Source: a virus
Direction: 5' to 3' (one strand)
DNA: 64,000 nucleotides
Virus record (IMG/VR): IMGVR_UViG_3300027833_000013
Span: 105,460 to 169,459 of that record
The stretch's first letter is position 1; the number at the start of each line of letters is the position of its first letter. The position numbers were made by a program, and so were the translations under genes. The notes under the pieces were generated by a model. It did no database searches. It saw nothing but the letters and a program-made list of their open reading frames with translations, and was not told the origin of the DNA. Shown here piece by piece: positions 1-64,000 of this stretch.

Positions 1-1
1 T

Positions 2-3000
2 TTAGTTACAACAGATTCAAATGTTTCAAATAAGTGGAGCATATACGATTTAGTTGATAATAAGTGGGTAAGACGTGTAAGTCAGCGTTATGATACAAAC
101 TTATACTGGAAATATGCAGACTGGTATGCACCAGGGTATAATAACTTTACGGCAGTGGTTGATTTAATCTCAGCAAGTTATTTGTTAGATAGTTTAGTTG
201 ATAACGACATTGGTGACACAGTAAAAATTGAGAACGTCGGATCCGGCGGTTGGCTATTACTTGAAAAAATTGATAACCAGATTAATGTTGATTACACTGT
301 GAACTATAAGACAGTTGGCAAACAAAATGCAACTATACAATTTATTGATACGTTATATAATGTTAGTAAAAGTAAAATAGGATTTGATAGTAATAACTAT
401 GATACTGTGTTCTTTGATGCACAGCCTGTTACTGAAACTAGAATAATACTTGAAACAATTAGAGATAATTTGTTTGTTGATAATTTAGAAGCAGAGTATA
501 ATACATTATTCTTGGCTAGTGTCAGATATGCATTCAGTGAACAACCAAATATTGACTGGGCGTTTAAAACTAGCTTTGTAAAAGCACAACATAACTTAGG
601 TGATCTTGCACAAAAAGTTACATTTAAAAATGATAACTTAGAAAGCTATCAAACTTATATAAACGAAGTCAAGCCATATAAAACTAAGGTTAGAGAATAC
701 GTAAGTTCGTTTACTAATACAGACCTTACTAGTACTACAACTGCTGACTTTGATTTATCACCCAAGTATGATGTTGCAGAAGGCAAGATAACAGCGTCTA
801 ATGCAAAAGTATCAAGCACTAATGTTTATGGTGAAAGAGATGTATCTTCATATCCAGACAAACATTGGTTTGATAATGTTGGTTACAAAATTACAAGTGT
901 TGATATTGGTAATAAAGGAACTGCATATACATTGCCCCCAGTAGTTAAGTTTGAAGGCGGCGGCGGCACAGGTGCTACTGCAAAGGCGTTCTTAAATAAT
1001 GGTAAGTTAAGTGAAATAAAAATATTAACACAAGGTAGTGGATATATTAGCGCACCAACAGTAGTACTTGACGGTGGCCTGAGTGATACAGGAACAATTG
1101 GCAGGGCAACTGCAATACTAGGCAATGGCGTAGTTAGAGGTACTAAAGTTTCGTTTAAATTTGATAGAGTAAGCGGAGTACCTTATATTACTACACTAGC
1201 TACAACAGAAACTTTTAATGGAACTGGTAGTAAATTTAACTTTGATCTTAAATGGCCAATGGATAGAAAAATAACAAACACAATCGTTGTTGTTTCTAAT
1301 ATTGAACTATTGAGAAGTGAATACACATTTACTAATATTAAAGATACTACTAAGGGGTATGATAGAAATATAGGAAGAATATCATTTACTACTCCTCCTA
1401 AATTAGGAACAGCAATATCTATTACCTATACTAAAGACACGAATTTACTAGATGCACAGGATAGGATATCTTTATTATACAATCCGACTACTGGTATGGT
1501 AGGACAAGACATTTCACAATTAATGGACGGGATTGATTATGGCGGTGTTGAGATCAAGAGCTTTGGTTTTGAAGGCAGTGCAGGCTTTGATACTGATCCG
1601 TTCTTTACACAAACCTTTGATACTTATGATAATACGTATGAGGATTTAGTCTTTCAACTAGATGGTTCAACTGCTACACTAATATGGACAACTCCATTAG
1701 AAGACGGAGTAATATATAACGTTTATAAAAACAATGTGCGCATTGATGATCAGTATTATAACGATTCAAGCGAAGCAACTAATCCAAATGCTAAAATGCT
1801 TAGTATTGTCGGTGACGGCACTCAAGTAGAATTAAATATACAAGATGCAGGAATAACTGGTGTAGACACTGACACGTTTATTATTAGAAAAACTACTAGT
1901 GACGGTAGCTTTAAACCTGACACAACTTCTTATGATACACTACTCGATGGCGGCACTACATTATACGATACTGCTAGGGGCATTGACGCCGCAGAAATAG
2001 TAGTTGATGGTGACGGATTTGTTACACAAACAACTAATAAAGGTCCTGAAGAATTAGTACCTGGACAAGTATTAGATACATTAGATCTAAAAGTTGTACA
2101 TAGGCCAGTTGAAGGCGGCAGTACAATTTATAGTGATGTATATTGGACAGACGGCACTACTGCTACATTTAACTTAGGCGGCCATCCAAATTCAGCAGAT
2201 GCTGTTTTTGTAAGAATTGACAATGTTAAAGTTGCATCAACACAATACACAGTAGATTATGTAACTAATACAATTACATTTACAACACCTCCAGCTACAA
2301 GAAAATTGTTAAACACCATTGTATTAGGGTCTGCAGGCCAAAAGATATTAGATATTAATACATTTACTGGAGACGGAAGTACAATAGAGTTTATTACTAA
2401 TGTAGAATGGCAAACAGGAATGACAAACTTTGTTAATATTAACGGAGTATCGCAAGAAGTTACTGTTTTCTCAGCAGAAAGTAGTTATGGTGTTGACGAA
2501 GGTTACGCAGGACTAAGATTTACAACTGCACCTGCACTTGATGCAGTAATTGATTATGGATTGTTTTACGCAACAGGTACTAACTTTAGTCAAGTTGCAA
2601 GTCAGACATTTGTAGCAGACGGTAGCACATTGACATATGCTCTTGTAAATCCACCAATAGGTAATAATCCAGTTGCTAATCAAACAATTGTTAAAGTTAA
2701 CGGAACAATATTAGATGCAGGATATAGTGATAGACATGTTATTAGCGCCAACGTACTACAATATCAATTACAGAATTGGCAGCTAGGATTAAACACGATT
2801 AGAGGCCAAGACATTGAAATTTACTTAGACGGCATTAAGTTAGTTAGGAATATCCAATACAAATGGGATTCTGCTAGTAATATAGTTAATATGACAGCTA
2901 ACGTAGCAACTGCTGGACAAATACTTGATGTGTTCTTAATAGCTGATGGTGCATATGCATTTGGATATGTAGGAATTGAAGCCGGAGTAGATAGTTCAAC

Positions 3001-4078
3001 TAAGTTTATTTCAACTCCTGGTACCATATACTTTGACACTGCTCCTGGAATAGATGCTGTTGTTGAAATAACTACATTTAGTAATCACGACATTCAAGAT
3101 ATTGAAAGAATTAAGTATAATGTAATTAGTAGAACTTCAGTATCAGAGGGTACTGTAGACTTCCAAGAATATACATTATTAACAAACGGATTTGTAAAAT
3201 TACGCAAGCCTGTTAACGATTCGAGATATGTTTGGGTAATATTAAATGGAATACAACTAACCCCGGCAACTGATTATTATGTAACTGAAGATCAAATGCA
3301 TATTAAAATTGTTAAAGCCATTAGTGCAAATGACATTGTTGAATTAATTCACTTTACTGCTACTCCGACTAGCCAAAAGTTTGGATTTAGACAATTTAAG
3401 GATGTGCTCAATCGTGTTCACTACAAGCGGATGGATGAAACGAATAAGTATATGTTAAGCCAACCACTTAATTGGTATGACTTAAAAATTGAACTTTTAG
3501 ATGCAACCGGGTTGCCGACCCCTAACAAGACATCGAAAATACCAGGAGTGGTGTTTATTGATGGTGAGAGAATTGAGTACTTTGTGAAACAAAATAATAC
3601 TTTAAGACAAATACGTAGAGGAACGCTTGGAACTGGTGTAAGTACACTATACCCTGCAGGAACTTCTGCAACGGAACAAAGTATTGGCCAAACAATTCCT
3701 TATACAGACGAAACACTTACACAAGTACTTACAGCAGACGGTACGTCTACTGCGTATGTATTAGATTTTATACCTAATAATGTAAATGAATTTGAAGTAT
3801 TTGTTGCAGGCAAGCGTCTAAGAAAGAACGCAATATCAATCTTTAACCCAATTCTTGACTTAGATAGTCCCGAGGGCGACGAAACGGCAAACGCTGAGTT
3901 TAGCGTAGACGGTAATACTAGTACGTTAACACTTAGTGTTGCGCCATTAGAGAATCAAAAAATTATTATTATAAGAAAACTAGGCAAACTTTGGACAGAC
4001 GCCGGAACTAGCCTAACTAGACAAGAAAATGACATTGCGAGGTTCCTTCGAGCGAAAGTTACGGAGCTAGTCAAATAA
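2..4078 (+). CDS. Very large virion (tail/baseplate-type) structural protein, 5' truncated by window
   Basis: The reading frame is open from base 2, so the gene starts before the window; 1358 residues are visible. A GTG at 155 is only an internal codon. The protein is rich in Thr, Asp, Asn and Gly and made of repeated beta-type modules (for example several segments of the form 'F-x-G-D-G-S-x-x-x-F' followed by 'V-x-V-N/D-G'), typical of phage appendage proteins. The stretch near visible residues 175-235, with 'IDWAFKTSFVKA' and 'YINEVKPYKTKVREY', matches by recall a conserved part of large structural proteins of T4-like cyanophages. It is followed by further virion genes on the same strand. 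The exact place in the baseplate or tail cannot be told. Confidence 0.8.
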   Translation, partial: LVTTDSNVSNKWSIYDLVDNKWVRRVSQRYDTNLYWKYADWYAPGYNNFTAVVDLISASYLLDSLVDNDIGDTVKIENVGSGGWLLLEKIDNQINVDYTVNYKTVGKQNATIQFIDTLYNVSKSKIGFDSNNYDTVFFDAQPVTETRIILETIRDNLFVDNLEAEYNTLFLASVRYAFSEQPNIDWAFKTSFVKAQHNLGDLAQKVTFKNDNLESYQTYINEVKPYKTKVREYVSSFTNTDLTSTTTADFDLSPKYDVAEGKITASNAKVSSTNVYGERDVSSYPDKHWFDNVGYKITSVDIGNKGTAYTLPPVVKFEGGGGTGATAKAFLNNGKLSEIKILTQGSGYISAPTVVLDGGLSDTGTIGRATAILGNGVVRGTKVSFKFDRVSGVPYITTLATTETFNGTGSKFNFDLKWPMDRKITNTIVVVSNIELLRSEYTFTNIKDTTKGYDRNIGRISFTTPPKLGTAISITYTKDTNLLDAQDRISLLYNPTTGMVGQDISQLMDGIDYGGVEIKSFGFEGSAGFDTDPFFTQTFDTYDNTYEDLVFQLDGSTATLIWTTPLEDGVIYNVYKNNVRIDDQYYNDSSEATNPNAKMLSIVGDGTQVELNIQDAGITGVDTDTFIIRKTTSDGSFKPDTTSYDTLLDGGTTLYDTARGIDAAEIVVDGDGFVTQTTNKGPEELVPGQVLDTLDLKVVHRPVEGGSTIYSDVYWTDGTTATFNLGGHPNSADAVFVRIDNVKVASTQYTVDYVTNTITFTTPPATRKLLNTIVLGSAGQKILDINTFTGDGSTIEFITNVEWQTGMTNFVNINGVSQEVTVFSAESSYGVDEGYAGLRFTTAPALDAVIDYGLFYATGTNFSQVASQTFVADGSTLTYALVNPPIGNNPVANQTIVKVNGTILDAGYSDRHVISANVLQYQLQNWQLGLNTIRGQDIEIYLDGIKLVRNIQYKWDSASNIVNMTANVATAGQILDVFLIADGAYAFGYVGIEAGVDSSTKFISTPGTIYFDTAPGIDAVVEITTFSNHDIQDIERIKYNVISRTSVSEGTVDFQEYTLLTNGFVKLRKPVNDSRYVWVILNGIQLTPATDYYVTEDQMHIKIVKAISANDIVELIHFTATPTSQKFGFRQFKDVLNRVHYKRMDETNKYMLSQPLNWYDLKIELLDATGLPTPNKTSKIPGVVFIDGERIEYFVKQNNTLRQIRRGTLGTGVSTLYPAGTSATEQSIGQTIPYTDETLTQVLTADGTSTAYVLDFIPNNVNEFEVFVAGKRLRKNAISIFNPILDLDSPEGDETANAEFSVDGNTSTLTLSVAPLENQKIIIIRKLGKLWTDAGTSLTRQENDIARFLRAKVTELVK

Positions 4079-4081
4079 ATA
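4074..4081 (+). promoter_or_regulatory. Late-promoter-like box AATAAATA
   Basis: AATAAATA overlaps the stop codon of the preceding structural gene and lies 21 nt before the next start. It fits the NATAAATA late-promoter motif reported for T4-like cyanophages (T4 itself uses TATAAATA). An 8-mer of this composition can occur by chance in AT-rich DNA; support comes from the repeated placement before structural genes in this window. Confidence 0.45.
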
Positions 4082-4102
4082 CATATAGCAGTGAGAGACA
4101 AA

Positions 4103-4708
4103 ATGACAGATAAATTAAATGATACATCAGGAATAGCAGTCCAAGGACACATTAAAATAAGTGATCCTAAAACTGGCGAAGTATATGTTGACAAGCGCAA
4201 TGCAATTCATTATGAAAATATGAGTCTTGCACTTGCTGAAAGTTTAGCTAATGCAGGTAAAGGACCCATTTACGAAATGAGTTTTGGTAATGGCGGCACT
4301 AGTGTCGACCCAACTGGCATTATTACATATTTAACGCCTAATAGTACAGGAACAAATGCTAGTTTATACAATCAAACATTTACTAAAGTAGTAGATGATT
4401 TAAGTACAAACAACACAGATCCTGTAAGAAACAAATTAGAAACTAGGCACGTAAGTGGTACTAATTATACAGATATAATTGTAACGTGTTTGCTTGATTA
4501 CGGCGAGCCGTCGGGCCAAGATGCATTTGATACTGCAACAGATGCTTCGAGTACATATGTGTTCGACGAATTAGGATTAAAAAGCTATGATCCGGCGGGC
4601 GCAGGCAAATTAATTACACATGTAATTTTCCATCCTGTACAAAAATCATTAAATAGACTTATACAAATTGATTATACTGTACGAGTCCAAAGTTTGTCAG
4701 GAGCATAA
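4103..4708 (+). CDS. Small virion structural protein (cyanophage type)
   Basis: A protein of 201 residues starting MTDKLNDTSGIAVQGHIKI. I chose the ATG at 4103 rather than the upstream in-frame GTG at 4091 because purine-rich GAGAG precedes it at a usable distance and the N-terminus then reads like cyanophage homologues by recall. It contains 'HIKISDPKTGEVYVDKRNAI', then a Gly/Thr-rich beta-type region ending 'LIQIDYTVRVQS'. It sits between two structural genes, 24 nt after one and 4 nt before the next, so a tail-fibre or baseplate role is likely. No enzymatic motif is visible. Confidence 0.7.
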   Translation: MTDKLNDTSGIAVQGHIKISDPKTGEVYVDKRNAIHYENMSLALAESLANAGKGPIYEMSFGNGGTSVDPTGIITYLTPNSTGTNASLYNQTFTKVVDDLSTNNTDPVRNKLETRHVSGTNYTDIIVTCLLDYGEPSGQDAFDTATDASSTYVFDELGLKSYDPAGAGKLITHVIFHPVQKSLNRLIQIDYTVRVQSLSGA

Positions 4709-4712
4709 TTAA

Positions 4713-6740
4713 ATGGCATATACTATTAACTTTACAGATTTTACAAATAAAGGTAGCATTACAGTTGAAGACAATACCTTAAATGTACAAACTAGTTTAA
4801 GTTTTCCTGGAAGACAGACTACTGCTTACGGTACTGCACTTAACGAAAACTTTTTACATATATTAGAAAATTTTGCAAACGTAACTGCACCAAGTAACCC
4901 TGTTGAAGGACAAATTTGGTACGATAATACTCCAGGTAGTGAACAGTTAAAAGTATACGACTCAACTCAATGGGTTGCATCCGGTGGCTTAAAGAAAGCA
5001 CTAACATCGCCAGAGGCAGCAAACAGCGTAGTTGGTGATTTATGGGTAGACACTGATAACCAACAGTTATATTTGTTCACTGGCTCTGGATGGGTATTAG
5101 TTGGTCCAGACTTTAGCGGAGGCCTTACTACAGGAGCACAATCAGTTGAAATAGTAGGACAAGATAACATTGTGTACAATGCAGTACAAGTTGAAGTTGC
5201 GGCTAAACCAGTAGCAATAATTTCAACAGATAGTTTTACTCCTAAGGCAGTAATTAGTGGGTTTTCACAAATACAGCCGGGGATTAACTTATCTAACACA
5301 AATATTTCAGGTGACGGTATACCAAAGTTTGTAGGGCCTGCAGACCAAGCAGAAAACTTATTAGTTGGTACTACTAAAGTACCGGCAGCAAACTTTTTAA
5401 GAAGCGATGCAGTAAGTACAACAAACTTTCAAATTAAAATTAAAAATGATTCCGGACTATTATTAGGTAGCGGCAATCAGCTTGCACTTGAAGTAGAAGG
5501 CGAAGCTGGGGTAATTACACATAACACAAGTGGCAGTAATATTGATATTAGAGTTAACAATTCTGGCACAACACAAACAGCAATTAGAATTGATTCAAAT
5601 ACAAACGTTGGAATTAACAACACTGCACCTGCAGAAAGTTTAGATGTAACCGGAAATATTAAGTTAAGTGGAAACGTATTTGTAGATGGCACTACAGCAA
5701 GTTCGAACTTTGGAAATGGCGCATTAGTTGTTAAAGGCGGTGTTGGCATTGCAGGCAATTTAAACGTTGGCGGCACATTTGATATTGACGGAATACTTAC
5801 TACACAGAATGTAGCACCAGATTCGCCAAACGTAAGGAATATTGGTAACACAGCAAACAAATATTTAGGTATATATGCAACTACATTTAACGGAAACTTG
5901 CTTGGTAATGTAACAGGTACAGTTAGTGGCAGAGCAGGTAGTGCTGATAAATTAGCAAGTAGTACAAACTTTCAAATGACAGGCGAAGTTATTGCTAATC
6001 AATTAGTATTTGACGGCCAAACAGGCGGCAGTACAAAGGTATTTACGACTTCGGTATCAAACGCATTCATTAGTAATAAGACAAGTACAAATAACACTGT
6101 ATCTGATGACGAATTCCTATTAAACCGAACAACAGGCACAACTGGTCTTTATAGAGTTAGTAGAAATACACTATTAGCAAGTGTACCAACTAACCCAGTA
6201 GGTGTGTTAATGCCATACGCTGGTAGAACAGCACCTGCACATTGGCTACTTTGTGATGGTTCAGAAGTACTACAATCAGATTATCCATTTTTGTTTACAT
6301 TAATTGGGTTTGATTATAAGCAATCTAACTTGTTAAGCGATAACGGCGTATTAAAATTTGCATTACCTGATTTAAGAGGCCGTAGTGCAGTTGGTTTAGA
6401 TAATATGGGCGGCGATGCCGCAGGCAGAGTTACTGGATTACGTGGTTCAGAAATTGGTAACAGTGCTGGTACAGAAGATGTAACAATTGGACTTAATAAT
6501 CTACCAGAACACGAACACGATTTAGTTGTTGAGGGAACACAATTTTACGCAATACTTGATGCGGCAAAAGGTGCAGAAAGTCCTGCTTCATCTATTACAT
6601 ACGACTCCCCAACAGGAAGCGGCCAAGGGCAAGCTGTTTCAACTAGTGGCGGAGTAGCAGGCACAACGGGCACAGCAATAGATACAATGAATCCGTTTAT
6701 GTCGATGAATTATATTATCTACACTGGAAACATAACATGA
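4713..6740 (+). CDS. Tail fibre protein with C-terminal tail-collar domain
   Basis: A protein of 675 residues. Residues 1-130 form the N-terminal domain shared with the next two genes ('LNENFLHILENFA', 'PVEGQIWYD'). The middle is beta-rich with 'SLDVTGNIKLSGNVFVDG'-type repeats that suggest a trimeric shaft. Residues about 495-565 match the phage tail collar domain (PF07484 type): 'GVLMPYAGRTAPAHWLLCDG', then 'LPDLRGRSAVGLDNMGG', then a His/Gly loop near 'LPEHEHDL'. The C-terminal 'MNPFMSMNYIIYTGNI' is also typical of collar-domain fibres. Such domains often lie at the receptor-contacting tip. The stop overlaps the next start by 4 nt, so the fibre genes are probably translationally coupled. 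Confidence 0.88.
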   Translation: MAYTINFTDFTNKGSITVEDNTLNVQTSLSFPGRQTTAYGTALNENFLHILENFANVTAPSNPVEGQIWYDNTPGSEQLKVYDSTQWVASGGLKKALTSPEAANSVVGDLWVDTDNQQLYLFTGSGWVLVGPDFSGGLTTGAQSVEIVGQDNIVYNAVQVEVAAKPVAIISTDSFTPKAVISGFSQIQPGINLSNTNISGDGIPKFVGPADQAENLLVGTTKVPAANFLRSDAVSTTNFQIKIKNDSGLLLGSGNQLALEVEGEAGVITHNTSGSNIDIRVNNSGTTQTAIRIDSNTNVGINNTAPAESLDVTGNIKLSGNVFVDGTTASSNFGNGALVVKGGVGIAGNLNVGGTFDIDGILTTQNVAPDSPNVRNIGNTANKYLGIYATTFNGNLLGNVTGTVSGRAGSADKLASSTNFQMTGEVIANQLVFDGQTGGSTKVFTTSVSNAFISNKTSTNNTVSDDEFLLNRTTGTTGLYRVSRNTLLASVPTNPVGVLMPYAGRTAPAHWLLCDGSEVLQSDYPFLFTLIGFDYKQSNLLSDNGVLKFALPDLRGRSAVGLDNMGGDAAGRVTGLRGSEIGNSAGTEDVTIGLNNLPEHEHDLVVEGTQFYAILDAAKGAESPASSITYDSPTGSGQGQAVSTSGGVAGTTGTAIDTMNPFMSMNYIIYTGNIT

Positions 6741-8551
6741 GCTATAAATTAAATAAAACAGACGGAACTTTACTTGTAGATTTAATAGACGGATCGATAG
6801 ATACAGCTAGTACATCACTTTCGCTAGTAGGCAGGAACTATTCAGGATTTGGTGAAATAATAAATGAAAACTATATTAAGTTATTAGAGAGTTTTTCAAA
6901 TTCATCAAGTCCACTTAACCCTATTGCAGGACAAGTTTGGTGGGACACATCAGATGCTAGATTAAAAGTATATACAGGAACAGCATTTAATCCAGTTGGT
7001 GCTCCGTTTGTGCAATCTTCACAGCCTAGCATGGTTGCTGGCGATTTATGGATTAACAATAACGAAGATCAGCTGTATTTCTTTGATGGTGCAGGTGTTC
7101 CTACACTAGCAGGACCAGCATATTCGTCACAACAAGGTAAGTCGGGCTTTATAATAGTATCAAGACTTGATACACAGAGCAGGAATAGAACATGTGCTGA
7201 CTTATATGTTGGTGGAACGTTAATGGCTGTAATGAGTGCTATTGAATTTACTCCTGCAACAGCGATTTCTGGTATAACTGGCAATGTTAAAAAAGGTATT
7301 AATGTTATTGATACTAATTCTTCAACAGGATTTACGTATCAAGGAGTTGCAGACAAAGCACTAAACTTAATCAAGGCAGATGGTACTTCTGTTAGTGCAG
7401 ACAGTTTCCTTTCATCAATAGCAGACGGTTCAACAACCGGATCATTGCAAGTATTAAACTCCAATGGTATTACAGTAGGACCAAATGCTAATCAGATTAT
7501 GAAAATAGTCGGTAATAGCTTTGTTACAGAAAATGCTAGAATTGATGATGACTATATTATTAAAGTTACTAGTTCTGCGGCAGGATCACAATCTATTGAT
7601 GCAGTTCATATTGATACATCTAATAAGCGTGTCGGTATATTTCAATCTACTCCGTTACATACATTAGACGTAACAGGCGATATGCGTGTTACCGGTAACT
7701 TAATTGTTGAAGGAGCAAGCGCAAGCATTGACGTTTCGACATTAAGAGTTGAAGACAAACAAATAGAACTTGCTATTACAAGTGATAGTACATTACTAAA
7801 TGATGCAGGCGTTGATGATGCAGGCATACTAGTTAGAGTAACTGGTGATGATAAGAGTTTTACTTGGAAGAATGCAACTAAAGCATGGACTTCGTCAGAG
7901 CACATGGACATTGTAACAGGCAAGTCATATAAAATTGGCGGAACTAATGTATTATCAGCAACAACACTAGCTAGTAGTGTAACAAGTGCAACAGGATTAA
8001 CTACTGTTGGTACATTAGGTAACTTACAAATTGACAATACTAATATTAATGATGCTACTATTACAACAACTGCATTAGGATTAACAATTACTAGTGCCGA
8101 TACTATTACTATTAGCAACAGTAGAAGAATTACTGGCGTAGGTGCGCCATCGGTTGGAGCAGACGTTACGAACAAAACGTATGTAGATCAGCAAATTGCA
8201 GGCTCTTCTATTGCGTTTGGTTTAGACATTACTGGATTGAACGATACACAGATAGCACTAATCATTAATGACTTAGTTCCGGCAAGTGGCGTATCAAATG
8301 GCACAGTAGCTAGAATACACGGCACATCACTCGGCGGAGCAAATGTTACAGGTATTGATGTTACGGCAGTAACGACTAAATCATTCATAACAGTTGATAA
8401 AAACGGAACTGAAAATCAATCCGTTTTACAAGACATTGGATTCACTAATGCAACAGGTACAGTAAGCGTAACAGTTACACGAAGTTTGAAGCAATTTATT
8501 ACCTCCGGTGGTAATTGGACATTTGATCAAAACTTAACAAGTAGCGTGTAA
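6737..8551 (+). CDS. Tail fibre protein, second paralogue
   Basis: A protein of 604 residues overlapping the previous gene by 4 nt (ATGA). The first ~125 residues share the paired pattern of its neighbours: 'INENYIKLLESFSN', 'NPIAGQVWWD', then 'AGDLWINNNEDQLYFFDG'. The middle has 'HTLDVTGDMRVTGNLIVEG' and 'RRITGVGAPSVGADVTNKTY', forms common in beta-helical or triple-stranded fibre shafts. The C-terminus ends in a short beta segment ('GGNWTFDQNLTSSV') without the collar domain of the first paralogue. A virion appendage role follows from composition, paralogy and position; receptor specificity is unknown. Confidence 0.82.
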   Translation: MSYKLNKTDGTLLVDLIDGSIDTASTSLSLVGRNYSGFGEIINENYIKLLESFSNSSSPLNPIAGQVWWDTSDARLKVYTGTAFNPVGAPFVQSSQPSMVAGDLWINNNEDQLYFFDGAGVPTLAGPAYSSQQGKSGFIIVSRLDTQSRNRTCADLYVGGTLMAVMSAIEFTPATAISGITGNVKKGINVIDTNSSTGFTYQGVADKALNLIKADGTSVSADSFLSSIADGSTTGSLQVLNSNGITVGPNANQIMKIVGNSFVTENARIDDDYIIKVTSSAAGSQSIDAVHIDTSNKRVGIFQSTPLHTLDVTGDMRVTGNLIVEGASASIDVSTLRVEDKQIELAITSDSTLLNDAGVDDAGILVRVTGDDKSFTWKNATKAWTSSEHMDIVTGKSYKIGGTNVLSATTLASSVTSATGLTTVGTLGNLQIDNTNINDATITTTALGLTITSADTITISNSRRITGVGAPSVGADVTNKTYVDQQIAGSSIAFGLDITGLNDTQIALIINDLVPASGVSNGTVARIHGTSLGGANVTGIDVTAVTTKSFITVDKNGTENQSVLQDIGFTNATGTVSVTVTRSLKQFITSGGNWTFDQNLTSSV

Positions 8552-8552
8552 C

Positions 8553-8560
8553 GATAAATA
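8553..8560 (+). promoter_or_regulatory. Late-promoter-like box GATAAATA
   Basis: GATAAATA follows the stop of the second fibre gene directly and lies 24 nt before the ATG of the third. It fits the NATAAATA late motif of T4-like cyanophages. Confidence 0.5.
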
Positions 8561-8584
8561 TAATAGACAAAGGGTTAAAAACAC

Positions 8585-10054
8585 ATGGCATACACAATTA
8601 ATAGATACGCAGGTACTACTTTAGCTACTGTACAAGACGGAACAGTAGATGCAACTTCCGATTTACGGTTTGTAGGTAAGAACTATGCAGGTTACGGTGA
8701 AATACAGAATGAAAACTTCTTATTCTTACTTGAAAATTTTAGTGGAGCATCACAACCACCAAAGGCTATATCAGGACAAGTTTGGTATGACAGTGCAGTA
8801 CAAAAATTAAAGTTTTATAATGGTACTAAATTTAAAAATACCGGCGGAGCAGAAGTATCGGCGACACAGCCAGTTGGATTAACATCAGGCGACTTTTGGT
8901 GGGATAGTGGTAACAATCAGTTATATGCATATGACGGAACATCATTTATATTAGTAGGACCACAAAGTACAGGTAGTGGCGTTACACAGATGCAAAGTAA
9001 AACTGTTAAAGATACTACGTCAACAAATAGAAGTGTTATTGCCGCGACAATTAACGATGAAGTAGTTTATTTAATCAGTAGTATTGAATTTACTATTGAT
9101 AGTACAGATGCATCAAATGCAATTACAGGATTTGATGTAGTTAAGAAAGGCCTTACTTTAATTAACACTACAGTGGCCACAAACGGAGTTACAAGTTCTG
9201 ATCATGTGTATCATGGCACGTCATCAAACGCATTAAGATTAGGTGGAAATTTAGCAAGTGATTACTTACTAAGTTCTTCAGGTTCATTTACAGATGTTGT
9301 ACGTTTTGCAGATACTGGATATTCAGTAGGCGATAGTAATGATTTGCTTATTAAAATTGAAAATGGTAATGACGGTGTAATTGGCAACCAAGTGGGCACT
9401 AACAGTATTATTAAAATAAAAGCTAATAATGCATCAGGTTCATTAACTCATTCTGCAACATTTACAGCATTAGGAATGACCCCTGCAAGTACTAACGCAT
9501 TTGACATCGGAGCGTCGGGCAATGTATGGGCTAACGTTTATGCAACAAACTTACAAGGTAATGCAACAACTGCAAGTGCTTTAAAATTAAGCGGAACTGT
9601 ATATACTCCAAATGCTTCGGCAATTGCAAATACAGCGGCAATTAGAGATGCATCAGGTAACTTAACAGCAAACTTATTCCAAGGCATTGCAACACAAGCA
9701 CGTTATGCTGACTTAGCAGAGAAATACACAACAACAGAAGAATTGCCAGCAGGTACAGCAGTAGCAGTAGGCGGCGAAGCAGAAGTTCAACCAGCAGTAG
9801 CAAGTAATCATTGCATTGGAGTTGTTTCAACTGATCCGGCATACATGATGAACAGTGAAGCAGAAGGTCAATATATTGGACTTAAAGGACGTTTACCAGT
9901 AAGAGTAAAAGGCCTTGTTAAAAAAGGCCAAGCTGTATATGCATTAGACAATGGTGTATGTACTACACTTTCAACAACGGCACTGGTAGGAATTGCACTT
10001 GAGTCAAGTGATGACATAAACGAAAAATTAATCGAGTGTGTTTTAAAAGTATAA
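8585..10054 (+). CDS. Tail fibre protein, third paralogue, with conserved C-terminal cap
   Basis: A protein of 489 residues. The N-terminal domain again matches the two preceding fibres ('GYGEIQNENFLFLLENFSGA', 'AISGQVWYDS', 'GDFWWDSGNNQLYAYDG'). From about residue 375 the C-terminus differs: 'RYADLAEKYTTTEELPAGTA', 'CIGVVSTDPAYMMN', 'GRLPVRVKGLVKKGQAVYAL'. By recall this is a widespread C-terminal module of phage tail fibres. The ATG follows an AGGG-type ribosome site and a late-promoter-like box. Three fibres with one attachment domain and different tips suggest that they share a docking site on the baseplate or on each other. Confidence 0.82.
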   Translation: MAYTINRYAGTTLATVQDGTVDATSDLRFVGKNYAGYGEIQNENFLFLLENFSGASQPPKAISGQVWYDSAVQKLKFYNGTKFKNTGGAEVSATQPVGLTSGDFWWDSGNNQLYAYDGTSFILVGPQSTGSGVTQMQSKTVKDTTSTNRSVIAATINDEVVYLISSIEFTIDSTDASNAITGFDVVKKGLTLINTTVATNGVTSSDHVYHGTSSNALRLGGNLASDYLLSSSGSFTDVVRFADTGYSVGDSNDLLIKIENGNDGVIGNQVGTNSIIKIKANNASGSLTHSATFTALGMTPASTNAFDIGASGNVWANVYATNLQGNATTASALKLSGTVYTPNASAIANTAAIRDASGNLTANLFQGIATQARYADLAEKYTTTEELPAGTAVAVGGEAEVQPAVASNHCIGVVSTDPAYMMNSEAEGQYIGLKGRLPVRVKGLVKKGQAVYALDNGVCTTLSTTALVGIALESSDDINEKLIECVLKV

Positions 10055-10057
10055 ATA
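10050..10057 (+). promoter_or_regulatory. Late-promoter-like box TATAAATA
   Basis: TATAAATA is the exact T4 late-promoter consensus. It spans the stop codon of the third fibre gene and lies 35 nt before the ATG of the next structural gene, which is preceded by AAGGAAG. Confidence 0.6.
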
Positions 10058-10092
10058 GTTATATACGTATATATAAAAGTAAGGAAGAATAA

Positions 10093-10989
10093 ATGGCGGT
10101 AGGCGACTTAATTACAGCGGCACGATATAATAACGCACAAGCGCGGGTGGCTGCGATTATGGGAGTTGGTGCCACTACTGAAGGATACGGACAAACGTTA
10201 GAAAGTTCTCAAGTTAGTACTGCATTAACAGTAACAGCAGAACATATTAATGATTTGTATACTGATATTATTAGCGGCAGAATACACCAAACTGGTGCTA
10301 CTCCTAACAGTATAACACAAATTGTTGTAGGCAATACTATTGCTGATGCAACTAGTGATGATCCAGACGGAACTGCCAAAGGCTTCCAAGATTACGAAGA
10401 CTTAATAGCAATACTTGAAGCATCGCCAGGTAGATTTGCACTAAGTGCATCACAATCGACTAGCGGAACTGGTGTTACTAGTTCTAGAACAGCACAGTGG
10501 AACACAGATGTGTCGACTGTTGTGCGTGTTGATTTTTCATCATCGGATGCACGTAGAAATTATTTTAATGCCGGTAGCACAATTAAGTTTGAAGCATCAT
10601 TAACAAGTCAAAGCGGATCAAAATCTAACGATTGGGCAAGTATGTTAACTAATATGGGCACAATTGCAATGGGGTATACTGCTACTACTACAACTGGTAC
10701 AGGAACAACTAGTTCAATTGGCAATTTTGATCTAACTGGAACTAATCAAGTAATATTCCGTAAGCCAGGAACAGGTGTTTACTCTGCAAACGATTATTAT
10801 GTTTATGCAAAAGCAAACTCAGCTACACAATTAGAATTTACAATACTATTCCAAGAAGAAGCGGCAGGTAATCCAAATATCGACGAACAAGTAAACGGTA
10901 CACTAACTAGTACAGTTAAGTTTACTCGAGCAAGTGGATCATATGTTACTACACCAGCACCGAGCTTTGTTACTGTAACTTCACTTTAA
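10093..10989 (+). CDS. Virion structural protein, cyanophage/pelagiphage type
   Basis: A protein of 298 residues starting MAVGDLITAARYN, with 'YNNAQARVAAIMG' near the N-terminus. It is rich in Thr, Ser, Gly and Ala, has low Cys content, and ends in beta-type 'TLTSTVKFTRASGSYV'. Proteins beginning this way are found by recall next to tail-fibre genes in T4-like marine phages. It is the last structural gene before the accessory island and has its own late-promoter-like box and a good ribosome site (AAGGAAG). Its exact location in the particle is not known. Confidence 0.65.
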   Translation: MAVGDLITAARYNNAQARVAAIMGVGATTEGYGQTLESSQVSTALTVTAEHINDLYTDIISGRIHQTGATPNSITQIVVGNTIADATSDDPDGTAKGFQDYEDLIAILEASPGRFALSASQSTSGTGVTSSRTAQWNTDVSTVVRVDFSSSDARRNYFNAGSTIKFEASLTSQSGSKSNDWASMLTNMGTIAMGYTATTTTGTGTTSSIGNFDLTGTNQVIFRKPGTGVYSANDYYVYAKANSATQLEFTILFQEEAAGNPNIDEQVNGTLTSTVKFTRASGSYVTTPAPSFVTVTSL

Positions 10990-10992
10990 CCA

Positions 10993-11021
10993 TTGACAAC
11001 CTTAACTTTTTAGTATATACT
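10993..11021 (+). promoter_or_regulatory. Near-perfect sigma-70 promoter at the head of the accessory island
   Basis: TTGACA (10993-10998), a 17-nt spacer and TATACT (11016-11021) are seen directly. The predicted start near 11028 leaves an ~18-nt leader with AAGGAG at 11035-11040 before the ATG at 11046. The -10 region is embedded in an imperfect palindrome (about 11019-11030, TACTATACAGTA, 10 of 12 self-complementary positions), which could be an operator. This class of promoter differs from the late boxes before the fibre genes. Confidence 0.72.
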
Positions 11022-11045
11022 ATACAGTATATCTAAGGAGTAACT

Positions 11046-11381
11046 ATGGACGAACGACTAGAAAAAGCATTAGCTGTTAGTAAAGCATTAGAAACACATC
11101 AAAATCAAAAAAATATTCTTCATAAGCAGTATAAAGATAATTTACTCTATTACTTTGATGGACATAAAGTTAGTGTAGACCTTTCTTTAATTAGTTACTG
11201 TACTAATAGAACAGGACCTGTAGTTATTATAGACGATAACAAGACTCCGACACTTATTGATAACGTTGAAGAATTTAATAAAAAAATAACAGCAATGTAC
11301 GACACTGCAACACGTAAATACCTTGTTGAATTTAAAAAGATTAAATCAAAAAGGTCAGTAGAGGAATTAATCGACCTATGA
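11046..11381 (+). CDS. Conserved small phage protein of unknown function
   Basis: A protein of 111 residues, highly charged, starting MDERLEKALAVSKALETHQN. It has the pattern 'YYFDGHKVSVDLSLISY', then 'VVIIDDNKTPTLIDNVEEF', then a Lys-rich C-terminus. By recall a protein of this form (start 'MNDRLEKAL', middle 'VVLIDDND') is conserved in T4-like cyanophages, often near structural genes. It is the first gene after the strong promoter and has AAGGAG six bases before its ATG. It is probably a phage core gene at the island border rather than part of the island chemistry. Confidence 0.6.
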   Translation: MDERLEKALAVSKALETHQNQKNILHKQYKDNLLYYFDGHKVSVDLSLISYCTNRTGPVVIIDDNKTPTLIDNVEEFNKKITAMYDTATRKYLVEFKKIKSKRSVEELIDL

Positions 11382-12226
11382 CTCAAGGCGTATTGTTATT
11401 TGCATATAATTCTAAACATATGGATTATACAAAACAAGCTATATATTGTGCAAAACTTATCAAAGAATACCTTGGTAAGGAAGTTGCACTAGTAACTGAT
11501 AACGAAGAATATATTCAACGTCAATATCCGTTTTATACAAAGTATATAGATCATGTTATTACAACTGGTCATGAGGATAATGTACAAGAGCGTGTGTACA
11601 ATGACGGACTGTATCACAGTGATCGCCAACGTTGGTATAATACTAATAGAAGCTCATGTTTTGAATTGACTCCGTTTGACGAAACACTTGTAATAGATAC
11701 AGATGTTTTAATTTTTAATGACGAATTAAATAGATGCTTTGACTCGACAGAAGATTTTCTAATATCTAAAGATTATAACTTTGTTGATATGAAGCGCGAC
11801 TATTCAGAGTTTAATAAAGTGTCTGATACAACATGTGATATGTTTTGGGCAACTGCATTTTATTTTAAAAAAACTGCATTTACAAATGTATTTTTTGATC
11901 TTATCGAACACATTAAAGAAAATTGGCATTTCTATAGACTAGTATATGAAGTTGTAGAAGTTAAGTTTAGAAACGATTATGCATTTAGCATAGCAATACA
12001 TATGCTTCGAGGCATGAAAGACGCAACTTGGCCATCCCGTGTTCCTGCAAGCATTTGGATTACTGTAGATAAAGACATACTACATTCAATAAACGATACT
12101 AAATTAACCGTGTTATTACACAAAGAATACGACTATCAAGCAAGTGCAATTTGTGATGCTAATGTACACGTAATGAATAAGTTTTCATTAGAACGTTGCA
12201 TTGACAAGGTATTTGAAAATGAGTAA
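11378..12226 (+). CDS. GT-A-like glycosyltransferase
   Basis: A protein of 282 residues. The N-terminus 'GVLLFAYNSKHMDYTKQA' and 'VALVTDN' form a nucleotide-sugar-type fold, followed by 'ETLVIDTDVLIF' (near residues 102-113), a DxD-type metal/sugar-nucleotide site. The following gene has the same layout. It overlaps its upstream neighbour by 4 nt (ATGA). In T4-like marine phages such genes lie near tail fibres and are thought to decorate virion proteins or modify host glycans. Donor and acceptor are unknown. Confidence 0.6.
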   Translation: MTQGVLLFAYNSKHMDYTKQAIYCAKLIKEYLGKEVALVTDNEEYIQRQYPFYTKYIDHVITTGHEDNVQERVYNDGLYHSDRQRWYNTNRSSCFELTPFDETLVIDTDVLIFNDELNRCFDSTEDFLISKDYNFVDMKRDYSEFNKVSDTTCDMFWATAFYFKKTAFTNVFFDLIEHIKENWHFYRLVYEVVEVKFRNDYAFSIAIHMLRGMKDATWPSRVPASIWITVDKDILHSINDTKLTVLLHKEYDYQASAICDANVHVMNKFSLERCIDKVFENE

Positions 12227-13058
12227 CGGTGTATGTTTACTAGCACAAAATAACGATACTACTGATTATATTAGACAAGCCTACGCACTTGCATTAAGCA
12301 TTATTGCAAAGTCTCCTAAACAAAAAGTAAGCCTTATTACTAATGACAGTGTGCGTGACAAATACAGAAAAGTATTTGATCAAATCATTCCTATTCCTTG
12401 GGACGATAGTGCAACTAAAAGTAACTGGAAAATTGAAAATAGATGGAAAGTTTATCATGCAACACCTTACAGAAATACTATAGTATTTGATGTTGACATG
12501 CTAGTATTAGAGGATTTAGACATATACTGGAATCAGTTACAAAAAAATAATGTTGATCACGATATACTTTTTACTACGCAAGTGGTCAATTATAGGAACG
12601 AGCCTGTAACAAGTAGGTATTATAGAAAAACATTTGATGCAAACAACTTGCCTAATTTATATTCAGGAATGTATTACTTTAAAAAAGCAGAAACTACAAA
12701 ACAATTTTTTGGCTTGCTAAAAACTGTTATGTGGAATTGGGGCGACTTTTACAAGATCAGTCTAAGTAAAATACCTCAAGAATGGTGTAGCTTTGATGTG
12801 TGTACTGCAATAACTGCAAAGTTATTAGATAGGACATACACTATCGGAGACAACAATAATATTCTTGAGTTTACCCATATGAAATCGAGATTACAGAATG
12901 TTGATATTGATGATAAATGGACTAAGTCTCTTTTTGTAGATTTTAATAAAGATCTTAATTTAATAGTTGGCGGAATTAAGCAGTCAGGAATATTTCATTA
13001 TGTTGAAGATGAATTCTTAACAGACGAAATAGTTAGTATACTAGAGGAAGCAATATGA
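12219..13058 (+). CDS. GT-A-like glycosyltransferase, second copy
   Basis: A protein of 279 residues starting MSNGVCLLAQNNDTTDYI. I chose the ATG at 12219, which overlaps the previous stop by 8 nt, over an upstream TTG at 12201. 'VSLITNDSVRDKYRKVFD' and 'NTIVFDVDMLVLEDLDIYWN' repeat the layout of the preceding gene; the DVD acts as the DxD-type site. 'LYSGMYYFKKA' and 'WCSFDVCTAI' lie where acceptor-side residues usually are. The two are probably an old duplication. Function is inferred from fold-like motifs only. Confidence 0.58.
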   Translation: MSNGVCLLAQNNDTTDYIRQAYALALSIIAKSPKQKVSLITNDSVRDKYRKVFDQIIPIPWDDSATKSNWKIENRWKVYHATPYRNTIVFDVDMLVLEDLDIYWNQLQKNNVDHDILFTTQVVNYRNEPVTSRYYRKTFDANNLPNLYSGMYYFKKAETTKQFFGLLKTVMWNWGDFYKISLSKIPQEWCSFDVCTAITAKLLDRTYTIGDNNNILEFTHMKSRLQNVDIDDKWTKSLFVDFNKDLNLIVGGIKQSGIFHYVEDEFLTDEIVSILEEAI

Positions 13059-13681
13059 GTTACTATGCGTATTACAATGAAAAATGCGAAGTTACACAGA
13101 TATCTAATGAGCCAGATCTGTCTACGAACGACATGTATATTTTAATTGATGAAGAAATGTTTATTGCATTTGCTAATGAAAAAATTAATTATATCAATTA
13201 TAAAGTTATAAGCGGAAAGTTAACACTTAAAGCAGAAATTGAATTAGAAAAATATACTGACTCAAGAATCCCAATTGAACTTACTGATACATTAATAGAA
13301 AACTGCATGGTAGTAACACAAGATAAAAAAAATAAACATTGGTTTGCACAGTGTTATCTTAGTAGTGATGTTATAGAAAACTTTCTACTTATGCCAAAAG
13401 AACAAATTGAAAAAAAGATATTTACATTTTATGTAACAGCAAAAGACAACAGATTTATTTTACTTGATACAATAAAAATACCTGCAAAGTTTGTCCTCAC
13501 AAAGAATGAAGGATGGCACACTGAAGCAACTAGTGCAGATACTGGAGATGTGGTTGAAGTATTTACTGCACCGGCGTATACTATACCTAATATAGACAAA
13601 GAAATAGTAACTCAGGATGTTAGATTACTCGTCAGAAGAGACTTTTTAACCTATCATCATAAAGTAGGAGAACTTACATGA
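13055..13681 (+). CDS. Unknown phage protein
   Basis: A protein of 208 residues starting MSYYAYYNEKCEVTQIS. It is acidic, with a possible N-terminal beta-rich half ('YKVISGKLTLKAEIELEKY') and 'HWFAQCYLS' in the middle. I do not recognise it and see no catalytic motif, signal peptide or membrane segment. It overlaps both neighbours by 4 nt, both glycosyltransferase-like, so it is probably co-translated with them; a role as accessory or acceptor protein is possible but unsupported. Confidence 0.5.
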   Translation: MSYYAYYNEKCEVTQISNEPDLSTNDMYILIDEEMFIAFANEKINYINYKVISGKLTLKAEIELEKYTDSRIPIELTDTLIENCMVVTQDKKNKHWFAQCYLSSDVIENFLLMPKEQIEKKIFTFYVTAKDNRFILLDTIKIPAKFVLTKNEGWHTEATSADTGDVVEVFTAPAYTIPNIDKEIVTQDVRLLVRRDFLTYHHKVGELT

Positions 13682-14598
13682 AAATTATAGATTATGATAT
13701 TATATACTTGTCATACGACGAGCCAAACGCAGAAAAAAACTATGCAGACCTATTAAGTAAAGTGCCTTGGGCAAAACGGGTGCATGGTGTAGAAGGCAGT
13801 GATGCCGCACACAAAGCATGTGCAAACCTAAGTGAAACAGATCGTTTTATTACAGTAGATGGCGACAACATTATTAATGCAGAGTTTTTAGGACAAGAAC
13901 TTGACTTTGATGATCATGCAGATTTAGAACACAGTGTAATTAGTTGGTGCGGCAGGAATATAATTAACGGATTAATGTACGGCAATGGTGGATTAAAATG
14001 TTGGCCAAAGCAGTATGTGTTAGATATGAAAACACATGAAAACGCAGAAGCAGACAACCCGCATGCACAAGTTGACTTTTGCTGGGATCTAAAATACATA
14101 CAGCAAAACAGTTGGTATAGCGATGTACATAATAATGAAACTGCACTACAAGCATGGAGGGCAGGGTTCCGTGAAGGTGTTAAGATGTCATTAGATCAAG
14201 GAGTGCGACCAACTAAAGAAGCTTTCTTACAAGGCCATTGGAAAAACTTACATAGGTTGTGGGTGTGGTTAATGGCAGGCGCTGATGTAGAAAATGGACT
14301 ATGGGCTATTTATGGTGCTCGAGAAGGATTATATATGACAATGTGTACAGATTGGGATTATGTACAAGTTAGGGATTTTGAATATTTAAACGAGTACTGG
14401 AATAAAACAGTTAGTGTATATATAAATGACGACAACTTGTTAGAATCAATTCAACGGTTAGGCAACAGTCTTATTGATGAATTAGAAATACCCATTGCTA
14501 AGAATCCTTTAGATGCACAACAAAGTAAGTTCTTTAAAGAAGTTTACCAGAATCCGAGTAGGAATGCACGACAACAGTTTGTGATTGATCCTGAATGA
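13678..14598 (+). CDS. GT-A-like glycosyltransferase, paralogue of 20568-21248
   Basis: A protein of 306 residues. It opens 'YDIIYLSYDEPNAEKNYADL' and continues 'WAKRVHGVEG', 'RFITVDGDNII' (a D-G-D site near residue 61) and 'NGLMYGNGGLKCWP'. The gene at 20568 has the same order of blocks ('YDIIFISYNEPEA', 'WAKRVHGVTG', 'WFVDADAIV', 'NGLVYGNGGIKLFP'), which makes this a clear paralogue pair. The fold is GT-A-like. This copy has an extra ~80-residue C-terminal part. It overlaps the first radical SAM gene by 4 nt, so sugar transfer and radical chemistry may be coupled. Confidence 0.6.
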   Translation: MKIIDYDIIYLSYDEPNAEKNYADLLSKVPWAKRVHGVEGSDAAHKACANLSETDRFITVDGDNIINAEFLGQELDFDDHADLEHSVISWCGRNIINGLMYGNGGLKCWPKQYVLDMKTHENAEADNPHAQVDFCWDLKYIQQNSWYSDVHNNETALQAWRAGFREGVKMSLDQGVRPTKEAFLQGHWKNLHRLWVWLMAGADVENGLWAIYGAREGLYMTMCTDWDYVQVRDFEYLNEYWNKTVSVYINDDNLLESIQRLGNSLIDELEIPIAKNPLDAQQSKFFKEVYQNPSRNARQQFVIDPE

Positions 14599-15965
14599 GT
14601 AACGAACAACGTATAGAAGAATTAAAACTAAAAAAAGATCTAATAAATTCTGTTAGTTGTAGTTTCTGTACGGCTAAGTGGTTACAAACAACCCTTATGT
14701 TACAAAATGGATATAACCATAGTTGCCATCACCCGGCACCGCATAAAATTCCATTAGAAGAAATAGAAGCAGATCCCGCAGCCTTGCACAATAGTAAGTT
14801 TAAAAAAGAACAACGTGCTATGATGTTAAAAGGTGACCGCCCTTCGGAATGTGATTACTGTTGGAAGATTGAAGATTTAGACAAAGATTATTTTTCAGAC
14901 AGACATTATAAAACAGCAGACAACTGGGCATGGGACAGATTTGAAGATATTGCTAAAAGCAATCCACAAGATAATGTATATCCTAGTTACTTAGAAGTTA
15001 GTTTTTCAAATGCTTGTAATTTTGCATGTGCTTACTGCTCGCCTGAAATTAGCAGTAAGTGGATGGAAGATATAAAACAAAACGGTGAGTATCCGGACGG
15101 TGCTCATAACTTAGATTATTTAAAGCAAGCTGGAAAATTTCCATATGCAAACAACGAAGACAATCCGTATGTAACAGCATTTTGGAAATGGTTTCCTGAT
15201 GCACTTCCGCATTTAAAAGTTCTACGTATTACAGGCGGCGAACCTACAATGAGTAAAGATACTTGGAAGTTATTAGATTACATAATTAATAATCCACAAC
15301 CTCAATTAGAAATTGCAGTTAATACAAATTTAAATGTTCCAGCAAAGCTAATAGATAAATTAATATACTATAGCGGCGAGCTTGAAGGTAAACTTAAAAA
15401 GTTTGACATATACACAAGTGCTGAAGCAGTTGGTGACCAAAATGATTATGTAAGAGATGGGATGAATTACAAAGTTTGGATGACTAATGTACATCGTATG
15501 TTGTATGAAACTAATAGTACTGTAGCAATAATGACAACTATTAATATTTTAAGTTTGCCTAGCTTTGCTAAATTTATACAAGACGTTATGGAACTTAGAA
15601 AAGATTACAATTTAAATTTTGAACACAATAGAATTCCGTTAAGCATTAACTATCTTAGATGGCCTTTGCATTTACAAACTATACTATTAGATAAAGAACA
15701 ACGTGTAAAGTACGCTAATGAAATTGAGAGTACATGCGAGTCTTGGCTCAAATATTACAGTAAAGAAAAATATGCTAGAATTTACTTAGAAGAATTTGAT
15801 CAAATAAAACGGTTGTGTAACTATCTTAGAAACACAGAACCAGCTATTCAGTATCGTGGTAACTTTTGCAGATATATACATGCATACGATAAGCGTCGAA
15901 ACAAAAACTTTAAAGATACTTTTCCAGAGTACTCAACATTATTAGAGGATTGGCATGCCAGCTAA
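14595..15965 (+). CDS. Radical SAM enzyme with N-terminal twitch/SPASM-like domain (1)
   Basis: A protein of 456 residues. Cysteines at 22, 25, 44, 86 and 89 ('SFCTAKW', 'SCHHPAP', 'CDYCWK') form a SPASM/twitch-like auxiliary Fe-S domain placed before the catalytic domain. The CX3CX2C motif 'CNFACAYC' is at 141-148, and 'RITGGEPTMSKDTW' follows as the SAM-binding GGEP motif. This order agrees with the family NCBI calls twitch-domain radical SAM with N-terminal twitch (by recall). Usual substrates of SPASM/twitch enzymes are peptides or sugars. The next gene is a close paralogue, overlapping by 11 nt. Substrate unknown. Confidence 0.85.
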   Translation: MSNEQRIEELKLKKDLINSVSCSFCTAKWLQTTLMLQNGYNHSCHHPAPHKIPLEEIEADPAALHNSKFKKEQRAMMLKGDRPSECDYCWKIEDLDKDYFSDRHYKTADNWAWDRFEDIAKSNPQDNVYPSYLEVSFSNACNFACAYCSPEISSKWMEDIKQNGEYPDGAHNLDYLKQAGKFPYANNEDNPYVTAFWKWFPDALPHLKVLRITGGEPTMSKDTWKLLDYIINNPQPQLEIAVNTNLNVPAKLIDKLIYYSGELEGKLKKFDIYTSAEAVGDQNDYVRDGMNYKVWMTNVHRMLYETNSTVAIMTTINILSLPSFAKFIQDVMELRKDYNLNFEHNRIPLSINYLRWPLHLQTILLDKEQRVKYANEIESTCESWLKYYSKEKYARIYLEEFDQIKRLCNYLRNTEPAIQYRGNFCRYIHAYDKRRNKNFKDTFPEYSTLLEDWHAS

Positions 15966-17400
15966 AGAAGATGAAACATTGCTACAGTACAGGCAACGTA
16001 TAATAGATCCAAAGAGTACTAGCTTCTGTGGTGCAAAATGGTTTAATGCAACTACTTGGTTAGGTAGTGGCACAACTGCTAGTTGTCACCACCCGCCGGC
16101 ACATCAGATTCCATTAGAAGAAGTAGAAGAAAACTACACAGCAATTCACAACACTAAACATAAGAAAGAGATGCGTAGGCAAATGCAAACGGGCGAACGC
16201 CCTGCAGAGTGCGAGTATTGTTGGAAAATGGAAGATATGAAAAAAGATGCAGTAAGTGATCGCACCTTTAAAACTATTATCTATACTGACGAAGAACTAC
16301 AGGCTGCATATGATGCAGACTGGAATGAAAACACAGGTCTTAAAACGTTTGAAATTGCGTTTGATAGAACTTGTAACTTAGCGTGTTCGTATTGCAATGC
16401 TAGTTTTAGTACTACATGGGCAAAAGATATTAATAAGAATGGTCCTTATGAAAACTTAGTCAGTGATGGCGCAGGTGCGTTTAAACACAATGGTGATTGG
16501 GCCGCTCCGTACGATAATGATGCAGACAATCCTTATATACAGGCATTTTGGAAATGGTGGGATAACGGCCTTGCAGATAGTTTAGATGAACTACGCATTA
16601 CAGGTGGCGAACCACTAATGAGCGGCAACACTTGGAAACTATTTGATTGGTATTCTAAACAGAAATCAGATATGCGATTTGCTATTAACTCGAACTTAAT
16701 TGCAAAAGAAAGCATTATTAATAAGTTGATTGAAAAAGCCCAAGGAATTAAAAAGTTCCACATTTATACTAGCTGTGAAGCAGTTGGTGAACAGGCTGAA
16801 TACATCCGGGACGGGTTAGTTTACGATCAATGGGTAAACAACGTAACACGTATTTTAGATGAAACTGACGTAGAGCTACATTGCATGATGACTATTAATA
16901 GTTTATGCTTGTTTAGTATTACAGAATTTCTTGATCAAATCTATACGCTAAAAGAACGTACAGGAACAAAAACGCCGACAGTAAGTTTAAACTTATTACG
17001 TTTTCCAAGTTTCCAAAGTCCTTTAGCATTGCCAGTACATCTTAAAGATTATTGCTACAATAAACTAAATGATTGGTATAACGTAAACAAGCACAAAGCG
17101 TTATGGCACGAGCATGAAAAAGCAAGCATCGAACGTTTAATAGATTATCTAGTTACTGTAGATGCTCCGCATAGACGCACGAGCAATCCTGTAACACTAT
17201 GGCGCGACTTTAAAACATTTTATCAGCAATATGATGTACGTAGAAATAAAAACATAAACGTGTTTCCAAAAATCCTAACAGATTGGATAGAAAGTATTCC
17301 TGATACAGATGCAAGTATTACAGAACTTGCAGAAAAAGAAGGATGGATATTAAATCCTGATAATAAGAATATTGCCAAAGGACTAGCAACATATGACTAA
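15955..17400 (+). CDS. Radical SAM enzyme with N-terminal twitch/SPASM-like domain (2)
   Basis: A protein of 481 residues and a paralogue of the preceding gene throughout: 'SFCGAKWFNATTW', 'SCHHPPAHQIPLEEVEE', 'CEYCWKMEDM', then 'CNLACSYC' near residue 140 and 'RITGGEPLMSGNTWKLFDW'. It has a longer C-terminus (about residues 440-481). Both copies keep all cysteines, so both are probably active and act on related substrates or on successive sites. It overlaps both neighbours by 8-11 nt. Confidence 0.85.
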   Translation: MPAKEDETLLQYRQRIIDPKSTSFCGAKWFNATTWLGSGTTASCHHPPAHQIPLEEVEENYTAIHNTKHKKEMRRQMQTGERPAECEYCWKMEDMKKDAVSDRTFKTIIYTDEELQAAYDADWNENTGLKTFEIAFDRTCNLACSYCNASFSTTWAKDINKNGPYENLVSDGAGAFKHNGDWAAPYDNDADNPYIQAFWKWWDNGLADSLDELRITGGEPLMSGNTWKLFDWYSKQKSDMRFAINSNLIAKESIINKLIEKAQGIKKFHIYTSCEAVGEQAEYIRDGLVYDQWVNNVTRILDETDVELHCMMTINSLCLFSITEFLDQIYTLKERTGTKTPTVSLNLLRFPSFQSPLALPVHLKDYCYNKLNDWYNVNKHKALWHEHEKASIERLIDYLVTVDAPHRRTSNPVTLWRDFKTFYQQYDVRRNKNINVFPKILTDWIESIPDTDASITELAEKEGWILNPDNKNIAKGLATYD

Positions 17401-18646
17401 AGATAATTTTTGTGTAGCACCGTGGATGCATTTACACGTTATTAACGATGGCCGGGCATTTCCTTGTTGTCAAACACCTTTAGAAGATAAACATGCATAT
17501 GGCAATGTAAGAGAAACTGCAATACATGATATCTTAAACAGTACTAAAGCTAAAGGCATGCGCAAAGATATGTTAACAGGTGTGCCATTACCTTCTAGTT
17601 GTGAGCGATGCACATCTAAAGAAAAGCACGGATTTGGTAGTATGCGCACTGGCATGAATCAAAAGTGGTTACCTCAAGTACAAGACGAAGTAGACGCAAC
17701 TCATGCAGACGGAACAATAGACAATCCTGTAATTAAAAATTGGGATTATAGATTTAGTAACTTTTGTAATCTTGCTTGTCCAACTTGCGGTCCATTGTTC
17801 AGTACACAATGGCATGCTGATTATAAAAAATTATTTCCTGACTATCCAATGACCGAAAAGGCACTAGTTGATCTAAAAGATGCAGATTTATTTTGGAGTG
17901 ATTTTTCAAAATATGCTAACCATGCAAAAGAAATTCATATTGCAGGCGGCGAACCATTTATGATGCCCGAAAATAATAAAGTGTTAACTGCATTAGAACA
18001 AGAAGAAAATTACGATATTGCAATACGATATAGTACAAACTGTACAGTATTAAAGCAAGGAAAAGAAAATATTCTAGACCGATTACAGAAGTTTAGTTAT
18101 ATACATCTTAGTTGTAGTATTGATGCCGCAGGCGATGCTTTCGAATACATTCGATATAAAGGTAAGTGGGACGTTGTTTTAAATAATTTAAAAGAAATTA
18201 GACAAAGTGGCCACAACTATTGGATTCATCCTACAGTAAGTATATTAAATATTTTTAGAATTACAGAGTTGCACGAAGAACTTTGGAACGCAGATATTAT
18301 ACCAGCAAAACGAGTACATTATAATGCCGACGGAACTGGTGCAGAATTTCACATAGAAAACTACTGGGTTGACAGGATGCACTTTAATCCATTATTTGTT
18401 CCTGAATATTATAGTATGACAATAATGCCAGCACACCTTAAAGAGCAGGCCGCCGATAAAATTACAACTTATGGCAAACGACTAGAGAAGGAACATAGTA
18501 TTCCGTTCCATGGCTGGCAAGCCTTAATTGATTTTATGTATCAGGCAGATGACAGTCATTTGTATGATGAATTTTTAAGTAAAACACACAATTTAGATAA
18601 ATTACGTGGCAATGATTTTTATAAAATTAACAAGGAATTTAAATAG
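17393..18646 (+). CDS. Radical SAM enzyme with N-terminal SPASM-like domain (3)
   Basis: A protein of 417 residues. Residues 1-72 read like a complete SPASM domain at the wrong end of the protein: 'FCVAPWMHLHVINDGRAFPC' with Cys 7, 25 and 26, 'YGNVRETAIHDILN', then 'CERC' near 70. The core follows with 'CNLACPTC' near 124-131 and 'HIAGGEPFMM'. 'SCSIDAAGDAFEYIRYKG' is the strand/loop typical of SPASM-family cores. The gene completes a run of three such enzymes; its stop overlaps the next start by 1 nt. Confidence 0.85.
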   Translation: MTKDNFCVAPWMHLHVINDGRAFPCCQTPLEDKHAYGNVRETAIHDILNSTKAKGMRKDMLTGVPLPSSCERCTSKEKHGFGSMRTGMNQKWLPQVQDEVDATHADGTIDNPVIKNWDYRFSNFCNLACPTCGPLFSTQWHADYKKLFPDYPMTEKALVDLKDADLFWSDFSKYANHAKEIHIAGGEPFMMPENNKVLTALEQEENYDIAIRYSTNCTVLKQGKENILDRLQKFSYIHLSCSIDAAGDAFEYIRYKGKWDVVLNNLKEIRQSGHNYWIHPTVSILNIFRITELHEELWNADIIPAKRVHYNADGTGAEFHIENYWVDRMHFNPLFVPEYYSMTIMPAHLKEQAADKITTYGKRLEKEHSIPFHGWQALIDFMYQADDSHLYDEFLSKTHNLDKLRGNDFYKINKEFK

Positions 18647-19647
18647 TGAGTAAAAAAAGTAAGCTAGAAAAGGTATCTCAATCGCAACTAGCAAAGACCA
18701 TAGTAACGAACAAGACAATACAGAAAGATAATTACGACAGTCCTGGTAGCGATTGGGATAATGTTTCCCACTTAGGGGTTGATCATCTAGATACATCAGC
18801 AGTTTCACCTTTTCGAGTTAAATCATTTGATGATCTTAGAAACTATGGCCCGTGGCAACCACTGCACCTATTAAGAAAACGTGCAGGCGAAACTCGTGAG
18901 AATGTATCATTCGATGTGCCCTGGGTACACGAAACTGAAATTCCATATCTTAAAGAACAGCCTTGGAAATATAGAATAAATGAATACGGATTTAGAGACG
19001 AATGGAAATTTAAAACTAAACGTGCAAACATAGGCTACTTTGGATGCAGTATGACATATGGTGAAGGCGTCGATACCCCAGATCTATGGAGTACTCATAT
19101 AACAAATGCGTATAAGTTAACAGGGTTAAACTTTGGTGTAGGCGGCGCCGGTCCTTTGCGTGTAGCAAGAACATTTGCCGCAGTACAGCAAACAATGAAA
19201 TTAAAGTATGCTATAATAATGCTACCACAAATCTCAAGAGTAGAACTATGGCAATACAACAATTATCAGCAACCAAAACAGCATCCTAGATTACATACTA
19301 TAAACTTAATTCCTAATTTTCCACCTAGTCCTACAGATTTTACGGGAGGAGATGACGTGTATAATGATTACTTTAAAGTTATGACAGATGAACAATCAAT
19401 TAGTCAGTGTGTACAAGCGTGTAATTGGATAACTCAAACAGCAAGAGCAAACAAGACTCGGGTACTATTCTGTTCTTGGGATCCGTTTAGTTTATGGGCT
19501 ATGCACAATGCAGGAGTTCCTAATTTGCATAATAAAATGTTTAAAAGGCTAGACTTAGGTAGAGATCAAATGCACCCGGGCCCGGAGTCTAATTTACAAT
19601 TTAGTAAAAGTATAAGAAGGTGGATAGATGCTAACCCTTGGCTTTAG
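18646..19647 (+). CDS. SGNH/GDSL-like hydrolase (1)
   Basis: A protein of 333 residues with a GTG start overlapping the previous stop (TAGTG). After a ~120-residue N-terminal part, 'IGYFGCSMTYGEGVDTPDLW' provides block I (Ser in G-C-S-M-T), 'LNFGVGGAGPLRV' block II with Gly, and 'DQMHPGPESN' near residue 310 the Asp/His pair of block V. SGNH enzymes of this type act as O-acetyl or acyl esterases, or O-acyltransferases, on glycans. No signal peptide or membrane segment is visible, so it probably works in the host cytoplasm. Confidence 0.68.
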   Translation: MSKKSKLEKVSQSQLAKTIVTNKTIQKDNYDSPGSDWDNVSHLGVDHLDTSAVSPFRVKSFDDLRNYGPWQPLHLLRKRAGETRENVSFDVPWVHETEIPYLKEQPWKYRINEYGFRDEWKFKTKRANIGYFGCSMTYGEGVDTPDLWSTHITNAYKLTGLNFGVGGAGPLRVARTFAAVQQTMKLKYAIIMLPQISRVELWQYNNYQQPKQHPRLHTINLIPNFPPSPTDFTGGDDVYNDYFKVMTDEQSISQCVQACNWITQTARANKTRVLFCSWDPFSLWAMHNAGVPNLHNKMFKRLDLGRDQMHPGPESNLQFSKSIRRWIDANPWL

Positions 19648-20575
19648 AAATATACACGGCGTTAGTACTAGTATTAATTTACTGCCAGATAACACCGAAA
19701 CATCATTAGTATGGCAATCTGCATTAGACACTTTATTAGAAACGCACAATGATAAAATATTTCAAAAGAACTTTAGTCTATTAGGACATCCTACACATAA
19801 TAGATCTAAACAGCACATGATAAATGATCTAGAACGAAGTGTTAACATTGTAAACATACATACAGAATACGAAATTGACGAAGACTTTTCTACATTTGAT
19901 CAAGAAACATTAAACAGATTGCATCATCATTTTGAAATATTACAAGGACAACTTTGGAACCCCAGTTCATTTTTAACTACAGCGTCTGGAGAAGTGCGGT
20001 GTGCAATATGTTATTTAAATCATTGCTGTCATGAACTAGAAGCATATTATGATTCGTATGAAAAGGAATATACTAACTATAACGGTTATTTTTACTATAA
20101 CTTGTTAGGTATAACAGATAGAACTGACATGCCGCTAGGAATAAAAAAGCAATTTACTACTGACATAACTGACGGCATGGTATATTTACATTATGCTCAA
20201 ACAGGTAAAACTTGGTACGAAGCATACTTAGATAACGATTTAGAAATAGACCCTAGCAATATATCAGAACATAGGGTTATCACAGGCGAATTTAATTTAT
20301 ACTCTGGACCAGGGTTTAGTTTTCCAACAGACAGTAATTTTACATCATGGTTAGAATCAAAAAATGTAGATCCTAATGATTCTGATTTAGCATTAGGATA
20401 TGCACCAGTTGCAACAGTAGATGTACCATATACTGAACTACAAGAAATATTAAAAGAATACGATGACTTTCATAGTATTGAATTTAATGGTAAAAAAATT
20501 GAATATAACTATAGACATACCGACCTAGAGTATGTTATAATGTTAGAACATATGTGGAGTAAATGGAATGTATGA
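19628..20575 (+). CDS. Unknown phage protein, His/Cys-rich middle
   Basis: A protein of 315 residues starting MLTLGFRNIHGVSTSIN. Residues 90-140 contain 'RLHHHFEILQGQLWN' and 'RCAICYLNHCCHELEAYY', a cluster of His and Cys that might bind a metal. The C-terminal half is acidic, with 'GEFNLYSGPGFSF'. I do not recognise the family. The ATG lies inside the end of the SGNH gene (20-nt overlap), and the 3' end overlaps the next glycosyltransferase by 8 nt, so it belongs to the same translational unit. Confidence 0.5.
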   Translation: MLTLGFRNIHGVSTSINLLPDNTETSLVWQSALDTLLETHNDKIFQKNFSLLGHPTHNRSKQHMINDLERSVNIVNIHTEYEIDEDFSTFDQETLNRLHHHFEILQGQLWNPSSFLTTASGEVRCAICYLNHCCHELEAYYDSYEKEYTNYNGYFYYNLLGITDRTDMPLGIKKQFTTDITDGMVYLHYAQTGKTWYEAYLDNDLEIDPSNISEHRVITGEFNLYSGPGFSFPTDSNFTSWLESKNVDPNDSDLALGYAPVATVDVPYTELQEILKEYDDFHSIEFNGKKIEYNYRHTDLEYVIMLEHMWSKWNV

Positions 20576-21248
20576 CATTATTTTTATAAGCTATAATGAA
20601 CCAGAAGCTGATGCTAACTGGGAACGTCTTACTGAAACATACTTCTGGGCTAAACGTGTACACGGTGTAACTGGAATTCATCAAGCCCACATACAAGGTG
20701 CTAAACTAGCTAACACAGAAATGGTTTGGTTTGTTGATGCAGATGCAATAGTAATGGATGACTTTGACTTTAGTTACGAACCTGATAAAGATAACCTAGA
20801 CACAGTGCATGTATGGCGTAGTCAAAACCCGGTTAACGGATTAGTGTACGGCAACGGCGGAATAAAACTATTTCCTCGTCAGCTTACTATTGACATGGAT
20901 TTGTCACAACCTGATATGACAACTAGTATAACGCACAAATTTAAAGTAATGCACGAAATTGCAAACATTACAGCATTTAATACCAACCCTTTCAGTACAT
21001 GGCGTAGTGCATTTAGAGAATGTGCAAAATTAAGCAGTAAAGTAATTGATCGGCAAAAAAATGAAGAAACAGATAGTAGACTGGATACGTGGTGTACCGT
21101 TGGGCGTGAAAACTTATTTGGTGACTATGCTATTCGTGGTTCCATTGCTGGGCGTAAGTATGGCGCTACTCATCAAGGCGATACTGCCGCTTTAAGATTA
21201 GTAAACAATTATGATTGGCTAAAGGAGCAATTTGATGCAGACGTTTGA
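20568..21248 (+). CDS. GT-A-like glycosyltransferase, shorter paralogue of 13678-14598
   Basis: A protein of 226 residues: 'YDIIFISYNEPEADANWERL', 'WAKRVHGVTG', 'WFVDADAIVMDDFDF' (DAD as the DxD-type site), 'NPVNGLVYGNGGIKLFPRQL', 'STWRSAFRECAKLS'. The same blocks in the same order occur in the gene at 13678. This copy lacks the extra C-terminal region. The ATG overlaps the preceding stop by 8 nt. Donor and acceptor unknown. Confidence 0.6.
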   Translation: MYDIIFISYNEPEADANWERLTETYFWAKRVHGVTGIHQAHIQGAKLANTEMVWFVDADAIVMDDFDFSYEPDKDNLDTVHVWRSQNPVNGLVYGNGGIKLFPRQLTIDMDLSQPDMTTSITHKFKVMHEIANITAFNTNPFSTWRSAFRECAKLSSKVIDRQKNEETDSRLDTWCTVGRENLFGDYAIRGSIAGRKYGATHQGDTAALRLVNNYDWLKEQFDADV

Positions 21249-22200
21249 ACTACTAGATAGATTTGAACTTCTGTATCCTACTAACAGTAAGTTAGCTGAT
21301 TTGCGCCGGGCATATATTGACAAAGACCTAAGCAGTATTTTTAGATTACTAAATGCTGACGAAGAGTTGCGTAAAGCAATTATGGAAAAAAACTTACACA
21401 GTATTTTTAGAATTGTAGATACTTTTGATACTGAAGAACTTCGTAAAGCAGTGGTTGAAGATAATTTGCATAGTATTTTTAGATTAGTTGAAGATGAAGA
21501 TTTACGCAAGTTAATTATGGAAGATAACACTTGGAAGTTGTGGCCGGTACTACACAACTATACTGACACACAATTTGTTGAAGCATTTAAAAACTTCTTT
21601 GTTAACGAAACAGAGATATGGGACGATTGTTTTAGTCGCGGTCAAATAGAAAGTAAACTATGGTTAATAAAAGAACTTAAAAAGTGCAATATAGATCTTG
21701 GTATAGTATTTCTATGTGGCGGCTGGTACGCTACATTAGCTACTATGTTGTTTGAAAGTACAATTAACGTAGATAAGATACGTAGTTTTGATATTGATCC
21801 TAGTTGCCGAAGTATTGCTGAAACATTTAATAAACCGTGGGTTAAGGATAACTGGCAATTCAAATCATCTACAAAAGATATCATGGATATTAATTATGAG
21901 TTTGAAAGTTACGAAGTAATTAGAGCTGACGGAACAACGTGTCCTTTAGATGATACGCCAGACACAATTATCAATACAAGTTGTGAACATATTGAAAACT
22001 TTTCAAAATGGTATGATCTAATACCAGACGGTAAACTAGTTATACTACAAAGCAATAACTTTTTTGAAGTAGAGGAACATGTTAATTGTGTTGGAAGTAT
22101 AGAAGAGTTTGCGGTAAAGGCACCTATGGATAATATTTTATACAGCGGCGAATTAGAGTTGCCCAAATACAAAAGGTTTATGTTAATTGGATATAAGTGA
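21235..22200 (+). CDS. Methyltransferase-like protein with N-terminal helical repeats
   Basis: A protein of 321 residues. The ATG at 21235 has AAGGAG at 21222-21227; a TTG three bases upstream is less likely. Residues 23-107 hold four copies of a 21-24-residue unit around 'ELRKAIMEKNLHSIFRIV'. Residues about 140-320 form a Rossmann methyltransferase-like domain: 'IVFLCGGWYATLATMLF' (SAM loop), 'SFDIDPSC' (acidic end of strand 2), 'IINTSCEHI' (strand 4). The repeats may bind a partner or acceptor. It overlaps the upstream glycosyltransferase by 14 nt. Substrate unknown. Confidence 0.6.
   Translation: MQTFELLDRFELLYPTNSKLADLRRAYIDKDLSSIFRLLNADEELRKAIMEKNLHSIFRIVDTFDTEELRKAVVEDNLHSIFRLVEDEDLRKLIMEDNTWKLWPVLHNYTDTQFVEAFKNFFVNETEIWDDCFSRGQIESKLWLIKELKKCNIDLGIVFLCGGWYATLATMLFESTINVDKIRSFDIDPSCRSIAETFNKPWVKDNWQFKSSTKDIMDINYEFESYEVIRADGTTCPLDDTPDTIINTSCEHIENFSKWYDLIPDGKLVILQSNNFFEVEEHVNCVGSIEEFAVKAPMDNILYSGELELPKYKRFMLIGYK
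21298..21555 (+). repeat. Four tandem helical repeats encoded in the methyltransferase-like gene
   Basis: Units begin near residues 23, 45, 69 and 90 of the encoded protein and share L-R-(K/R)-A-(I/V/Y)-x-(E/D)-(K/D)-(N/D)-L-(H/S)-S-I-F-R-(L/I). The last unit has diverged to 'NTWKLWPVL'. The repeats are clear in protein; the DNA copies are only partly alike. Confidence 0.75.
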
Positions 22201-22423
22201 TCTTACACTCAGACAGCTTCAGACTGAAAGTGCTAGGGCACTAAGTACTATGCAAGCCACTAATAACAATATACATCAATTTAATAAACAAGCACATCAT
22301 AATAGTCAAAATTGGTATAGTGCTGTTATTAATTGGTACATTGAACAGTACGGAGATTTGCCAAGTAAAGTCGGTCCTGGTAAAGACGTTAAACTAATGA
22401 TGGAGGAACTTAATGATATTTGA
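22187..22423 (+). CDS. Small unknown protein upstream of PP-loop gene
   Basis: A protein of 78 residues with a TTG start overlapping the previous stop by 14 nt: 'MDISDLTLRQLQTESARALS'. A shorter form could start at an internal ATG near 22250. It is helical and polar, with 'NWYSAVINWYIEQYGDLP' in the middle. I do not recognise it. It overlaps the next gene by 11 nt and may be a small partner of the PP-loop enzyme. Confidence 0.42.
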   Translation: MDISDLTLRQLQTESARALSTMQATNNNIHQFNKQAHHNSQNWYSAVINWYIEQYGDLPSKVGPGKDVKLMMEELNDI

Positions 22424-23063
22424 AAATTCACAAGATACTTGGTCTATAGATCTATGGCCTGACATTACTGACATAGGCCTAAAAATTTCAGGTGGTGCCG
22501 ACAGTGCCATTGTAGCATACATGTTAGCATTATATGTCACAAAAGAACGCCCTGAAATTACCATACATCCTGTAACAATAATTGCTGACACTAAACCCTA
22601 TCAATATATCTATGCATGTGCAGTATTACGTAAAATTGAAGAGCTAACAGGAATTGTATTTGCTAAACATCAATATACTACTACTGATGCTAAAAATAAT
22701 TATGTTGGTGGACAAGAAGCATTTATGGATTCTTTATATAAACGAGAATTATTCTCATTTCATTATGCAGGAATTACTGCTAATCCAAGTGAAGACGATG
22801 CTCCGCAGTTGTATACCGATGATACCGATCTGCCAACTGATGACAGATCAAAACAACTTGTAAAAAAAGATAATTGGCAGTTACCTCTTGTTAATGTTGA
22901 TAAGCGCGGAGTCGCAGAACATTACAATAGACTAGGTGTAATGGAAGAATTATTTCCACTTACTCGTAGTTGCGAACAAAATGATGTATATACGTTTGAA
23001 AAACACTGTGAAGTATGTTGGTTTTGTAAAGAACGCTATTATGGATTTAATAGATATGTATAA
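22413..23063 (+). CDS. QueC-like PP-loop ATPase (copy A)
   Basis: A protein of 216 residues. The PP-loop 'SGGADS' is at 26-31. The C-terminus carries four cysteines at 187, 199, 202 and 205 ('RSC', 'HCEVCWFC', then 'KERYYGF'), the same layout as the zinc site of QueC (7-cyano-7-deazaguanine synthase). QueC activates a carboxylate with ATP and converts it to an amide and nitrile. The ATG has GGAGG upstream. It is followed at once by a radical SAM gene, the pairing seen again at 34408-36212. It could be the QueC of the phage's deazaguanine pathway or a relative acting on another carboxylate. Confidence 0.7.
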   Translation: MIFENSQDTWSIDLWPDITDIGLKISGGADSAIVAYMLALYVTKERPEITIHPVTIIADTKPYQYIYACAVLRKIEELTGIVFAKHQYTTTDAKNNYVGGQEAFMDSLYKRELFSFHYAGITANPSEDDAPQLYTDDTDLPTDDRSKQLVKKDNWQLPLVNVDKRGVAEHYNRLGVMEELFPLTRSCEQNDVYTFEKHCEVCWFCKERYYGFNRYV

Positions 23064-24120
23064 CTATGCTGATATAAAAAGCATACACCTTGAAGTAACA
23101 CAAAACTGTCAAGCCAACTGTCCTATGTGTGATCGCAATATGAACGGCAAAGGCATTAATCCACACATTAATTTAGATGAACTTAGTTTAGAAGATTGTT
23201 ACAAGATATTTAAACCAGAGTTTGTAGCACAGTTAGACACAATGTACATGTGCGGCAACTTAGGCGATCCAGTAGTTGCTCGTGATACTTTGGAAATATT
23301 CAGTTATTTTAGAGAGCATAATCCTACAATGTGGCTTAGTATGAATACTAATGGAGGAGCAAGAGAACCTCAATGGTGGCATGCACTTGCATTGATATTT
23401 GGCAAACATGGCTCTATTATTTTTAGTGTTGACGGTCTTAGTGATACTAATCATTTGTATAGGCAAGGTGTAGTATGGCGCAATGTAGAACGTAGTATGA
23501 AAGCGTTTATTAATGGCGGAGGCAGAGCCCGTTGGGACTTCTTAATATTTGAACACAATCAACATCAAGTAGAAGAAGCAGAAGCACTTGCAATGTCCTG
23601 GGGTTGCGAAAAGTTTATGAAAAAGAAAACAGGACGCTTTATTACACAAGATTCAAAGAAGAAAGAATCTCATCAGGCGCTTGACAAAAAAGGCAACACT
23701 ACAACGGAAATTAAGAAACCAGATGCAAAGTATGTTAACAAAGCACTTAGTAAGCAAGAAGTAATTATCAACAAGTACGGCTCTATGGATGCATACTATG
23801 ATGCGGCACCTATCATTTGTAAAGTAAAGAAAGATAATAGCTTATTCATAACAGCAGAGGGCCTAGCGATGCCATGTTGTTGGACTGCTGGACGTATGTA
23901 TAAATGGTGGCACAAGGATCCTAAAGTAGAACAGATATGGGACTTTATTGATAAAGATGCACTAGATGCACGTAATGGTTTAGAGCAAGTATTTGCTACA
24001 GGTGCATTTGATAGAATACAAGACAGTTGGAATAAACAAAGTATAGCAGACGGTAAACTTAAAGTATGTTCTATGAAGTGCGGTGCTGAGTTTGATCCAT
24101 TTGCGGAGCAGTTTAAATGA
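23056..24120 (+). CDS. Radical SAM enzyme, PP-loop-linked subfamily (A)
   Basis: A protein of 354 residues. I chose the ATG at 23056, which overlaps the PP-loop stop by 8 nt and matches the N-terminus of its paralogue at 34408; an in-frame ATG at 23041 is possible. 'HLEVTQNCQANCPMCDR' carries the CX3CX2C motif, 'YMCGNLGDPVVARDT' replaces the usual GGEP with G-N-L-G-D-P, and 'FSVDGLSDTNHLYRQGV' follows. The C-terminal 'GLAMPCCW' and 'CSMKCGAEF' are SPASM-like cysteines. It is paired with a QueC-like ATPase upstream and an SGNH protein downstream. Confidence 0.8.
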   Translation: MYNYADIKSIHLEVTQNCQANCPMCDRNMNGKGINPHINLDELSLEDCYKIFKPEFVAQLDTMYMCGNLGDPVVARDTLEIFSYFREHNPTMWLSMNTNGGAREPQWWHALALIFGKHGSIIFSVDGLSDTNHLYRQGVVWRNVERSMKAFINGGGRARWDFLIFEHNQHQVEEAEALAMSWGCEKFMKKKTGRFITQDSKKKESHQALDKKGNTTTEIKKPDAKYVNKALSKQEVIINKYGSMDAYYDAAPIICKVKKDNSLFITAEGLAMPCCWTAGRMYKWWHKDPKVEQIWDFIDKDALDARNGLEQVFATGAFDRIQDSWNKQSIADGKLKVCSMKCGAEFDPFAEQFK

Positions 24121-24857
24121 AGAAATTATTTATAGTAGGATGCAGTTATACTCATTGGTCTGACGGCGATTGTTTTGGCGAAAGCTATCCTGCACTTATT
24201 GCAAAGGAATATCCTAACTGGCACGTTTATGATGCCGGCGAGCCGGGTGGTGCAAACGATAGTGTGTATTTAAGGCTACAATATTTAACAGAACAATACG
24301 GAACTCCTGACAAAGTTATTGTACAATGGACCCATCTAGGCAGAACAAATGTGTTTTTGCAAGAATTGACGCACATGCCTAGAGTAACAGAGTACATAAC
24401 AGAAGGAAACTATACTTTCCACACTGAACAAGAACATCCATCGAGCAGTTTTGCAATAACTCCCTCAACAGTTGATCCTGTAAACCGCAGTGGGTTTCAT
24501 AAACTACAACTACAAAAATTATCTAGATCTTCCAAGTTAAGAATGCAAACGTTAGAACAATTTTATGCCTGGTTTTTAAACAGTCAAACACTTTATTGGC
24601 ATACACAAAAAGAAATAGATTTAGTTAATGCAGTGTATGGAAAAGACAACGTTCTAATGTACGACTGGCAGAATCGATATTCTCCAGGAACTCTTTTAAC
24701 GATGCCTAATAACTGGATTGGTAGCCTTGCTTATGCATTTAGAAAGAAAAATAAGTTTATGAGTTTAGGAATAGATGATGCCCCTCATTATGCCGCCGAA
24801 GGACATTTAGAAGTATACAAATGGCTTGAGCCACACCTGAATAAACTGCTAACTTAA
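24117..24857 (+). CDS. SGNH/GDSL-like hydrolase (2)
   Basis: A protein of 246 residues overlapping the radical SAM stop by 4 nt. 'KLFIVGCSYTHWSDGDCF' at the N-terminus gives block I (G-C-S-Y-T), 'VYDAGEPGGANDSVYL' block II, and 'GIDDAPHYAAEGH' near residue 225 the block V Asp/His. No signal peptide. The length is close to a single SGNH domain. It probably removes or transfers an acyl group on the same unknown substrate as its neighbours. Confidence 0.65.
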   Translation: MKKLFIVGCSYTHWSDGDCFGESYPALIAKEYPNWHVYDAGEPGGANDSVYLRLQYLTEQYGTPDKVIVQWTHLGRTNVFLQELTHMPRVTEYITEGNYTFHTEQEHPSSSFAITPSTVDPVNRSGFHKLQLQKLSRSSKLRMQTLEQFYAWFLNSQTLYWHTQKEIDLVNAVYGKDNVLMYDWQNRYSPGTLLTMPNNWIGSLAYAFRKKNKFMSLGIDDAPHYAAEGHLEVYKWLEPHLNKLLT

Positions 24858-24874
24858 TTAGGATAAGTATTAAT

Positions 24875-26290
24875 ATGACAAATAACACTAAGTTACCATC
24901 AGAAACATTTTGCTTATTACCATGGGTACACCTTAGTACAAGGCCCGACGGCAGTATGCGAGTATGCTGTACTGCAAATGCTAGTAGTGTTGGAGCTACT
25001 AATGACAAAGAACACGGCGGACAAGTGGGCATCCTTAAAACAGATGATGGCAAGCCTAATAACTTAAATGTTAGTGATTTTGAAACCGCATGGAATAGTA
25101 AGTACATGAAAAATGTGCGTAAGCAAATGCTTGCAGGCGAAAAGCCGCCTAGCTGTTTAAAATGTTACAAAGAAGAAGCCGCTGGGCATCGTAGTAAGCG
25201 ACAATGGGAAACACACTATTGGAGCCAACGAGTTGATTTAGATAAAATCCTTGCTGACACACAACCAGATGGAGAAGTTCCTCCTAACTTAGCATACATT
25301 GATTTACGTTTTGGTACTAAGTGTCAGCTTGCTTGTGTTATGTGTAGTCCGCACGATAGCAGTGGTTGGATTAAAGATTATAAAAAGATCTTTCCTGAAG
25401 TAAAAAATGAATCACTTAAAGAGATCATGCAATGGCAAGATAAAGGTAGTACTAACGGCAGTAGCTACAACTGGCACAAACAAAACCCTACGTTTTGGAA
25501 ACAGTTTTATGAGCAAATGCCAAGTATGCAACAGATTTATTTTGCAGGCGGCGAAAGTCTTATCATTGAAGAACACTATGAAATACTTGAACATGCTATT
25601 AAGATGGGATATGCAAAAGACTTAGAACTACGTTATAACTCAAACGGAGTTGAATGGCGTGATGATTTGTTTGACCTATGGAAAGAATTTAAACTAGTAC
25701 GTTTCCACTATAGTATTGACAGTATAAAAGAGATGAACGATTACATTCGTTATCCTAGTACTTGGACACGCCAAGAAGAAGTATTCCATTTGTTAGATAC
25801 ACAAACTAGTAACAATGTTGAAATTACTATTGCGTGTGCAGTGCAAGCCCTTAACGTATATTACTTACCAGACTTTATTCAATGGAAGCTAGAACAAAAG
25901 TTTAAGAAAGTTAACATGTGGCCATTCGGCGCTGGCGGTATTAGTCAGCACTTTGTATATTGGCCAGCTCACCTAAATGTTAAGAGTTTGCCTGCAGACT
26001 TTAAAGCTAAATGTAGAGCAAAGTACGAAGCATGGTACCCTTGGTGGGAAGCAAACTGGGAGTTAGGCATTCCGGAATGGCACAAGGGTAAAGTAGATTA
26101 TGAGCAATGGCGTACTGCTGAGTATGGCATTAAACGACTTAACGGTATTCTTAGCTTCATGGAAAGCGAAGACTGGAGCCAACGCTTACCTGAGATGAAA
26201 GAGTTTTTAGGATTATGTGACAAGCAACGTGGAAACACTTTTGAAGAAACGTTTCCAGAAATGATTGAAATCTTTAAGGATATATTATGA
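24875..26290 (+). CDS. Radical SAM enzyme with N-terminal SPASM-like domain (4)
   Basis: A protein of 471 residues. The N-terminal domain has 'FCLLPWVHLSTRPDGSMRVC' followed by a second Cys, then 'KQMLAGEKPPSCLKCYKEE' near 85-100. The core motif 'CQLACVMC' lies near 150-157 and 'YFAGGESLIIEEHYEILEHA' is the GGE motif with Ser in place of Pro. A Trp/Tyr-rich C-terminal half contains 'KKVNMWPFGAGG'. It is paralogous to the next gene and more distantly to 17393-18646. Confidence 0.85.
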   Translation: MTNNTKLPSETFCLLPWVHLSTRPDGSMRVCCTANASSVGATNDKEHGGQVGILKTDDGKPNNLNVSDFETAWNSKYMKNVRKQMLAGEKPPSCLKCYKEEAAGHRSKRQWETHYWSQRVDLDKILADTQPDGEVPPNLAYIDLRFGTKCQLACVMCSPHDSSGWIKDYKKIFPEVKNESLKEIMQWQDKGSTNGSSYNWHKQNPTFWKQFYEQMPSMQQIYFAGGESLIIEEHYEILEHAIKMGYAKDLELRYNSNGVEWRDDLFDLWKEFKLVRFHYSIDSIKEMNDYIRYPSTWTRQEEVFHLLDTQTSNNVEITIACAVQALNVYYLPDFIQWKLEQKFKKVNMWPFGAGGISQHFVYWPAHLNVKSLPADFKAKCRAKYEAWYPWWEANWELGIPEWHKGKVDYEQWRTAEYGIKRLNGILSFMESEDWSQRLPEMKEFLGLCDKQRGNTFEETFPEMIEIFKDIL

Positions 26291-27648
26291 GTTGTACATT
26301 TTGTCCATTACCGTGGAATAGTATTAACCTACGTAATAATGGCGACTTACGTATATGTTGTAATACCAACAGCTATACTAAAAATAGAGGAATTCTGCGT
26401 AAAGAAGACGGCACTACTCCTTATAATGCTGGCAAAGATGATTGGCAAGAAGCCCGTAATGCTGAACTACTAAAAGAAGTGCGTGTTAGTATGATGAAGG
26501 GTGAATGGCATCCCGAGTGCGAACGTTGCCGGCAGGAAGAAGTAAATGGCATGCGTAGTCGACGTGAATACGAAAATGAAGATTGGGGCAAATGGTTTGG
26601 TGATATGAGTCTTGAAAAAGTCTTGCCTATTACTGAAGAAGATGGCACACTTGATACAAGTAAGCAAGACATTGAGTTTATGGACATACGTTATGGTAAC
26701 TTCTGTAATTTAAAATGTCGCATGTGTGGTCCTACTGACAGTCATATGTGGTATGCAGATCATGTTAAATTAAATGATGGAAAAACAGGCTTCAAAGATA
26801 GTGGCGGCAGAGTAGTATTAGAAAAAAATAAAAAAGGTAAATGGGATACCGACCATTTTAACTGGTTTCAAAATAATGATCTTTACTGGGACAACTTTGA
26901 AAAGTATGGCCCTGACGCAAAAAAACTTTATATTGTAGGTGGTGAACCTTTAATTATTCCTGAACATCAGGAAAGTCTTGAACGATTAGTTGCTAGTGGA
27001 AAATCTAAAAAAATACAATTAGAATATAACTCAAACTTAACTATGGTGCCGGATAGACTAGTATATCTTTGGGAACAGTTTAAACAAATACGTATTGGAG
27101 TTAGTATAGATGGTATAGACGATGTATTTAACTACCAACGTACTCCTGCAAAATTTGATGCAGTATATAAGAATATGATGACGTTGCAAAATAACGAACG
27201 TATTAATCTTAAAGCATGGTTTGCTTATACTGTTACACCTATGAATGTATTTCATACAGCAGACTTTATGAAATGGAAATTAACTGAAAGTGGATTAGAT
27301 AAGTTTAATCCAGTTGATGGCGCTAAACCTGTAATTACACATCATATGTGTCACAGTCCAAAGCATTATAATATTAAAGTTCTACCGCAATACCTAAAAG
27401 ATCAAGTAGCACAGCATTACCAAGAACATAAAGACTGGGTTATGACTACAGACTTTAGTGATAAAGTTAAAAATAATTTTGTTAAAGTATTAACAGGTAT
27501 TGAAAAGTTTATGATGAGTGAAGATTATTCAAAAGAGCATTTAGAGCCTTTTATATACACTACAAAAAAACTAGACGAATTAAGGAAACAAAATATATTA
27601 GATATTGTCCCGCAATACAAGGAATTGTTTAATGCACATAACAAGTGA
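26287..27648 (+). CDS. Radical SAM enzyme with N-terminal SPASM-like domain (5)
   Basis: A protein of 453 residues. 'CTFCPLPWNSINLRNNGDLR' opens the N-terminal auxiliary domain, followed by 'ICCNTNSYT' and 'CERCRQEEVNGMRSRREYE'. 'NFCNLKCRMCGPTDSHMW' gives CX3CX2C near residue 140, and 'YIVGGEPLIIPEHQESLERL' the SAM site. The C-terminal 'FMMSEDYSKEHLEPFIYTT' resembles the end of the preceding gene. Overlap with the previous gene is 4 nt, with the next 17 nt. Together the five N-terminal-SPASM enzymes occur as one triplet and one pair. Confidence 0.85.
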   Translation: MSCTFCPLPWNSINLRNNGDLRICCNTNSYTKNRGILRKEDGTTPYNAGKDDWQEARNAELLKEVRVSMMKGEWHPECERCRQEEVNGMRSRREYENEDWGKWFGDMSLEKVLPITEEDGTLDTSKQDIEFMDIRYGNFCNLKCRMCGPTDSHMWYADHVKLNDGKTGFKDSGGRVVLEKNKKGKWDTDHFNWFQNNDLYWDNFEKYGPDAKKLYIVGGEPLIIPEHQESLERLVASGKSKKIQLEYNSNLTMVPDRLVYLWEQFKQIRIGVSIDGIDDVFNYQRTPAKFDAVYKNMMTLQNNERINLKAWFAYTVTPMNVFHTADFMKWKLTESGLDKFNPVDGAKPVITHHMCHSPKHYNIKVLPQYLKDQVAQHYQEHKDWVMTTDFSDKVKNNFVKVLTGIEKFMMSEDYSKEHLEPFIYTTKKLDELRKQNILDIVPQYKELFNAHNK

Positions 27649-28525
27649 AAATTTAGATTGTTGCATTGTAACACTGTTTATTCATAATGTGTGTAATTTT
27701 AACTGTAGCTATTGTAGTGACTTTCATAGAGACGGATCGCATCGTTGGCCGGATGATTGGACAAAATATTTAGAGTTTATAAACGAATTAAAGAAAAGAA
27801 ACAAATACTTGTATGTAGAAGTATTAGGAGGCGAGCCTACTGTATGGCCTAAGTTTCAAGAGTTTGTTGATGCAATTAGTGACGAAAATGTATTTGTAGA
27901 ATATGCTACTAATGCTAGTCGAACACTTCGATATTGGGAAAAGTTTAGAGAACAAAATACATTTGTATTTTTAAGCTGGCATAATGAAGAAGCAGATGAT
28001 GATCATTTTGTTAAAGTAGCTGAAATAATGCAACACAAAGCAAGTGTTAGTGTTCCTTTGATGATAGTACCTGACACATTTGAACGTGCTAAGGTGTTGT
28101 ACAACCGCCTAACAAAACTTAATGTAGAAATTACACCTAAGTTTGTGCGTACGAGTATTCACGGACATAGTTACTTTGAATATACAGATGAACAAAGAGA
28201 ATGGATTCAAAATACTAGTCATAATAAAATGAAACCGTTTGGCATTAAATGGAAGTTCCCGCAGACGTTACGATTTGATGGTAAAGAAATGAAATTTATG
28301 AAAGTGCTAGATCAGGGCTTGCATAAGTTTGAAGGGTATACTTGTACAGCTGGATTAAAAAGATTAATGGTTGAGCCTGACGGCAATATACTACGTTGTA
28401 CAAAACGAGTAGGCGGTAGTATTGGTAACATAAACACAGGATACACGTTACCTGATGATCCTATTGTATGTAACTACAAAGCATGTCCTTGTAAATTAGA
28501 TGCAGTGGTAGAAAAATGGATATAG
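27632..28525 (+). CDS. Radical SAM enzyme with C-terminal twitch/SPASM-like domain (6)
   Basis: A protein of 297 residues. The ATG at 27632 has AAGGA at 27619-27623; an upstream in-frame start at 27605 is less likely. The catalytic motif 'CNFNCSYC' is near 22-29, 'EVLGGEPTVWPKFQEFV' follows, and 'FLSWHNEEADDDHFVKVAEI' is a subfamily block. The C-terminus 'GYTCTAGLKRLMVEPDGNIL', 'RCTKRVGGSIGNI' and 'CNYKACPC' carries the auxiliary cysteines, in the usual position. It belongs with the genes at 31951, 36741, 37807 and 38903. Confidence 0.82.
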   Translation: MHITSENLDCCIVTLFIHNVCNFNCSYCSDFHRDGSHRWPDDWTKYLEFINELKKRNKYLYVEVLGGEPTVWPKFQEFVDAISDENVFVEYATNASRTLRYWEKFREQNTFVFLSWHNEEADDDHFVKVAEIMQHKASVSVPLMIVPDTFERAKVLYNRLTKLNVEITPKFVRTSIHGHSYFEYTDEQREWIQNTSHNKMKPFGIKWKFPQTLRFDGKEMKFMKVLDQGLHKFEGYTCTAGLKRLMVEPDGNILRCTKRVGGSIGNINTGYTLPDDPIVCNYKACPCKLDAVVEKWI

Positions 28526-29214
28526 ATCCTTTTCTTACAGTGGCTACAAAAGAGTTTTGTAATAACACCTTTCCGTTTCAAGATGCTAGAGAAGAAGAAC
28601 TCTTTCACAAAAATCGAAAGCGTTTAAAGAAATATAAAGAAGGATTTTATTTTAAAAATCCTATAGAGTACAACATTAATAAATTTGGCTATAGATGCGA
28701 TCATATTATTCCGCCTGCTACTGATTATATGTTAGTAATGGGGGGTAGTCATACTTATGGACATTCGTTACATAAAGAAAATAGATATAGTGATCTATTA
28801 GAAGAACACTATAATATACCAGTACTTAATATTGGTGTTTCAGGTGGATCTCCTAATCTTATCAAAGATAATATACTTCAATTATTAACTAGCGGACATC
28901 AATTACCGAAACTTATATCAATTCAGTGGCCACCAAGTGCCCGAATTTGTTTTGGGCATTCCTTAATAAATTATAATTCAAGTATTTTTCAAAAAATAAT
29001 TGACCTAGATAGTTTAGAAATATATAGTAACACCGCACAACAACAAACATATTGGCTACTTTCAAATTTTAATATACCATTTGTTGAATTTCAAGTATTT
29101 GGCAGTACGACAACCTTTGTTACTGATTACGCTAGAGACTTAGAACATCCAGGAACAGAGTCAAACAAAAAAATATTTGAATATCATAGAGAAGAAATAG
29201 ACAAATGGATTTAA
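28516..29214 (+). CDS. SGNH/GDSL-like hydrolase (3)
   Basis: A protein of 232 residues. After ~75 residues, including 'EYNINKFGYRCDHI' (a lead-in also seen as 'YRINEYGFRDEW' in the SGNH protein at 18646), block I is 'LVMGGSHTYGHSLH', block II 'LNIGVSGGSPNLI', and block V 'DLEHPGTESNKK' near residue 215. The 'HPGxESN' block is the same as in the protein at 18646, so the two are paralogues. It overlaps genes on both sides by about 10 nt. Confidence 0.66.
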   Translation: MDIDPFLTVATKEFCNNTFPFQDAREEELFHKNRKRLKKYKEGFYFKNPIEYNINKFGYRCDHIIPPATDYMLVMGGSHTYGHSLHKENRYSDLLEEHYNIPVLNIGVSGGSPNLIKDNILQLLTSGHQLPKLISIQWPPSARICFGHSLINYNSSIFQKIIDLDSLEIYSNTAQQQTYWLLSNFNIPFVEFQVFGSTTTFVTDYARDLEHPGTESNKKIFEYHREEIDKWI

Positions 29215-29738
29215 ATATCAGCGAAGGTTGGATAAGTCTTCAAGAAATGGAATTTGTTAAAAATCAAATAACAGCAACAACTGGTAATATTTTAGAAGTT
29301 GGCGCGGCAAATGGAAGATTGTTTACTTATTTACATAGCTCTTGCCCAGACTGGAAATACATAGCAGTAGATCCGTGGGAGCAAGAAGATGTAAGACTAC
29401 AAGTTGATTGGGATAAAGGATATTTTGACCCTAACAACTTAAAAGAAGTTATTACTATAGATATGTTTAAATCAAATTGTCCGTATGCAGAAACGCATGA
29501 AATGTATTTTGACAAGTTTGAATCTATGCACAAATATGACATAATAAGTATGGGATTAGTAAGTAAAAGCATAGACTGGAACAGTGTTTATAAAAAAGCA
29601 TTTTTAATGTTAAAACCTAACGGAGTTATCATTGGAAGAAATTTAACGCATAAAAGATATGGCCCTATGATTAAAGAAGCAATACAAGGATACAAAATTC
29701 TTGATACCTGCAAGGGCTCGTTTGTAATAGGAAAATAG
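29205..29738 (+). CDS. Class I SAM-dependent methyltransferase (1 of a twin pair)
   Basis: A protein of 177 residues. 'GNILEVGAANGRLFTYLH' (residues ~28-45) is motif I and 'WKYIAVDPWEQE' motif II; 'KYDIISMGLVSKSIDWNSVY' and 'LMLKPNGVIIGRNL' complete the Rossmann strands. The gene at 30663 has the same order of blocks. The PLP enzyme gene lies between the two copies, suggesting that a module was duplicated around it. Substrate unknown. Confidence 0.72.
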   Translation: MDLNISEGWISLQEMEFVKNQITATTGNILEVGAANGRLFTYLHSSCPDWKYIAVDPWEQEDVRLQVDWDKGYFDPNNLKEVITIDMFKSNCPYAETHEMYFDKFESMHKYDIISMGLVSKSIDWNSVYKKAFLMLKPNGVIIGRNLTHKRYGPMIKEAIQGYKILDTCKGSFVIGK

Positions 29739-29739
29739 T

Positions 29740-30666
29740 ATGGAATACACTGATATAACATTTGAAATGTTAGGCACACGTAGACAGCGTCCTATGTATC
29801 TTAGTAAGTTTACTAAGTTTAGACAAGAACTGTCTATGAAAGATTATCCTAAGGATCCGCATGCATATACAACATACTTCTTAGAAGAGATAGACAAATG
29901 GATTAATGCACATAAACGTGTAAAATATACAGGCTTAGAGACCTTTACACGCAGAGATGCTATACTTGGCACTACACATCAATTAGATGAATTACACCAG
30001 CTGTACGGTGCTAACATAGCTACATACAAAGGCGAATACAAGTATCATCGAAGACTAACAGACTTTACTGTTAAACAGATTACACATTATAAAGACCTAA
30101 AACCAGGCGATGTATTTATTGTAAGCTATCCAAGTTGCATTACTACAGGTTACCATGAGAACTTTGATTTGCTACTAGACTATTGTGACGAGCATAGTAT
30201 ACCAGTGCATATAGATGGTGCTTGGTTTGGACAATGCAGAAACTTTGATTTTGATGTTACACACCCGGCTGTAAAAAGTGTTAGTGTAAGTTTATCAAAA
30301 GCACTAGGCATGGGCAGTCAGCGTATAGGTATCAGATATACTAAAGAGAAAACCGTTGGCCCGATAAGTATTATGAATGACTTTGCATATGCAAATGTTA
30401 GTGATATGTGGGTAGGTGTAGAAGCAATGAAACATTTTGGTACAGACTACTGGTGGAGTAACTATAGTGACCTATATAGTAAAGTTTGTAAAGACTTTAA
30501 CCTGGGTGAAACAAATAGTATTCATGTAGGCTGGTTAGACGAAGGAGAACACGGAATTAATCAATTTGGTGTACGCACACCGTTGCGTTTTTTAATTGAA
30601 GGCAAGTTTGACGAGCGCGGCACTGATAAAGGTCTAAACAAGATTGAAAGAGAAGAGAGGGTATGA
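29740..30666 (+). CDS. PLP-dependent fold-type I aminotransferase/decarboxylase-like enzyme
   Basis: A protein of 308 residues, shorter than the usual ~400-450. 'IPVHIDGAWFG' holds the Asp (159) that pairs with the PLP ring nitrogen, and 'SVSVSLSKALGMGSQRIG' the Schiff-base Lys (187). The usual N-terminal substrate region is present only in part, and the C-terminal small domain is reduced ('EGEHGINQFGVRTPLRFLIE'). It could be an aminotransferase or a decarboxylase. It lies 1 nt after one methyltransferase and overlaps the other by 4 nt. Confidence 0.68.
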   Translation: MEYTDITFEMLGTRRQRPMYLSKFTKFRQELSMKDYPKDPHAYTTYFLEEIDKWINAHKRVKYTGLETFTRRDAILGTTHQLDELHQLYGANIATYKGEYKYHRRLTDFTVKQITHYKDLKPGDVFIVSYPSCITTGYHENFDLLLDYCDEHSIPVHIDGAWFGQCRNFDFDVTHPAVKSVSVSLSKALGMGSQRIGIRYTKEKTVGPISIMNDFAYANVSDMWVGVEAMKHFGTDYWWSNYSDLYSKVCKDFNLGETNSIHVGWLDEGEHGINQFGVRTPLRFLIEGKFDERGTDKGLNKIEREERV

Positions 30667-31277
30667 TAAGCAACGAATCGCCCTTATTAGATGGATGGAT
30701 TTCTCAAGAAGAATGTGACCTAGTTTTAAAATATATGAAACTAGACACTGGGACTATTTTAGAAACAGGCTCTGCAATTGGAAGATTGTTTGATTACTTG
30801 TACCCAAAAAAACCTAATTGGAAATATGTAAGTGTTGACCCTCTTTCAATTAAGGAAGTACATAGACAGCTAGATTATAATAAAAGATATTGGGATGAAG
30901 GTAATCACGGAGAACGAATTACTCCGGAGCACTTACAAAATAATATTCCATTTGCTGAATACCACGATAAGACTTTTGAAAATTTTAAAACAAAGAAAAA
31001 ATTTGATATTATTAGTATGGGAATGAGCAACCCAGAGATAAATTGGCATGCTGTATACGCCAAAGCGGTAACTATGTTAACTCCAACAGGTGTCATCATA
31101 GGCCGACAGCTTTACAATGATACCATGCAAAATCCGTTAACTATTAGACAATCAATTAAACCGTATGTTCACTTAGAAGCACCTGTGTGCGGATCATTTG
31201 TAATAAATGGCACTAAATGGACTGACTTAAATAACGATGAATTTATATATCAGCGTCAAATTAGGATTTTAAAATAA
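30663..31277 (+). CDS. Class I SAM-dependent methyltransferase (2 of a twin pair)
   Basis: A protein of 204 residues. 'TILETGSAIGRLFDYLYP' is motif I, 'WKYVSVDPLSIKEV' motif II, and 'KFDIISMGMSNPEINWHAVY' and 'MLTPTGVIIGRQL' match the twin gene at 29205 block for block. The C-terminus is about 25 residues longer. The stop overlaps the next ATG by 1 nt. N-, O- or C-methylation cannot be told from sequence. Confidence 0.72.
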   Translation: MISNESPLLDGWISQEECDLVLKYMKLDTGTILETGSAIGRLFDYLYPKKPNWKYVSVDPLSIKEVHRQLDYNKRYWDEGNHGERITPEHLQNNIPFAEYHDKTFENFKTKKKFDIISMGMSNPEINWHAVYAKAVTMLTPTGVIIGRQLYNDTMQNPLTIRQSIKPYVHLEAPVCGSFVINGTKWTDLNNDEFIYQRQIRILK

Positions 31278-31951
31278 TGCAGTACGGAACTTATAGCCAT
31301 GAGTTAAATGTTGACCAATATAATACTAACGCTCAAGCATTATTTAAAAGCAACAATATAAAATATACTGGTGCAAAAAACTTTAACTATTTTATTGATG
31401 TCCCTAATGATGTAAATAAAACTTTGTCTAATTATTTTTCAGATAAGTTAGGACACTTTGATTGGGCGTTTCAGTACTTTCATAGCGGAGAACCTGCAGG
31501 TTTACATACAGATTATACAGTAGTACCTTGGGACGATAAAGTAGAATGTCGTGTTGATGTTGGTGTAATAGTTCCTTTAGAATGGAATTGTAAACAACCG
31601 TATACTATAAATTATAATAGAGTTGAAGAACAGCCTCGCAAAGTAGTATATCGTAAAGGAGAAATGCGATACACTGACAACGACGAAATAGTAGAATATA
31701 GAACAGACAGTATATTAGATGACGAAGTACTAAAATACAATCCAAAAGGTACAGAATATTATAAGCTATATCAAGACTTAAAAGTGCATAGTGTTTATGA
31801 ATGGAAGCTAGGTACAGCAATGGTATTTGATACTAGCAGGTGGCATAGTAGTAGTTGGTTTCTAACAGATAACAAATTGCCTGATGTTTCAACAGAATAC
31901 AAACGAGCTATCATTGGATTTGGATCAACCGATGTACAAAAAGGAAAATAA
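31277..31951 (+). CDS. 2OG-Fe(II)-dioxygenase-like protein (1)
   Basis: A protein of 224 residues. 'GEPAGLHTDYTVVPW' near 73-87 carries an H-x-D iron motif; 'DTSRWHSSSWFL' near 190 gives the distal His, and 'EYKRAIIGFG' the Arg that would bind 2-oxoglutarate. This His/Asp...His...Arg order is that of the double-stranded beta-helix oxygenases, many of which hydroxylate peptide side chains or small molecules. Similar layouts occur at 39957, 42191, 46294 and 58460. Confidence 0.58.
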   Translation: MQYGTYSHELNVDQYNTNAQALFKSNNIKYTGAKNFNYFIDVPNDVNKTLSNYFSDKLGHFDWAFQYFHSGEPAGLHTDYTVVPWDDKVECRVDVGVIVPLEWNCKQPYTINYNRVEEQPRKVVYRKGEMRYTDNDEIVEYRTDSILDDEVLKYNPKGTEYYKLYQDLKVHSVYEWKLGTAMVFDTSRWHSSSWFLTDNKLPDVSTEYKRAIIGFGSTDVQKGK

Positions 31952-33138
31952 TGTTTACAGCAATTAACCACAGTCGTAAAGAAGAATTTAGCGTGGTGTG
32001 GGACCTTGGCCGCAGATGCACTTATGCATGTAGTTATTGCGGCCCACACCACAGTAACAAAACCAGCCCATTAGCTGATATAGACAAACTTAAACATACA
32101 CTAGACGGAGTTGTTGAATATGCACAGCTAATGGACTTGTATAGAAAAGAACCACTTACTCTAGATATAGCTTATACAGGCGGCGAACCAACAATACATC
32201 CTGCATTTTTTGAATTTGTAAGATATGCAAAAAATACATATCCGTTTGTAAGATCTAATATCACAACAAACGGATGCTATACAGAGAAAAAATGTAGAGA
32301 AATAATGGATTGTGTAAACAGTACTACAGTAAGTTACCATGCAGAAGGAACTCCAGAACAAAAAAAATTAGTAATAGCAAACATAAAGTTAATGCACGAA
32401 AGTGATTATAATTTTAGAATTAATCATATGTTCCACAAAGATTACTTTGACGAATGTATTGAATTAGCAGAATGGTTTGACGAACTAGGTATAAAATACA
32501 CTAGTAGGCCTATAGGTGATAGTAACAAAAAAGAAGATATAGCCACCGGCCAAGCACACGAGTATACTCCTAAACAATTAGAATATTTTAAGAATCAATG
32601 GACACAGAAACCAAAGCCAAAGACAAATTTAATACCTACAACGACTGTAATACAAATGGCAGAAAAGAAAACATCGCTTGAAACTATTGGTAGACCTTGT
32701 TGTAATGGTAAATGTTTAAGCATTAAAGTTGATGATAAATGGACTAAAGATTTTAGAGTACCAACAACTAATTTTAAAGGCTGGAACTGTATGGTTAACT
32801 GGGACTTCCTTTTTATCAATAGTGAACTAGACGGGGTTTGGCATCATCAAACTTGTCAAGTTAACATGGATGGTCAAATTGGGCCAATTGGAAAAGCAAG
32901 CGAGTTTGGCCCAATAATTGATAAGTTACGTACAACACTACGTAGCGGCAAAATGCCTGTTATTAGATGTCCCAAGATGCATTGTGGTTGCGGCCTTTGT
33001 AGTCCTAAAGCATTAAATGATGAAGATGCTAAAGAAATTTTTGATAGTCGTACTAAGCATTTAGAGCCAGTATTCCAAGATGGCATAAAAGATATTAGCA
33101 ATGATAAAACTGTATATAGAATGTTTAAGGAAATTTAA
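31951..33138 (+). CDS. Radical SAM enzyme with C-terminal Cys-rich domain (7)
   Basis: A protein of 395 residues. 'RRCTYACSYCGPHHS' gives CX3CX2C near 23-30, 'IAYTGGEPTIHPAFFEFV' the SAM site, and 'NITTNGCYTEKKC' the next strand. The C-terminal third holds many cysteines: 'RPCCNGKCLSI', 'GWNCMVNWDF', 'HQTCQVNMDGQIGPIG', and 'IRCPKMHCGCGLCSPKA', enough for one or two auxiliary clusters. It is the most Cys-rich member of the C-terminal group. The ATG follows AAGGA. It is followed directly by two nitroreductase-like genes. Confidence 0.83.
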   Translation: MFTAINHSRKEEFSVVWDLGRRCTYACSYCGPHHSNKTSPLADIDKLKHTLDGVVEYAQLMDLYRKEPLTLDIAYTGGEPTIHPAFFEFVRYAKNTYPFVRSNITTNGCYTEKKCREIMDCVNSTTVSYHAEGTPEQKKLVIANIKLMHESDYNFRINHMFHKDYFDECIELAEWFDELGIKYTSRPIGDSNKKEDIATGQAHEYTPKQLEYFKNQWTQKPKPKTNLIPTTTVIQMAEKKTSLETIGRPCCNGKCLSIKVDDKWTKDFRVPTTNFKGWNCMVNWDFLFINSELDGVWHHQTCQVNMDGQIGPIGKASEFGPIIDKLRTTLRSGKMPVIRCPKMHCGCGLCSPKALNDEDAKEIFDSRTKHLEPVFQDGIKDISNDKTVYRMFKEI

Positions 33139-33801
33139 ATGAAATTGCTGCCTCTAGAAAAACAAATACGAAGTAGAAAAACATATTATAGTTTTTTAGA
33201 TAAACCTGTGTCACAGGATAAGATAGATATATTACTTAGAAATGCAGACGGAGCTACTCCTGCATTGTGCGATCAGTATGACTATAGAGTAGATATATGG
33301 CCTGATCACCTTAAACAGATTTTATTCAAAACATCTATATTAGATATAACACAGGAAGAAAGTGCTGTACATAAAAAGGCAATAAAGCTCTTTGAACAAA
33401 CTGGATCTTGGAAAAGCCTTAAACAGAAATATGGTGATAGGATATGTGTAAATCCTCAAGTGTTTGCCCCAGTAGTTCTTGCGTTTTCTCAACCACACGA
33501 CCCCAAACATGATTTCATGCACGAGGCAACTACTAATGCAATGGCATTTCAAATGTGGCATTTAGTCCAATTAAGCCAAGATTTAGGTTTAGATCATGCA
33601 TTTTGTAGAGGATTCGATACCCGTGCTTTAAAAGAACAAATACAAGTAAGTAGGTATAAAGGTCCTAACGTAGGTTACTACTTTCCGCATGTGTTCTTAT
33701 GTATAGGTTACGGTGATCTTGCTAAACACAATGTCCCACGCCCTAAGCCCGGCAAAGGTATATTAAACACCCTAAGGTTTAAAGCAAATGAAAATAGATA
33801 A
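33139..33801 (+). CDS. Nitroreductase-like flavoprotein (1 of tandem pair)
   Basis: A protein of 220 residues. It opens 'LPLEKQIRSRKTYYSFLDKP', the typical 'I..RRS.R.F...P' start of nitroreductase-family proteins, then 'VNPQVFAPVVLAFSQP', 'TNAMAFQMWHLVQLSQDLGL' (FMN-site helix) and 'PHVFLCIGYGD', the C-terminal 'hGyp'-type strand. Family members bind FMN and act as oxidoreductases; some are oxidases or dehydrogenases in peptide natural-product pathways. It overlaps the next gene by 14 nt, so a heterodimer is possible. Confidence 0.62.
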   Translation: MKLLPLEKQIRSRKTYYSFLDKPVSQDKIDILLRNADGATPALCDQYDYRVDIWPDHLKQILFKTSILDITQEESAVHKKAIKLFEQTGSWKSLKQKYGDRICVNPQVFAPVVLAFSQPHDPKHDFMHEATTNAMAFQMWHLVQLSQDLGLDHAFCRGFDTRALKEQIQVSRYKGPNVGYYFPHVFLCIGYGDLAKHNVPRPKPGKGILNTLRFKANENR

Positions 33802-34411
33802 TGTAACAGCAAGTTCTATAGCAGAGCAATGTCAGCGTAACTGGAATCAAAACAAAAAAGTTAGTGATGAACACATTAACGAAATTATTCAAGTTGCAAC
33901 TAATATGCCAACCAAGCAAAATAGAGAATATTATCAATTAGTAGTAAGTACTGATCTAGAGTTAAATAGACAACTATACTCTGTTGCTATAGACGATAGC
34001 AACCTAGGATTTAAAAAACAATTTCACAGGAATGGACAAGTTCTTGCACCATTATTATTACTATGGTTTTCTACAAAACCTATTGAGGATAAATTTAATG
34101 ATGACTTTACAGAACAATTTCAAATCTCAATAGGTATTTCATCAGGTGCGGCAGCATTACATGCAACAAGTTTAGGATATAAAACTGGGTTCTGTTGTTG
34201 TATGAAATGGAAAACTGCCCGTCAGTTATTGAAAGCAAAAGGAGTATACCTTTCAAGTCAATTAGTTGGTCATGGATTGGCGCTAGGTATTGGTTTCCCT
34301 AGTACTGATCATAGAGGAGATGTTGTAGTTGATAAAAAGATTAGATTAACATTAGAAAATGACGGCATTGAATGTGGCATTGAAAAAGATATTATGGTAC
34401 ATAAGGTATGA
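33788..34411 (+). CDS. Nitroreductase-like flavoprotein (2 of tandem pair)
   Basis: A protein of 207 residues. 'EIIQVATNMPTKQNREYYQL' corresponds to the 'A..aPS..n.qpw' block, 'GQVLAPLLLLWFSTKP' to the central strand, 'SIGISSGAAALHATSLGYKT' to the FMN helix, and 'GLALGIGFP' to the final strand. It has a run of three cysteines ('GFCCCMKW') where most members have other residues. It shares the fold but little sequence with its neighbour, as expected for an old duplication with split roles. Confidence 0.62.
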   Translation: MKIDNVTASSIAEQCQRNWNQNKKVSDEHINEIIQVATNMPTKQNREYYQLVVSTDLELNRQLYSVAIDDSNLGFKKQFHRNGQVLAPLLLLWFSTKPIEDKFNDDFTEQFQISIGISSGAAALHATSLGYKTGFCCCMKWKTARQLLKAKGVYLSSQLVGHGLALGIGFPSTDHRGDVVVDKKIRLTLENDGIECGIEKDIMVHKV

Positions 34412-35463
34412 GTTGGTTTGATACTACACAAATTGGAAGAATACAATTAGAACTTACTAATTATTGTAATGCGTTCTGTCCTCAGTGTGATAGGGCAGAA
34501 TTAATTTCTCAATATGATAAATGGACTAAACGTGCAACTAATAACCTTAATAATAATCATATTACTTTACAAAATGTAAAAGACTGGTTTGGACGTTATA
34601 AATGGGATAATTTACAGTTTATAAACTACTGCGGTAATGTTGACGAGCCTACAATTAATCCTGAGATAATCGAAATAACAAAATGGTTTAATAATATTTT
34701 AGGAGACCGAAATATTGCTATTAATATAGCATCTAATGGCGGAACTAGGAACGAAGCATTTTGGCAGGAACTAGGAGAACTAAGTGCTGCCAATCCTAGA
34801 ATTCGTGTAACATTTGGGATTGATGGATTAGAAGATACAAATCATATATATAGAAAAAATGTTAACTGGGATATACTACAAAAAAACTTTAGAGCGTATA
34901 TTGGCGCAGGCGGAAATGCAAGTTGGCAGTTTATTGTATTTGATCATAACAAGCATCAATTAGAAGAAATAAAACAACGATTAGATAGTGAAGGTTTTAA
35001 AGGATTAAAGTTATTACAATCTAATAGGTTAGATATACCAGGACAAAAAGAAGTAAACATTGTTAAAAAAGTTAAAGTTCCTAAGTGGTACGATACAACT
35101 AATGGTGATAACATGGCTGGCAAGTCTGTTAAAAATCTTAGAGATAAGGGAGAAACATTATCTTGTGTTAAGTGTCCTGCTAAACTTAAATCAAAAAATA
35201 CAGCATTCCATGAAGAACACGGTAACATATATGTTAGTGCATTGGGATACGTAACCCCTTGCTGTTGGATGGGGAACCCAACAGAATTAATTAAACTATG
35301 GGATAGTAATCCTAACACAGATCCTAAGTTACATAATTTATATAATACTAATTTAGATAATATTATAAATGGTAACTGGTGGACACATATTGATAGTCAA
35401 ATGCAGGACTATAAATTATGTGTAATGAAATGTAAAGATCTACAAGGAGATACGCACATATGA
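34408..35463 (+). CDS. Radical SAM enzyme, PP-loop-linked subfamily (B)
   Basis: A protein of 351 residues and a paralogue of 23056-24120. 'IQLELTNYCNAFCPQCDRAE' holds CX3CX2C near 20-27, 'INYCGNVDEPTINPEI' stands where GGEP is usual (as G-N-V-D-E-P), and 'TFGIDGLEDTNHIYRKNVNW' matches its paralogue closely. The C-terminal 'GYVTPCCWMGNP' and 'CVMKCKDL' give the same auxiliary Cys pattern. It overlaps the following PP-loop gene by 4 nt. In module A the ATPase comes first; here it comes second. Confidence 0.8.
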   Translation: MSWFDTTQIGRIQLELTNYCNAFCPQCDRAELISQYDKWTKRATNNLNNNHITLQNVKDWFGRYKWDNLQFINYCGNVDEPTINPEIIEITKWFNNILGDRNIAINIASNGGTRNEAFWQELGELSAANPRIRVTFGIDGLEDTNHIYRKNVNWDILQKNFRAYIGAGGNASWQFIVFDHNKHQLEEIKQRLDSEGFKGLKLLQSNRLDIPGQKEVNIVKKVKVPKWYDTTNGDNMAGKSVKNLRDKGETLSCVKCPAKLKSKNTAFHEEHGNIYVSALGYVTPCCWMGNPTELIKLWDSNPNTDPKLHNLYNTNLDNIINGNWWTHIDSQMQDYKLCVMKCKDLQGDTHI

Positions 35464-36212
35464 AATATCCGACGTATTATTTTAACAAAAATTTTAAAAA
35501 TGTTGCAGTTAAGTTATCAGGAGGAACCGATAGTAGTTTACTTTATTATAAAATATGTAAATTTTACAAAGGCACAAATACCAACATATTTCCAATTACA
35601 TTAGTATCTGATAAAAAGCCATTTTATAGAGATAGCACAACTCGTATTACATTAATAGTAAAGGGGTTAACAGGAGTATCTCCTACACAACATATCTTTG
35701 TTGAAGGGCCACATTCAGAATACGAACAACTATTAAATAATGCTGTTTTAAATTTTCATAAACAAAATAGATTAGATATAGTATACACTGGAATAACAAT
35801 TAATCCACCATTAGAAAAACTTTCTAAAAGTTTAATGCGATGGAATTATGAAAAATACGACAGTATGGAATATAATTATCCTTCAGTTAATCATTACAAA
35901 GATATAACAAAAGGATTTAATCATATAGAAAAAAGAGATAGCAAAAGAGATATAGAGTTAAATACAGAATCTGTTAGTATAGTTAATGGCACTACAGATT
36001 TATTATGTAATAATCCCTTTAGTGAGTGTAACAAAAAAGCTGTAGCTAACGAATATGCAAAACTAGATCTAATGGAAAGTTTATTTCCATTTACAATTTC
36101 TTGTGCAGATTATACAGACGAAACATATACAACTTTAGACGAACATCAACACTGTGAAAACAACTGTTTTCCTTGTATGGAACGTTATTGGGCATTTAGG
36201 AGATTTGTATAG
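35460..36212 (+). CDS. QueC-like PP-loop ATPase (copy B)
   Basis: A protein of 250 residues. PP-loop 'SGGTDS' at 20-25 and four C-terminal cysteines at 215, 232, 236 and 239 ('ISC', 'HCENNCFPCMERYWAF') repeat the layout of copy A and of QueC, but with CX3C instead of CX2C inside the zinc site and a ~35-residue insertion in the middle. 'IFPITLVSDKKPFYRD' aligns with 'IHPVTIIADTKPYQYI' of copy A. The 3' end overlaps a third PP-loop-like gene by 1 nt. It is probably an ATP-dependent carboxylate-activating enzyme; substrate unknown. Confidence 0.68.
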   Translation: MKYPTYYFNKNFKNVAVKLSGGTDSSLLYYKICKFYKGTNTNIFPITLVSDKKPFYRDSTTRITLIVKGLTGVSPTQHIFVEGPHSEYEQLLNNAVLNFHKQNRLDIVYTGITINPPLEKLSKSLMRWNYEKYDSMEYNYPSVNHYKDITKGFNHIEKRDSKRDIELNTESVSIVNGTTDLLCNNPFSECNKKAVANEYAKLDLMESLFPFTISCADYTDETYTTLDEHQHCENNCFPCMERYWAFRRFV

Positions 36213-36739
36213 TGCATGATATAGCCGATATTAAAAAATCTTTCCAGCAAGGAAATGCAGATCTTTCGTTTGAAATAGATGGGTTGCCCATTGCACTGGA
36301 AGAATGGTTTACTAGAATTTCTATTGATTTATCCGGCAGTGCCAATACTGCATTGTTAACGTACTTGCTAATGACAGAACTAACAAATCGAAAGCAAAAT
36401 TGTGAAATACATCTACTTAACCATCGCAGATCAAATAGCAGTATGATAAAATGGCTAACAAATTATTATATTAACAATAAATTCCACTCAGTAGTAGTAC
36501 ACCAAGTTGTAAATGACAACGAGTATTGGCAGTATGCAAAAGAGAATTTTTTTATTAATATGCATTACAATGCATCTATAAGCGGTCGTAAAGAAGATTT
36601 AGATCGTTTTCGGTTTGTACACTATAAAAACCAAGAAGCAAGTCCGTTTTCTTATATAACCAAAGACTGGATAATTAAGCAATATATAGATCATGACATT
36701 ATGGATTTACTTAATCATACCACCTGGGCAAAGGAATAA
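36212..36739 (+). CDS. Degenerate PP-loop-like protein (copy C)
   Basis: A protein of 175 residues with a GTG start overlapping the previous stop. 'ISIDLSGSANTALLTYLLM' (residues ~37-55) lies where the PP-loop should be, but 'SGSANT' replaces S-G-G-x-D-S, so the second Gly, the Asp and the final Ser are changed. The four-Cys C-terminal site is absent. It is followed by 'EIHLLNHRRSNSSM', which aligns with the strand after the loop in copies A and B. It may be a non-catalytic subunit or a decaying copy. Confidence 0.52.
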   Translation: MHDIADIKKSFQQGNADLSFEIDGLPIALEEWFTRISIDLSGSANTALLTYLLMTELTNRKQNCEIHLLNHRRSNSSMIKWLTNYYINNKFHSVVVHQVVNDNEYWQYAKENFFINMHYNASISGRKEDLDRFRFVHYKNQEASPFSYITKDWIIKQYIDHDIMDLLNHTTWAKE

Positions 36740-36740
36740 A

Positions 36741-37784
36741 ATGGAATATAACGGAAATGAAGTTTTAAGAGTTACAAATCCACATATATGCATTTCGTGG
36801 TTAATGGGTAATTGGTGTAATTTTAAATGTGCATATTGTTTTGATCATGCTAATTTAGGAACGCACTATCCGCCTGTAGTAGATGATACACTTATAAAAA
36901 ATATTACTCATTTAGTAAAAGAAATACGTAAAGGCGATCCTGACAGACAAATACGATGGAACCTTACAGGAGGAGAGCCTACTGCACAAAAAGGTTTTGG
37001 AAAACTATTATCAGTTATGGCAGCCGCAGATGATAACAGTTATGTGAGTGTAGTTACAAACGGAACAAGACCTATTGCTTGGTGGGAAAAAAATATACAG
37101 TATGTGCATCGGCTTATTGTTTCAGTACATCCTGAATCTGATATTCAGCATACTATTAAATTACTAAAAGCAGTTAACGGAAAATGTCGCACTGTAACAT
37201 TTAGTGTAATGCTAGGATCTCAAAATTTTGATGATGCGATTGCAAAATATAAATCTTTAATGTTTACAACTGCACCAGAGTACGGTCTTTGTAATGTAGT
37301 AATTAATACACTTAGGCGCACATCAAGAAATGATGCATTTACTCCTTTAACACAGGAGCAACACGGCATAATAAAAAATTTAGTTGGAGAATATCTTGCT
37401 AAGAAAGATCGAAATACAACACCTCTAATAGAACAGCTACCAGAAGACCTTGTGCGTCGGACATTGATAACACCGCATACTATAGAAACTGAAGAAACCG
37501 GCGTTGAACGATTTTTTCCTGTGTCACAAAAAAATTCTTTAAAAGGAACATTTTCTGGCTATAAATGTTTAGCTCCGCAAGAATGGATTGAAATTGATGA
37601 GCGTGGAGAACTGGGCAGGTTATCGTGTAAGGCTCGTGTTGGTCCTAAGACTAATATTTTTGATCTAAATTTTGTTAAAGAATATAAAGCTCCAACACAT
37701 GAGATGACTTGTCGTACTTGGATGCCTGAGTGTAACTGTATTGGATTATTAGAAACTGGAAAATATTTACCATTGACTAACTAA
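36741..37784 (+). CDS. Radical SAM enzyme with C-terminal twitch-like domain (9)
   Basis: A protein of 347 residues. The ATG at 36741 has AAGGA at 36731-36735; an upstream in-frame start at 36693 would lie inside the previous gene. 'NWCNFKCAYCFDHANLG' holds CX3CX2C near 23-30 and 'WNLTGGEPTAQKGFGKL' the SAM site. 'RLIVSVHPESDIQHTIKLL' is the 'SxHPES' block also seen in the inverted gene at 38903. C-terminal cysteines: 'YKCLAPQEW', 'SCKARVGPKTNI', 'TCRTWMPECNC'. Confidence 0.82.
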   Translation: MEYNGNEVLRVTNPHICISWLMGNWCNFKCAYCFDHANLGTHYPPVVDDTLIKNITHLVKEIRKGDPDRQIRWNLTGGEPTAQKGFGKLLSVMAAADDNSYVSVVTNGTRPIAWWEKNIQYVHRLIVSVHPESDIQHTIKLLKAVNGKCRTVTFSVMLGSQNFDDAIAKYKSLMFTTAPEYGLCNVVINTLRRTSRNDAFTPLTQEQHGIIKNLVGEYLAKKDRNTTPLIEQLPEDLVRRTLITPHTIETEETGVERFFPVSQKNSLKGTFSGYKCLAPQEWIEIDERGELGRLSCKARVGPKTNIFDLNFVKEYKAPTHEMTCRTWMPECNCIGLLETGKYLPLTN

Positions 37785-37801
37785 ATAGAAGGTGCTATAA
37801 T
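37773..37801 (+). promoter_or_regulatory. Near-perfect internal sigma-70 promoter, possibly giving a leaderless mRNA
   Basis: TTGACT (37773-37778), a 17-nt spacer and TATAAT (37796-37801) are seen directly, overlapping the end of the preceding gene. The expected start point (about 37807-37808) coincides with the ATG of the next gene at 37807. Either the mRNA is leaderless or translation from read-through uses the AGAAGG at 37788-37793. Confidence 0.6.
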
Positions 37802-37806
37802 AAATT

Positions 37807-38922
37807 ATGAATGAAGATTTAAAATGGTCAAATTATGATTTTACTAAAATCCCTCTTAATGAGATTGTCTCTGTGGGGCAACGCACTCTGCTTTATCGCG
37901 ATCTATTTACTGTATCATGGCTCCTTGGAAGATTCTGTAACTACAAATGTTCCTACTGTTGGCCTTATGCAAGATCAGATCGTAAAGACCACAGACCTAC
38001 CGAGTTATGCTTGCGTACAGTGGATGAAATTAAACGTCAGGCCAGAGACAACGGCTTCAATTCTTTCCACTTCTCCTTGTCAGGAGGAGAGCCTACTTTC
38101 CATCCTGGATACTTGGATATATTAAAGCATCTTGCTGACGATGTTGATAACACTAATTATACTAGTGTGCATATGACAACAAACATGTCACGTAATATAA
38201 AGTGGCACGAGGAATATGTAGAAGCAGTTAAGCCGTTTCACCGTGCTAGTATAACTGCAAGTTTACACACAGAGCATGTAAACAGCATTGAGAAGATGCA
38301 AGACTTTGCAGATAAATTAATTTTCTGTCAAGAGCATGATGTACAGACTACTATTAATATGGTAATGGTACCAGACTGGTTTGAACGTGATTGGGAAAAT
38401 GCATTGTTCTTTCACGAGCAAGGCATAAACGTAACACTAAAGCCTCAAAGTGACCCTACAGCAAGCCGAGTAGTAGACGGGTATACAAAGGACAACTTAA
38501 AACGTTTGTACAACGGTATGCCGCAACGTGCGTATACAGAAACTATGCGTAAATGGGCAGGTCGTCCAAAGCCTACTTTTGAAATGCCTACAGATGTTGA
38601 AGGTAAAAACGATGCTAGTGTGCCTTGGCATATGCAAGTAGAGTTAAAAGATAAAGACGGTAAAAAGTACTACATGGACCAAGCAGAACGTTTTAATGCC
38701 TTTAATTTTAATAATTTCGAAGGATGGGCATGCAATGCCGGTTACAGCGGACTTATAATACGCGAGCCTGACGGTTCGGTAAAACGTAGTTATAGTTGCC
38801 ATGATGCGCCACTAGGCAACATCGAAACAGGGTTCGAACTGTTTAAGACACCTAAAACTTGTATCACTAAGAGTTGCGTAAGTTCGGCTGATTCAAAGAT
38901 ACCTAAACGTAAAATTTTGTAA
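37807..38922 (+). CDS. Radical SAM enzyme with C-terminal twitch-like domain (10), own promoter
   Basis: A protein of 371 residues. 'LLGRFCNYKCSYCWPYARSD' holds CX3CX2C near 44-51 and 'FSLSGGEPTFHPGYLDI' the SAM site. The C-terminus 'GWACNAGYSGLIIREPDGSV', 'SYSCHDAPLGNIETG' and 'TCITKSCVSS' is the same auxiliary domain as in the gene at 27632. The first ~320 bases use C- and G-ending codons (CTC, CTG, TCC, GTC) far more than the rest of this gene and the island, suggesting a recombined segment. It ends overlapping the inverted gene by 20 nt. Confidence 0.83.
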   Translation: MNEDLKWSNYDFTKIPLNEIVSVGQRTLLYRDLFTVSWLLGRFCNYKCSYCWPYARSDRKDHRPTELCLRTVDEIKRQARDNGFNSFHFSLSGGEPTFHPGYLDILKHLADDVDNTNYTSVHMTTNMSRNIKWHEEYVEAVKPFHRASITASLHTEHVNSIEKMQDFADKLIFCQEHDVQTTINMVMVPDWFERDWENALFFHEQGINVTLKPQSDPTASRVVDGYTKDNLKRLYNGMPQRAYTETMRKWAGRPKPTFEMPTDVEGKNDASVPWHMQVELKDKDGKKYYMDQAERFNAFNFNNFEGWACNAGYSGLIIREPDGSVKRSYSCHDAPLGNIETGFELFKTPKTCITKSCVSSADSKIPKRKIL

Positions 38923-39907
38923 TCATTATTTCTTCTGCTACGTGACATTGTTCTTGTAAGCAAGTTGTTGTAGTGTCCTTAAATAAAGGAATGTTGTCTA
39001 CAAAAATATTACCAATAGTTCCTTCATTACTGCATACACCGTGTTTCATCCTGCCGTCGGCTTCGATAAGTAATTTACGTTTTACAACCTCACACTGCCA
39101 TCCTTTAAACTTATTCATTCCGTTTGCAATAAACTGTGATATAGGCATCTTTTCAACACCGTGTTTAGTTTCTAGTAATACGTCAGGCAAATAATCTTGT
39201 GAATTATCTTCAAGTTGATTTAAATAAGAAAGTTCTTCTTTAGTAAAGTATCCATCATTGCCGATAGATTGCTTATACCCTTTTAAATACCTACTTGACT
39301 CATATGGTTGATTAAATGTTTTTGTTTCTTTATTGTATAAAGGAAATACCGGTAACTTTACAGTTGGGATATTGTGCTTTAATAACTCGTGTTCTAGTTG
39401 TTCTACTTTATGAAATAAGTTTTTTACAAGCATTGCTCTAATTTCAACATCGCCGCCTGCCGCTTTAATCATTACAGCAAGGTTTACAATAGTCTCTATA
39501 TCAGCAGACTCGGGATGAAAACTTATTTTCATTTCTAAATTTTTAAATGAGAATGTATCTCTACATTTTTCATACATCTTTATAGGCATGCTTCCGTTAG
39601 TAAACATCATAATATGAAAATTGTTATTAGACAGATATTTTAACCATTTATCAATATTAGGTATCAAGAATGGCTCACCTCCTGTAATAACAATCATTGT
39701 TTCTTTATCTAATGGAATTGCATTACGTAATTTTTTAGAAGCGTTAATTAATGCATCAATTGACGGAATTTTCTTCTTATTAATTGCTATATGATTGCTA
39801 GGACTACAATAGCTACAATCGTAATTACACATGTCAACAGGACGCCATTGTACCGTGTAATCAGTATTCCATTTTTCTAGATATAATTTAGAGAAGTTCA
39901 TACACAT
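38903..39907 (-). CDS. Radical SAM enzyme with C-terminal twitch-like domain, inverted (11)
   Basis: A protein of 334 residues, the only minus-strand gene in the island. The ATG at 39907 is preceded by AAGGTGGA. 'PVDMCNYDCSYCSPSNHI' holds CX3CX2C near 27-34, 'VITGGEPFLIPNIDKWLKYL' the SAM site, and 'MKISFHPESADIETIVNL' the 'SFHPES' block. The C-terminus 'GWQCEVVKRKLLIEADGRM', 'GVCSNEGTIGNI' and 'TCLQEQCHVAE' matches the C-terminal auxiliary domain of its relatives. It converges with the preceding gene (20-nt overlap) and diverges from the next, so it must have its own promoter. Confidence 0.82.
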   Translation of the reverse strand: MCMNFSKLYLEKWNTDYTVQWRPVDMCNYDCSYCSPSNHIAINKKKIPSIDALINASKKLRNAIPLDKETMIVITGGEPFLIPNIDKWLKYLSNNNFHIMMFTNGSMPIKMYEKCRDTFSFKNLEMKISFHPESADIETIVNLAVMIKAAGGDVEIRAMLVKNLFHKVEQLEHELLKHNIPTVKLPVFPLYNKETKTFNQPYESSRYLKGYKQSIGNDGYFTKEELSYLNQLEDNSQDYLPDVLLETKHGVEKMPISQFIANGMNKFKGWQCEVVKRKLLIEADGRMKHGVCSNEGTIGNIFVDNIPLFKDTTTTCLQEQCHVAEEIMITKFYV

Positions 39908-39922
39908 AGTTATCCACCTTTA

Positions 39923-39949
39923 TTGTTACACTTTGCTATATGTGATAAT
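39923..39949 (+). promoter_or_regulatory. Possible extended -10 promoter in the divergent gap
   Basis: The 49-nt gap between the inverted radical SAM gene and the next plus-strand ATG holds TTGTTA (39923-39928) and, 15 nt further, GATAAT (39944-39949) preceded by TGT, an extended -10 form. A promoter is expected here because the upstream gene is inverted. The start point would fall at or just before the ATG at 39957. Confidence 0.35.
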
Positions 39950-39956
39950 TATTAGT

Positions 39957-40580
39957 ATGCATAACTTATATTCTTCACTTACACAGTACGGTACTCAGAT
40001 AGCTCTTAGATCTAAAGAACAATTCCCTTCGGTGCAATATGTCAAATGGACTGAAGAAAATTTTAAATACGTAAAATATAATCCAAGAAATAGTTTTAAT
40101 AGATGGGGACTTAGTCTTACTAGCTACGATGGCGGCTTGTCGGGTATTCCAGATCTTGACAGTTTACATCAGTATAACCTAGAAAATAACACAACTATCG
40201 AAGAATCAGAGTTTAATATTCCAACCCCTGCGTACTTAGATAACTATCACATACAAGAATTTTTAAAGCCTTATAGCAAGTATATGTACAGAACGCATAT
40301 ACTTAAACTAGATCCAGGTGGATTCTTTCCACAACATAGAGATTTTAGAGGTAGCAATTTTAATAGTGTACGGCTTATATCTCCGCTAAAGAACCACTGT
40401 ACGTTTATTATGGATAACAAAGTGCTTAACTGGGAAAAAGGATGGCTATATTTTCTAGACACTGCAAAAGTACATTCACTATTTAACACGCAAACAAAGC
40501 CAAGTTATTGGTTAGTAGCTAATATAGATTTAAATGAGGAATCGTTTAATATTATAACAGATAATTTTGATAGAAGATAA
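39957..40580 (+). CDS. 2OG-Fe(II)-dioxygenase-like protein (2), Asp/Asn-hydroxylase type
   Basis: A protein of 207 residues from the ATG at 39957; an upstream TTG at 39933 is less likely because it lies in the promoter gap. 'THILKLDPGGFFPQHRDFRG' carries H-R-D as the iron motif in the context 'L-x-P-G-G-x-x-x-x-H-x-D', as in aspartyl/asparaginyl beta-hydroxylase-like proteins. 'TAKVHSLFN' near 175 gives the distal His. By recall such proteins are common in marine T4-like phages. Confidence 0.6.
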   Translation: MHNLYSSLTQYGTQIALRSKEQFPSVQYVKWTEENFKYVKYNPRNSFNRWGLSLTSYDGGLSGIPDLDSLHQYNLENNTTIEESEFNIPTPAYLDNYHIQEFLKPYSKYMYRTHILKLDPGGFFPQHRDFRGSNFNSVRLISPLKNHCTFIMDNKVLNWEKGWLYFLDTAKVHSLFNTQTKPSYWLVANIDLNEESFNIITDNFDRR

Positions 40581-41131
40581 TGAAAATAGAAGTAATAAAA
40601 GACAAACACCTTAGTATGCTCCAACAGTTTTGCAACCAATGTGCAGAATTGCAATATGAAAATAATAAATCTTTAACAGCTATGAAACTATTGTGGTGCA
40701 AAGATTGGGGTGAATATTTTTGTGCAATTAAAGATAACAAAATAATAGCAGTAGCAGGCTGTCACCCATTGCCAGAAGTAGGCCCTAAGGCCTGGCGTAT
40801 AATGTTTAGAGGATGCGAACTACCCCAAACTGATACATTTAAGGGACTAGGCAAAGGCGATTGGAATAGTATTACACAACGTGAAATGATTCCTAAGTTT
40901 ATCGAATGGTGCCCAAGTGACCAACTATACATTACTACTAACACATATCATGAACATTCAAATGGCAAAGCATCGCGCAATCATCGACTGATGGGGTTAC
41001 TTGCAAAGCAAAAAATACTTGACAAGCACAGTGAAATGATGTTATACTATACAGAACAGACTGTCTGGAAATTAAATATTCAAGAATATACTAGGCGTAG
41101 AAGTTTGTTGAAAGGAAACTATGTGGTTTAA
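40580..41131 (+). CDS. Possible GNAT-type acetyltransferase
   Basis: A protein of 183 residues. 'IEVIKDKHLSMLQQFCNQCA' could be the N-terminal strand-helix of a GNAT fold, and 'YFCAIKDNKIIAVAGCHPLP' the two central strands with the bulge. The acetyl-CoA loop (R/Q-x-x-G-x-G/A) is not clear; 'HRLMGLLAKQ' is the nearest candidate. The start overlaps the previous stop (TAATG) and the end overlaps the next gene by 11 nt. I would not exclude an unrelated phage protein. Confidence 0.42.
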   Translation: MKIEVIKDKHLSMLQQFCNQCAELQYENNKSLTAMKLLWCKDWGEYFCAIKDNKIIAVAGCHPLPEVGPKAWRIMFRGCELPQTDTFKGLGKGDWNSITQREMIPKFIEWCPSDQLYITTNTYHEHSNGKASRNHRLMGLLAKQKILDKHSEMMLYYTEQTVWKLNIQEYTRRRSLLKGNYVV

Positions 41132-41378
41132 TCTTAAACATTTACAAGAAGCAAAAACAAAAGCTGGCAAACCTAACGCAGGATACTGGTGGCACTTTAA
41201 ACTTGCTATAATGGAATTTTTCTTTCTATTATTTGTTTGTATTGGAAGCCTAATACATGCAATTTTTCCTTGGGTTCTTGATTTTAAATTATTAGAATGG
41301 CGAATTGCTAGGCTAAAACAACTTAAAAAGAAATTACCAGATGACCCACAACTAAAGAAGGTACACTTTGATGACTAA
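41121..41378 (+). CDS. Small membrane protein (DUF6356-like)
   Basis: A protein of 85 residues. 'LAIMEFFFLLFVCIGSLIHA' (about residues 29-48), followed by 'IFPWVLDF', is a clear membrane segment flanked by a basic N-terminal and a Lys/Arg-rich C-terminal tail. The pattern 'WWHFKLA...HAIFPW' recalls small proteins of the DUF6356 family, known from T4-like cyanophages. It is the only obvious membrane protein in the island and could anchor one of the enzymes. The ATG has AAAGGA upstream. Confidence 0.5.
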   Translation: MWFNLKHLQEAKTKAGKPNAGYWWHFKLAIMEFFFLLFVCIGSLIHAIFPWVLDFKLLEWRIARLKQLKKKLPDDPQLKKVHFDD

Positions 41379-42207
41379 TGTATTAGACTTAATAGCATAC
41401 AGAGATGGTGAATACAAACCATTGCGAGAAATTGGCCCTAGTATATTAGATTTTGGATTTATTCATTGTGATGCTACATATGATGTTATGCCTGTTTATA
41501 ACGGCAAAGCATTTTGTTATGATAGACATTCAACAAGATTTGAAAACAGTGCAAAACGTTATGGACTAGAGTTGCCAGATGTAGATAGATTATCCATTGT
41601 TAAAGAACTTAAAAAACTAAATGATGTTACAGACGCATTTGTTTGGTTTCTTGTATGGAGAGGCGCACCGCCAAGCGGCAATCCTAGAGATATAAAAAAC
41701 TGTCCAATACATTTTGCTATGTATATCAAGCCAAGTTATCCTATTGCAGATAATCCAATTGTAACTTTACATTTAGATACAAATACAAACAGAGTCAGCG
41801 ATGATTACTATGGACAAGAATATAAAAACATGGCTTGGCTTGACTTAACAATGAGCCAACGCAATAAACCAAAAGATGCAGACACAACTATTCTTGTAGA
41901 TGTAGACGGTAATGTTACCGAAGGACCTGGATTTAATGTTGGCATAGTATCTAACGGAGTTATATACACAGCAGATAAGAATGTTCTCAAAGGCATTACA
42001 ATGACAGTGGTAGAAGATATCGCAAGGGATAATGGCATCATGTTTTGTAGGTTACCAATTTCACAAGAACAGTTTAACAACGCAAACGAAGTGTTTATAA
42101 CTAGTTCGAGTGGTGGTGTAACAGCAACGCAAAAGTCTGGACCTGTTACTGAACTTCTTATTAACAGGTACAAAGACAAAATGGAAGAGTATGGAACCGT
42201 ATTATAA
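41371..42207 (+). CDS. Class IV (branched-chain/D-amino-acid type) PLP aminotransferase
   Basis: A protein of 278 residues, the usual size of the family. 'LDFGFIHCDATYDVMPVYNG' with 'DRHSTRF' is the conserved start, 'EYKNMAWLDLTMSQ' carries the likely Schiff-base Lys (152), 'GNVTEGPGFNVGIV' the Glu loop, and 'VLKGITMTVVEDIARDNGI' the phosphate-binding block. Members transfer amino groups between 2-oxo acids or lyase-cleave aminodeoxychorismate. The ATG at 41371 overlaps the preceding stop by 8 nt. Its place before a halogenase and an adenylating enzyme suggests amino acid handling. Confidence 0.82.
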   Translation: MTNVLDLIAYRDGEYKPLREIGPSILDFGFIHCDATYDVMPVYNGKAFCYDRHSTRFENSAKRYGLELPDVDRLSIVKELKKLNDVTDAFVWFLVWRGAPPSGNPRDIKNCPIHFAMYIKPSYPIADNPIVTLHLDTNTNRVSDDYYGQEYKNMAWLDLTMSQRNKPKDADTTILVDVDGNVTEGPGFNVGIVSNGVIYTADKNVLKGITMTVVEDIARDNGIMFCRLPISQEQFNNANEVFITSSSGGVTATQKSGPVTELLINRYKDKMEEYGTVL

Positions 42208-42691
42208 ACTTGTACCATACGCAATTAGTGATCAGACAAAGCAAGAGTTATTAGATATAGCTCTTGCTCCTGATACATTTGTGGATATAAGCTATAAAAT
42301 AAGTTTCTTTAAATTACCTAGTACACTACAAAGATTTAATACTACTGGATTAAATTGCGTATGTCAACTGCTACGTGTTTCTGAATCTGGTAGCACTATA
42401 CATAAAGATCGTAATAGGTACAACGAATACGATAATCAGTATATGCCTCGACATACTGTAATTAGTTTTGCATTAACTAACAATTGTGGAGAGACACATT
42501 TCTATGACGACAATAAGAACTTTGTAACCAGTATAGATTATGCAGGCCACGGCGCTATATTAAATACTGGAGAACATTACCATAACGTTCACTTTACAGA
42601 AGATAACAATACTAGAATAGTATTTCAATTATGTTTTGAAGAAAGATTTAGTGAAGTATGTAACTTATATAATAAAGGAATTGTAATATGA
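42191..42691 (+). CDS. 2OG-Fe(II)-dioxygenase-like protein (3)
   Basis: A protein of 166 residues. 'CQLLRVSESGSTIHKDRNRY' holds H-x-D near residue 71, 'HTVISFALTNNCGETHFYDD' the central strands, 'EHYHNVHF' near 130 the distal His and 'NTRIVFQLCFEE' the Arg. The gene overlaps the aminotransferase stop by 17 nt and the halogenase start by 4 nt, placing it in the middle of the amino-acid-type enzymes. A hydroxylase acting on the same substrate is plausible. Confidence 0.58.
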   Translation: MEPYYKLVPYAISDQTKQELLDIALAPDTFVDISYKISFFKLPSTLQRFNTTGLNCVCQLLRVSESGSTIHKDRNRYNEYDNQYMPRHTVISFALTNNCGETHFYDDNKNFVTSIDYAGHGAILNTGEHYHNVHFTEDNNTRIVFQLCFEERFSEVCNLYNKGIVI

Positions 42692-44055
42692 AAAAGATTA
42701 TAATAGTCGGCGGTGGATCCGCCGCTTGGGCATCAGCATACCAAATTTTACGTAGCGAGTCGGTTGACGAAATACAAGTTATTCACAGTGGTACAGTTCC
42801 TATTATTGGAACAGGGGAAGGAGCAACTGGTTCTTTAGATGATATAATCCTTAAAGGAGACCATAAAGAGTTTTTAGAAAAAACTAACTCTACAGTTAAG
42901 CTAGGGATACTTTTTGAAAACTGGCAAGGCAACGGCACTAAGTTTAACAAATATGTAGATGCCTGGCATTATGATGCTATAAGAGGTGGCGCCGGAAAAG
43001 ACATAGACGTTATGTATAAAATACTTGACGAAGGCATAGACACCGACGATGTTAGTATTAATGCTTTTTTAATGAAGCATAAACTACAAGACTTTGAAGA
43101 AGTTAAACGACATACATTTCACTTTGATGGTAAGAATGTAGGACAATTTTTTAAAGATCGTTGTCTTGCTAGTAACAAAGTAACTAGTATAATAGATACC
43201 ATTACTGATATAGAAGTTAATAATGGAAAAGTGATTAGTTTACATGGTGAGAAAGATTCATATATAGCAGATTTTTATATTGACTCAACTGGATTTAGAA
43301 GATTATTTGCATCCTTTATTAAGCATGAATTTGAACCTTACGAAGAGTGGCTAGATATAAATGCCGCTGTTCCGTTTCTTCTTCCAGCAAAGAAGCAAGC
43401 ATATACAGTTTCAAGAGCAATGAAGAATGGTTGGATGTGGGAAGTTCCTAAAACAAATAACTTAGGTTCTGGCTATAACTACAGCACTAAGCATATCTCA
43501 TCAGATGAAGTAATTGCTGAAGCACAGGAATATCTTGGACACAATATTAAACCGATTAAAGTAGTTGAATACACTAGTGGGTGTTATAAAAAAACTGCTG
43601 GTCCTAATTATGCATTTATTGGACTAAGTGCAGGTTTTATAGAACCACTTGAAGCAACAGCATTACATTGTAGCATTTATAGTGCAGAAGAATTAATAAA
43701 ATACTTTAAAGGTGAAAAAACATTAGATCAATACAATGATTATGTATACGAAATGGTAACTGACTTTAGAGACTTCACAATATTGCATTACAGGATGGCA
43801 ACAAGAAATGATACAAAATTTTGGCAAGATCAAAAGAAGAAACCTATCCCAGAAAAGTTACAAGAGCAAATTAAACTATTTGAAAATGGAAGTTTAGAGT
43901 GTCTGTACAATACAACACACATATACTTTATGTTTCAAACATCAGTTGGATTCAATTTTATTAAAAAGCCAAAAGTATTTGACTATGATAAAACTATTGA
44001 AATACCAACATTAGATGCTATAAACAGAATTAAACAAAAACACAATGTGGAATAA
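42688..44055 (+). CDS. Tryptophan-halogenase-like flavin-dependent enzyme
   Basis: A protein of 455 residues. 'GGGSAAWASA' (8-17) is the FAD motif of the family, Lys71 in 'STVKLGILFENW' lies where the catalytic Lys of PrnA/RebH is, 'GWMWEVP' at 248-254 fits the family's W-x-W-x-I/V-P motif, and 'GFIEPLEAT' near 320 is the conserved active-site loop. It is ~60-80 residues shorter than PrnA. Halogenase-like genes of this kind are known from marine phages, but their substrates are not. It would need reduced FAD from a reductase; the nitroreductase-like proteins or host enzymes could supply it. Confidence 0.82.
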   Translation: MKKIIIVGGGSAAWASAYQILRSESVDEIQVIHSGTVPIIGTGEGATGSLDDIILKGDHKEFLEKTNSTVKLGILFENWQGNGTKFNKYVDAWHYDAIRGGAGKDIDVMYKILDEGIDTDDVSINAFLMKHKLQDFEEVKRHTFHFDGKNVGQFFKDRCLASNKVTSIIDTITDIEVNNGKVISLHGEKDSYIADFYIDSTGFRRLFASFIKHEFEPYEEWLDINAAVPFLLPAKKQAYTVSRAMKNGWMWEVPKTNNLGSGYNYSTKHISSDEVIAEAQEYLGHNIKPIKVVEYTSGCYKKTAGPNYAFIGLSAGFIEPLEATALHCSIYSAEELIKYFKGEKTLDQYNDYVYEMVTDFRDFTILHYRMATRNDTKFWQDQKKKPIPEKLQEQIKLFENGSLECLYNTTHIYFMFQTSVGFNFIKKPKVFDYDKTIEIPTLDAINRIKQKHNVE

Positions 44056-44060
44056 TCTGT

Positions 44061-45092
44061 ATGAAAATTAAACACAATATTAAATTAGATTTTAGTGATG
44101 TTCTTATTGAACCGAAAGCAAGCAGTGTTCCGCTTACACGTAAAAGTGTTGACATTGAAATAGATTGGTTAGGTACTACTGCAACTCCTGTAATAGTATC
44201 AAACATGCTTAGTACTGGTACTTACAAAATTGCAAATATGCTTACTCCGTTACGTGTCTTTACGTTCTTACATAAAGAATATACTGCTGAACAGCATATT
44301 ACAGAGTTAGAAAAAATGCAAGACAGAAAGTTCATTGCTATTACAAGTGGTGTACAAAGTTGGGATAAAGAAAAAACAATTGAAGTAGTTTCTAAATTTC
44401 CTGACATAGGAATAATTAATGTCGACATTGCAAATGTGTATGCTAATATAGACGGCATGATTAAAACTATTAAACTATACAGAGAAAAATTTCCACATAT
44501 AAAAATTAGTGCAGGCAATATAGCAACGGGTGAACCTATTAAAGTATTAGCCGATGCCGGCGCAAATTTTATTAAGGTAGGAGTAGGTAGTGGAGCCGCT
44601 TGTAGGACACGTTCAGAAGTTGGCACTGGCATACCTCAACTAAGTGCTATTATGGATTGCTATGAAGAAGCTGTTAAATATAGCGTCGAAATTATTTCAG
44701 ACGGAGGATGTGTTACTGCCGGAGATGTTTGCAAAGCAATTGGCGCCGGAGCCAAAATGGTAATGGTAGCTGGCATGGTATCTAAGTCAGAAGAGTGTGA
44801 TAATATTGTAGAAATAGATGGTAAAAAATATGTAAACTTTTATGGGTTAGGCAGTACAACTATGTATAACCGAACAAAACCAACAGAACAAGAGTATAGA
44901 CCTAACGAAGGCAGAGACTTGCTAATACCGTGTAAAGGGTCTATTACAAGCGTTATACAGCAGATACAAGGCGGTTTACGTAGTGTATGCACTTATGTAG
45001 GTGCAGAACATATAGATCAATTACACAAACGTACAGTGTTTGTACGTGTAAATAATCAAATAAACAATAGTTTAGCAAGATATGAACAATGA
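44061..45092 (+). CDS. guaC: GMP reductase (IMPDH/GMPR family)
   Basis: A protein of 343 residues, matching GuaC length. 'LDFSDVLIEPKASSVPLTRK' is the family start, 'VDIANVYANID' and 'KISAGNIATGEP' are barrel strands, 'VGVGSGAACRTRSEVGTGIP' the catalytic Cys loop followed by 'QLSAIMDC', and 'IISDGGCVTAGDVCKAIGAG' the phosphate site. GuaC reduces GMP to IMP with NADPH. No CBS domains are present, which favours GMP reductase over IMP dehydrogenase. A role in nucleotide pools during infection, or in balancing guanine use by DNA modification, is inferred. Confidence 0.8.
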   Translation: MKIKHNIKLDFSDVLIEPKASSVPLTRKSVDIEIDWLGTTATPVIVSNMLSTGTYKIANMLTPLRVFTFLHKEYTAEQHITELEKMQDRKFIAITSGVQSWDKEKTIEVVSKFPDIGIINVDIANVYANIDGMIKTIKLYREKFPHIKISAGNIATGEPIKVLADAGANFIKVGVGSGAACRTRSEVGTGIPQLSAIMDCYEEAVKYSVEIISDGGCVTAGDVCKAIGAGAKMVMVAGMVSKSEECDNIVEIDGKKYVNFYGLGSTTMYNRTKPTEQEYRPNEGRDLLIPCKGSITSVIQQIQGGLRSVCTYVGAEHIDQLHKRTVFVRVNNQINNSLARYEQ

Positions 45093-45787
45093 TAGATTAT
45101 GCACATATACTTAAAAATGGTGTTGAAATAAGTAGTAGTGGTACTACAGGACCTGCTAAAACAGTCTTTAGAACGCCCGATAACTTACAGGCATGTAATG
45201 ATGTTGCTATTGATGCACAACAGCTTACACGAAGCTCTAAGGTGCTTACAGTAACACGTATGACCCACGCAGGCGGCTTATTGACTCAAACATTACCTGC
45301 ACATAGTATTGGCGCAGAATATAAAATACAACAATTTAATGTATATACTTTCTTAAAAGACTTTAAAGACTATACACATACATTCTTGGCACCTGCGCAA
45401 ATGATGGCGTTAATGCATACAAAAGGATTTAAAGATTGTGATCTTACTGGTAAGCGTATACTAGGCGGAAGCGATCCTGTTAGTTGGGAAATGATAGAAG
45501 CTTTTGTAAGTAAAGGGGCTATTATACAACCTAATTGGGGAATGAGCGAAATAGGACCAATTACTATTAATATAGAATTTGATAGTATGGATAAAGTACA
45601 GTATGTTAAACAACGATCACCAGATGATTATACTATTATGGGAGATACCTATTATTGCGATTGGAAAATAGTAAAGCAAGAACTTTACGTTAAAGGACCA
45701 ACTAGTATATATGATGAATGGTTTGCTACAGGCGACAATGTAGCATTAGACATGGGTAGAAGGATGTATTATATTGGCCGTAAATAG
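45089..45787 (+). CDS. Minimal ANL-superfamily adenylating enzyme
   Basis: A protein of 232 residues, less than half the usual ~500. 'EISSSGTTGPAKTV' (14-27) is the ATP loop (A3), 'PNWGMSEIGP' near 150 the A5 motif, and 'EWFATGDNVALDMGRRMYYI' ending in 'GRK' the A7 region. The protein stops at the hinge where the C-terminal lid domain should begin, and the N-terminal ~150 residues are missing. All core motifs are intact, so it is probably a miniaturised enzyme and not a remnant. It would activate a carboxylic acid as an acyl-adenylate. Confidence 0.75.
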   Translation: MIDYAHILKNGVEISSSGTTGPAKTVFRTPDNLQACNDVAIDAQQLTRSSKVLTVTRMTHAGGLLTQTLPAHSIGAEYKIQQFNVYTFLKDFKDYTHTFLAPAQMMALMHTKGFKDCDLTGKRILGGSDPVSWEMIEAFVSKGAIIQPNWGMSEIGPITINIEFDSMDKVQYVKQRSPDDYTIMGDTYYCDWKIVKQELYVKGPTSIYDEWFATGDNVALDMGRRMYYIGRK

Positions 45788-46310
45788 AATTGTAGCATTT
45801 GGTTGTTCTAATACTGTTGGCGAAGCATGTAGCACTAATTGGCCAAAAGAATTAGGACTATTATTAGACTGTGAAGTTGTAAATTGTGCTGAAATAGGAT
45901 GCAGTGGACGTTATATTATACACGCAATGCGACATTTTAAATTTGAAAAAGATGATGTTTGTATTGTAGCATGGCCTGAAATAACTCGATATTGTTGGTT
46001 AAAAGGCGAAAATAACTTTAAACATATCGGAGTATGGAAAGATTCTGATAGTACATTATATAAAAAGTATTTTTCAGATTATCATGCTGAACAAGATTTT
46101 TACTTGTACGAAGATTATGCTAGGTTATATGCAAAACAAAATAATATTACCTATTTAGATTATTTAAGTTGTTATACCTTTGTAAATACTAAAAAGCATA
46201 AAATGGAATTACATGACTATGGAACAGATGATAAACATCCGGGTAAACTTAGTCATATAATTTTTGCACAACAAATTAGAAAGGATATAAAAGATGGAGC
46301 CGTATTTTAA
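45774..46310 (+). CDS. SGNH/GDSL-like hydrolase (4)
   Basis: A protein of 178 residues with a TTG start at 45774, supported by AGAAGGA at 45758-45764. 'IVAFGCSNTVGEACSTNW' is block I, 'VNCAEIGCSGRYII' block II, and 'GTDDKHPGKLSHIIF' near 157 the block V Asp/His. It is close to the minimum size of the fold. It overlaps the adenylating enzyme by 14 nt, so release or transfer of the activated acyl group is a possible role. Confidence 0.66.
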   Translation: MAVNRIVAFGCSNTVGEACSTNWPKELGLLLDCEVVNCAEIGCSGRYIIHAMRHFKFEKDDVCIVAWPEITRYCWLKGENNFKHIGVWKDSDSTLYKKYFSDYHAEQDFYLYEDYARLYAKQNNITYLDYLSCYTFVNTKKHKMELHDYGTDDKHPGKLSHIIFAQQIRKDIKDGAVF

Positions 46311-46878
46311 GTATGTAGAAGGTATAAATTTTACACCTGAAACACGTAAAAAACTTGCAGATAATATTTTATCTAATGCTGAAGATTATATCAGAAGTGC
46401 TAATTATAGACATAATAAGTACGGAAAATATGATTGGAATTGGTTCTGTCCACGTAACTTAATTCCTACAAAACTTATGGACGAAGTTGGTAAACGTTTT
46501 AATATACCAGTTTCATATGAAATACTAGGACAAACACCTTATACAGATGGTAAGATACATACTGATCGAAAAGTAGAAGGACTTCCGCCTAGAGTTACAC
46601 TAATAAACTTTCCAATATATCCGTTTGATATGAGCGTATATGGACCAACTAATTTCTTTAAATTAATTGAAGGAAGTTACTCAGACTATGACAATGCTAT
46701 ATTTGAATTACAGTGTAGTGTTGATTACAGTCATAATCTTCCTGTAATTTTTAATCTACAAGAATATCACAATGCAGTAAACGATACAGATGATTACAGA
46801 TTTAATTGTCAGTTTACAACTGACCTAGAAGGTCCTGAGATATTTGAACTTTATAATTCTGGTAAGTTGTTTACTTAG
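46294..46878 (+). CDS. 2OG-Fe(II)-dioxygenase-like protein (4)
   Basis: A protein of 194 residues starting MEPYFKYVEGINFTPETRKK, an opening resembling that of the oxygenase at 42191 (MEPYYKLVPYAISDQTKQE), so the two are probably paralogues. 'TDGKIHTDRKVEGLPPRVTL' holds H-T-D near 89, 'LQEYHNAVND' near 160 the distal His and 'DYRFNCQFTT' the Arg. It is the last island gene and overlaps the minus-strand tail fibre gene by 4 nt, tail to tail. Confidence 0.58.
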   Translation: MEPYFKYVEGINFTPETRKKLADNILSNAEDYIRSANYRHNKYGKYDWNWFCPRNLIPTKLMDEVGKRFNIPVSYEILGQTPYTDGKIHTDRKVEGLPPRVTLINFPIYPFDMSVYGPTNFFKLIEGSYSDYDNAIFELQCSVDYSHNLPVIFNLQEYHNAVNDTDDYRFNCQFTTDLEGPEIFELYNSGKLFT

Positions 46879-48479
46879 GCTATAATAGCACCTTGTAATG
46901 CAAGTACTTGCCAACCATTAGTACCATAAATCATTGTAACACTATCGTTAATATCGTTAAATGTAATAGTTGTTCCGTTTGCAAGTGTAGTTGGAGTAAG
47001 TGTTCCATCACCGCCATCAACAATCATTGCGATTGTTTTGATTTGACCTGCTGTACCATTAGCTAGTGTGTATGCATCTGTACCAGTTGTTGTTATTTCC
47101 GTGTGCAGTGTTGTTACACTAATTGCACCTGGTCCACTAAGACTTTGTACGTCACCAAATATACCGCCTACAATTTTAACATTACCTGTGCCGTTAGCAC
47201 TTAGAGTTAAATCAGCATCAGCTGTAAATGAGTCTACAGTATCAACTTTAAATACACCAGTTTCTGATAATTCTGCTTTCTTTAAATATGTAGCAATTAA
47301 ACCGTTTCTAACATAAAAACACATTTTTGCCGCAATGTTGTTTGCTGATATGCTTACAACTTCTGACTTAACGCTAGTACCAACTTGTACAGCCGATCCA
47401 TCGTAGCCTGACCAACTTATACCACCTAAGCTATCACTTGCTTGTGTAGCTGTAAATGCCTGCGCTGTACCGCGTACCTTAAATAAGCCTAATTCGTTTG
47501 CTATAGCAGTATCACCAGTGTTGGTGATATTCATAGCTGTTTGAGAAAACGCTCCGTGTTGATTTGAATATACAGATATTTGTTGTCTAGTTGCATCAGA
47601 TGCAACATTTTTAAATAATTGTAGGTTTGCTTCAAAGAACGAGTTAATAGCAGTATCAATCGGGCCAGTAATTTTGCCAGCAACTCCGTCAAGTAACAGT
47701 GTTGAATCATCTCCAAATACGCTACCTTGTACATCGCCAGTATGAAGACCTGTGCTATTACCTGTTAAGTTACCTACTAAGTTACCTGTTAAGTCGCCTA
47801 CTACGTCACCTGTTAAGTCGCCTACTACGTCACCGGTGTGTACGCCAAATGTATTACCGGTAATTACACCTGTTTGTCCGTCTATAATTCTTGTACTGTT
47901 GTCAGCATATACGCTACCAATTAGGTTACCTTCTAGATCACCTGTAAATGTAGCTTGTCCTGCAACAGCACCATTGCTAACAATTTTACTTACACCATCT
48001 TCTGCAAATATATCACCTACAATGTTTGCAGTAACAGTTAATGCGTTAATAGTTCTATTAGCAGTATTAAGCATTATTGAACTATCATCACCTATGATGT
48101 TAGCATTAAGGTCAGTACCGTCACCTTCTGGTGTTCCAGCAACCCATGCTGTACCGTTCCATAATAATGACTCGCCTAATTTTGGACTTGCGTTAACGTT
48201 AGTTAAGTCATTAAGCTCTGCCGCGGCATTCTGCGCCGCCGTAATCCAATTAGCACCATCGTACTTGATAATATCATTGGTAGATGGACTTCCTGCACTT
48301 ACATTTGCTAAGTCATTTAATGTTGAAGTACCTGCAGAAGAATCAACAACAATACCACCACCTGTGGATCCGTCTCCTACATATAGCTTCTTGGTGTCTG
48401 TAGCATAGACAAGTTCGCCTTCTAAAGGAGTAATTCCTTGACGTTGGCTGTCTGTGCCTCTTCTAATGCGTAAACTCAT
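46875..48479 (-). CDS. Tail fibre/appendage protein with tandem Gly-Asp-Val-Val repeats
   Basis: A protein of 534 residues. It starts 'MSLRIRRGTDSQRQGITPLE' and 'GELVYATDTKKLYVGDG', the N-terminal module of many phage tail-fibre proteins. Residues ~210-255 are a low-complexity repeat of G-D-V-V-G-D-L-T-type octads encoded by 24-bp tandem repeats. The C-terminus has 'GTAGQIKTIAMIVDGGDGTL' and ends in 'NGWQVLALQGAIIA', a short beta module typical of fibre tips. It is the first gene on the far side of the island and has a late-promoter-like box. So the island is bordered on both sides by fibre genes. Confidence 0.8.
   Translation of the reverse strand: MSLRIRRGTDSQRQGITPLEGELVYATDTKKLYVGDGSTGGGIVVDSSAGTSTLNDLANVSAGSPSTNDIIKYDGANWITAAQNAAAELNDLTNVNASPKLGESLLWNGTAWVAGTPEGDGTDLNANIIGDDSSIMLNTANRTINALTVTANIVGDIFAEDGVSKIVSNGAVAGQATFTGDLEGNLIGSVYADNSTRIIDGQTGVITGNTFGVHTGDVVGDLTGDVVGDLTGNLVGNLTGNSTGLHTGDVQGSVFGDDSTLLLDGVAGKITGPIDTAINSFFEANLQLFKNVASDATRQQISVYSNQHGAFSQTAMNITNTGDTAIANELGLFKVRGTAQAFTATQASDSLGGISWSGYDGSAVQVGTSVKSEVVSISANNIAAKMCFYVRNGLIATYLKKAELSETGVFKVDTVDSFTADADLTLSANGTGNVKIVGGIFGDVQSLSGPGAISVTTLHTEITTTGTDAYTLANGTAGQIKTIAMIVDGGDGTLTPTTLANGTTITFNDINDSVTMIYGTNGWQVLALQGAIIA
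47761..47832 (-). repeat. Three tandem 24-bp repeats in tail fibre gene
   Basis: Units at 47761-47784, 47785-47808 and 47809-47832. The second and third are identical over all 24 bases; the first differs at a few positions. Each encodes eight residues of the form G-x-V-V/L-G-x-L-T. Because the period is a multiple of three, gain or loss of units by slippage keeps the frame and would change fibre length. Confidence 0.88.
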
Positions 48480-48510
48480 TTGGTAACTCCTGATAATCTA
48501 TTAGTAACAG

Positions 48511-48518
48511 TATTTATC
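48511..48518 (-). promoter_or_regulatory. Late-promoter-like box GATAAATA
   Basis: TATTTATC on the given strand reads GATAAATA on the minus strand, 31 nt before the ATG of the tail fibre gene (48479). It fits NATAAATA, again before a structural gene. Confidence 0.55.
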
Positions 48519-48531
48519 ATTTAGATAAGTT

Positions 48532-48855
48532 TCATGTGCCTTTCTTAAGAAAGTGTTTAGTACGTCTTTGCATATCATACTTAACTTTCTTAGTGTTGAT
48601 CCTAAAATCAACATTTTCAATTACATGTTCATACTCTTCTAATAGTTCTTCTAAACCGTACTCTATATCGTCAGTAGTTACATTAGCCTCTTGTTCACGA
48701 GCAACATCAATTTCCCATACCTTACCGTCAGTAAATGTAACATAAATTGCGTCAAGGTATGCAATTGGAATAGTTTTAACCTGAATATCTTTAAATACTT
48801 CGGGCCAATGTTTTACAACGTCCGGGTGCAGTCTGCCTTCTTTATTATCAGGCAC
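48532..48855 (-). CDS. Conserved small T4-like marine phage protein
   Basis: A protein of 107 residues starting 'MPDNKEGRLHPDVVKHWPEV'. It has 'AIYVTFTDGKVWEIDV' in the middle, an acidic helix 'GLEELLEEYEHVIE' and a basic C-terminus 'YDMQRRTKHFLKKG'. By recall this is a conserved protein of unknown function in T4-like cyanophages. It overlaps the next gene upstream by 8 nt. Confidence 0.62.
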   Translation of the reverse strand: MPDNKEGRLHPDVVKHWPEVFKDIQVKTIPIAYLDAIYVTFTDGKVWEIDVAREQEANVTTDDIEYGLEELLEEYEHVIENVDFRINTKKVKYDMQRRTKHFLKKGT

Positions 48856-49501
48856 TTGCTTTAGTCTTCTTAACAGCGGTCTTTTTTACTGTAGGGACTA
48901 ACTCTTCTGCTTGTGCTCTTAGTGCTTTAGCTTCTTTGTATAATGAATCTGCCTGTGAACGGTACTGTGCCGCTAATACATCGTCAGTTAATACTGTGTC
49001 TGTTGTTGTTACAGCTTCATCCATTGCTGATGTTGTGTTTGTGTAAGATGCCGCCGCTTGGGCTGAAGGCACTGGCTCATCTGAAACATTCGAAACTGGA
49101 GCAGTTGTACCATTAGGATCTTTAATAGCAAGATCAGCAATAGTAATACCTTTTTGATCTGCCATAATTTGATTAAGTTCAGCAAGATTTATAGTTGTTT
49201 GGAAGTTTGGAGTCATAGTAATTCCAGAAGTTTCCGTTTTCATAAGTTTGCCAGTTTGACTAAATCGTGCAAGCATATTAGAACCATCAGGCAGTTTAGT
49301 TCGCATCATTGCTGATCCTAACTCGTACTCTGATTGACCTGTTGTACTTTCAACTAAGTTAATTAATGTATCATGATCGCCTGCTTCGAGACTCTCTGTC
49401 ATAATAACTAAGCAGTTAGTAGGATCATTTGGAATAACTCTAAACGCTACAATTGCTTTTCTGTTGTTAGCCAATCGACCAACGTGTTTCATATTTTGCA
49501 T
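48848..49501 (-). CDS. Conserved T4-like marine phage protein, possibly virion-associated
   Basis: A protein of 217 residues. The start is the ATG at 49501 (MQNMKHVGRLANN), preceded by AAGGAG; a longer reading to 49537 is less likely. 'IVAFRVIPNDPTNCLVIMTE', 'TLINLVESTTGQSEYELG' and 'LPDGSNMLARFSQTGKLMKT' match by recall a conserved cyanophage protein of unknown function. After 'INLAELNQIMADQKGITIAD' comes a Thr/Ala-rich linker and a Lys/Ala-rich helical tail. Confidence 0.65.
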   Translation of the reverse strand: MQNMKHVGRLANNRKAIVAFRVIPNDPTNCLVIMTESLEAGDHDTLINLVESTTGQSEYELGSAMMRTKLPDGSNMLARFSQTGKLMKTETSGITMTPNFQTTINLAELNQIMADQKGITIADLAIKDPNGTTAPVSNVSDEPVPSAQAAASYTNTTSAMDEAVTTTDTVLTDDVLAAQYRSQADSLYKEAKALRAQAEELVPTVKKTAVKKTKASA

Positions 49502-49502
49502 A

Positions 49503-49751
49503 TTACGCTCCTTCTTGTGGTTGTTGCTGTGCGGCAACTGCCGCTAAGAAACTATCTAGTTTGTTGTAAGTTTGTCCGATTTGAACCATTTCATTTGGTT
49601 TAAATGCCCCACGTGAACTAGCAACATCGATAATTTGTTTAAGTGCTTGTAGGTCCTGTACTGAAAGATCTGCACCCGGCGCTTGTTCTGCCGATGGTGT
49701 TGCAGGTGCTTCAGTTACTTCTTCTACAGGTGCTTCTGTCTTTTCGTTCAT
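49503..49751 (-). CDS. Conserved small acidic phage protein
   Basis: A protein of 82 residues. A Glu/Pro/Ala-rich disordered N-terminus is followed by 'LSVQDLQALKQIIDVASSRG' and 'AFKPNEMVQIGQTYNKLDSF', a helical region conserved by recall in T4-like cyanophages and placed next to the same neighbour. It ends 1 nt before the upstream-promoter side of gene 48848-49501. A GGAGAGAA ribosome site precedes the ATG. Function unknown. Confidence 0.62.
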   Translation of the reverse strand: MNEKTEAPVEEVTEAPATPSAEQAPGADLSVQDLQALKQIIDVASSRGAFKPNEMVQIGQTYNKLDSFLAAVAAQQQPQEGA

Positions 49752-49787
49752 AATTCTCTCCTTGTATAGTATATATGCGTACTTTAT

Positions 49788-50051
49788 TTAGTTGTACTTC
49801 AAAAGTGGACAAGCCAACATGAAATAACTTAGTTCTTTAGGTTCTTCAAACCCTATTTTTAGAACAGGCCTTTGATCTAAATCAATTGCTGGTCCTATGT
49901 AGTACCTTCCTTTAAGATTATCTTTAACCCAATTAGTTATTGCGTCAAGAAGGTTATATGTCATAGGTATAGTGCAGTATTCAAAATGCGGAGGTGGTAT
50001 TGTCAATGTTCTTAAATTAAATACATTTAATGGATTAGGTTCTTTTAACAA
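49788..50051 (-). CDS. Conserved small phage protein, TTG start
   Basis: A protein of 87 residues read from TTG at 50051, with GAGG eight bases upstream and the start abutting the preceding stop. 'LNVFNLRTLTIPPPHFEYCT' and 'AITNWVKDNLKGRYYIGPAI' followed by 'LKIGFEEPKELSYFMLACPL' are features I associate with a conserved T4-like cyanophage protein. Probably coupled to translation of the metallopeptidase gene. Function unknown. Confidence 0.52.
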   Translation of the reverse strand: MLKEPNPLNVFNLRTLTIPPPHFEYCTIPMTYNLLDAITNWVKDNLKGRYYIGPAIDLDQRPVLKIGFEEPKELSYFMLACPLLKYN

Positions 50052-51332
50052 CTATGCTGCCTCGTCGTAGTGTACTGACATGCCAAATGGGCTTTCAAGA
50101 TCTTTATCACGGTTGCTGTGAATAACAAACAGTGTATCACAGTAGTCTGCATCACCCCAGCTATCCCAAGCATACCCGTCTGTAAACATAATAAACTTCT
50201 TAGGCTGGATGTCATGTTCTTTCATATAATCCCAGTTGCACATAAACTCTGTACCACCGCCGCCCATAATTTCATAGTCTGCTAGTTCTTCGCCGCATGC
50301 AGGATTAAATTCTTGTTCGTTGTATACCTTTGTATCAAAGCACCATACTTTAATGTTATAGTCGTCATACTCTTCCATAATACCTTGTACTTCACCTAAG
50401 AAGTCTGCGCCTTGCTGATTGCCAATTGATCCTGACATATCTAACGCAACACAAATATCAATAGTGTTATCAAAATTCATACCTGGGATAATTGCATTAG
50501 TGTGCCAGGCTTTGCGTGACGGACGAGTAAATGTAAAGTCATTACGTATCGTTGACTGAATCTGTTGACGAATAAGTTCACGCCAGTTCATTTTAGGTTC
50601 AGTAATATCTTTAATCATACGTGCAATCTCTCCTGGAAGATTGCCTGCCCCTGCGGCTTGTGCAGATGAAATCATACTTTCTTTAAGTTCGTCACGTATC
50701 TTTTTTAATTCTTCTTTAGAATAAGTAGGACGTCCGTTACCAGTACCTTCTTTTGTACCTTGTGGACCCTGCTTGTCTTTGCCATCTGGCCCTGGCTTTT
50801 CCCAGTCTACATGTTCGTCAAGTAGTTGTCCTAATGCATCCAATTCATCTTGGTCATATTTATTAAAGATGTCATCGTATACTTGCTCTGAACTCCACTT
50901 GTCGTATTTAAAGTCTTGGAAGATTTCAATTTGATCTACACGTTCACCAATGCGATCACGTACTAGTACATTGTTAACCAAATAGTCGCATGCAATGTTG
51001 TAAATTTGTGCGTCTCGGTCTTCACGTCTTACAATATGGTCAAATACACAATGTAGAATTTCGTGTGCAATAACAAATTCAATCTGCTTGTTAGTAAGCA
51101 TGTTAAAGAACTGTGTATTGTAATATAGATTCTTACCGTCTGTTGCCGCTGTAGGGCACCAATCGTCACATGTTTTAACTGCCATTCTAGTTGCCATGTT
51201 ACCAAAGAACGGATGACGCAATAACAATCCTACGCGAGCAATAATTACACGGTCATGTACTTCTACTTGCATATCAGCAAGTTCTTTTGCTGTAAGATCT
51301 TTTGGTGTAAAACCTTTAGTTTCAATAGTCAT
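50052..51332 (-). CDS. VWA-domain putative metallopeptidase (DUF2201 type)
   Basis: A protein of 426 residues. 'FVIAHEILHCVFDH' (HExxH at 90-94, third His nearby) is a zinc-peptidase site. Residues ~180-225 are a charged, Gly-rich linker. 'IDICVALDMSGSIGNQQG' near 295 is the D-x-S-G-S metal site of a VWA domain, followed by 'IMGGGGTEF' and 'FIMFTDGYAWDSWG'. Proteins of this make-up occur in pairs with a MoxR-type AAA ATPase, which lies just upstream here. Such pairs are thought to act as chaperone-like or metal-insertion machines; the phage target is unknown. Confidence 0.78.
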   Translation of the reverse strand: MTIETKGFTPKDLTAKELADMQVEVHDRVIIARVGLLLRHPFFGNMATRMAVKTCDDWCPTAATDGKNLYYNTQFFNMLTNKQIEFVIAHEILHCVFDHIVRREDRDAQIYNIACDYLVNNVLVRDRIGERVDQIEIFQDFKYDKWSSEQVYDDIFNKYDQDELDALGQLLDEHVDWEKPGPDGKDKQGPQGTKEGTGNGRPTYSKEELKKIRDELKESMISSAQAAGAGNLPGEIARMIKDITEPKMNWRELIRQQIQSTIRNDFTFTRPSRKAWHTNAIIPGMNFDNTIDICVALDMSGSIGNQQGADFLGEVQGIMEEYDDYNIKVWCFDTKVYNEQEFNPACGEELADYEIMGGGGTEFMCNWDYMKEHDIQPKKFIMFTDGYAWDSWGDADYCDTLFVIHSNRDKDLESPFGMSVHYDEAA

Positions 51333-51363
51333 TTGTTTTGCCCTTTATCTAACTGTTGTATAC

Positions 51364-51391
51364 AGTATAGCATCTTTGCAGTGTATGTCAA
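51364..51391 (-). promoter_or_regulatory. Sigma-70 promoter for the VWA metallopeptidase gene
   Basis: On the minus strand TTGACA (51386-51391), a 16-nt spacer and TATACT (51364-51369). The expected start near 51357 leaves a ~25-nt leader with AAAGGG before the ATG at 51332. The -10 region runs into an AT-rich palindrome (GTATAC). Confidence 0.62.
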
Positions 51392-51402
51392 CCGAAATGG
51401 AA

Positions 51403-51426
51403 GGTAGAGCGCCTAAACGCCCTACC
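51403..51426 (-). terminator. Hairpin between the MoxR and VWA genes, probable terminator
   Basis: A 9-bp stem (one G-T pair) with a 6-nt loop: GGTAGAGCG, CCTAAA, CGCCCTACC. It begins 9 nt after the stop of the AAA ATPase gene and stands directly before the next promoter. The T-run that follows on the minus strand is weak (TTCCATTT), so termination may be partial. Confidence 0.55.
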
Positions 51427-51435
51427 GTATACATA

Positions 51436-52521
51436 CTAGCTACCATTAGCGGCTTGTATGTACTTACCATAACGCTCATGGAATTCATCAAAACATTCTA
51501 CTTCGTCTGGGTCGATTGGAAGTTGATATTGTGTAATAGCAAGTCGAATGCCCATTACAACTAGTTCTGTTTCAAAGTTATCCATTGCAAAGCGCAGGAA
51601 GTTGCTAACTTTGTCATCAAACTTTTTATCGTTCTTGTCTGATGCTTCTTTTAGCTCGTAGCAGAGTGAAACAGTTAAGGAATACATGGCACTGATTTCT
51701 TTAGTTTTCAGCTCTTTTACTTTCCCTGCTAGGATGTCAGTTGGGTTAGGCATGCTAGACGCAACTTTGCGATGCGCCATAAATTTGACAGCCAACCCTT
51801 CCCCTACTGACCCACTGATCAAATCAGTGGTTGTTTCATCATCGTCGTCCTCAAGTAGTTCTGATACAAAAGACCATGAACGAGGCGTAGCAAATGCTCG
51901 ACTAGGTGAACGCGGATCAAAGTCGTAAAGGTCTTTCTTAGCAAAAGTAAGATAACCTACTACGTCTCTGTGTTGGTCGTTATTAACTGCCCATTGAAAC
52001 CAATCGTCAAAATCAACACGCAACTCTATGTGTACAAATCGATTTGCTAACGGAGCAGGCATTCTGTATGTAACACCTTTATCGGCATCTCTGTTACCTG
52101 CGGCAACAAGTAATACATTGTCTGGTAGCTTGTATTGTCCTACACGACGATTAAGAACTAACTGGTATGCCGCCGCCTGTACTGCTGGCGCTGCCGAGTT
52201 CATTTCATCTAAAAATACAACAACATAATCAAACTGTGCGGCAAACTCTTCTGTTGGAAGTTCTGCAGGAGGTGCCCATTTCATCGTATTATCTGATTCA
52301 CTATAATACGGCATGCCCTTAATGTCTGTTGGATCCCATAATGACAAACGAATGTCAATTAGATGTGAATTACCTAGTTCATTAGCAACTTGTCCAATAA
52401 TGTCAGACTTACCAATACCCGGAGGTCCCCACATAAAAATAGGACGTTTCTTTTTAAATGCACGTACAATGCTTTTCTTAGCACTATTGGGCGTTACTTG
52501 ACGTGTTACTAAACTTTCCAT
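51436..52521 (-). CDS. MoxR-type AAA ATPase
   Basis: A protein of 361 residues. Walker A 'GPPGIGKS' at 32-39, Walker B 'VVFLDEMNSA' near 101, sensor region 'NVLLVAAGNRDADKG' and arginine-finger-type 'MPAPLANRFVHIEL'. 'SRAFATPRSWSFVSELLEDD' lies in the lid domain. It pairs with the VWA metallopeptidase downstream, as in RavA-ViaA or MoxR-CoxE couples. T4-like marine phages carry such a pair by recall. The gene has a consensus promoter and an AGAGGA ribosome site. Confidence 0.82.
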   Translation of the reverse strand: MESLVTRQVTPNSAKKSIVRAFKKKRPIFMWGPPGIGKSDIIGQVANELGNSHLIDIRLSLWDPTDIKGMPYYSESDNTMKWAPPAELPTEEFAAQFDYVVVFLDEMNSAAPAVQAAAYQLVLNRRVGQYKLPDNVLLVAAGNRDADKGVTYRMPAPLANRFVHIELRVDFDDWFQWAVNNDQHRDVVGYLTFAKKDLYDFDPRSPSRAFATPRSWSFVSELLEDDDDETTTDLISGSVGEGLAVKFMAHRKVASSMPNPTDILAGKVKELKTKEISAMYSLTVSLCYELKEASDKNDKKFDDKVSNFLRFAMDNFETELVVMGIRLAITQYQLPIDPDEVECFDEFHERYGKYIQAANGS

Positions 52522-52579
52522 TTTGTATTCCTCTTACATTTAATATATGTTATCAGTGCCTACTTCAAACTATACATAT

Positions 52580-52608
52580 ATTATAGTATAAGATACAATT
52601 AATGTCAA
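52580..52608 (-). promoter_or_regulatory. Perfect-consensus sigma-70 promoter for the MoxR gene
   Basis: On the minus strand TTGACA (52603-52608), 17 nt, TATAAT (52580-52585): both hexamers and spacing are ideal. The -35 overlaps the last codons of the upstream iscU gene. The leader to the ATG at 52521 is about 50 nt. Confidence 0.75.
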
Positions 52609-53024
52609 CCTTTTATTTCGTAATAGTTTCCTGTTTTTTCTTGTTCTGGGTGTTTACCTTGGTAGTCTAACACTGCCGCTTTAATAGCATCTTCTGCTAG
52701 TACACTACAATGAATCTTTACTGGAGGTAATGCTAGTTCAGAAGCAAGTTCGGTATTTTTTATTTTACCTGCTTCACCTAACGACATACCTTTAACCCAT
52801 GTAGTTAATAAACTACTGCTGGCAATAGCACTGCCACACCCATATGTTTTAAATTTAGCATCTTCTATAATGCCATTTTCATCGACTTTAATTTGCAATC
52901 GCATAACATCGCCACATGCCGGTGCTCCTACCATTCCAGTTCCGATGCTTTCGTCTTTGTCATCAAACTTGCCTACATTACGAGGATTCTCGTAATGGTC
53001 CATCACTTTATCTGAATATGCCAT
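52605..53024 (-). CDS. iscU: IscU-type Fe-S cluster scaffold
   Basis: A protein of 139 residues. Cys37 and Asp39 ('APACGD'), Cys63 ('YGCGSAIASS'), His105 and Cys106 ('LPPVKIHCSVLAEDA') fall at the same numbers as in bacterial IscU, and the 'LPPVK' site recognised by the HscA chaperone is intact. IscU assembles [2Fe-2S] and [4Fe-4S] clusters on these residues with sulfur from IscS. No IscS, HscA or ferredoxin is visible here, so host partners would be needed. The obvious clients in the phage are the 13 radical SAM enzymes in this window. Confidence 0.92.
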   Translation of the reverse strand: MAYSDKVMDHYENPRNVGKFDDKDESIGTGMVGAPACGDVMRLQIKVDENGIIEDAKFKTYGCGSAIASSSLLTTWVKGMSLGEAGKIKNTELASELALPPVKIHCSVLAEDAIKAAVLDYQGKHPEQEKTGNYYEIKG

Positions 53025-53050
53025 AATTGTAGTCTCTAGTTATACTGTAG

Positions 53051-53058
53051 TATTTATT
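53051..53058 (-). promoter_or_regulatory. Late-promoter-like box AATAAATA
   Basis: TATTTATT on the given strand reads AATAAATA on the minus strand, 26 nt before the iscU ATG (53024). It would make iscU a late gene, if used. Confidence 0.42.
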
Positions 53059-53060
53059 AC

Positions 53061-53450
53061 TTAAATATTTTTATTTTGTCTATTTAAGGCTTTTGTTATT
53101 CCGTACTTACGAACATCACCAGAAAACAAACTTAGTTCTACTGCCTTCCGTTCGTCTGTAACAACAATTCCATGTCTTCCTAAGAACCAAGGACAGTCGA
53201 GAAAGTTGTCCATCCAAATAAGAGAATTAGTTGTAAGTTCAAAGTCTTGCGGAAATGGTACATCATATGTTGCTAATTGCACTTCATCAACTACTACTCT
53301 AAGGCCTTCGTCTGTTAACCGCAAACCGCCTGTTTCTTTTATTCTTGTGTTCTGCCACCATTGGGGCATATACTCTAATAAGGTACCTTCAGTAATTGCG
53401 ATATTTAATTGTTTTAAAAATATCTTAGTGTAGGTTTCTTTCCAGTTCAT
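53061..53450 (-). CDS. Conserved phage protein of unknown function
   Basis: A protein of 129 residues: 'MNWKETYTKIFLKQLNIAIT', 'YMPQWWQNTRIKETGGLRLT', then 'LIWMDNFLDCPWFLGRHGIV' and 'LFSGDVRKYG'. The pattern 'GGLRLTDEGLRVVVDE...L...LDCPWFL' is one I associate with small proteins of T4-like marine phages. No catalytic motif is evident. It overlaps the gene upstream by 4 nt. Confidence 0.58.
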   Translation of the reverse strand: MNWKETYTKIFLKQLNIAITEGTLLEYMPQWWQNTRIKETGGLRLTDEGLRVVVDEVQLATYDVPFPQDFELTTNSLIWMDNFLDCPWFLGRHGIVVTDERKAVELSLFSGDVRKYGITKALNRQNKNI

Positions 53451-53737
53451 TCTTCTGAGACTAACTCGCCAGCAGTAAGTTTATATACTGAAAAGTCTGT
53501 ACAGTCAAATGTATCGTTTAACTTTTTAGCTAAGTTGTGTGCATGTCCTGGATTGGAAAAACTAACTTTCTTATACTTTGGCCCAGGATAATTAGTAAGA
53601 ATATTTGCACTTTTTAAATTAAAAGGCTTTCCTTTATGAAAGACTGACCAGATAGCTTCTGCAACTAGTACTTGTTCACTGCGATATGTTTTTTTGTCAA
53701 TATGCTCTAAAATAACTGTTGGTTTAGGTCTACTCAT
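53447..53737 (-). CDS. Conserved small T4-like marine phage protein
   Basis: A protein of 96 residues: 'MSRPKPTVILEHIDKKTYRS', 'VLVAEAIWSVFHKGKPFNLK', 'NYPGPKYKKVSFSNPGHAHN'. By recall a nearly identical layout is conserved across T4-like cyanophages. It is small and basic, which would suit a nucleic-acid-binding or virion role, but nothing proves this. It has its own late-promoter-like box 30 nt upstream. Confidence 0.65.
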   Translation of the reverse strand: MSRPKPTVILEHIDKKTYRSEQVLVAEAIWSVFHKGKPFNLKSANILTNYPGPKYKKVSFSNPGHAHNLAKKLNDTFDCTDFSVYKLTAGELVSEE

Positions 53738-53767
53738 ATACGTTGTCCTTTTAATTAACTACGTATA

Positions 53768-53775
53768 TATTTATC
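53768..53775 (-). promoter_or_regulatory. Late-promoter-like box GATAAATA
   Basis: TATTTATC on the given strand reads GATAAATA on the minus strand, 30 nt before the ATG at 53737, the same spacing as for the tail fibre gene at 48479. Confidence 0.5.
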
Positions 53776-53799
53776 TTTTTTATCCATTAAGTTAGTAGT

Positions 53800-54048
53800 T
53801 TACTTCCAATTAGTGCCACCGTCTAATTGTACTTCTATTGAGTCGTCGACACTTGATGCATTTTCTTTAACAAACACTTCTAGCTCACCATGCAACCGAG
53901 CCATAGTTATTCCTAGTGTATATGCAAGGTTCTTTGCCTGAGGCATAGTTAGCTTGATTTCTCGAGCATTACTAGCCTCAGCACTTTTTACTTGTTGAAT
54001 AAAATTTTGTATTGCACTAGTGTTTAGTGGTTCAGATATTGTTGACAC
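53800..54048 (-). CDS. Small unknown phage protein, GTG start
   Basis: A protein of 82 residues read from GTG at 54048 with GGAG eight bases upstream, inside the end of the next gene (17-nt overlap). 'AIQNFIQQVKSAEASNAREI' and 'LTMPQAKNLAYTLGITMARL' are helical, and the acidic C-terminus ends 'VQLDGGTNWK'. By recall similar short proteins occur at this place in T4-like cyanophages. Function unknown. Confidence 0.55.
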   Translation of the reverse strand: MSTISEPLNTSAIQNFIQQVKSAEASNAREIKLTMPQAKNLAYTLGITMARLHGELEVFVKENASSVDDSIEVQLDGGTNWK

Positions 54049-54496
54049 GACTTAACTCCGTACGCATTTCAATATCTGTTTTAAACGGACCACTGTAGTT
54101 ATAGCGTTCAATTGTGATTAGTTTAGGACAAAAGCTCTTTACCCAGCCTTTTTCAAATTCAATACAATAATATCCTGCACAATAAAGACTTTTGCTTTTA
54201 TTACTCTTTGTAAATAAGGGTAACTTATTTTTTACATCGTACATTGGATTATGCGGAACACAACTAGTAGGAAAGCCGTGCGCCTCTTTATCGCCTATTG
54301 TTGGTGCATCGCCGGCTGTCCAATTAATCTTGCCTAGTTTTTCCTTTAGTTGATTAAAGTTGCCAAATACCTCTACGCCGGTACTACAGCTATAAGTGTA
54401 ACATTCTTCATTAGCACTTAGTGTTCCTACTTTTTGTCCTTCTTCTTCAACGATCCAAAATTTACCTTTTAAAACTTCTTTTGCTTTTATTGTCAT
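54032..54496 (-). CDS. Conserved phage protein of unknown function
   Basis: A protein of 154 residues, Cys- and Tyr-rich: 'CYTYSCSTGVEVFGN', 'AHGFPTSCVPHNPMYDVKNK', 'SKSLYCAGYYCIEFEKGWVK'. The region 'FPTS..P.NP.Y.V...LPL.TK...SKS..CAGYY' reads like a protein conserved next to the exonuclease gene in T4-like cyanophages. The Cys pairs could bind a metal. It overlaps the exonuclease gene by 4 nt. Confidence 0.58.
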   Translation of the reverse strand: MTIKAKEVLKGKFWIVEEEGQKVGTLSANEECYTYSCSTGVEVFGNFNQLKEKLGKINWTAGDAPTIGDKEAHGFPTSCVPHNPMYDVKNKLPLFTKSNKSKSLYCAGYYCIEFEKGWVKSFCPKLITIERYNYSGPFKTDIEMRTELSRVNNI

Positions 54497-55479
54497 CCGG
54501 GGTACCTCGCTTGTAATGGTTCTGCAAATACCTGTGCCTGGTCAGCAACTCGTTGCATATCCCACTTTGCACAGAACTTCATAAGACGCATGCCAACTTG
54601 TGTAATGCTCTTAGGTGTCATATGTTCTTTAATTACACTATCTAAAATGTTTCTAATGTCTTCAGGTTGTGCAGTCAAGTCACACAACACAACATTACGA
54701 TTATAATCATCTAGTACACGATGTTCTACACCGTTATGATCAGTCCAACGCTGTAGCATCATATTATTCCAGTTGTAGCCTTTTGTAGTCTTATCAGCAT
54801 ATGCTTCAATAAGACCGACTTTATTCTTAGTGCCTTTTTTACGTACACCAGGGTAAGCACTAAACACGTTATCACTAGTGTCGCCACGCATACACTTCTC
54901 AAACAACATAAAGTCAGGCTCGGGTGCCAGCTTTGCTTCTTTAGTCTTCTTATCAATAACTTCACTACCGTCGTCGTTAAAGTAACCTTTGTCTGTAATA
55001 GTTACATTAGCAATACCATTGTACTGACGTACTGTAGGACTAACAAGTTGCGCAAAGTCGCCATCAGTACTAATAATAACATGTTTATCATTAGGATGTG
55101 ATTGTACCCAGCCTGCAATAAGATCATCTGCTTCTAGTTGCTTGTGTTGCATAACTGTGCAGTTAGTCTTGTCTGTAACAAAGTTCTTAAACTCGTCGAA
55201 GATCTCCCAAAACGCCGTGTCTTCTTCAGCTTGTTGCGGCGTAAGTGCATCTCGTGCTACTTGTCTATTACGCTTGTAAGGTTCGTAATAGTCCTTGCGC
55301 CAGCTACGCCCTTCTAAACAAAAAACAATATGATCTGCTTTAAAGTCTTTCCAAGCCTTCTTAACGCTGTTAAGTGTAATGTGTAGTGCCATGCCTACTT
55401 TAGTATCTAAGTCGCCACGTACAACATGCCGAGCTCTAAAGAACGTGTTAGCTGTATCTACTAGAATGTAAGTTGCCAT
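54493..55479 (-). CDS. rnh: T4 RNase H/FEN-type 5'-3' exonuclease
   Basis: A protein of 328 residues from the ATG at 55479 (MATYILVDTANTFFRARHVV); a longer reading to 55539 would cross a small gene and is rejected. 'ILVDTAN' holds the first metal Asp, 'EADDLIAGWV' and 'ISTDGDFAQL' the central acidic sites, and 'KCMRGDTSDNVFSAYPGVRK' the helix-hairpin-helix entrance with more acidic residues. This is the FEN/5'-nuclease order. In T4 the enzyme removes RNA primers in lagging-strand synthesis. A strong promoter and a 28-residue peptide gene lie upstream. Confidence 0.85.
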   Translation of the reverse strand: MATYILVDTANTFFRARHVVRGDLDTKVGMALHITLNSVKKAWKDFKADHIVFCLEGRSWRKDYYEPYKRNRQVARDALTPQQAEEDTAFWEIFDEFKNFVTDKTNCTVMQHKQLEADDLIAGWVQSHPNDKHVIISTDGDFAQLVSPTVRQYNGIANVTITDKGYFNDDGSEVIDKKTKEAKLAPEPDFMLFEKCMRGDTSDNVFSAYPGVRKKGTKNKVGLIEAYADKTTKGYNWNNMMLQRWTDHNGVEHRVLDDYNRNVVLCDLTAQPEDIRNILDSVIKEHMTPKSITQVGMRLMKFCAKWDMQRVADQAQVFAEPLQARYPG

Positions 55480-55480
55480 A

Positions 55481-55567
55481 TTATGGACACCCTGATATAC
55501 ATAATGAGAACAAGTCACCATTCTGTACGAATGCAACAAGTAGTGTAATGCCTAAAATTTCTAACAT
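55481..55567 (-). CDS. Possible 28-residue hydrophobic peptide upstream of the exonuclease
   Basis: ATG at 55567 with AAGG seven bases upstream, 28 codons, TAA at 55483. The peptide starts MLEILGITLLVAFVQNGD and ends with two cysteines. Residues 2-15 are hydrophobic enough for a short membrane helix. It is the first reading frame after a perfect promoter and ends 1 nt before the exonuclease ATG, which would suit a leader peptide or small membrane protein. Short frames arise by chance, so confidence is limited. Confidence 0.45.
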   Translation of the reverse strand: MLEILGITLLVAFVQNGDLFSLCISGCP

Positions 55568-55596
55568 AGTTTTGCCTTTGTGTAAATTATATTACT

Positions 55597-55625
55597 ATTA
55601 TAACATCATTTATGAATGTTGTCAA
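55597..55625 (-). promoter_or_regulatory. Perfect-consensus sigma-70 promoter for the exonuclease unit
   Basis: On the minus strand TTGACA (55620-55625), 17 nt, TATAAT (55597-55602). The -35 overlaps the stop region of the upstream gene 55622-56020. The start point near 55590 leaves ~23 nt to the small ATG at 55567. Confidence 0.75.
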
Positions 55626-56020
55626 CTAATTTCACTTTTACCTTTGCCCATAGGTACAACATTAATGTACCCCATATCTCTATCAACTGATTGTTCTGAT
55701 TCTTCAAGCATCTGTGTTACTACAGTTTTAAACCAACTATCTACAATTTCTTCGTTGGTTTCACCTGAATAACCTGCATCAAGTAGTTCTTCAATAAACT
55801 GATTATTCCAGTCGATCTCAAAGAAACCGTTCTTAATATTCTCGGGATTAAGCTGTGTATCAATAACTGCAACCCATGCTTTACCAAGTTTAGTAGCTTC
55901 TTCTTTTTCTGCGTCTAGAGCTTTTCTTCGTTCAGTTTCTAATGCATCATTTGTATCTGTAGATTCTACTACAGCCTCTTCTTCTTTTTTATCACGTACT
56001 AGTTTATTCCACCAACCCAT
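55622..56020 (-). CDS. Conserved acidic phage protein
   Basis: A protein of 132 residues: 'MGWWNKLVRDKKEEEAVVES', a charged coiled-coil-like stretch 'LETERRKALDAEKEEATKLG', then 'WVAVIDTQLNPENIKNGFFE' and 'IDWNNQFIEELLDAGYSGE'. By recall the last blocks are conserved in a T4-like cyanophage protein of unknown function. It follows the small gene at 56020 with a 1-nt overlap. Confidence 0.6.
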   Translation of the reverse strand: MGWWNKLVRDKKEEEAVVESTDTNDALETERRKALDAEKEEATKLGKAWVAVIDTQLNPENIKNGFFEIDWNNQFIEELLDAGYSGETNEEIVDSWFKTVVTQMLEESEQSVDRDMGYINVVPMGKGKSEIS

Positions 56021-56220
56021 TATAATAATCCTTTTCTTCTTAGTTTAACATCAAGCTCTTCATACATCTTCACCGGAGCCTTCATTGCCTTTTCGTGCTG
56101 TGCGTTCTTATAATCTCTAAGTTCCCCAGGCATTTCCGAATAGTGAGATGTGGAGTCTTGGAGTGAATCGCCATCCTTTTTCCATACAGACTTGCGCGAC
56201 TTCTTGAACATTAAGAACAT
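56020..56220 (-). CDS. Small phage protein overlapping the 3' end of queE out of frame
   Basis: A protein of up to 66 residues; ATGs at 56220 and 56211 lie inside queE in another frame, and a short form could start at 56133. 'FKKSRKSVWKKDGDSLQDST' and 'SEMPGELRDYKNAQHEKAMK', then 'APVKMYEELDVKLRRKGLL', look like a real basic phage protein in composition and continue 97 bases beyond the queE stop. The next gene overlaps its stop by 1 nt. The exact start is undecided. Confidence 0.55.
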   Translation of the reverse strand: MFLMFKKSRKSVWKKDGDSLQDSTSHYSEMPGELRDYKNAQHEKAMKAPVKMYEELDVKLRRKGLL

Positions 56221-57013
56221 ACTCTTCCGAGCGTCCTCCAAGCGGCATACAATATACTGGACACTCAACGCCGATGTCACGATATGCTTGCACAGCTCGC
56301 CCAGCTTCTTCAATGTCTGAACGATCAGCAACAACAAATTTAAGATAAATGTCACTACCAGCAACAGTGGAATAATTAAGAGCAACATCAGGTTTGATAG
56401 CGTCCTCCCAAGATTCTCCACTAACGCTAAGTTTAGGGCTACAACTCCATGTGACTGTAATTCTGTCACTGTCATTGAGATAGTTGTAGAGGTCGTCGTG
56501 TAAAACTTGTGTAGTGTTTGTTTCAAATGTAACATTTTTTAAATCCTTCATGCGTGGATGTTCGAACAGCTCTACATAAAGTCGTTGCCACGCTAACAAC
56601 GGTTCGCCACCTGTCATAATAAGATGGATATCTTGACCGTTATCCATTGTCCACTTACCTTCTGGAGTAAGCGATAGTAGATGTTCTACTACTTCTTCAA
56701 TCTCTGCAAGTTTGTTAAAGTCTTTAAACTCAGGATAGATACTAGCATAAGTATCACACCCTGTATGAATAATAGGCAAGTCTGTAAACTTTTCAGTCCT
56801 TGCAATAATACCATCATCTAGTAAGTCTTTTACTTCTTGATTGTATCGTTGTCCTGCTTCGTGCTTCTCTGCACGACTAGGCTCATCTTTACCAAGTCCG
56901 AAGTTCATACAACGAAAGTTACAACCAAATGTACGCAGGAATACACTAGGTACTCCTACAAACTTGCCTTCACCTTGTACGCTATAGAACGCTTCTGAAT
57001 ATCGTAGTTTCAT
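56117..57013 (-). CDS. queE: QueE-type 7-carboxy-7-deazaguanine synthase with insertion in the cluster motif
   Basis: A protein of 298 residues. 'YSVQGEGKFVGVPSVFLRTF' followed by 'GCNFRC' is the QueE start, and 'GCDTYASIYPEF' its continuation, but 50 residues lie between: the cluster cysteines are 31, 35 and 86 (CX3C-X50-C in place of CX3CX2C). 'HLIMTGGEPLLAWQRLY' is the SAM site and 'VTFETNTTQVL' the substrate strand. QueE converts 6-carboxytetrahydropterin to 7-carboxy-7-deazaguanine. By recall phage QueE proteins can carry this insertion. It has a consensus promoter and serves DNA modification together with the QueD-like and DpdA proteins. Confidence 0.87.
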   Translation of the reverse strand: MKLRYSEAFYSVQGEGKFVGVPSVFLRTFGCNFRCMNFGLGKDEPSRAEKHEAGQRYNQEVKDLLDDGIIARTEKFTDLPIIHTGCDTYASIYPEFKDFNKLAEIEEVVEHLLSLTPEGKWTMDNGQDIHLIMTGGEPLLAWQRLYVELFEHPRMKDLKNVTFETNTTQVLHDDLYNYLNDSDRITVTWSCSPKLSVSGESWEDAIKPDVALNYSTVAGSDIYLKFVVADRSDIEEAGRAVQAYRDIGVECPVYCMPLGGRSEEYVLNVQEVAQVCMEKGWRFTPRLHISLFGNAWGT

Positions 57014-57039
57014 AGTTGTTCCTTATGATTATTAGTTTA

Positions 57040-57068
57040 ATTATACATTCTATTTAGGTTACTGTCAA
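57040..57068 (-). promoter_or_regulatory. Perfect-consensus sigma-70 promoter for queE
   Basis: On the minus strand TTGACA (57063-57068), 17 nt, TATAAT (57040-57045), overlapping the last codons of the upstream SGNH gene. The leader is about 20 nt and contains AAGGA before the ATG at 57013. Confidence 0.75.
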
Positions 57069-57875
57069 GTGTTTTAGAAATTTTGTTGCAATTAAATGAT
57101 GAAACTTTTTAGTATAATGTTCACCGTCACTAGTATAATACGCTGTATGGTCAATGTGCTTGCTTTTAAAATAAGTTTCTATACTAGTCTTTGCTACTGT
57201 TGTAGCCTTTAACTTGCCATAAAAGTCTAGTTCTTTTGGAAATTGTAGACGATCCCTCATTTGAAATAGATAAATCGGTATATTCTTATCTGCACACATA
57301 TTATCCCATGTATACACGTCTTTAAAAAAGTCACGTTGCTCTAAGTGTGTATTAAGTTCAAAGAATGTTTTAATTTGCATATAAGATGCTTTTCTTATAT
57401 CCGGCTCTACTAATCCTGTTTCATAACTAAATTCAATGCCAGGAAAATTGTCATAGTCTTCTGTTGTTGGCTTTTGATACAACTGAAAATAGTCACCTGC
57501 TATACTAGCATCTAAATATCTATCACTAAGTCCATCCTTGGATGTTCCTTCAAAGTGAGTAAACTGGTCTATTGGAACTGTGTCTGATATTAGCTTTTCG
57601 TTATGTGCTAACATAAATCTATTCAAACTACTTAGTAATACAAACACTTCGTCTATGTCATTGTACTTTTTAAATATACTGCCTAACCAATCAGAATACG
57701 CTCGGTTATTACTTCCGGGCATAGCATATACTACTACATTCTTATTATGTTCTTTAGCATATAGTTCGGCATAGTTGTTGTCTTGCCAAACTTTAAAACT
57801 ACCAGGACCTATTTGCCCTGGTAGAGTGTCGTAACCGCATGTATGACTGTCGCCAATAAACAGTGTTCTACCCAA
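57054..57875 (-). CDS. SGNH/GDSL-like hydrolase (5)
   Basis: A protein of 273 residues read from TTG at 57875, which overlaps the preceding stop by 8 nt and puts the catalytic block at residue 8. 'LFIGDSHTCGYDT' is block I with the classical GDS, 'VVVYAMPGSNNRAYSDWLGS' block II with Gly and Asn, and 'TSDGEHYTKKFHH' near 250 the block V pair. Unlike the other SGNH genes it is outside the island, among replication-side genes. Substrate unknown. Confidence 0.65.
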   Translation of the reverse strand: MGRTLFIGDSHTCGYDTLPGQIGPGSFKVWQDNNYAELYAKEHNKNVVVYAMPGSNNRAYSDWLGSIFKKYNDIDEVFVLLSSLNRFMLAHNEKLISDTVPIDQFTHFEGTSKDGLSDRYLDASIAGDYFQLYQKPTTEDYDNFPGIEFSYETGLVEPDIRKASYMQIKTFFELNTHLEQRDFFKDVYTWDNMCADKNIPIYLFQMRDRLQFPKELDFYGKLKATTVAKTSIETYFKSKHIDHTAYYTSDGEHYTKKFHHLIATKFLKHLTVT

Positions 57876-58068
57876 AATATTTACTCAACATTTCTAAGCG
57901 ATCATCAGCTTCGGCCATTTTATCAAGCTCTGCTTGAACAGCTTCCATCACATCACTGTGTTCGCCAATGCCGGCTGGGTTAGTTAAATACACTTCAATA
58001 TTTGCTCTATGCAATGCAAGTGCTCCTTCGGCATGTTTCTGTGCCGCTTTTATCATCATTTCACGCAT
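57868..58068 (-). CDS. Conserved small T4-like marine phage protein
   Basis: A protein of 66 residues: 'MREMMIKAAQKHAEGALALH', 'NIEVYLTNPAGIGEHSDVME', 'AVQAELDKMAEADDRLEMLS'. By recall almost the same sequence is widespread in T4-like cyanophages, where its function is unknown. It is helical and acidic. GGAAA precedes the ATG. Confidence 0.68.
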   Translation of the reverse strand: MREMMIKAAQKHAEGALALHRANIEVYLTNPAGIGEHSDVMEAVQAELDKMAEADDRLEMLSKYFG

Positions 58069-58080
58069 TTATTTTCCTTT

Positions 58081-58467
58081 CTACGCTTGCTGGGATCCCG
58101 CTAAGTTTTCCCAGTCTACTTCATTATCAGTATTTAGATAATTACCTTTTTGGGGGATGACATGTCTGACTCCGCCGCGTGGATCTTTTACATCACCATT
58201 ACGACGAGGGATTAAATGTATATGCGGATACATTACAGTTTGTCCGGCGGCCTCGCCTACATTTTGTCCGATATTAAATGCATCACAATATCCACGTTGT
58301 GTCCAATCATACCCCCATTGATATGCTGCCTTCATGCAGGCTGTTAGATGTTCCCAGTCTTCTACTTTGGGCACAAATAAAACATGTCCTTCTGTAACTG
58401 GATATTTGTCTTTGTATACAGTAAATAATTTTGTATCAATTAGTACATCAGTCCACGGCTTATCCAT
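58081..58467 (-). CDS. HIT-family nucleotide-binding protein
   Basis: A protein of 128 residues. 'YPHIHLIPRR' (His82 and His84) is the HIT motif H-x-H-x-x-x-P, preceded by 'NIGQNVGEAAGQTVMY' and 'VTEGHVLFVPK' in the expected order. Members hydrolyse dinucleoside polyphosphates or nucleoside phosphoramidates, or remove AMP from acyl-adenylates and proteins. The minimal adenylating enzyme in the island could make such by-products, but that link is only an inference. It overlaps the oxygenase upstream by 8 nt. Confidence 0.8.
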   Translation of the reverse strand: MDKPWTDVLIDTKLFTVYKDKYPVTEGHVLFVPKVEDWEHLTACMKAAYQWGYDWTQRGYCDAFNIGQNVGEAAGQTVMYPHIHLIPRRNGDVKDPRGGVRHVIPQKGNYLNTDNEVDWENLAGSQQA

Positions 58468-59074
58468 TTATTTCATCCATTGTTATTGACATATTAAAAC
58501 TAATAGTTGCTCGTTCTGCATCAACTTTTTGTTCAGCTACTAGGTGCTGTAAGTATGATGGAAAGATAATTAGTCTACCTGTTTTGGGCTTAATACTAAA
58601 CTGCGGAGTAGTGTATGCAGTTACTTCCATATTATTAGCCCAAGGCCAACTACACTCTTTGTTCTTATCAATAAATGTCAGTGTAGCATCTTCTTCAGTT
58701 GCTTGCACATAATACACTCCACTCCAAGTACTTGGAATATGATTGTGTGGCATATGTGTACTATACAGTCTATTAATACTAAACCAACTACCTGTAAAAA
58801 TTAGATCATTTTTTAATCCAATAGCTTTGTTTGCTTCTATACCCGACATACCTATAAACTCTCGAAGATCAGAAAGCATAGGGTGATCTATAATTTGTTG
58901 TTGAGGATCGTAGTTAGTGTAGCCGTTAAGGCTATAGTTGTTAACTGACGTGTCGTCTTTTTCAATCTGTTTCATTAACGGTAACAACGATTGCTTAAGA
59001 GCTTCGCCGTTTTCAAATTCAGTACCAAATACTGGCACTGGAAATAAATCCATTCTATCTAATTCAATACTCAC
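58460..59074 (-). CDS. 2OG-Fe(II)-dioxygenase-like protein (5)
   Basis: A protein of 204 residues. 'STHMPHNHIPSTWSGVYYVQ' carries an H-x-x-x-x-H/N-type metal region, 'GRLIIFPSYLQHLVAEQ' the distal His, and 'ERATISFNMSI' the Arg. 'LFPVPVFGTEF' at the N-terminus is the usual opening of the putative 2OG oxygenases (PF13759 type) found in T4-like marine phages. It is distinct in sequence from the four island oxygenases. Substrate unknown. Confidence 0.68.
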   Translation of the reverse strand: MSIELDRMDLFPVPVFGTEFENGEALKQSLLPLMKQIEKDDTSVNNYSLNGYTNYDPQQQIIDHPMLSDLREFIGMSGIEANKAIGLKNDLIFTGSWFSINRLYSTHMPHNHIPSTWSGVYYVQATEEDATLTFIDKNKECSWPWANNMEVTAYTTPQFSIKPKTGRLIIFPSYLQHLVAEQKVDAERATISFNMSITMDEING

Positions 59075-59630
59075 TTACATTCTCCCAAGGATAAACAAGC
59101 CATACATCTTCTTCTGCTTTGTTAACTTCGTGACAGGAATATCTCACACTGTCAAAGTTACTAGATAAATTTTCAGTTAATGTAGCAAATCTCACATTAG
59201 CTTGATCACCATTCCATACACTGTTCCAAGCATCGTGTTCCATTGGCAAACATCCTGATGGCCAATCTTCTTTAATCCAGTTAAATGTAGCACCTGTATC
59301 GTTGATGTCGTCTACAATAAGGATGTTCTTGCGCAGTTTTGTATCCCATCGAGCACCAGTAACCCCAGTTTCTTCAGGATAGTTATAACCAAACGCATCT
59401 TCGCTCATCCAACAGTTAGATTCAGGTCCTTGCTCGTCGTCTCGCAAACTTACTTTGAGTGCTTCGCAACGAATACCAGTCATATTACTAATAATAGTAG
59501 CAGGTACATTACCACCACGGGTAATTCCTACAATATAATCAGGACGCCAGTTGTCAGCGTACATTTGGTTTACAATACTAACGCACATACGTTCTACGTC
59601 AGTCCAAGTATAATAATGTTTCTTAATCAT
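59064..59630 (-). CDS. Phosphoribosyltransferase
   Basis: A protein of 188 residues. 'NILIVDDINDTGATF' (residues 102-116) is the PRPP-binding signature, and 'DYIVGITRGGNVPATIISNM' the N-terminal strand with the PPi loop (T-R-G-G). A ~45-residue acidic insertion precedes the signature. The family salvages purines such as xanthine, hypoxanthine and guanine; the hood region does not show which base. It overlaps genes on both sides by 8-11 nt. Next to deazaguanine genes, a role in purine supply is plausible. Confidence 0.82.
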   Translation of the reverse strand: MIKKHYYTWTDVERMCVSIVNQMYADNWRPDYIVGITRGGNVPATIISNMTGIRCEALKVSLRDDEQGPESNCWMSEDAFGYNYPEETGVTGARWDTKLRKNILIVDDINDTGATFNWIKEDWPSGCLPMEHDAWNSVWNGDQANVRFATLTENLSSNFDSVRYSCHEVNKAEEDVWLVYPWENVSEY

Positions 59631-59961
59631 CTTGTTTACCTTTGTAATCTTGTTCTACTAATTTATATACAGTTTGAAAGTTTTCGTATGCTTTTGCAAG
59701 TGCAGGATATTCATTACACATAGCATTTACAGTATCTACATCAGGCAATGTTTCAGTCCACAATGTAGGAACAATTTTAATGTTATCATAGTCAAACGTG
59801 AACTGATCATTTGATGAAAGTATATCACTTATGTCAACTGTATTAGTTGAAATGCCACTAATAGTAGTAGTAATACTATCTAAATTAGATGAAGTAATAT
59901 TAGTATCCATATTGTAATCACTTAGATCAATTGTAATTGTATCAGCCGTTGATTGCGTCAT
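59623..59961 (-). CDS. Unknown phage protein, Thr/Ser-rich N-terminus
   Basis: A protein of 112 residues from the ATG at 59961 with GGAG upstream; an in-frame GTG at 59976 is an alternative. The first 60 residues are rich in Thr, Ser, Asp and Ile, and the C-terminus has 'IVPTLWTETLPDVDTVNAMC' and 'EYPALAKAYENFQTVYKLVE', followed by a charged tail. By recall the C-terminal block is conserved in small T4-like cyanophage proteins. It overlaps the glycosyltransferase by 20 nt. Function unknown. Confidence 0.52.
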   Translation of the reverse strand: MTQSTADTITIDLSDYNMDTNITSSNLDSITTTISGISTNTVDISDILSSNDQFTFDYDNIKIVPTLWTETLPDVDTVNAMCNEYPALAKAYENFQTVYKLVEQDYKGKQDD

Positions 59962-60997
59962 ATAATGCTTCTCCACTAAAAAATTCTTTGTTAAGTTTTG
60001 TGCGTTGCTTTTCTAATGACACTTGCAAGTCATTATAGTTTTCCATATAGTTTACAATCTGTGCAACTACTTTGTCTCTATTATGCAAGTAAGCATCGTA
60101 GTTCTCAGTCCATGCACTTGGATATTTAAACTCAGGCAGTGCCATTTCGCTGTAACTTAGTCTATCAGGTACCATAGGAATAGCATCTACTAATGCACCT
60201 TCGTACCAACTAATGCCAAGTGTTTCTTGCAAGTTAGCACTAAACACCATCTTAGCTTCGCCTAGTAGGTTGTGATATTCGTTCTTTGTAAGTTGTTGTT
60301 CTTGACAAACAACAAATTCATATTGTGGCAAACGCTGTGCTAAGTCTCTAAAGATTTCAACTTGCTTCTCGGGAGCAACTCTATGCGGAAACAAGATTAA
60401 GTCTCGCTTCTCCATGCCTTTATAACTAGTTAGGCTATCTTTAAGATACTCCATAGGCCAACCAACCTTAATTGCTTTATCTATATCAACGTCATAATTG
60501 TCTATCATAGTATCTGTAAACAAGTCTATATGGAAATCTGTAGCATAGAAGTTATCATCATAACATTCATACATTGACATTTCAGCGTGACGTACCCAAG
60601 GTTTATCACCTATAAGTCTGCCAAGGAAATCATGAGGATCATAACTACCAGCATGCCATAAGCCGCCAATATTAATGTCAACATCTAGAAGTTCTGCCAT
60701 ATACTTTAATTGTATAACAGTAGGGTTCCAGGCATCAGTGTATAAGAAATAGTCACCATTGGATACTTGTCCTTTACAGAACATTTCGCCGATGGTTTCT
60801 AGTTGTTTACTTTTGTAAACGTTTGTGCCACCGAAGTTGAGAAACGCCCCAGGCGTAGTTGCCTGAGGAGTCTCTCCGCCACTAATGACTTTTACATCTT
60901 CATTAGTAGCTCGTCGCATTTGTTTAGGAAGATATTCTTTCCACTGTTTAGTGTAACGTGTATCTACTGCTTCAATGTCTACAATGAAGATTGTCAT
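59942..60997 (-). CDS. GT-B-fold glycosyltransferase (GT4-like)
   Basis: A protein of 351 residues. 'LILFPHRVAPEKQVEIFRDL' (near 205) is the loop after the first C-terminal strand, and 'VFSANLQETLGISWYEGALV' the E-x-x-x-x-G-x-x-x-x-E donor motif. 'GLWHAGSYDPHDFLGRLIG' lies in the N-terminal domain. By recall this gene is widespread in T4-like cyanophages. It is the only GT-B enzyme of the window; acceptors could be DNA, virion protein or host glycan. Nothing here decides. Confidence 0.72.
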   Translation of the reverse strand: MTIFIVDIEAVDTRYTKQWKEYLPKQMRRATNEDVKVISGGETPQATTPGAFLNFGGTNVYKSKQLETIGEMFCKGQVSNGDYFLYTDAWNPTVIQLKYMAELLDVDINIGGLWHAGSYDPHDFLGRLIGDKPWVRHAEMSMYECYDDNFYATDFHIDLFTDTMIDNYDVDIDKAIKVGWPMEYLKDSLTSYKGMEKRDLILFPHRVAPEKQVEIFRDLAQRLPQYEFVVCQEQQLTKNEYHNLLGEAKMVFSANLQETLGISWYEGALVDAIPMVPDRLSYSEMALPEFKYPSAWTENYDAYLHNRDKVVAQIVNYMENYNDLQVSLEKQRTKLNKEFFSGEALYDAING

Positions 60998-61195
60998 TTA
61001 GTTTTTCCTTGCGTTTTTACGTGCCATAGCACGTACCCATCCTTGATACTTTTGATAAGCAATCCATACTGGAGCCTTATCGTTATAAAGATCTTTTTCA
61101 TCAAAGATCTTTCCTTCAAAGCGACAATAGTCGCGGTACTTGTCCAAATCGTTAAAAACTCGATTATATGAATTACGATTAAATTCAGTAGCCAT
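60998..61195 (-). CDS. Conserved small T4-like marine phage protein
   Basis: A protein of 65 residues from the ATG at 61195 (MATEFNRNSYNRVFNDLDKY), with AAAGGAAA upstream; the longer reading to 61270 enters the next gene and is rejected. 'RDYCRFEGKIFDEKDLYNDK' and a basic tail 'VRAMARKNARKN' are present. By recall nearly the same N-terminus occurs across T4-like cyanophages. The tail suits nucleic acid binding. Confidence 0.65.
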   Translation of the reverse strand: MATEFNRNSYNRVFNDLDKYRDYCRFEGKIFDEKDLYNDKAPVWIAYQKYQGWVRAMARKNARKN

Positions 61196-61217
61196 TGTAG
61201 TGTTTCCTTTGTAATAG

Positions 61218-61739
61218 CTAAATTGCGGGATAGTAAATTGAACAGCCATTTTCGCCGTCTTCGGCAACATTAATCTCTACAAAGCGGCTTGGGTACTTTA
61301 CAGAAATTTCTTCGTACAAGTCGTCTGCAATCATCTCACAGCTCTTGTGATCCAGTTGAATAACATCTTGTGCATACAACCGTTCCATCCAGCGTTTAAA
61401 CTGAATGAATTCAATATCGCGATCATCGTGAAACACTTCGATGCGAACTTTAAAATGAAAAATATGGCGATGCGGAACACCTAAGAATGATACATCATCC
61501 CAATCGCCAGTTGCTAGTTTAGGGTCAGTGTCTGCACCCGGGTACATATGTACACCTTCTTTGCGGAATGTAACCCAAATACTTCTTTGTGCATTATTTA
61601 GTGCATTTTCTTTTGCCATTTTTGCATCCTCTTCTTTCATTCTTCTACCCATGTAGTCATGATAACTTTCTCTGTTAACTGATTTGTAACTAGGGTAACC
61701 TTTTTCAAATACTGGACTAGTGTTGTTATCGTTGCTCAT
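61218..61739 (-). CDS. QueD-like (6-carboxytetrahydropterin synthase family) T-fold protein
   Basis: A protein of 173 residues. 'LGVPHRHIFHFKVRIEVFHD' (His90, His92) lies where QueD has H-G-H, 'EFIQFKRWMERLY' where it has 'DF..LK', 'LDHKSCEMIADDLYEEI' and 'VEINVAEDGENGCSIYY' where it has the second metal/acid and C-terminal strand. The usual catalytic Cys four residues before the first His is not seen, so activity may differ. The N-terminal ~50 residues are extra. It is encoded with queE and dpdA on one strand, which supports the assignment. The promoter lies so close that the mRNA may be leaderless. Confidence 0.55.
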   Translation of the reverse strand: MSNDNNTSPVFEKGYPSYKSVNRESYHDYMGRRMKEEDAKMAKENALNNAQRSIWVTFRKEGVHMYPGADTDPKLATGDWDDVSFLGVPHRHIFHFKVRIEVFHDDRDIEFIQFKRWMERLYAQDVIQLDHKSCEMIADDLYEEISVKYPSRFVEINVAEDGENGCSIYYPAI

Positions 61740-61745
61740 AGTATT

Positions 61746-61774
61746 AGTATACGCTCACTTTAGAACTTTGTCAA
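61746..61774 (-). promoter_or_regulatory. Near-perfect sigma-70 promoter, predicted start at the queD-like ATG
   Basis: On the minus strand TTGACA (61769-61774), 17 nt, TATACT (61746-61751). The usual start point seven bases beyond the -10 is 61739, the A of the ATG. No Shine-Dalgarno sequence precedes that ATG. Confidence 0.68.
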
Positions 61775-62276
61775 GGCCATATTTGCTCCAATCCGTAAAT
61801 TTATTACGGTCCATCAAATCATGCAGGCTATGGCACCAAACACCTGGGTTACTTGCTTTAAAATCTTTATCGTCGATCTTAATCATTGCATTATAGCCCC
61901 ACTGTTTAACATATGGAACTACAACTCTTAGTTGCGGAATAAAATAATCTGTTTCAGTTAGACCGCCGTCTAAGAACCATTCTAAGTTAATATCACTTGG
62001 AATGTCTAAACTACAAAGAATACCTTCATCAGTAAACAAACGGATTAACTTATCCCAGTTTTCAAACTCATCTGCTGTAACAGGATCATAACTATGATTA
62101 GCACCAAAGAAAATGTGTTCACATTGTTCGTTTATGTAGTGTTCTTTAATTGCATAGTAATCTTGTATGCCAGTAACAAACAACGTCTTCATACCGTATG
62201 CAGGAGTCTTCTCAACTTCTACACCTGTAAAAAAGATGATGTCGTTCGCTTCGCCAGTATCGTAATCTCTTTTCAT
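61755..62276 (-). CDS. Conserved phage protein between QueD-like and DpdA genes
   Basis: A protein of 173 residues: 'DYDTGEANDIIFFTGVEVEK', 'TPAYGMKTLFVTGIQDYYAI', 'CEHIFFGANHSYDP', 'GILCSLDIPSDINLEWFLDG', 'AMIKIDDKDFKASNPGVWCH', 'RNKFTDWSKYGLDKVLK'. By recall a protein of this layout is conserved in T4-like cyanophages without assigned function. Repeated strand-helix units could form a small alpha/beta fold. Its place inside the deazaguanine group makes a role in DNA modification worth testing. Confidence 0.6.
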   Translation of the reverse strand: MKRDYDTGEANDIIFFTGVEVEKTPAYGMKTLFVTGIQDYYAIKEHYINEQCEHIFFGANHSYDPVTADEFENWDKLIRLFTDEGILCSLDIPSDINLEWFLDGGLTETDYFIPQLRVVVPYVKQWGYNAMIKIDDKDFKASNPGVWCHSLHDLMDRNKFTDWSKYGLDKVLK

Positions 62277-62488
62277 AAGTTACCATTTCCTAATAATTTA
62301 AGTTCAGATTCAAGTCTGTGAATCTCATCTTTTAACCAAAGTTTTTTAGTTTTTAACCTTCTGATTACATAATTATCGACAAACGTTTTTTCTAATTCTA
62401 AAACTTCGTTGTCTAATTCTCTATGTTTTTTGTACACCTCTTGTAAGTGTACAACAATCTTATCGTGTGCTTCACTATAGTTCCCCAA
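62273..62488 (-). CDS. DUF465 (YdcH-like) coiled-coil protein, TTG start
   Basis: A protein of 71 residues read from TTG at 62488, supported by a strong GGAGGT eight bases upstream. 'HLQEVYKKHRELDNEVLELE' and 'RLKTKKLWLKDEIHRLESEL' match the DUF465/YdcH pattern of a short helical hairpin (h-L-x-x-x-H-x-x-L-D...L-K-x-x-K-L-x-L-K-D-E-I). Function of the family is not known. It overlaps dpdA by 14 nt and the next gene by 4 nt. Confidence 0.7.
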   Translation of the reverse strand: MGNYSEAHDKIVVHLQEVYKKHRELDNEVLELEKTFVDNYVIRRLKTKKLWLKDEIHRLESELKLLGNGNL

Positions 62489-64000
62489 CTTCGAGTACCT
62501 CCAGTTTAGTTTCGTCTAATGTTTCTTCATCTTCAACTGCTTCCGGTTCTTCTACGTCGAACAATGCATTAAAGTGTGTACTAGCATTTACAGTCTTCTT
62601 ACCAATAGCACCACGTGTGCCCGGAATAGCCATCCAAAACTTTGTGTACTTTTCAATAGTTGCTAATGATTCTTCTTTAGTTGTTTTAGAAAAGATCTCT
62701 TCAACAACATCTTTAAACAAAATGCGATCAAACTTTTCATCTACAAGCATCTTAGGTATAACGCCTGCATCGTACTGTCTATTTGCTTCTTGTACAGCAT
62801 TAATGTGTGTCCATACGTTATGGCCCATCTGTATAGCATAACTAAAGCTATCCCAGCTTGTTGAGTCTCTGCCACGTACAGTTGTGTTGCCGTCGGCATC
62901 TAGTAAAGGATTACCTGCTTTGTCTAAGTCAACATCGCCTTTGAGTACTTTAATAGTACCGATCTTATTAGTATCACCGACTGCATATGTACACACATCG
63001 TTTACTAACAAACCATCAGTTAGTGGACTGTCTTCAAACACTTTAAAAATACCGTCTTGTGTAGTAGCATCTTTAAATGTTCTAGTGTCTGTAGCATATT
63101 TTAGTTCGTCTACACTAGGCACCATTCGGTAAGTCCACTTGCCTCTATCTGGTGTTTCAACTGAAGTGTATACCTGTCCATTAGCAGTTGCTAAGAACGG
63201 ACTTGCACAATCAAATGTAAGCATCATAGTAGGGTTGTAGTACTTGCGTATACCACGTTGTATGTCTGTTAGCAAGCATGCCCACTCTAGCTTAGATGTG
63301 CCTAAGAAGTGCATTACATCGTGTATGCCGCTTTGTAGTAGTCCATCGTAGTGTAATGATACAACCCGTTTAAGAACCAAATGCACATCGCACATATTCT
63401 GTCCACCCATTGACCACCCATTAAAGTGATTGTCAGGATACTTAACTGGATCACAATAGTCTTTCATTTGCTGATACCAATCTTCTGCATCAGCGTGATT
63501 CTCACCTTGCAATACGTTAAGGAACTTACACGCACCTGTTCTATGCTTCATCCAGTAGTCATTGTTAATACGTGTTGCTACTACTGCTTCTTGGTAAGTA
63601 CTAATGCCAGTTGCCTTTGCACCTGCAGGTGAACGTGCAACCCACGCTGGAATATCAAGTATCATTCCGTAGTCCATGTATGCATCCATCCAACGCAACA
63701 CTCCGTCACGTTTCTTTTGTGCTTTAGGACAATTAGGATCTTTCCAATCGCCTTCCCAAACACCTTTACCAATTTGGAAACCACCACTATCACCTAGTGC
63801 CCAAGTATTTGCACGATCTCTATTACGGATCATATCTTCTTTAGGACTGTGTTTATTAGTGTCTAACTCAGCGTGTCCTGCAGAATAAAGCGTCCACTTG
63901 TATGTAAACGCTCCTTCTTTAGCATTAAGATAGTTAAGACTTTCTACACCATTGGCAAAATTATTAGGTATACGTGCATCAGGAACATACGGACCAGTTA
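62475..64000 (-). CDS. dpdA: DpdA-type DNA transglycosylase (TGT superfamily), 5' truncated by window
   Basis: The frame is open to the right edge, so the gene begins outside; 507 residues are visible, and the ATG at 63833 is internal. 'WALGDSGGFQIGKG' is the base-binding D-S-G-G-F-Q motif of tRNA-guanine transglycosylases, 'NVLQGENHADAEDWY' and 'GWSMGGQNMCDVHL' follow, and 'TFDCASPFLATANGQVYTS' aligns with the TGT nucleophile region F-D-C-x-x-P. The C-x-C-x-x-C zinc site of tRNA enzymes is not seen after it. In phages such proteins exchange guanine in DNA for a 7-deazaguanine. QueE and a QueD-like protein lie downstream. Confidence 0.82.
   Translation of the reverse strand, partial: TGPYVPDARIPNNFANGVESLNYLNAKEGAFTYKWTLYSAGHAELDTNKHSPKEDMIRNRDRANTWALGDSGGFQIGKGVWEGDWKDPNCPKAQKKRDGVLRWMDAYMDYGMILDIPAWVARSPAGAKATGISTYQEAVVATRINNDYWMKHRTGACKFLNVLQGENHADAEDWYQQMKDYCDPVKYPDNHFNGWSMGGQNMCDVHLVLKRVVSLHYDGLLQSGIHDVMHFLGTSKLEWACLLTDIQRGIRKYYNPTMMLTFDCASPFLATANGQVYTSVETPDRGKWTYRMVPSVDELKYATDTRTFKDATTQDGIFKVFEDSPLTDGLLVNDVCTYAVGDTNKIGTIKVLKGDVDLDKAGNPLLDADGNTTVRGRDSTSWDSFSYAIQMGHNVWTHINAVQEANRQYDAGVIPKMLVDEKFDRILFKDVVEEIFSKTTKEESLATIEKYTKFWMAIPGTRGAIGKKTVNASTHFNALFDVEEPEAVEDEETLDETKLEVLEVGEL

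Follow-up and report, generated by a model that had tools for sequence, protein, structure and literature searches.

The window analysed here is a stretch of 64,000 nucleotides that forms part of a virus record of 169,459 bases (IMGVR_UViG_3300027833_000013). Within it, ten + strand genes occupy positions 39933-46878 and are flanked on both sides by minus-strand genes (38903-39907 and 46875-48479); because these bracket the run, we treat it as one ten-gene operon. The first-pass annotation had read six overlapping or adjacent genes between 41371 and 46310 as a single tailoring block, and all six ORFs were located there on the + strand, with overlaps or gaps of a few bases, in a run that resembles a transcription unit. 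Four operon genes, starting at 39933, 40580, 41121 and 46294, were absent from that annotation, and those at 40580 and 41121 accompany the block more constantly than any other gene. Promoter and terminator signals around the operon did not rise above chance, with sigma-70-like sites at chance level, a result that speaks neither for nor against a single operon. Control by T4 late promoters was rejected: TATAAATA occurs twice in the window, as compared to about 12 occurrences by chance, and neither lies near the operon.

The source is an uncultured T4-like virus. A putative capsid ORF, which we read as gp23-type, shows 68-70% identity to the capsid proteins of Pseudomonas phage PA5oct, its relatives and Sinorhizobium phage Phosso. 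For the terminase ORF, identity to the PA5oct group is 54%. Its company among related contigs and bacteria suggests that the virus is probably marine. A radical-SAM-rich region lies upstream of the operon, and a QueE-like gene (phrog_2076, 2.6e-49) and a QueC-like match are found elsewhere in the window, outside the operon.

The gene at 45089-45787 (+) encodes a minimal ANL (adenylate-forming) enzyme that matches positions 170-337 of the 384-position PF00501 profile (4.8e-13). We aligned 27 viral ligases (A1) as input to AlphaFold. The resulting model (pLDDT 92) matches MenE, with a TM-score of 0.77 by query length, and many further ANL enzymes; sequence matches are to aryl-acid CoA ligases, and the enzymes matched by fold or sequence include MenE and feruloyl-CoA synthetase. 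We compared 71 unique family members from viruses and bacteria. Motifs A3-A8 are kept in all 71, with A3, A5, A7 and A8 essentially invariant, and the ATP-site residues S17, G18, T19 and G21, N149-W-G-M and E154, T214 and D216, and R231 occur in 70-71 of the 71. The viral ligase shares its central fold and motifs A3, A5, A7 and A8 with MenE and other ANL enzymes but is without their first ∼150 residues, the N-terminal subdomain (absent in 71/71, where A3 is preceded by a median of 16 residues), and without their entire C-terminal domain, which carries the A10 lysine: every one of the 71 ends 1-17 residues past the A8 Arg. In ANL enzymes the A10 lysine and the conformation that forms the thioester normally come from the C-terminal domain, and the absence of this domain makes the formation of a CoA ester by the viral ligase doubtful. 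A search of the virus record for a second ligase half gave one AMP-binding match only, in a record that may be a fragment.

Sequence comparison places the mini-ligase in a distinct family, which we predict to work like an ANL enzyme; the claim is one of likeness in working, and we do not file the family as a full ANL member. Our literature search found no account of this operon, of DUF6356 function or of a minimal ANL enzyme, and we know of no characterised member of the compact family. The genes other than GMP reductase had earlier been called unusual for a virus, and for the ligase this stands, as none of 50,697 phage records matched it by tblastn. The family is compact, adenylate-forming by its motifs and conserved across a wide range of loci, and, if the ligase is active, it would test whether the mobile C-terminal domain is dispensable in the well-studied ANL superfamily.

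Two further proteins accompany the ligase. The 183-aa protein at 40580-41131 (+) has an AlphaFold2 model (pLDDT 82) that matches many GNAT acetyltransferases in Foldseek (E ∼1e-5, TM 0.5-0.6). It has no significant Pfam match, the best Acetyltransf_1 E-value among 25 members being 0.021, and it carries GLGKG in the acyl-CoA-motif region, which differs from the canonical R/QxxGxG/A. The 85-aa protein at 41121-41378 (+) is a DUF6356-like membrane protein (PF19883, 3.7e-4) that falls slightly under the family cut-off (21.0 vs 24.4 bits); bacterial DUF6356-type partners encoded beside the ligase score 23.4, 25.2, 36.3 and 37.7 bits. By tblastn neither protein has a match in the 50,697 phage records.

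The gene at 41371-42207 (+) encodes a class IV PLP aminotransferase (PF01063, 3.7e-31) whose best PDB matches are (R)-amine transaminases (8zm7 at 1.5e-33, 6fte and 4chi), with the PLP Lys aligned. It has the GFxHxDxTYDV signature and PLP lysine of the fold type IV (R)-selective amine transaminases (PDB 8zm7, 6fte, 4ce5) and is shorter, at ∼280 residues as compared to 320-335. Assignment as a D-amino-acid or branched-chain aminotransferase was rejected, since the family scores are under their cut-offs and the PDB scores are below those of the amine transaminases. Given the likeness to (R)-amine transaminases, an amino-acid substrate is not implied.

The GMP reductase-like protein (44061-45092, +; IMPDH/GMP reductase domain PF00478, 7.5e-60) aligns over its full length with GMP reductase I (GMPR1, PDB 2ble, 9e-74) and shares its catalytic Cys, Thr and Glu; its score is under the NCBIfam GMP reductase cut-off (PRK05096, 301.8 vs 397 bits). 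Three genes of the operon are 2OG oxygenase-like. The first operon gene (39933-40580, +) resembles aspartyl/asparaginyl hydroxylases (PF05118, 5.1e-6). The second (42191-42691, +) was recognised as 2OG-Fe(II) oxygenase-like by motif only, with H71xD73, H131 and R142 invariant in 15 homologues and with no Pfam match or PDB relative. The third, which ends the operon (46294-46878, +; 194 aa), shows HxD plus H by eye and has no family match. The SGNH-like protein (45774-46310, +) was likewise recognised by motif only (GCSxT and DxxHPG, by eye), with no Pfam or PHROG match. Among the six enzymes named in the first-pass annotation, family searches assigned the aminotransferase, halogenase, GMP reductase and ligase, and the 2OG and SGNH calls stand at the level of motifs.

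We scanned viral contigs with the halogenase, aminotransferase, ligase and GMP reductase, repeated the scan with a ligase alignment and an alignment of the 40580 protein, and ran profiles of the ten operon genes across all fetched loci. There are a total of 34 non-redundant viral loci with enough flank in the ligase-anchored set; this set and the GNAT- and aminotransferase-anchored sets share contigs and are not independent. Near the ligase, the GNAT gene was found in 32 of the 34 loci and the DUF6356-like gene in 23. The corresponding counts are 19 for the aminotransferase, 13 for GMP reductase, 9 for the 42191-type 2OG gene, 7 for the 46294-type 2OG-like gene and 2 for the halogenase. The 39933-type hydroxylase occurs in 13/34, with 4 additional weak matches, and a close homologue of the SGNH-like protein is present in the operon of just two other contigs. 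Several ligase loci have no aminotransferase, no DUF6356 gene, or neither. All GNAT-anchored loci contain the ligase and DUF6356 (26/26 each), and 24/26 contain the aminotransferase; aminotransferase-anchored loci contain GNAT, DUF6356 and ligase without exception (19/19 each) and the halogenase in 3/19. In four loci (L012, L013, L018, L035) the ligase lies directly 3' of the aminotransferase.

The block has a conserved four-gene core, made up of the ligase, the GNAT-fold protein, the DUF6356-like protein and the aminotransferase. The other four genes of the first-pass block, for the halogenase, GMP reductase, 2OG and SGNH proteins, are optional parts. The association of aminotransferase and ligase made in the first-pass annotation holds. 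Independent occurrence of the genes in related phages had been named there as evidence against a joint function; such independence is seen for the four optional genes, and the aminotransferase and ligase are linked. A fixed linear pathway of six ordered steps was rejected on the grounds that genes in the middle of the block can be missing from a locus. The constant GNAT and DUF6356 partners lie outside the range that had been annotated.

The optional gene at 42688-44055 (+) encodes a flavin-dependent halogenase-like enzyme, which matches the Trp_halogenase profile PF04820 (7.9e-75; 252.9 bits vs a cut-off of 21). Lys71 and Glu322, aligned with PyrH, are invariant across 7 aligned halogenases, and WMWEVP corresponds to WxWxxP; the first-pass annotation had raised an altered active site as a possibility, and at these positions it is not altered. 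The protein departs from the GxGxxG motif and reads GGGSAA, with Ala for the third Gly, where a close homologue has Ser. The Gly to Ala change is conservative and makes FAD use less certain, and for this reason we call the protein halogenase-like. At 455 aa it is shorter than the tryptophan halogenases (510-540), its PDB alignments end near residue 400, and the C-terminal Trp-binding region of those enzymes appears to be missing.

The halogenase occupies a swappable slot. It lies between the 2OG gene and GMP reductase in the window and in the contigs behind four loci (L002, L003, L007 and L112), and other contigs fill this position with an additional 2OG-like gene, with SAM methyltransferases (one or two) and with two radical SAM proteins, one of which (∼500 aa) has a weak match to a B12-binding domain. 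A different halogenase, 25% identical, is located between GNAT and DUF6356 in L033; because it differs in sequence and in position, at least two halogenase entries into the module are indicated. In a base-by-base comparison the window is a mosaic, closer to L003 through most of the aminotransferase (∼41400-42100) and mostly closer to L042 before the aminotransferase and past ∼44350, with 97-99% likeness to L042 at ∼45400-46750. The aminotransferase and halogenase are 91% and 86% identical to those of L003, and the flanking genes match L042. An obligate pairing of aminotransferase and halogenase, which this pattern had raised, was rejected, as L027 combines the halogenase with an aminotransferase of the L026 type (93%) and L026 has no halogenase.

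Viral halogenases and halogenated-metabolite clusters are already known, and the claim that such genes are unusual in a virus is wrong for the halogenase, which has matches in 67 phage records. Halogenase-like genes were reported in 20/153 cyanophages (PMC10452541), and VirX1 of cyanophage Syn10 (PDB 6QGM) is a characterised viral halogenase of the same Pfam family that iodinates many aromatics (PMC8407142). The two Syn10 halogenases have the catalytic Lys and Glu and the WxWxxP region in common with the window halogenase, which is 26-28% identical to them, shorter (455 vs 531 residues), without the C-terminal part, and altered at the third GxGxxG Gly (Ala). The core genes of the window operon are absent from Syn10 (tblastn). 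A comparable overlap occurs in Pelagibacter phage HTVC008M, where the halogenase gene shares its start with the end of a gene that carries the annotation phytanoyl-CoA dioxygenase. Iyer et al. 2021 predicted a halogenated-metabolite cluster in cyanophage S-SSM6a (PMC7824862) that, like the window operon, combines a halogenase with 2OG oxygenases; the predicted outcome was either a decorated amino-acid/sugar metabolite or polysaccharide decoration. The operon is akin to that cluster in idea and has a different core: the S-SSM6a core consists of carbamoyl transferases and a HemK-like methylase, neither of which is among the ten genes here, whereas the core of the window operon is the minimal ANL enzyme, GNAT, DUF6356-like protein and amine-transaminase-like enzyme.

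A genome scan identified ten ligase loci in bacterial assemblies. The ligase is found 3' of a DUF6356-type protein in Methylophilaceae and in a group of ∼1-Mb genomes, and alone in Gammaproteobacteria MAGs; its frequency among sampled genomes was 4/14, 3 clear cases in 100, and 5/54. One locus, L063, is labelled Muricauda and is probably viral despite this label, with phage-like neighbours. In the ligase tree the bacterial sequences fall in three places among the viral ones, so that the gene has probably passed between viruses and bacteria several times. A link of the ligase to the gua operon was rejected, since guaA lies 5' of the ligase in one bacterial order and not in others. The GNAT alignment gave no match in the ligase-bearing bacteria, in a search that had no positive control in those genomes, and their aminotransferases are only distantly related. 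Because ligase-bearing bacteria have neither a GNAT match nor a close aminotransferase, the core ligase may act without these two partners. The pairing of DUF6356 and ligase in marine bacteria offers a route to study the ligase outside the virus.

Taken together, the operon probably enables the virus to make or attach a small, putative acyl or amide group. Our preferred reading, to which we give a little less than an even chance, is a viral module for acyl activation and acyl transfer, built on the core ligase, GNAT, membrane protein and amine transaminase and equipped with a tailoring cassette. GNATs normally use acyl-CoA, and ANL enzymes make acyl-CoA; the constant ligase and GNAT pair fits activation of an acid and its transfer to an amine. 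The minimal ANL enzyme would convert a carboxylic, possibly aromatic, acid to acyl-AMP and perhaps acyl-CoA, the GNAT-fold enzyme would transfer the acyl group to an amine, the DUF6356-like protein would hold the pair at the membrane, and the (R)-amine-transaminase-like enzyme would make or remove the amine. The 2OG oxygenases and the exchangeable cassette, a halogenase here and a methyltransferase with radical SAM proteins elsewhere, would then decorate the product, and the matches to aryl-acid ligases would agree with a ring as the target of halogenation or methylation. Exchange of the cassette would lead related viruses to make related but different groups, from a module whose core is fixed and whose tailoring slot can be swapped. 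The gene content and its synteny, the retained active-site residues, the four-gene core and the variable slot are observed; we infer all substrates and reaction directions in this scheme, as well as the hand-over from ligase to GNAT and the role of the membrane. The GNAT-fold protein, with no clear canonical acetyl-CoA motif or significant Pfam match, tells against this reading. A more specific and more doubtful version, which we hold with clearly lower confidence, is that a free-standing half-size ligase with no C-terminal lid hands acyl-AMP or acyl-CoA to a dedicated GNAT at the membrane, a minimal acylation machine common to viruses and free-living marine bacteria to which viruses would add interchangeable cassettes for halogenation or methylation.

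The membrane protein in the core and the hypervariable, mosaic gene content also agree with modification of the host surface, in which the operon and the radical-SAM-rich region upstream would acylate, halogenate or methylate amino groups of cell-surface glycans or lipids and so block superinfecting phages, with the membrane protein setting acylation at the inner membrane. Polysaccharide decoration is one of the two roles proposed for the analogous cyanophage cluster (PMC7824862). We regard this as rather unlikely for the window operon, since searches of the operon found no glycosyltransferase or sugar-nucleotide gene and since GMP reductase and a transaminase have no obvious place in sugar decoration. 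An accumulation of independent auxiliary genes in a recombination-prone region, with no common pathway, would account for the patchy halogenase, 2OG, SGNH and GMP reductase genes and for a block that is a mosaic of two viral backgrounds, but it is improbable and already weakened for the core genes, whose order and adjacency are kept across loci at ∼39-92% identity to the window and whose DUF6356-ligase pair recurs in two groups of marine bacteria. Modification of a nucleotide or DNA base, with GMP reductase shifting purine pools, the ligase supplying an acyl group and the GNAT acylating the base in the manner of Mom, draws on the GNAT fold, the GMP reductase-like gene, the QueE-like and QueC-like matches and the Mom-type GNATs of jumbo phages (PMC7824862), but is very unlikely given a membrane protein in the core, a GMP reductase that is optional (13/34 loci) and an operon that itself holds no base-modification enzyme.

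Additional genes accompany the acyl-activation and acyl-transfer module that we favour. An extra protein family with no function assigned flanks it in 17/37 loci, and is fused to GNAT in L033/L111 (one contig) and probably also in L110. In three loci (L144, L145 and L152), the gene ahead of GNAT encodes another AMP-binding protein, whose A3 motif is degraded. Both the extra family and this additional AMP-binding protein suggest a multi-protein activity.

The composition of the module differs among the viral loci. In one of them, L033, a GNAT-type protein is fused to a member of an uncharacterised protein family (L033:7364-8605), and the length of L110:5655-6932 indicates that a second viral locus probably carries a GNAT-type fusion with the same family. 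In other loci this partner family is encoded separately, flanking the module. L033 also has a second halogenase, 25% identical, inserted in the same module (L033:8595-9758), at a position different from that of the window halogenase. Three further viral loci encode a second AMP-binding protein before the GNAT gene of the module (L144:5256-6338, L145:6173-7195 and L152:6173-7198). Its A3 motif is degraded, and motif A8 lies near the C-terminal end here too.

The bacterial DUF6356-ligase pair has guaA ahead of it in members of a single order (L070, L204, L206, L207), and in the virus the GMP reductase gene adjoins the ligase gene; this parallel is possibly a coincidence.

Elsewhere in the virus record, the ORF at L220:16051-17862 was judged by eye to be NodU/TobZ-type carbamoyl transferase-like. 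Enzymes of this kind belong to the core of the predicted S-SSM6a halogenated-metabolite cluster (Iyer et al. 2021, PMC7824862), but the ORF lies distant from the operon.

The virion genes are T4-like, yet the T4 late-promoter octamer TATAAATA is scarce, with 2 occurrences in the whole window against about 12 expected by chance.

The window also encodes a QueE-like radical SAM protein (56117-57013; phrog_2076, 2.6e-49), a QueC-like match (22413-23063; 8.5e-6) and an ORF containing GDSGGFQ (62475-63833) that had no match in the family search. Taken together, these three may point to 7-deazaguanine DNA modification.

Upstream of the operon, the region 11046-39907 is rich in radical SAM genes. Three proteins tested there by family search (17393, 24875 and 37807) matched Radical_SAM, two of them with SPASM, and nitroreductase matches fell just above (33788) and just below (33139) the cut-off.
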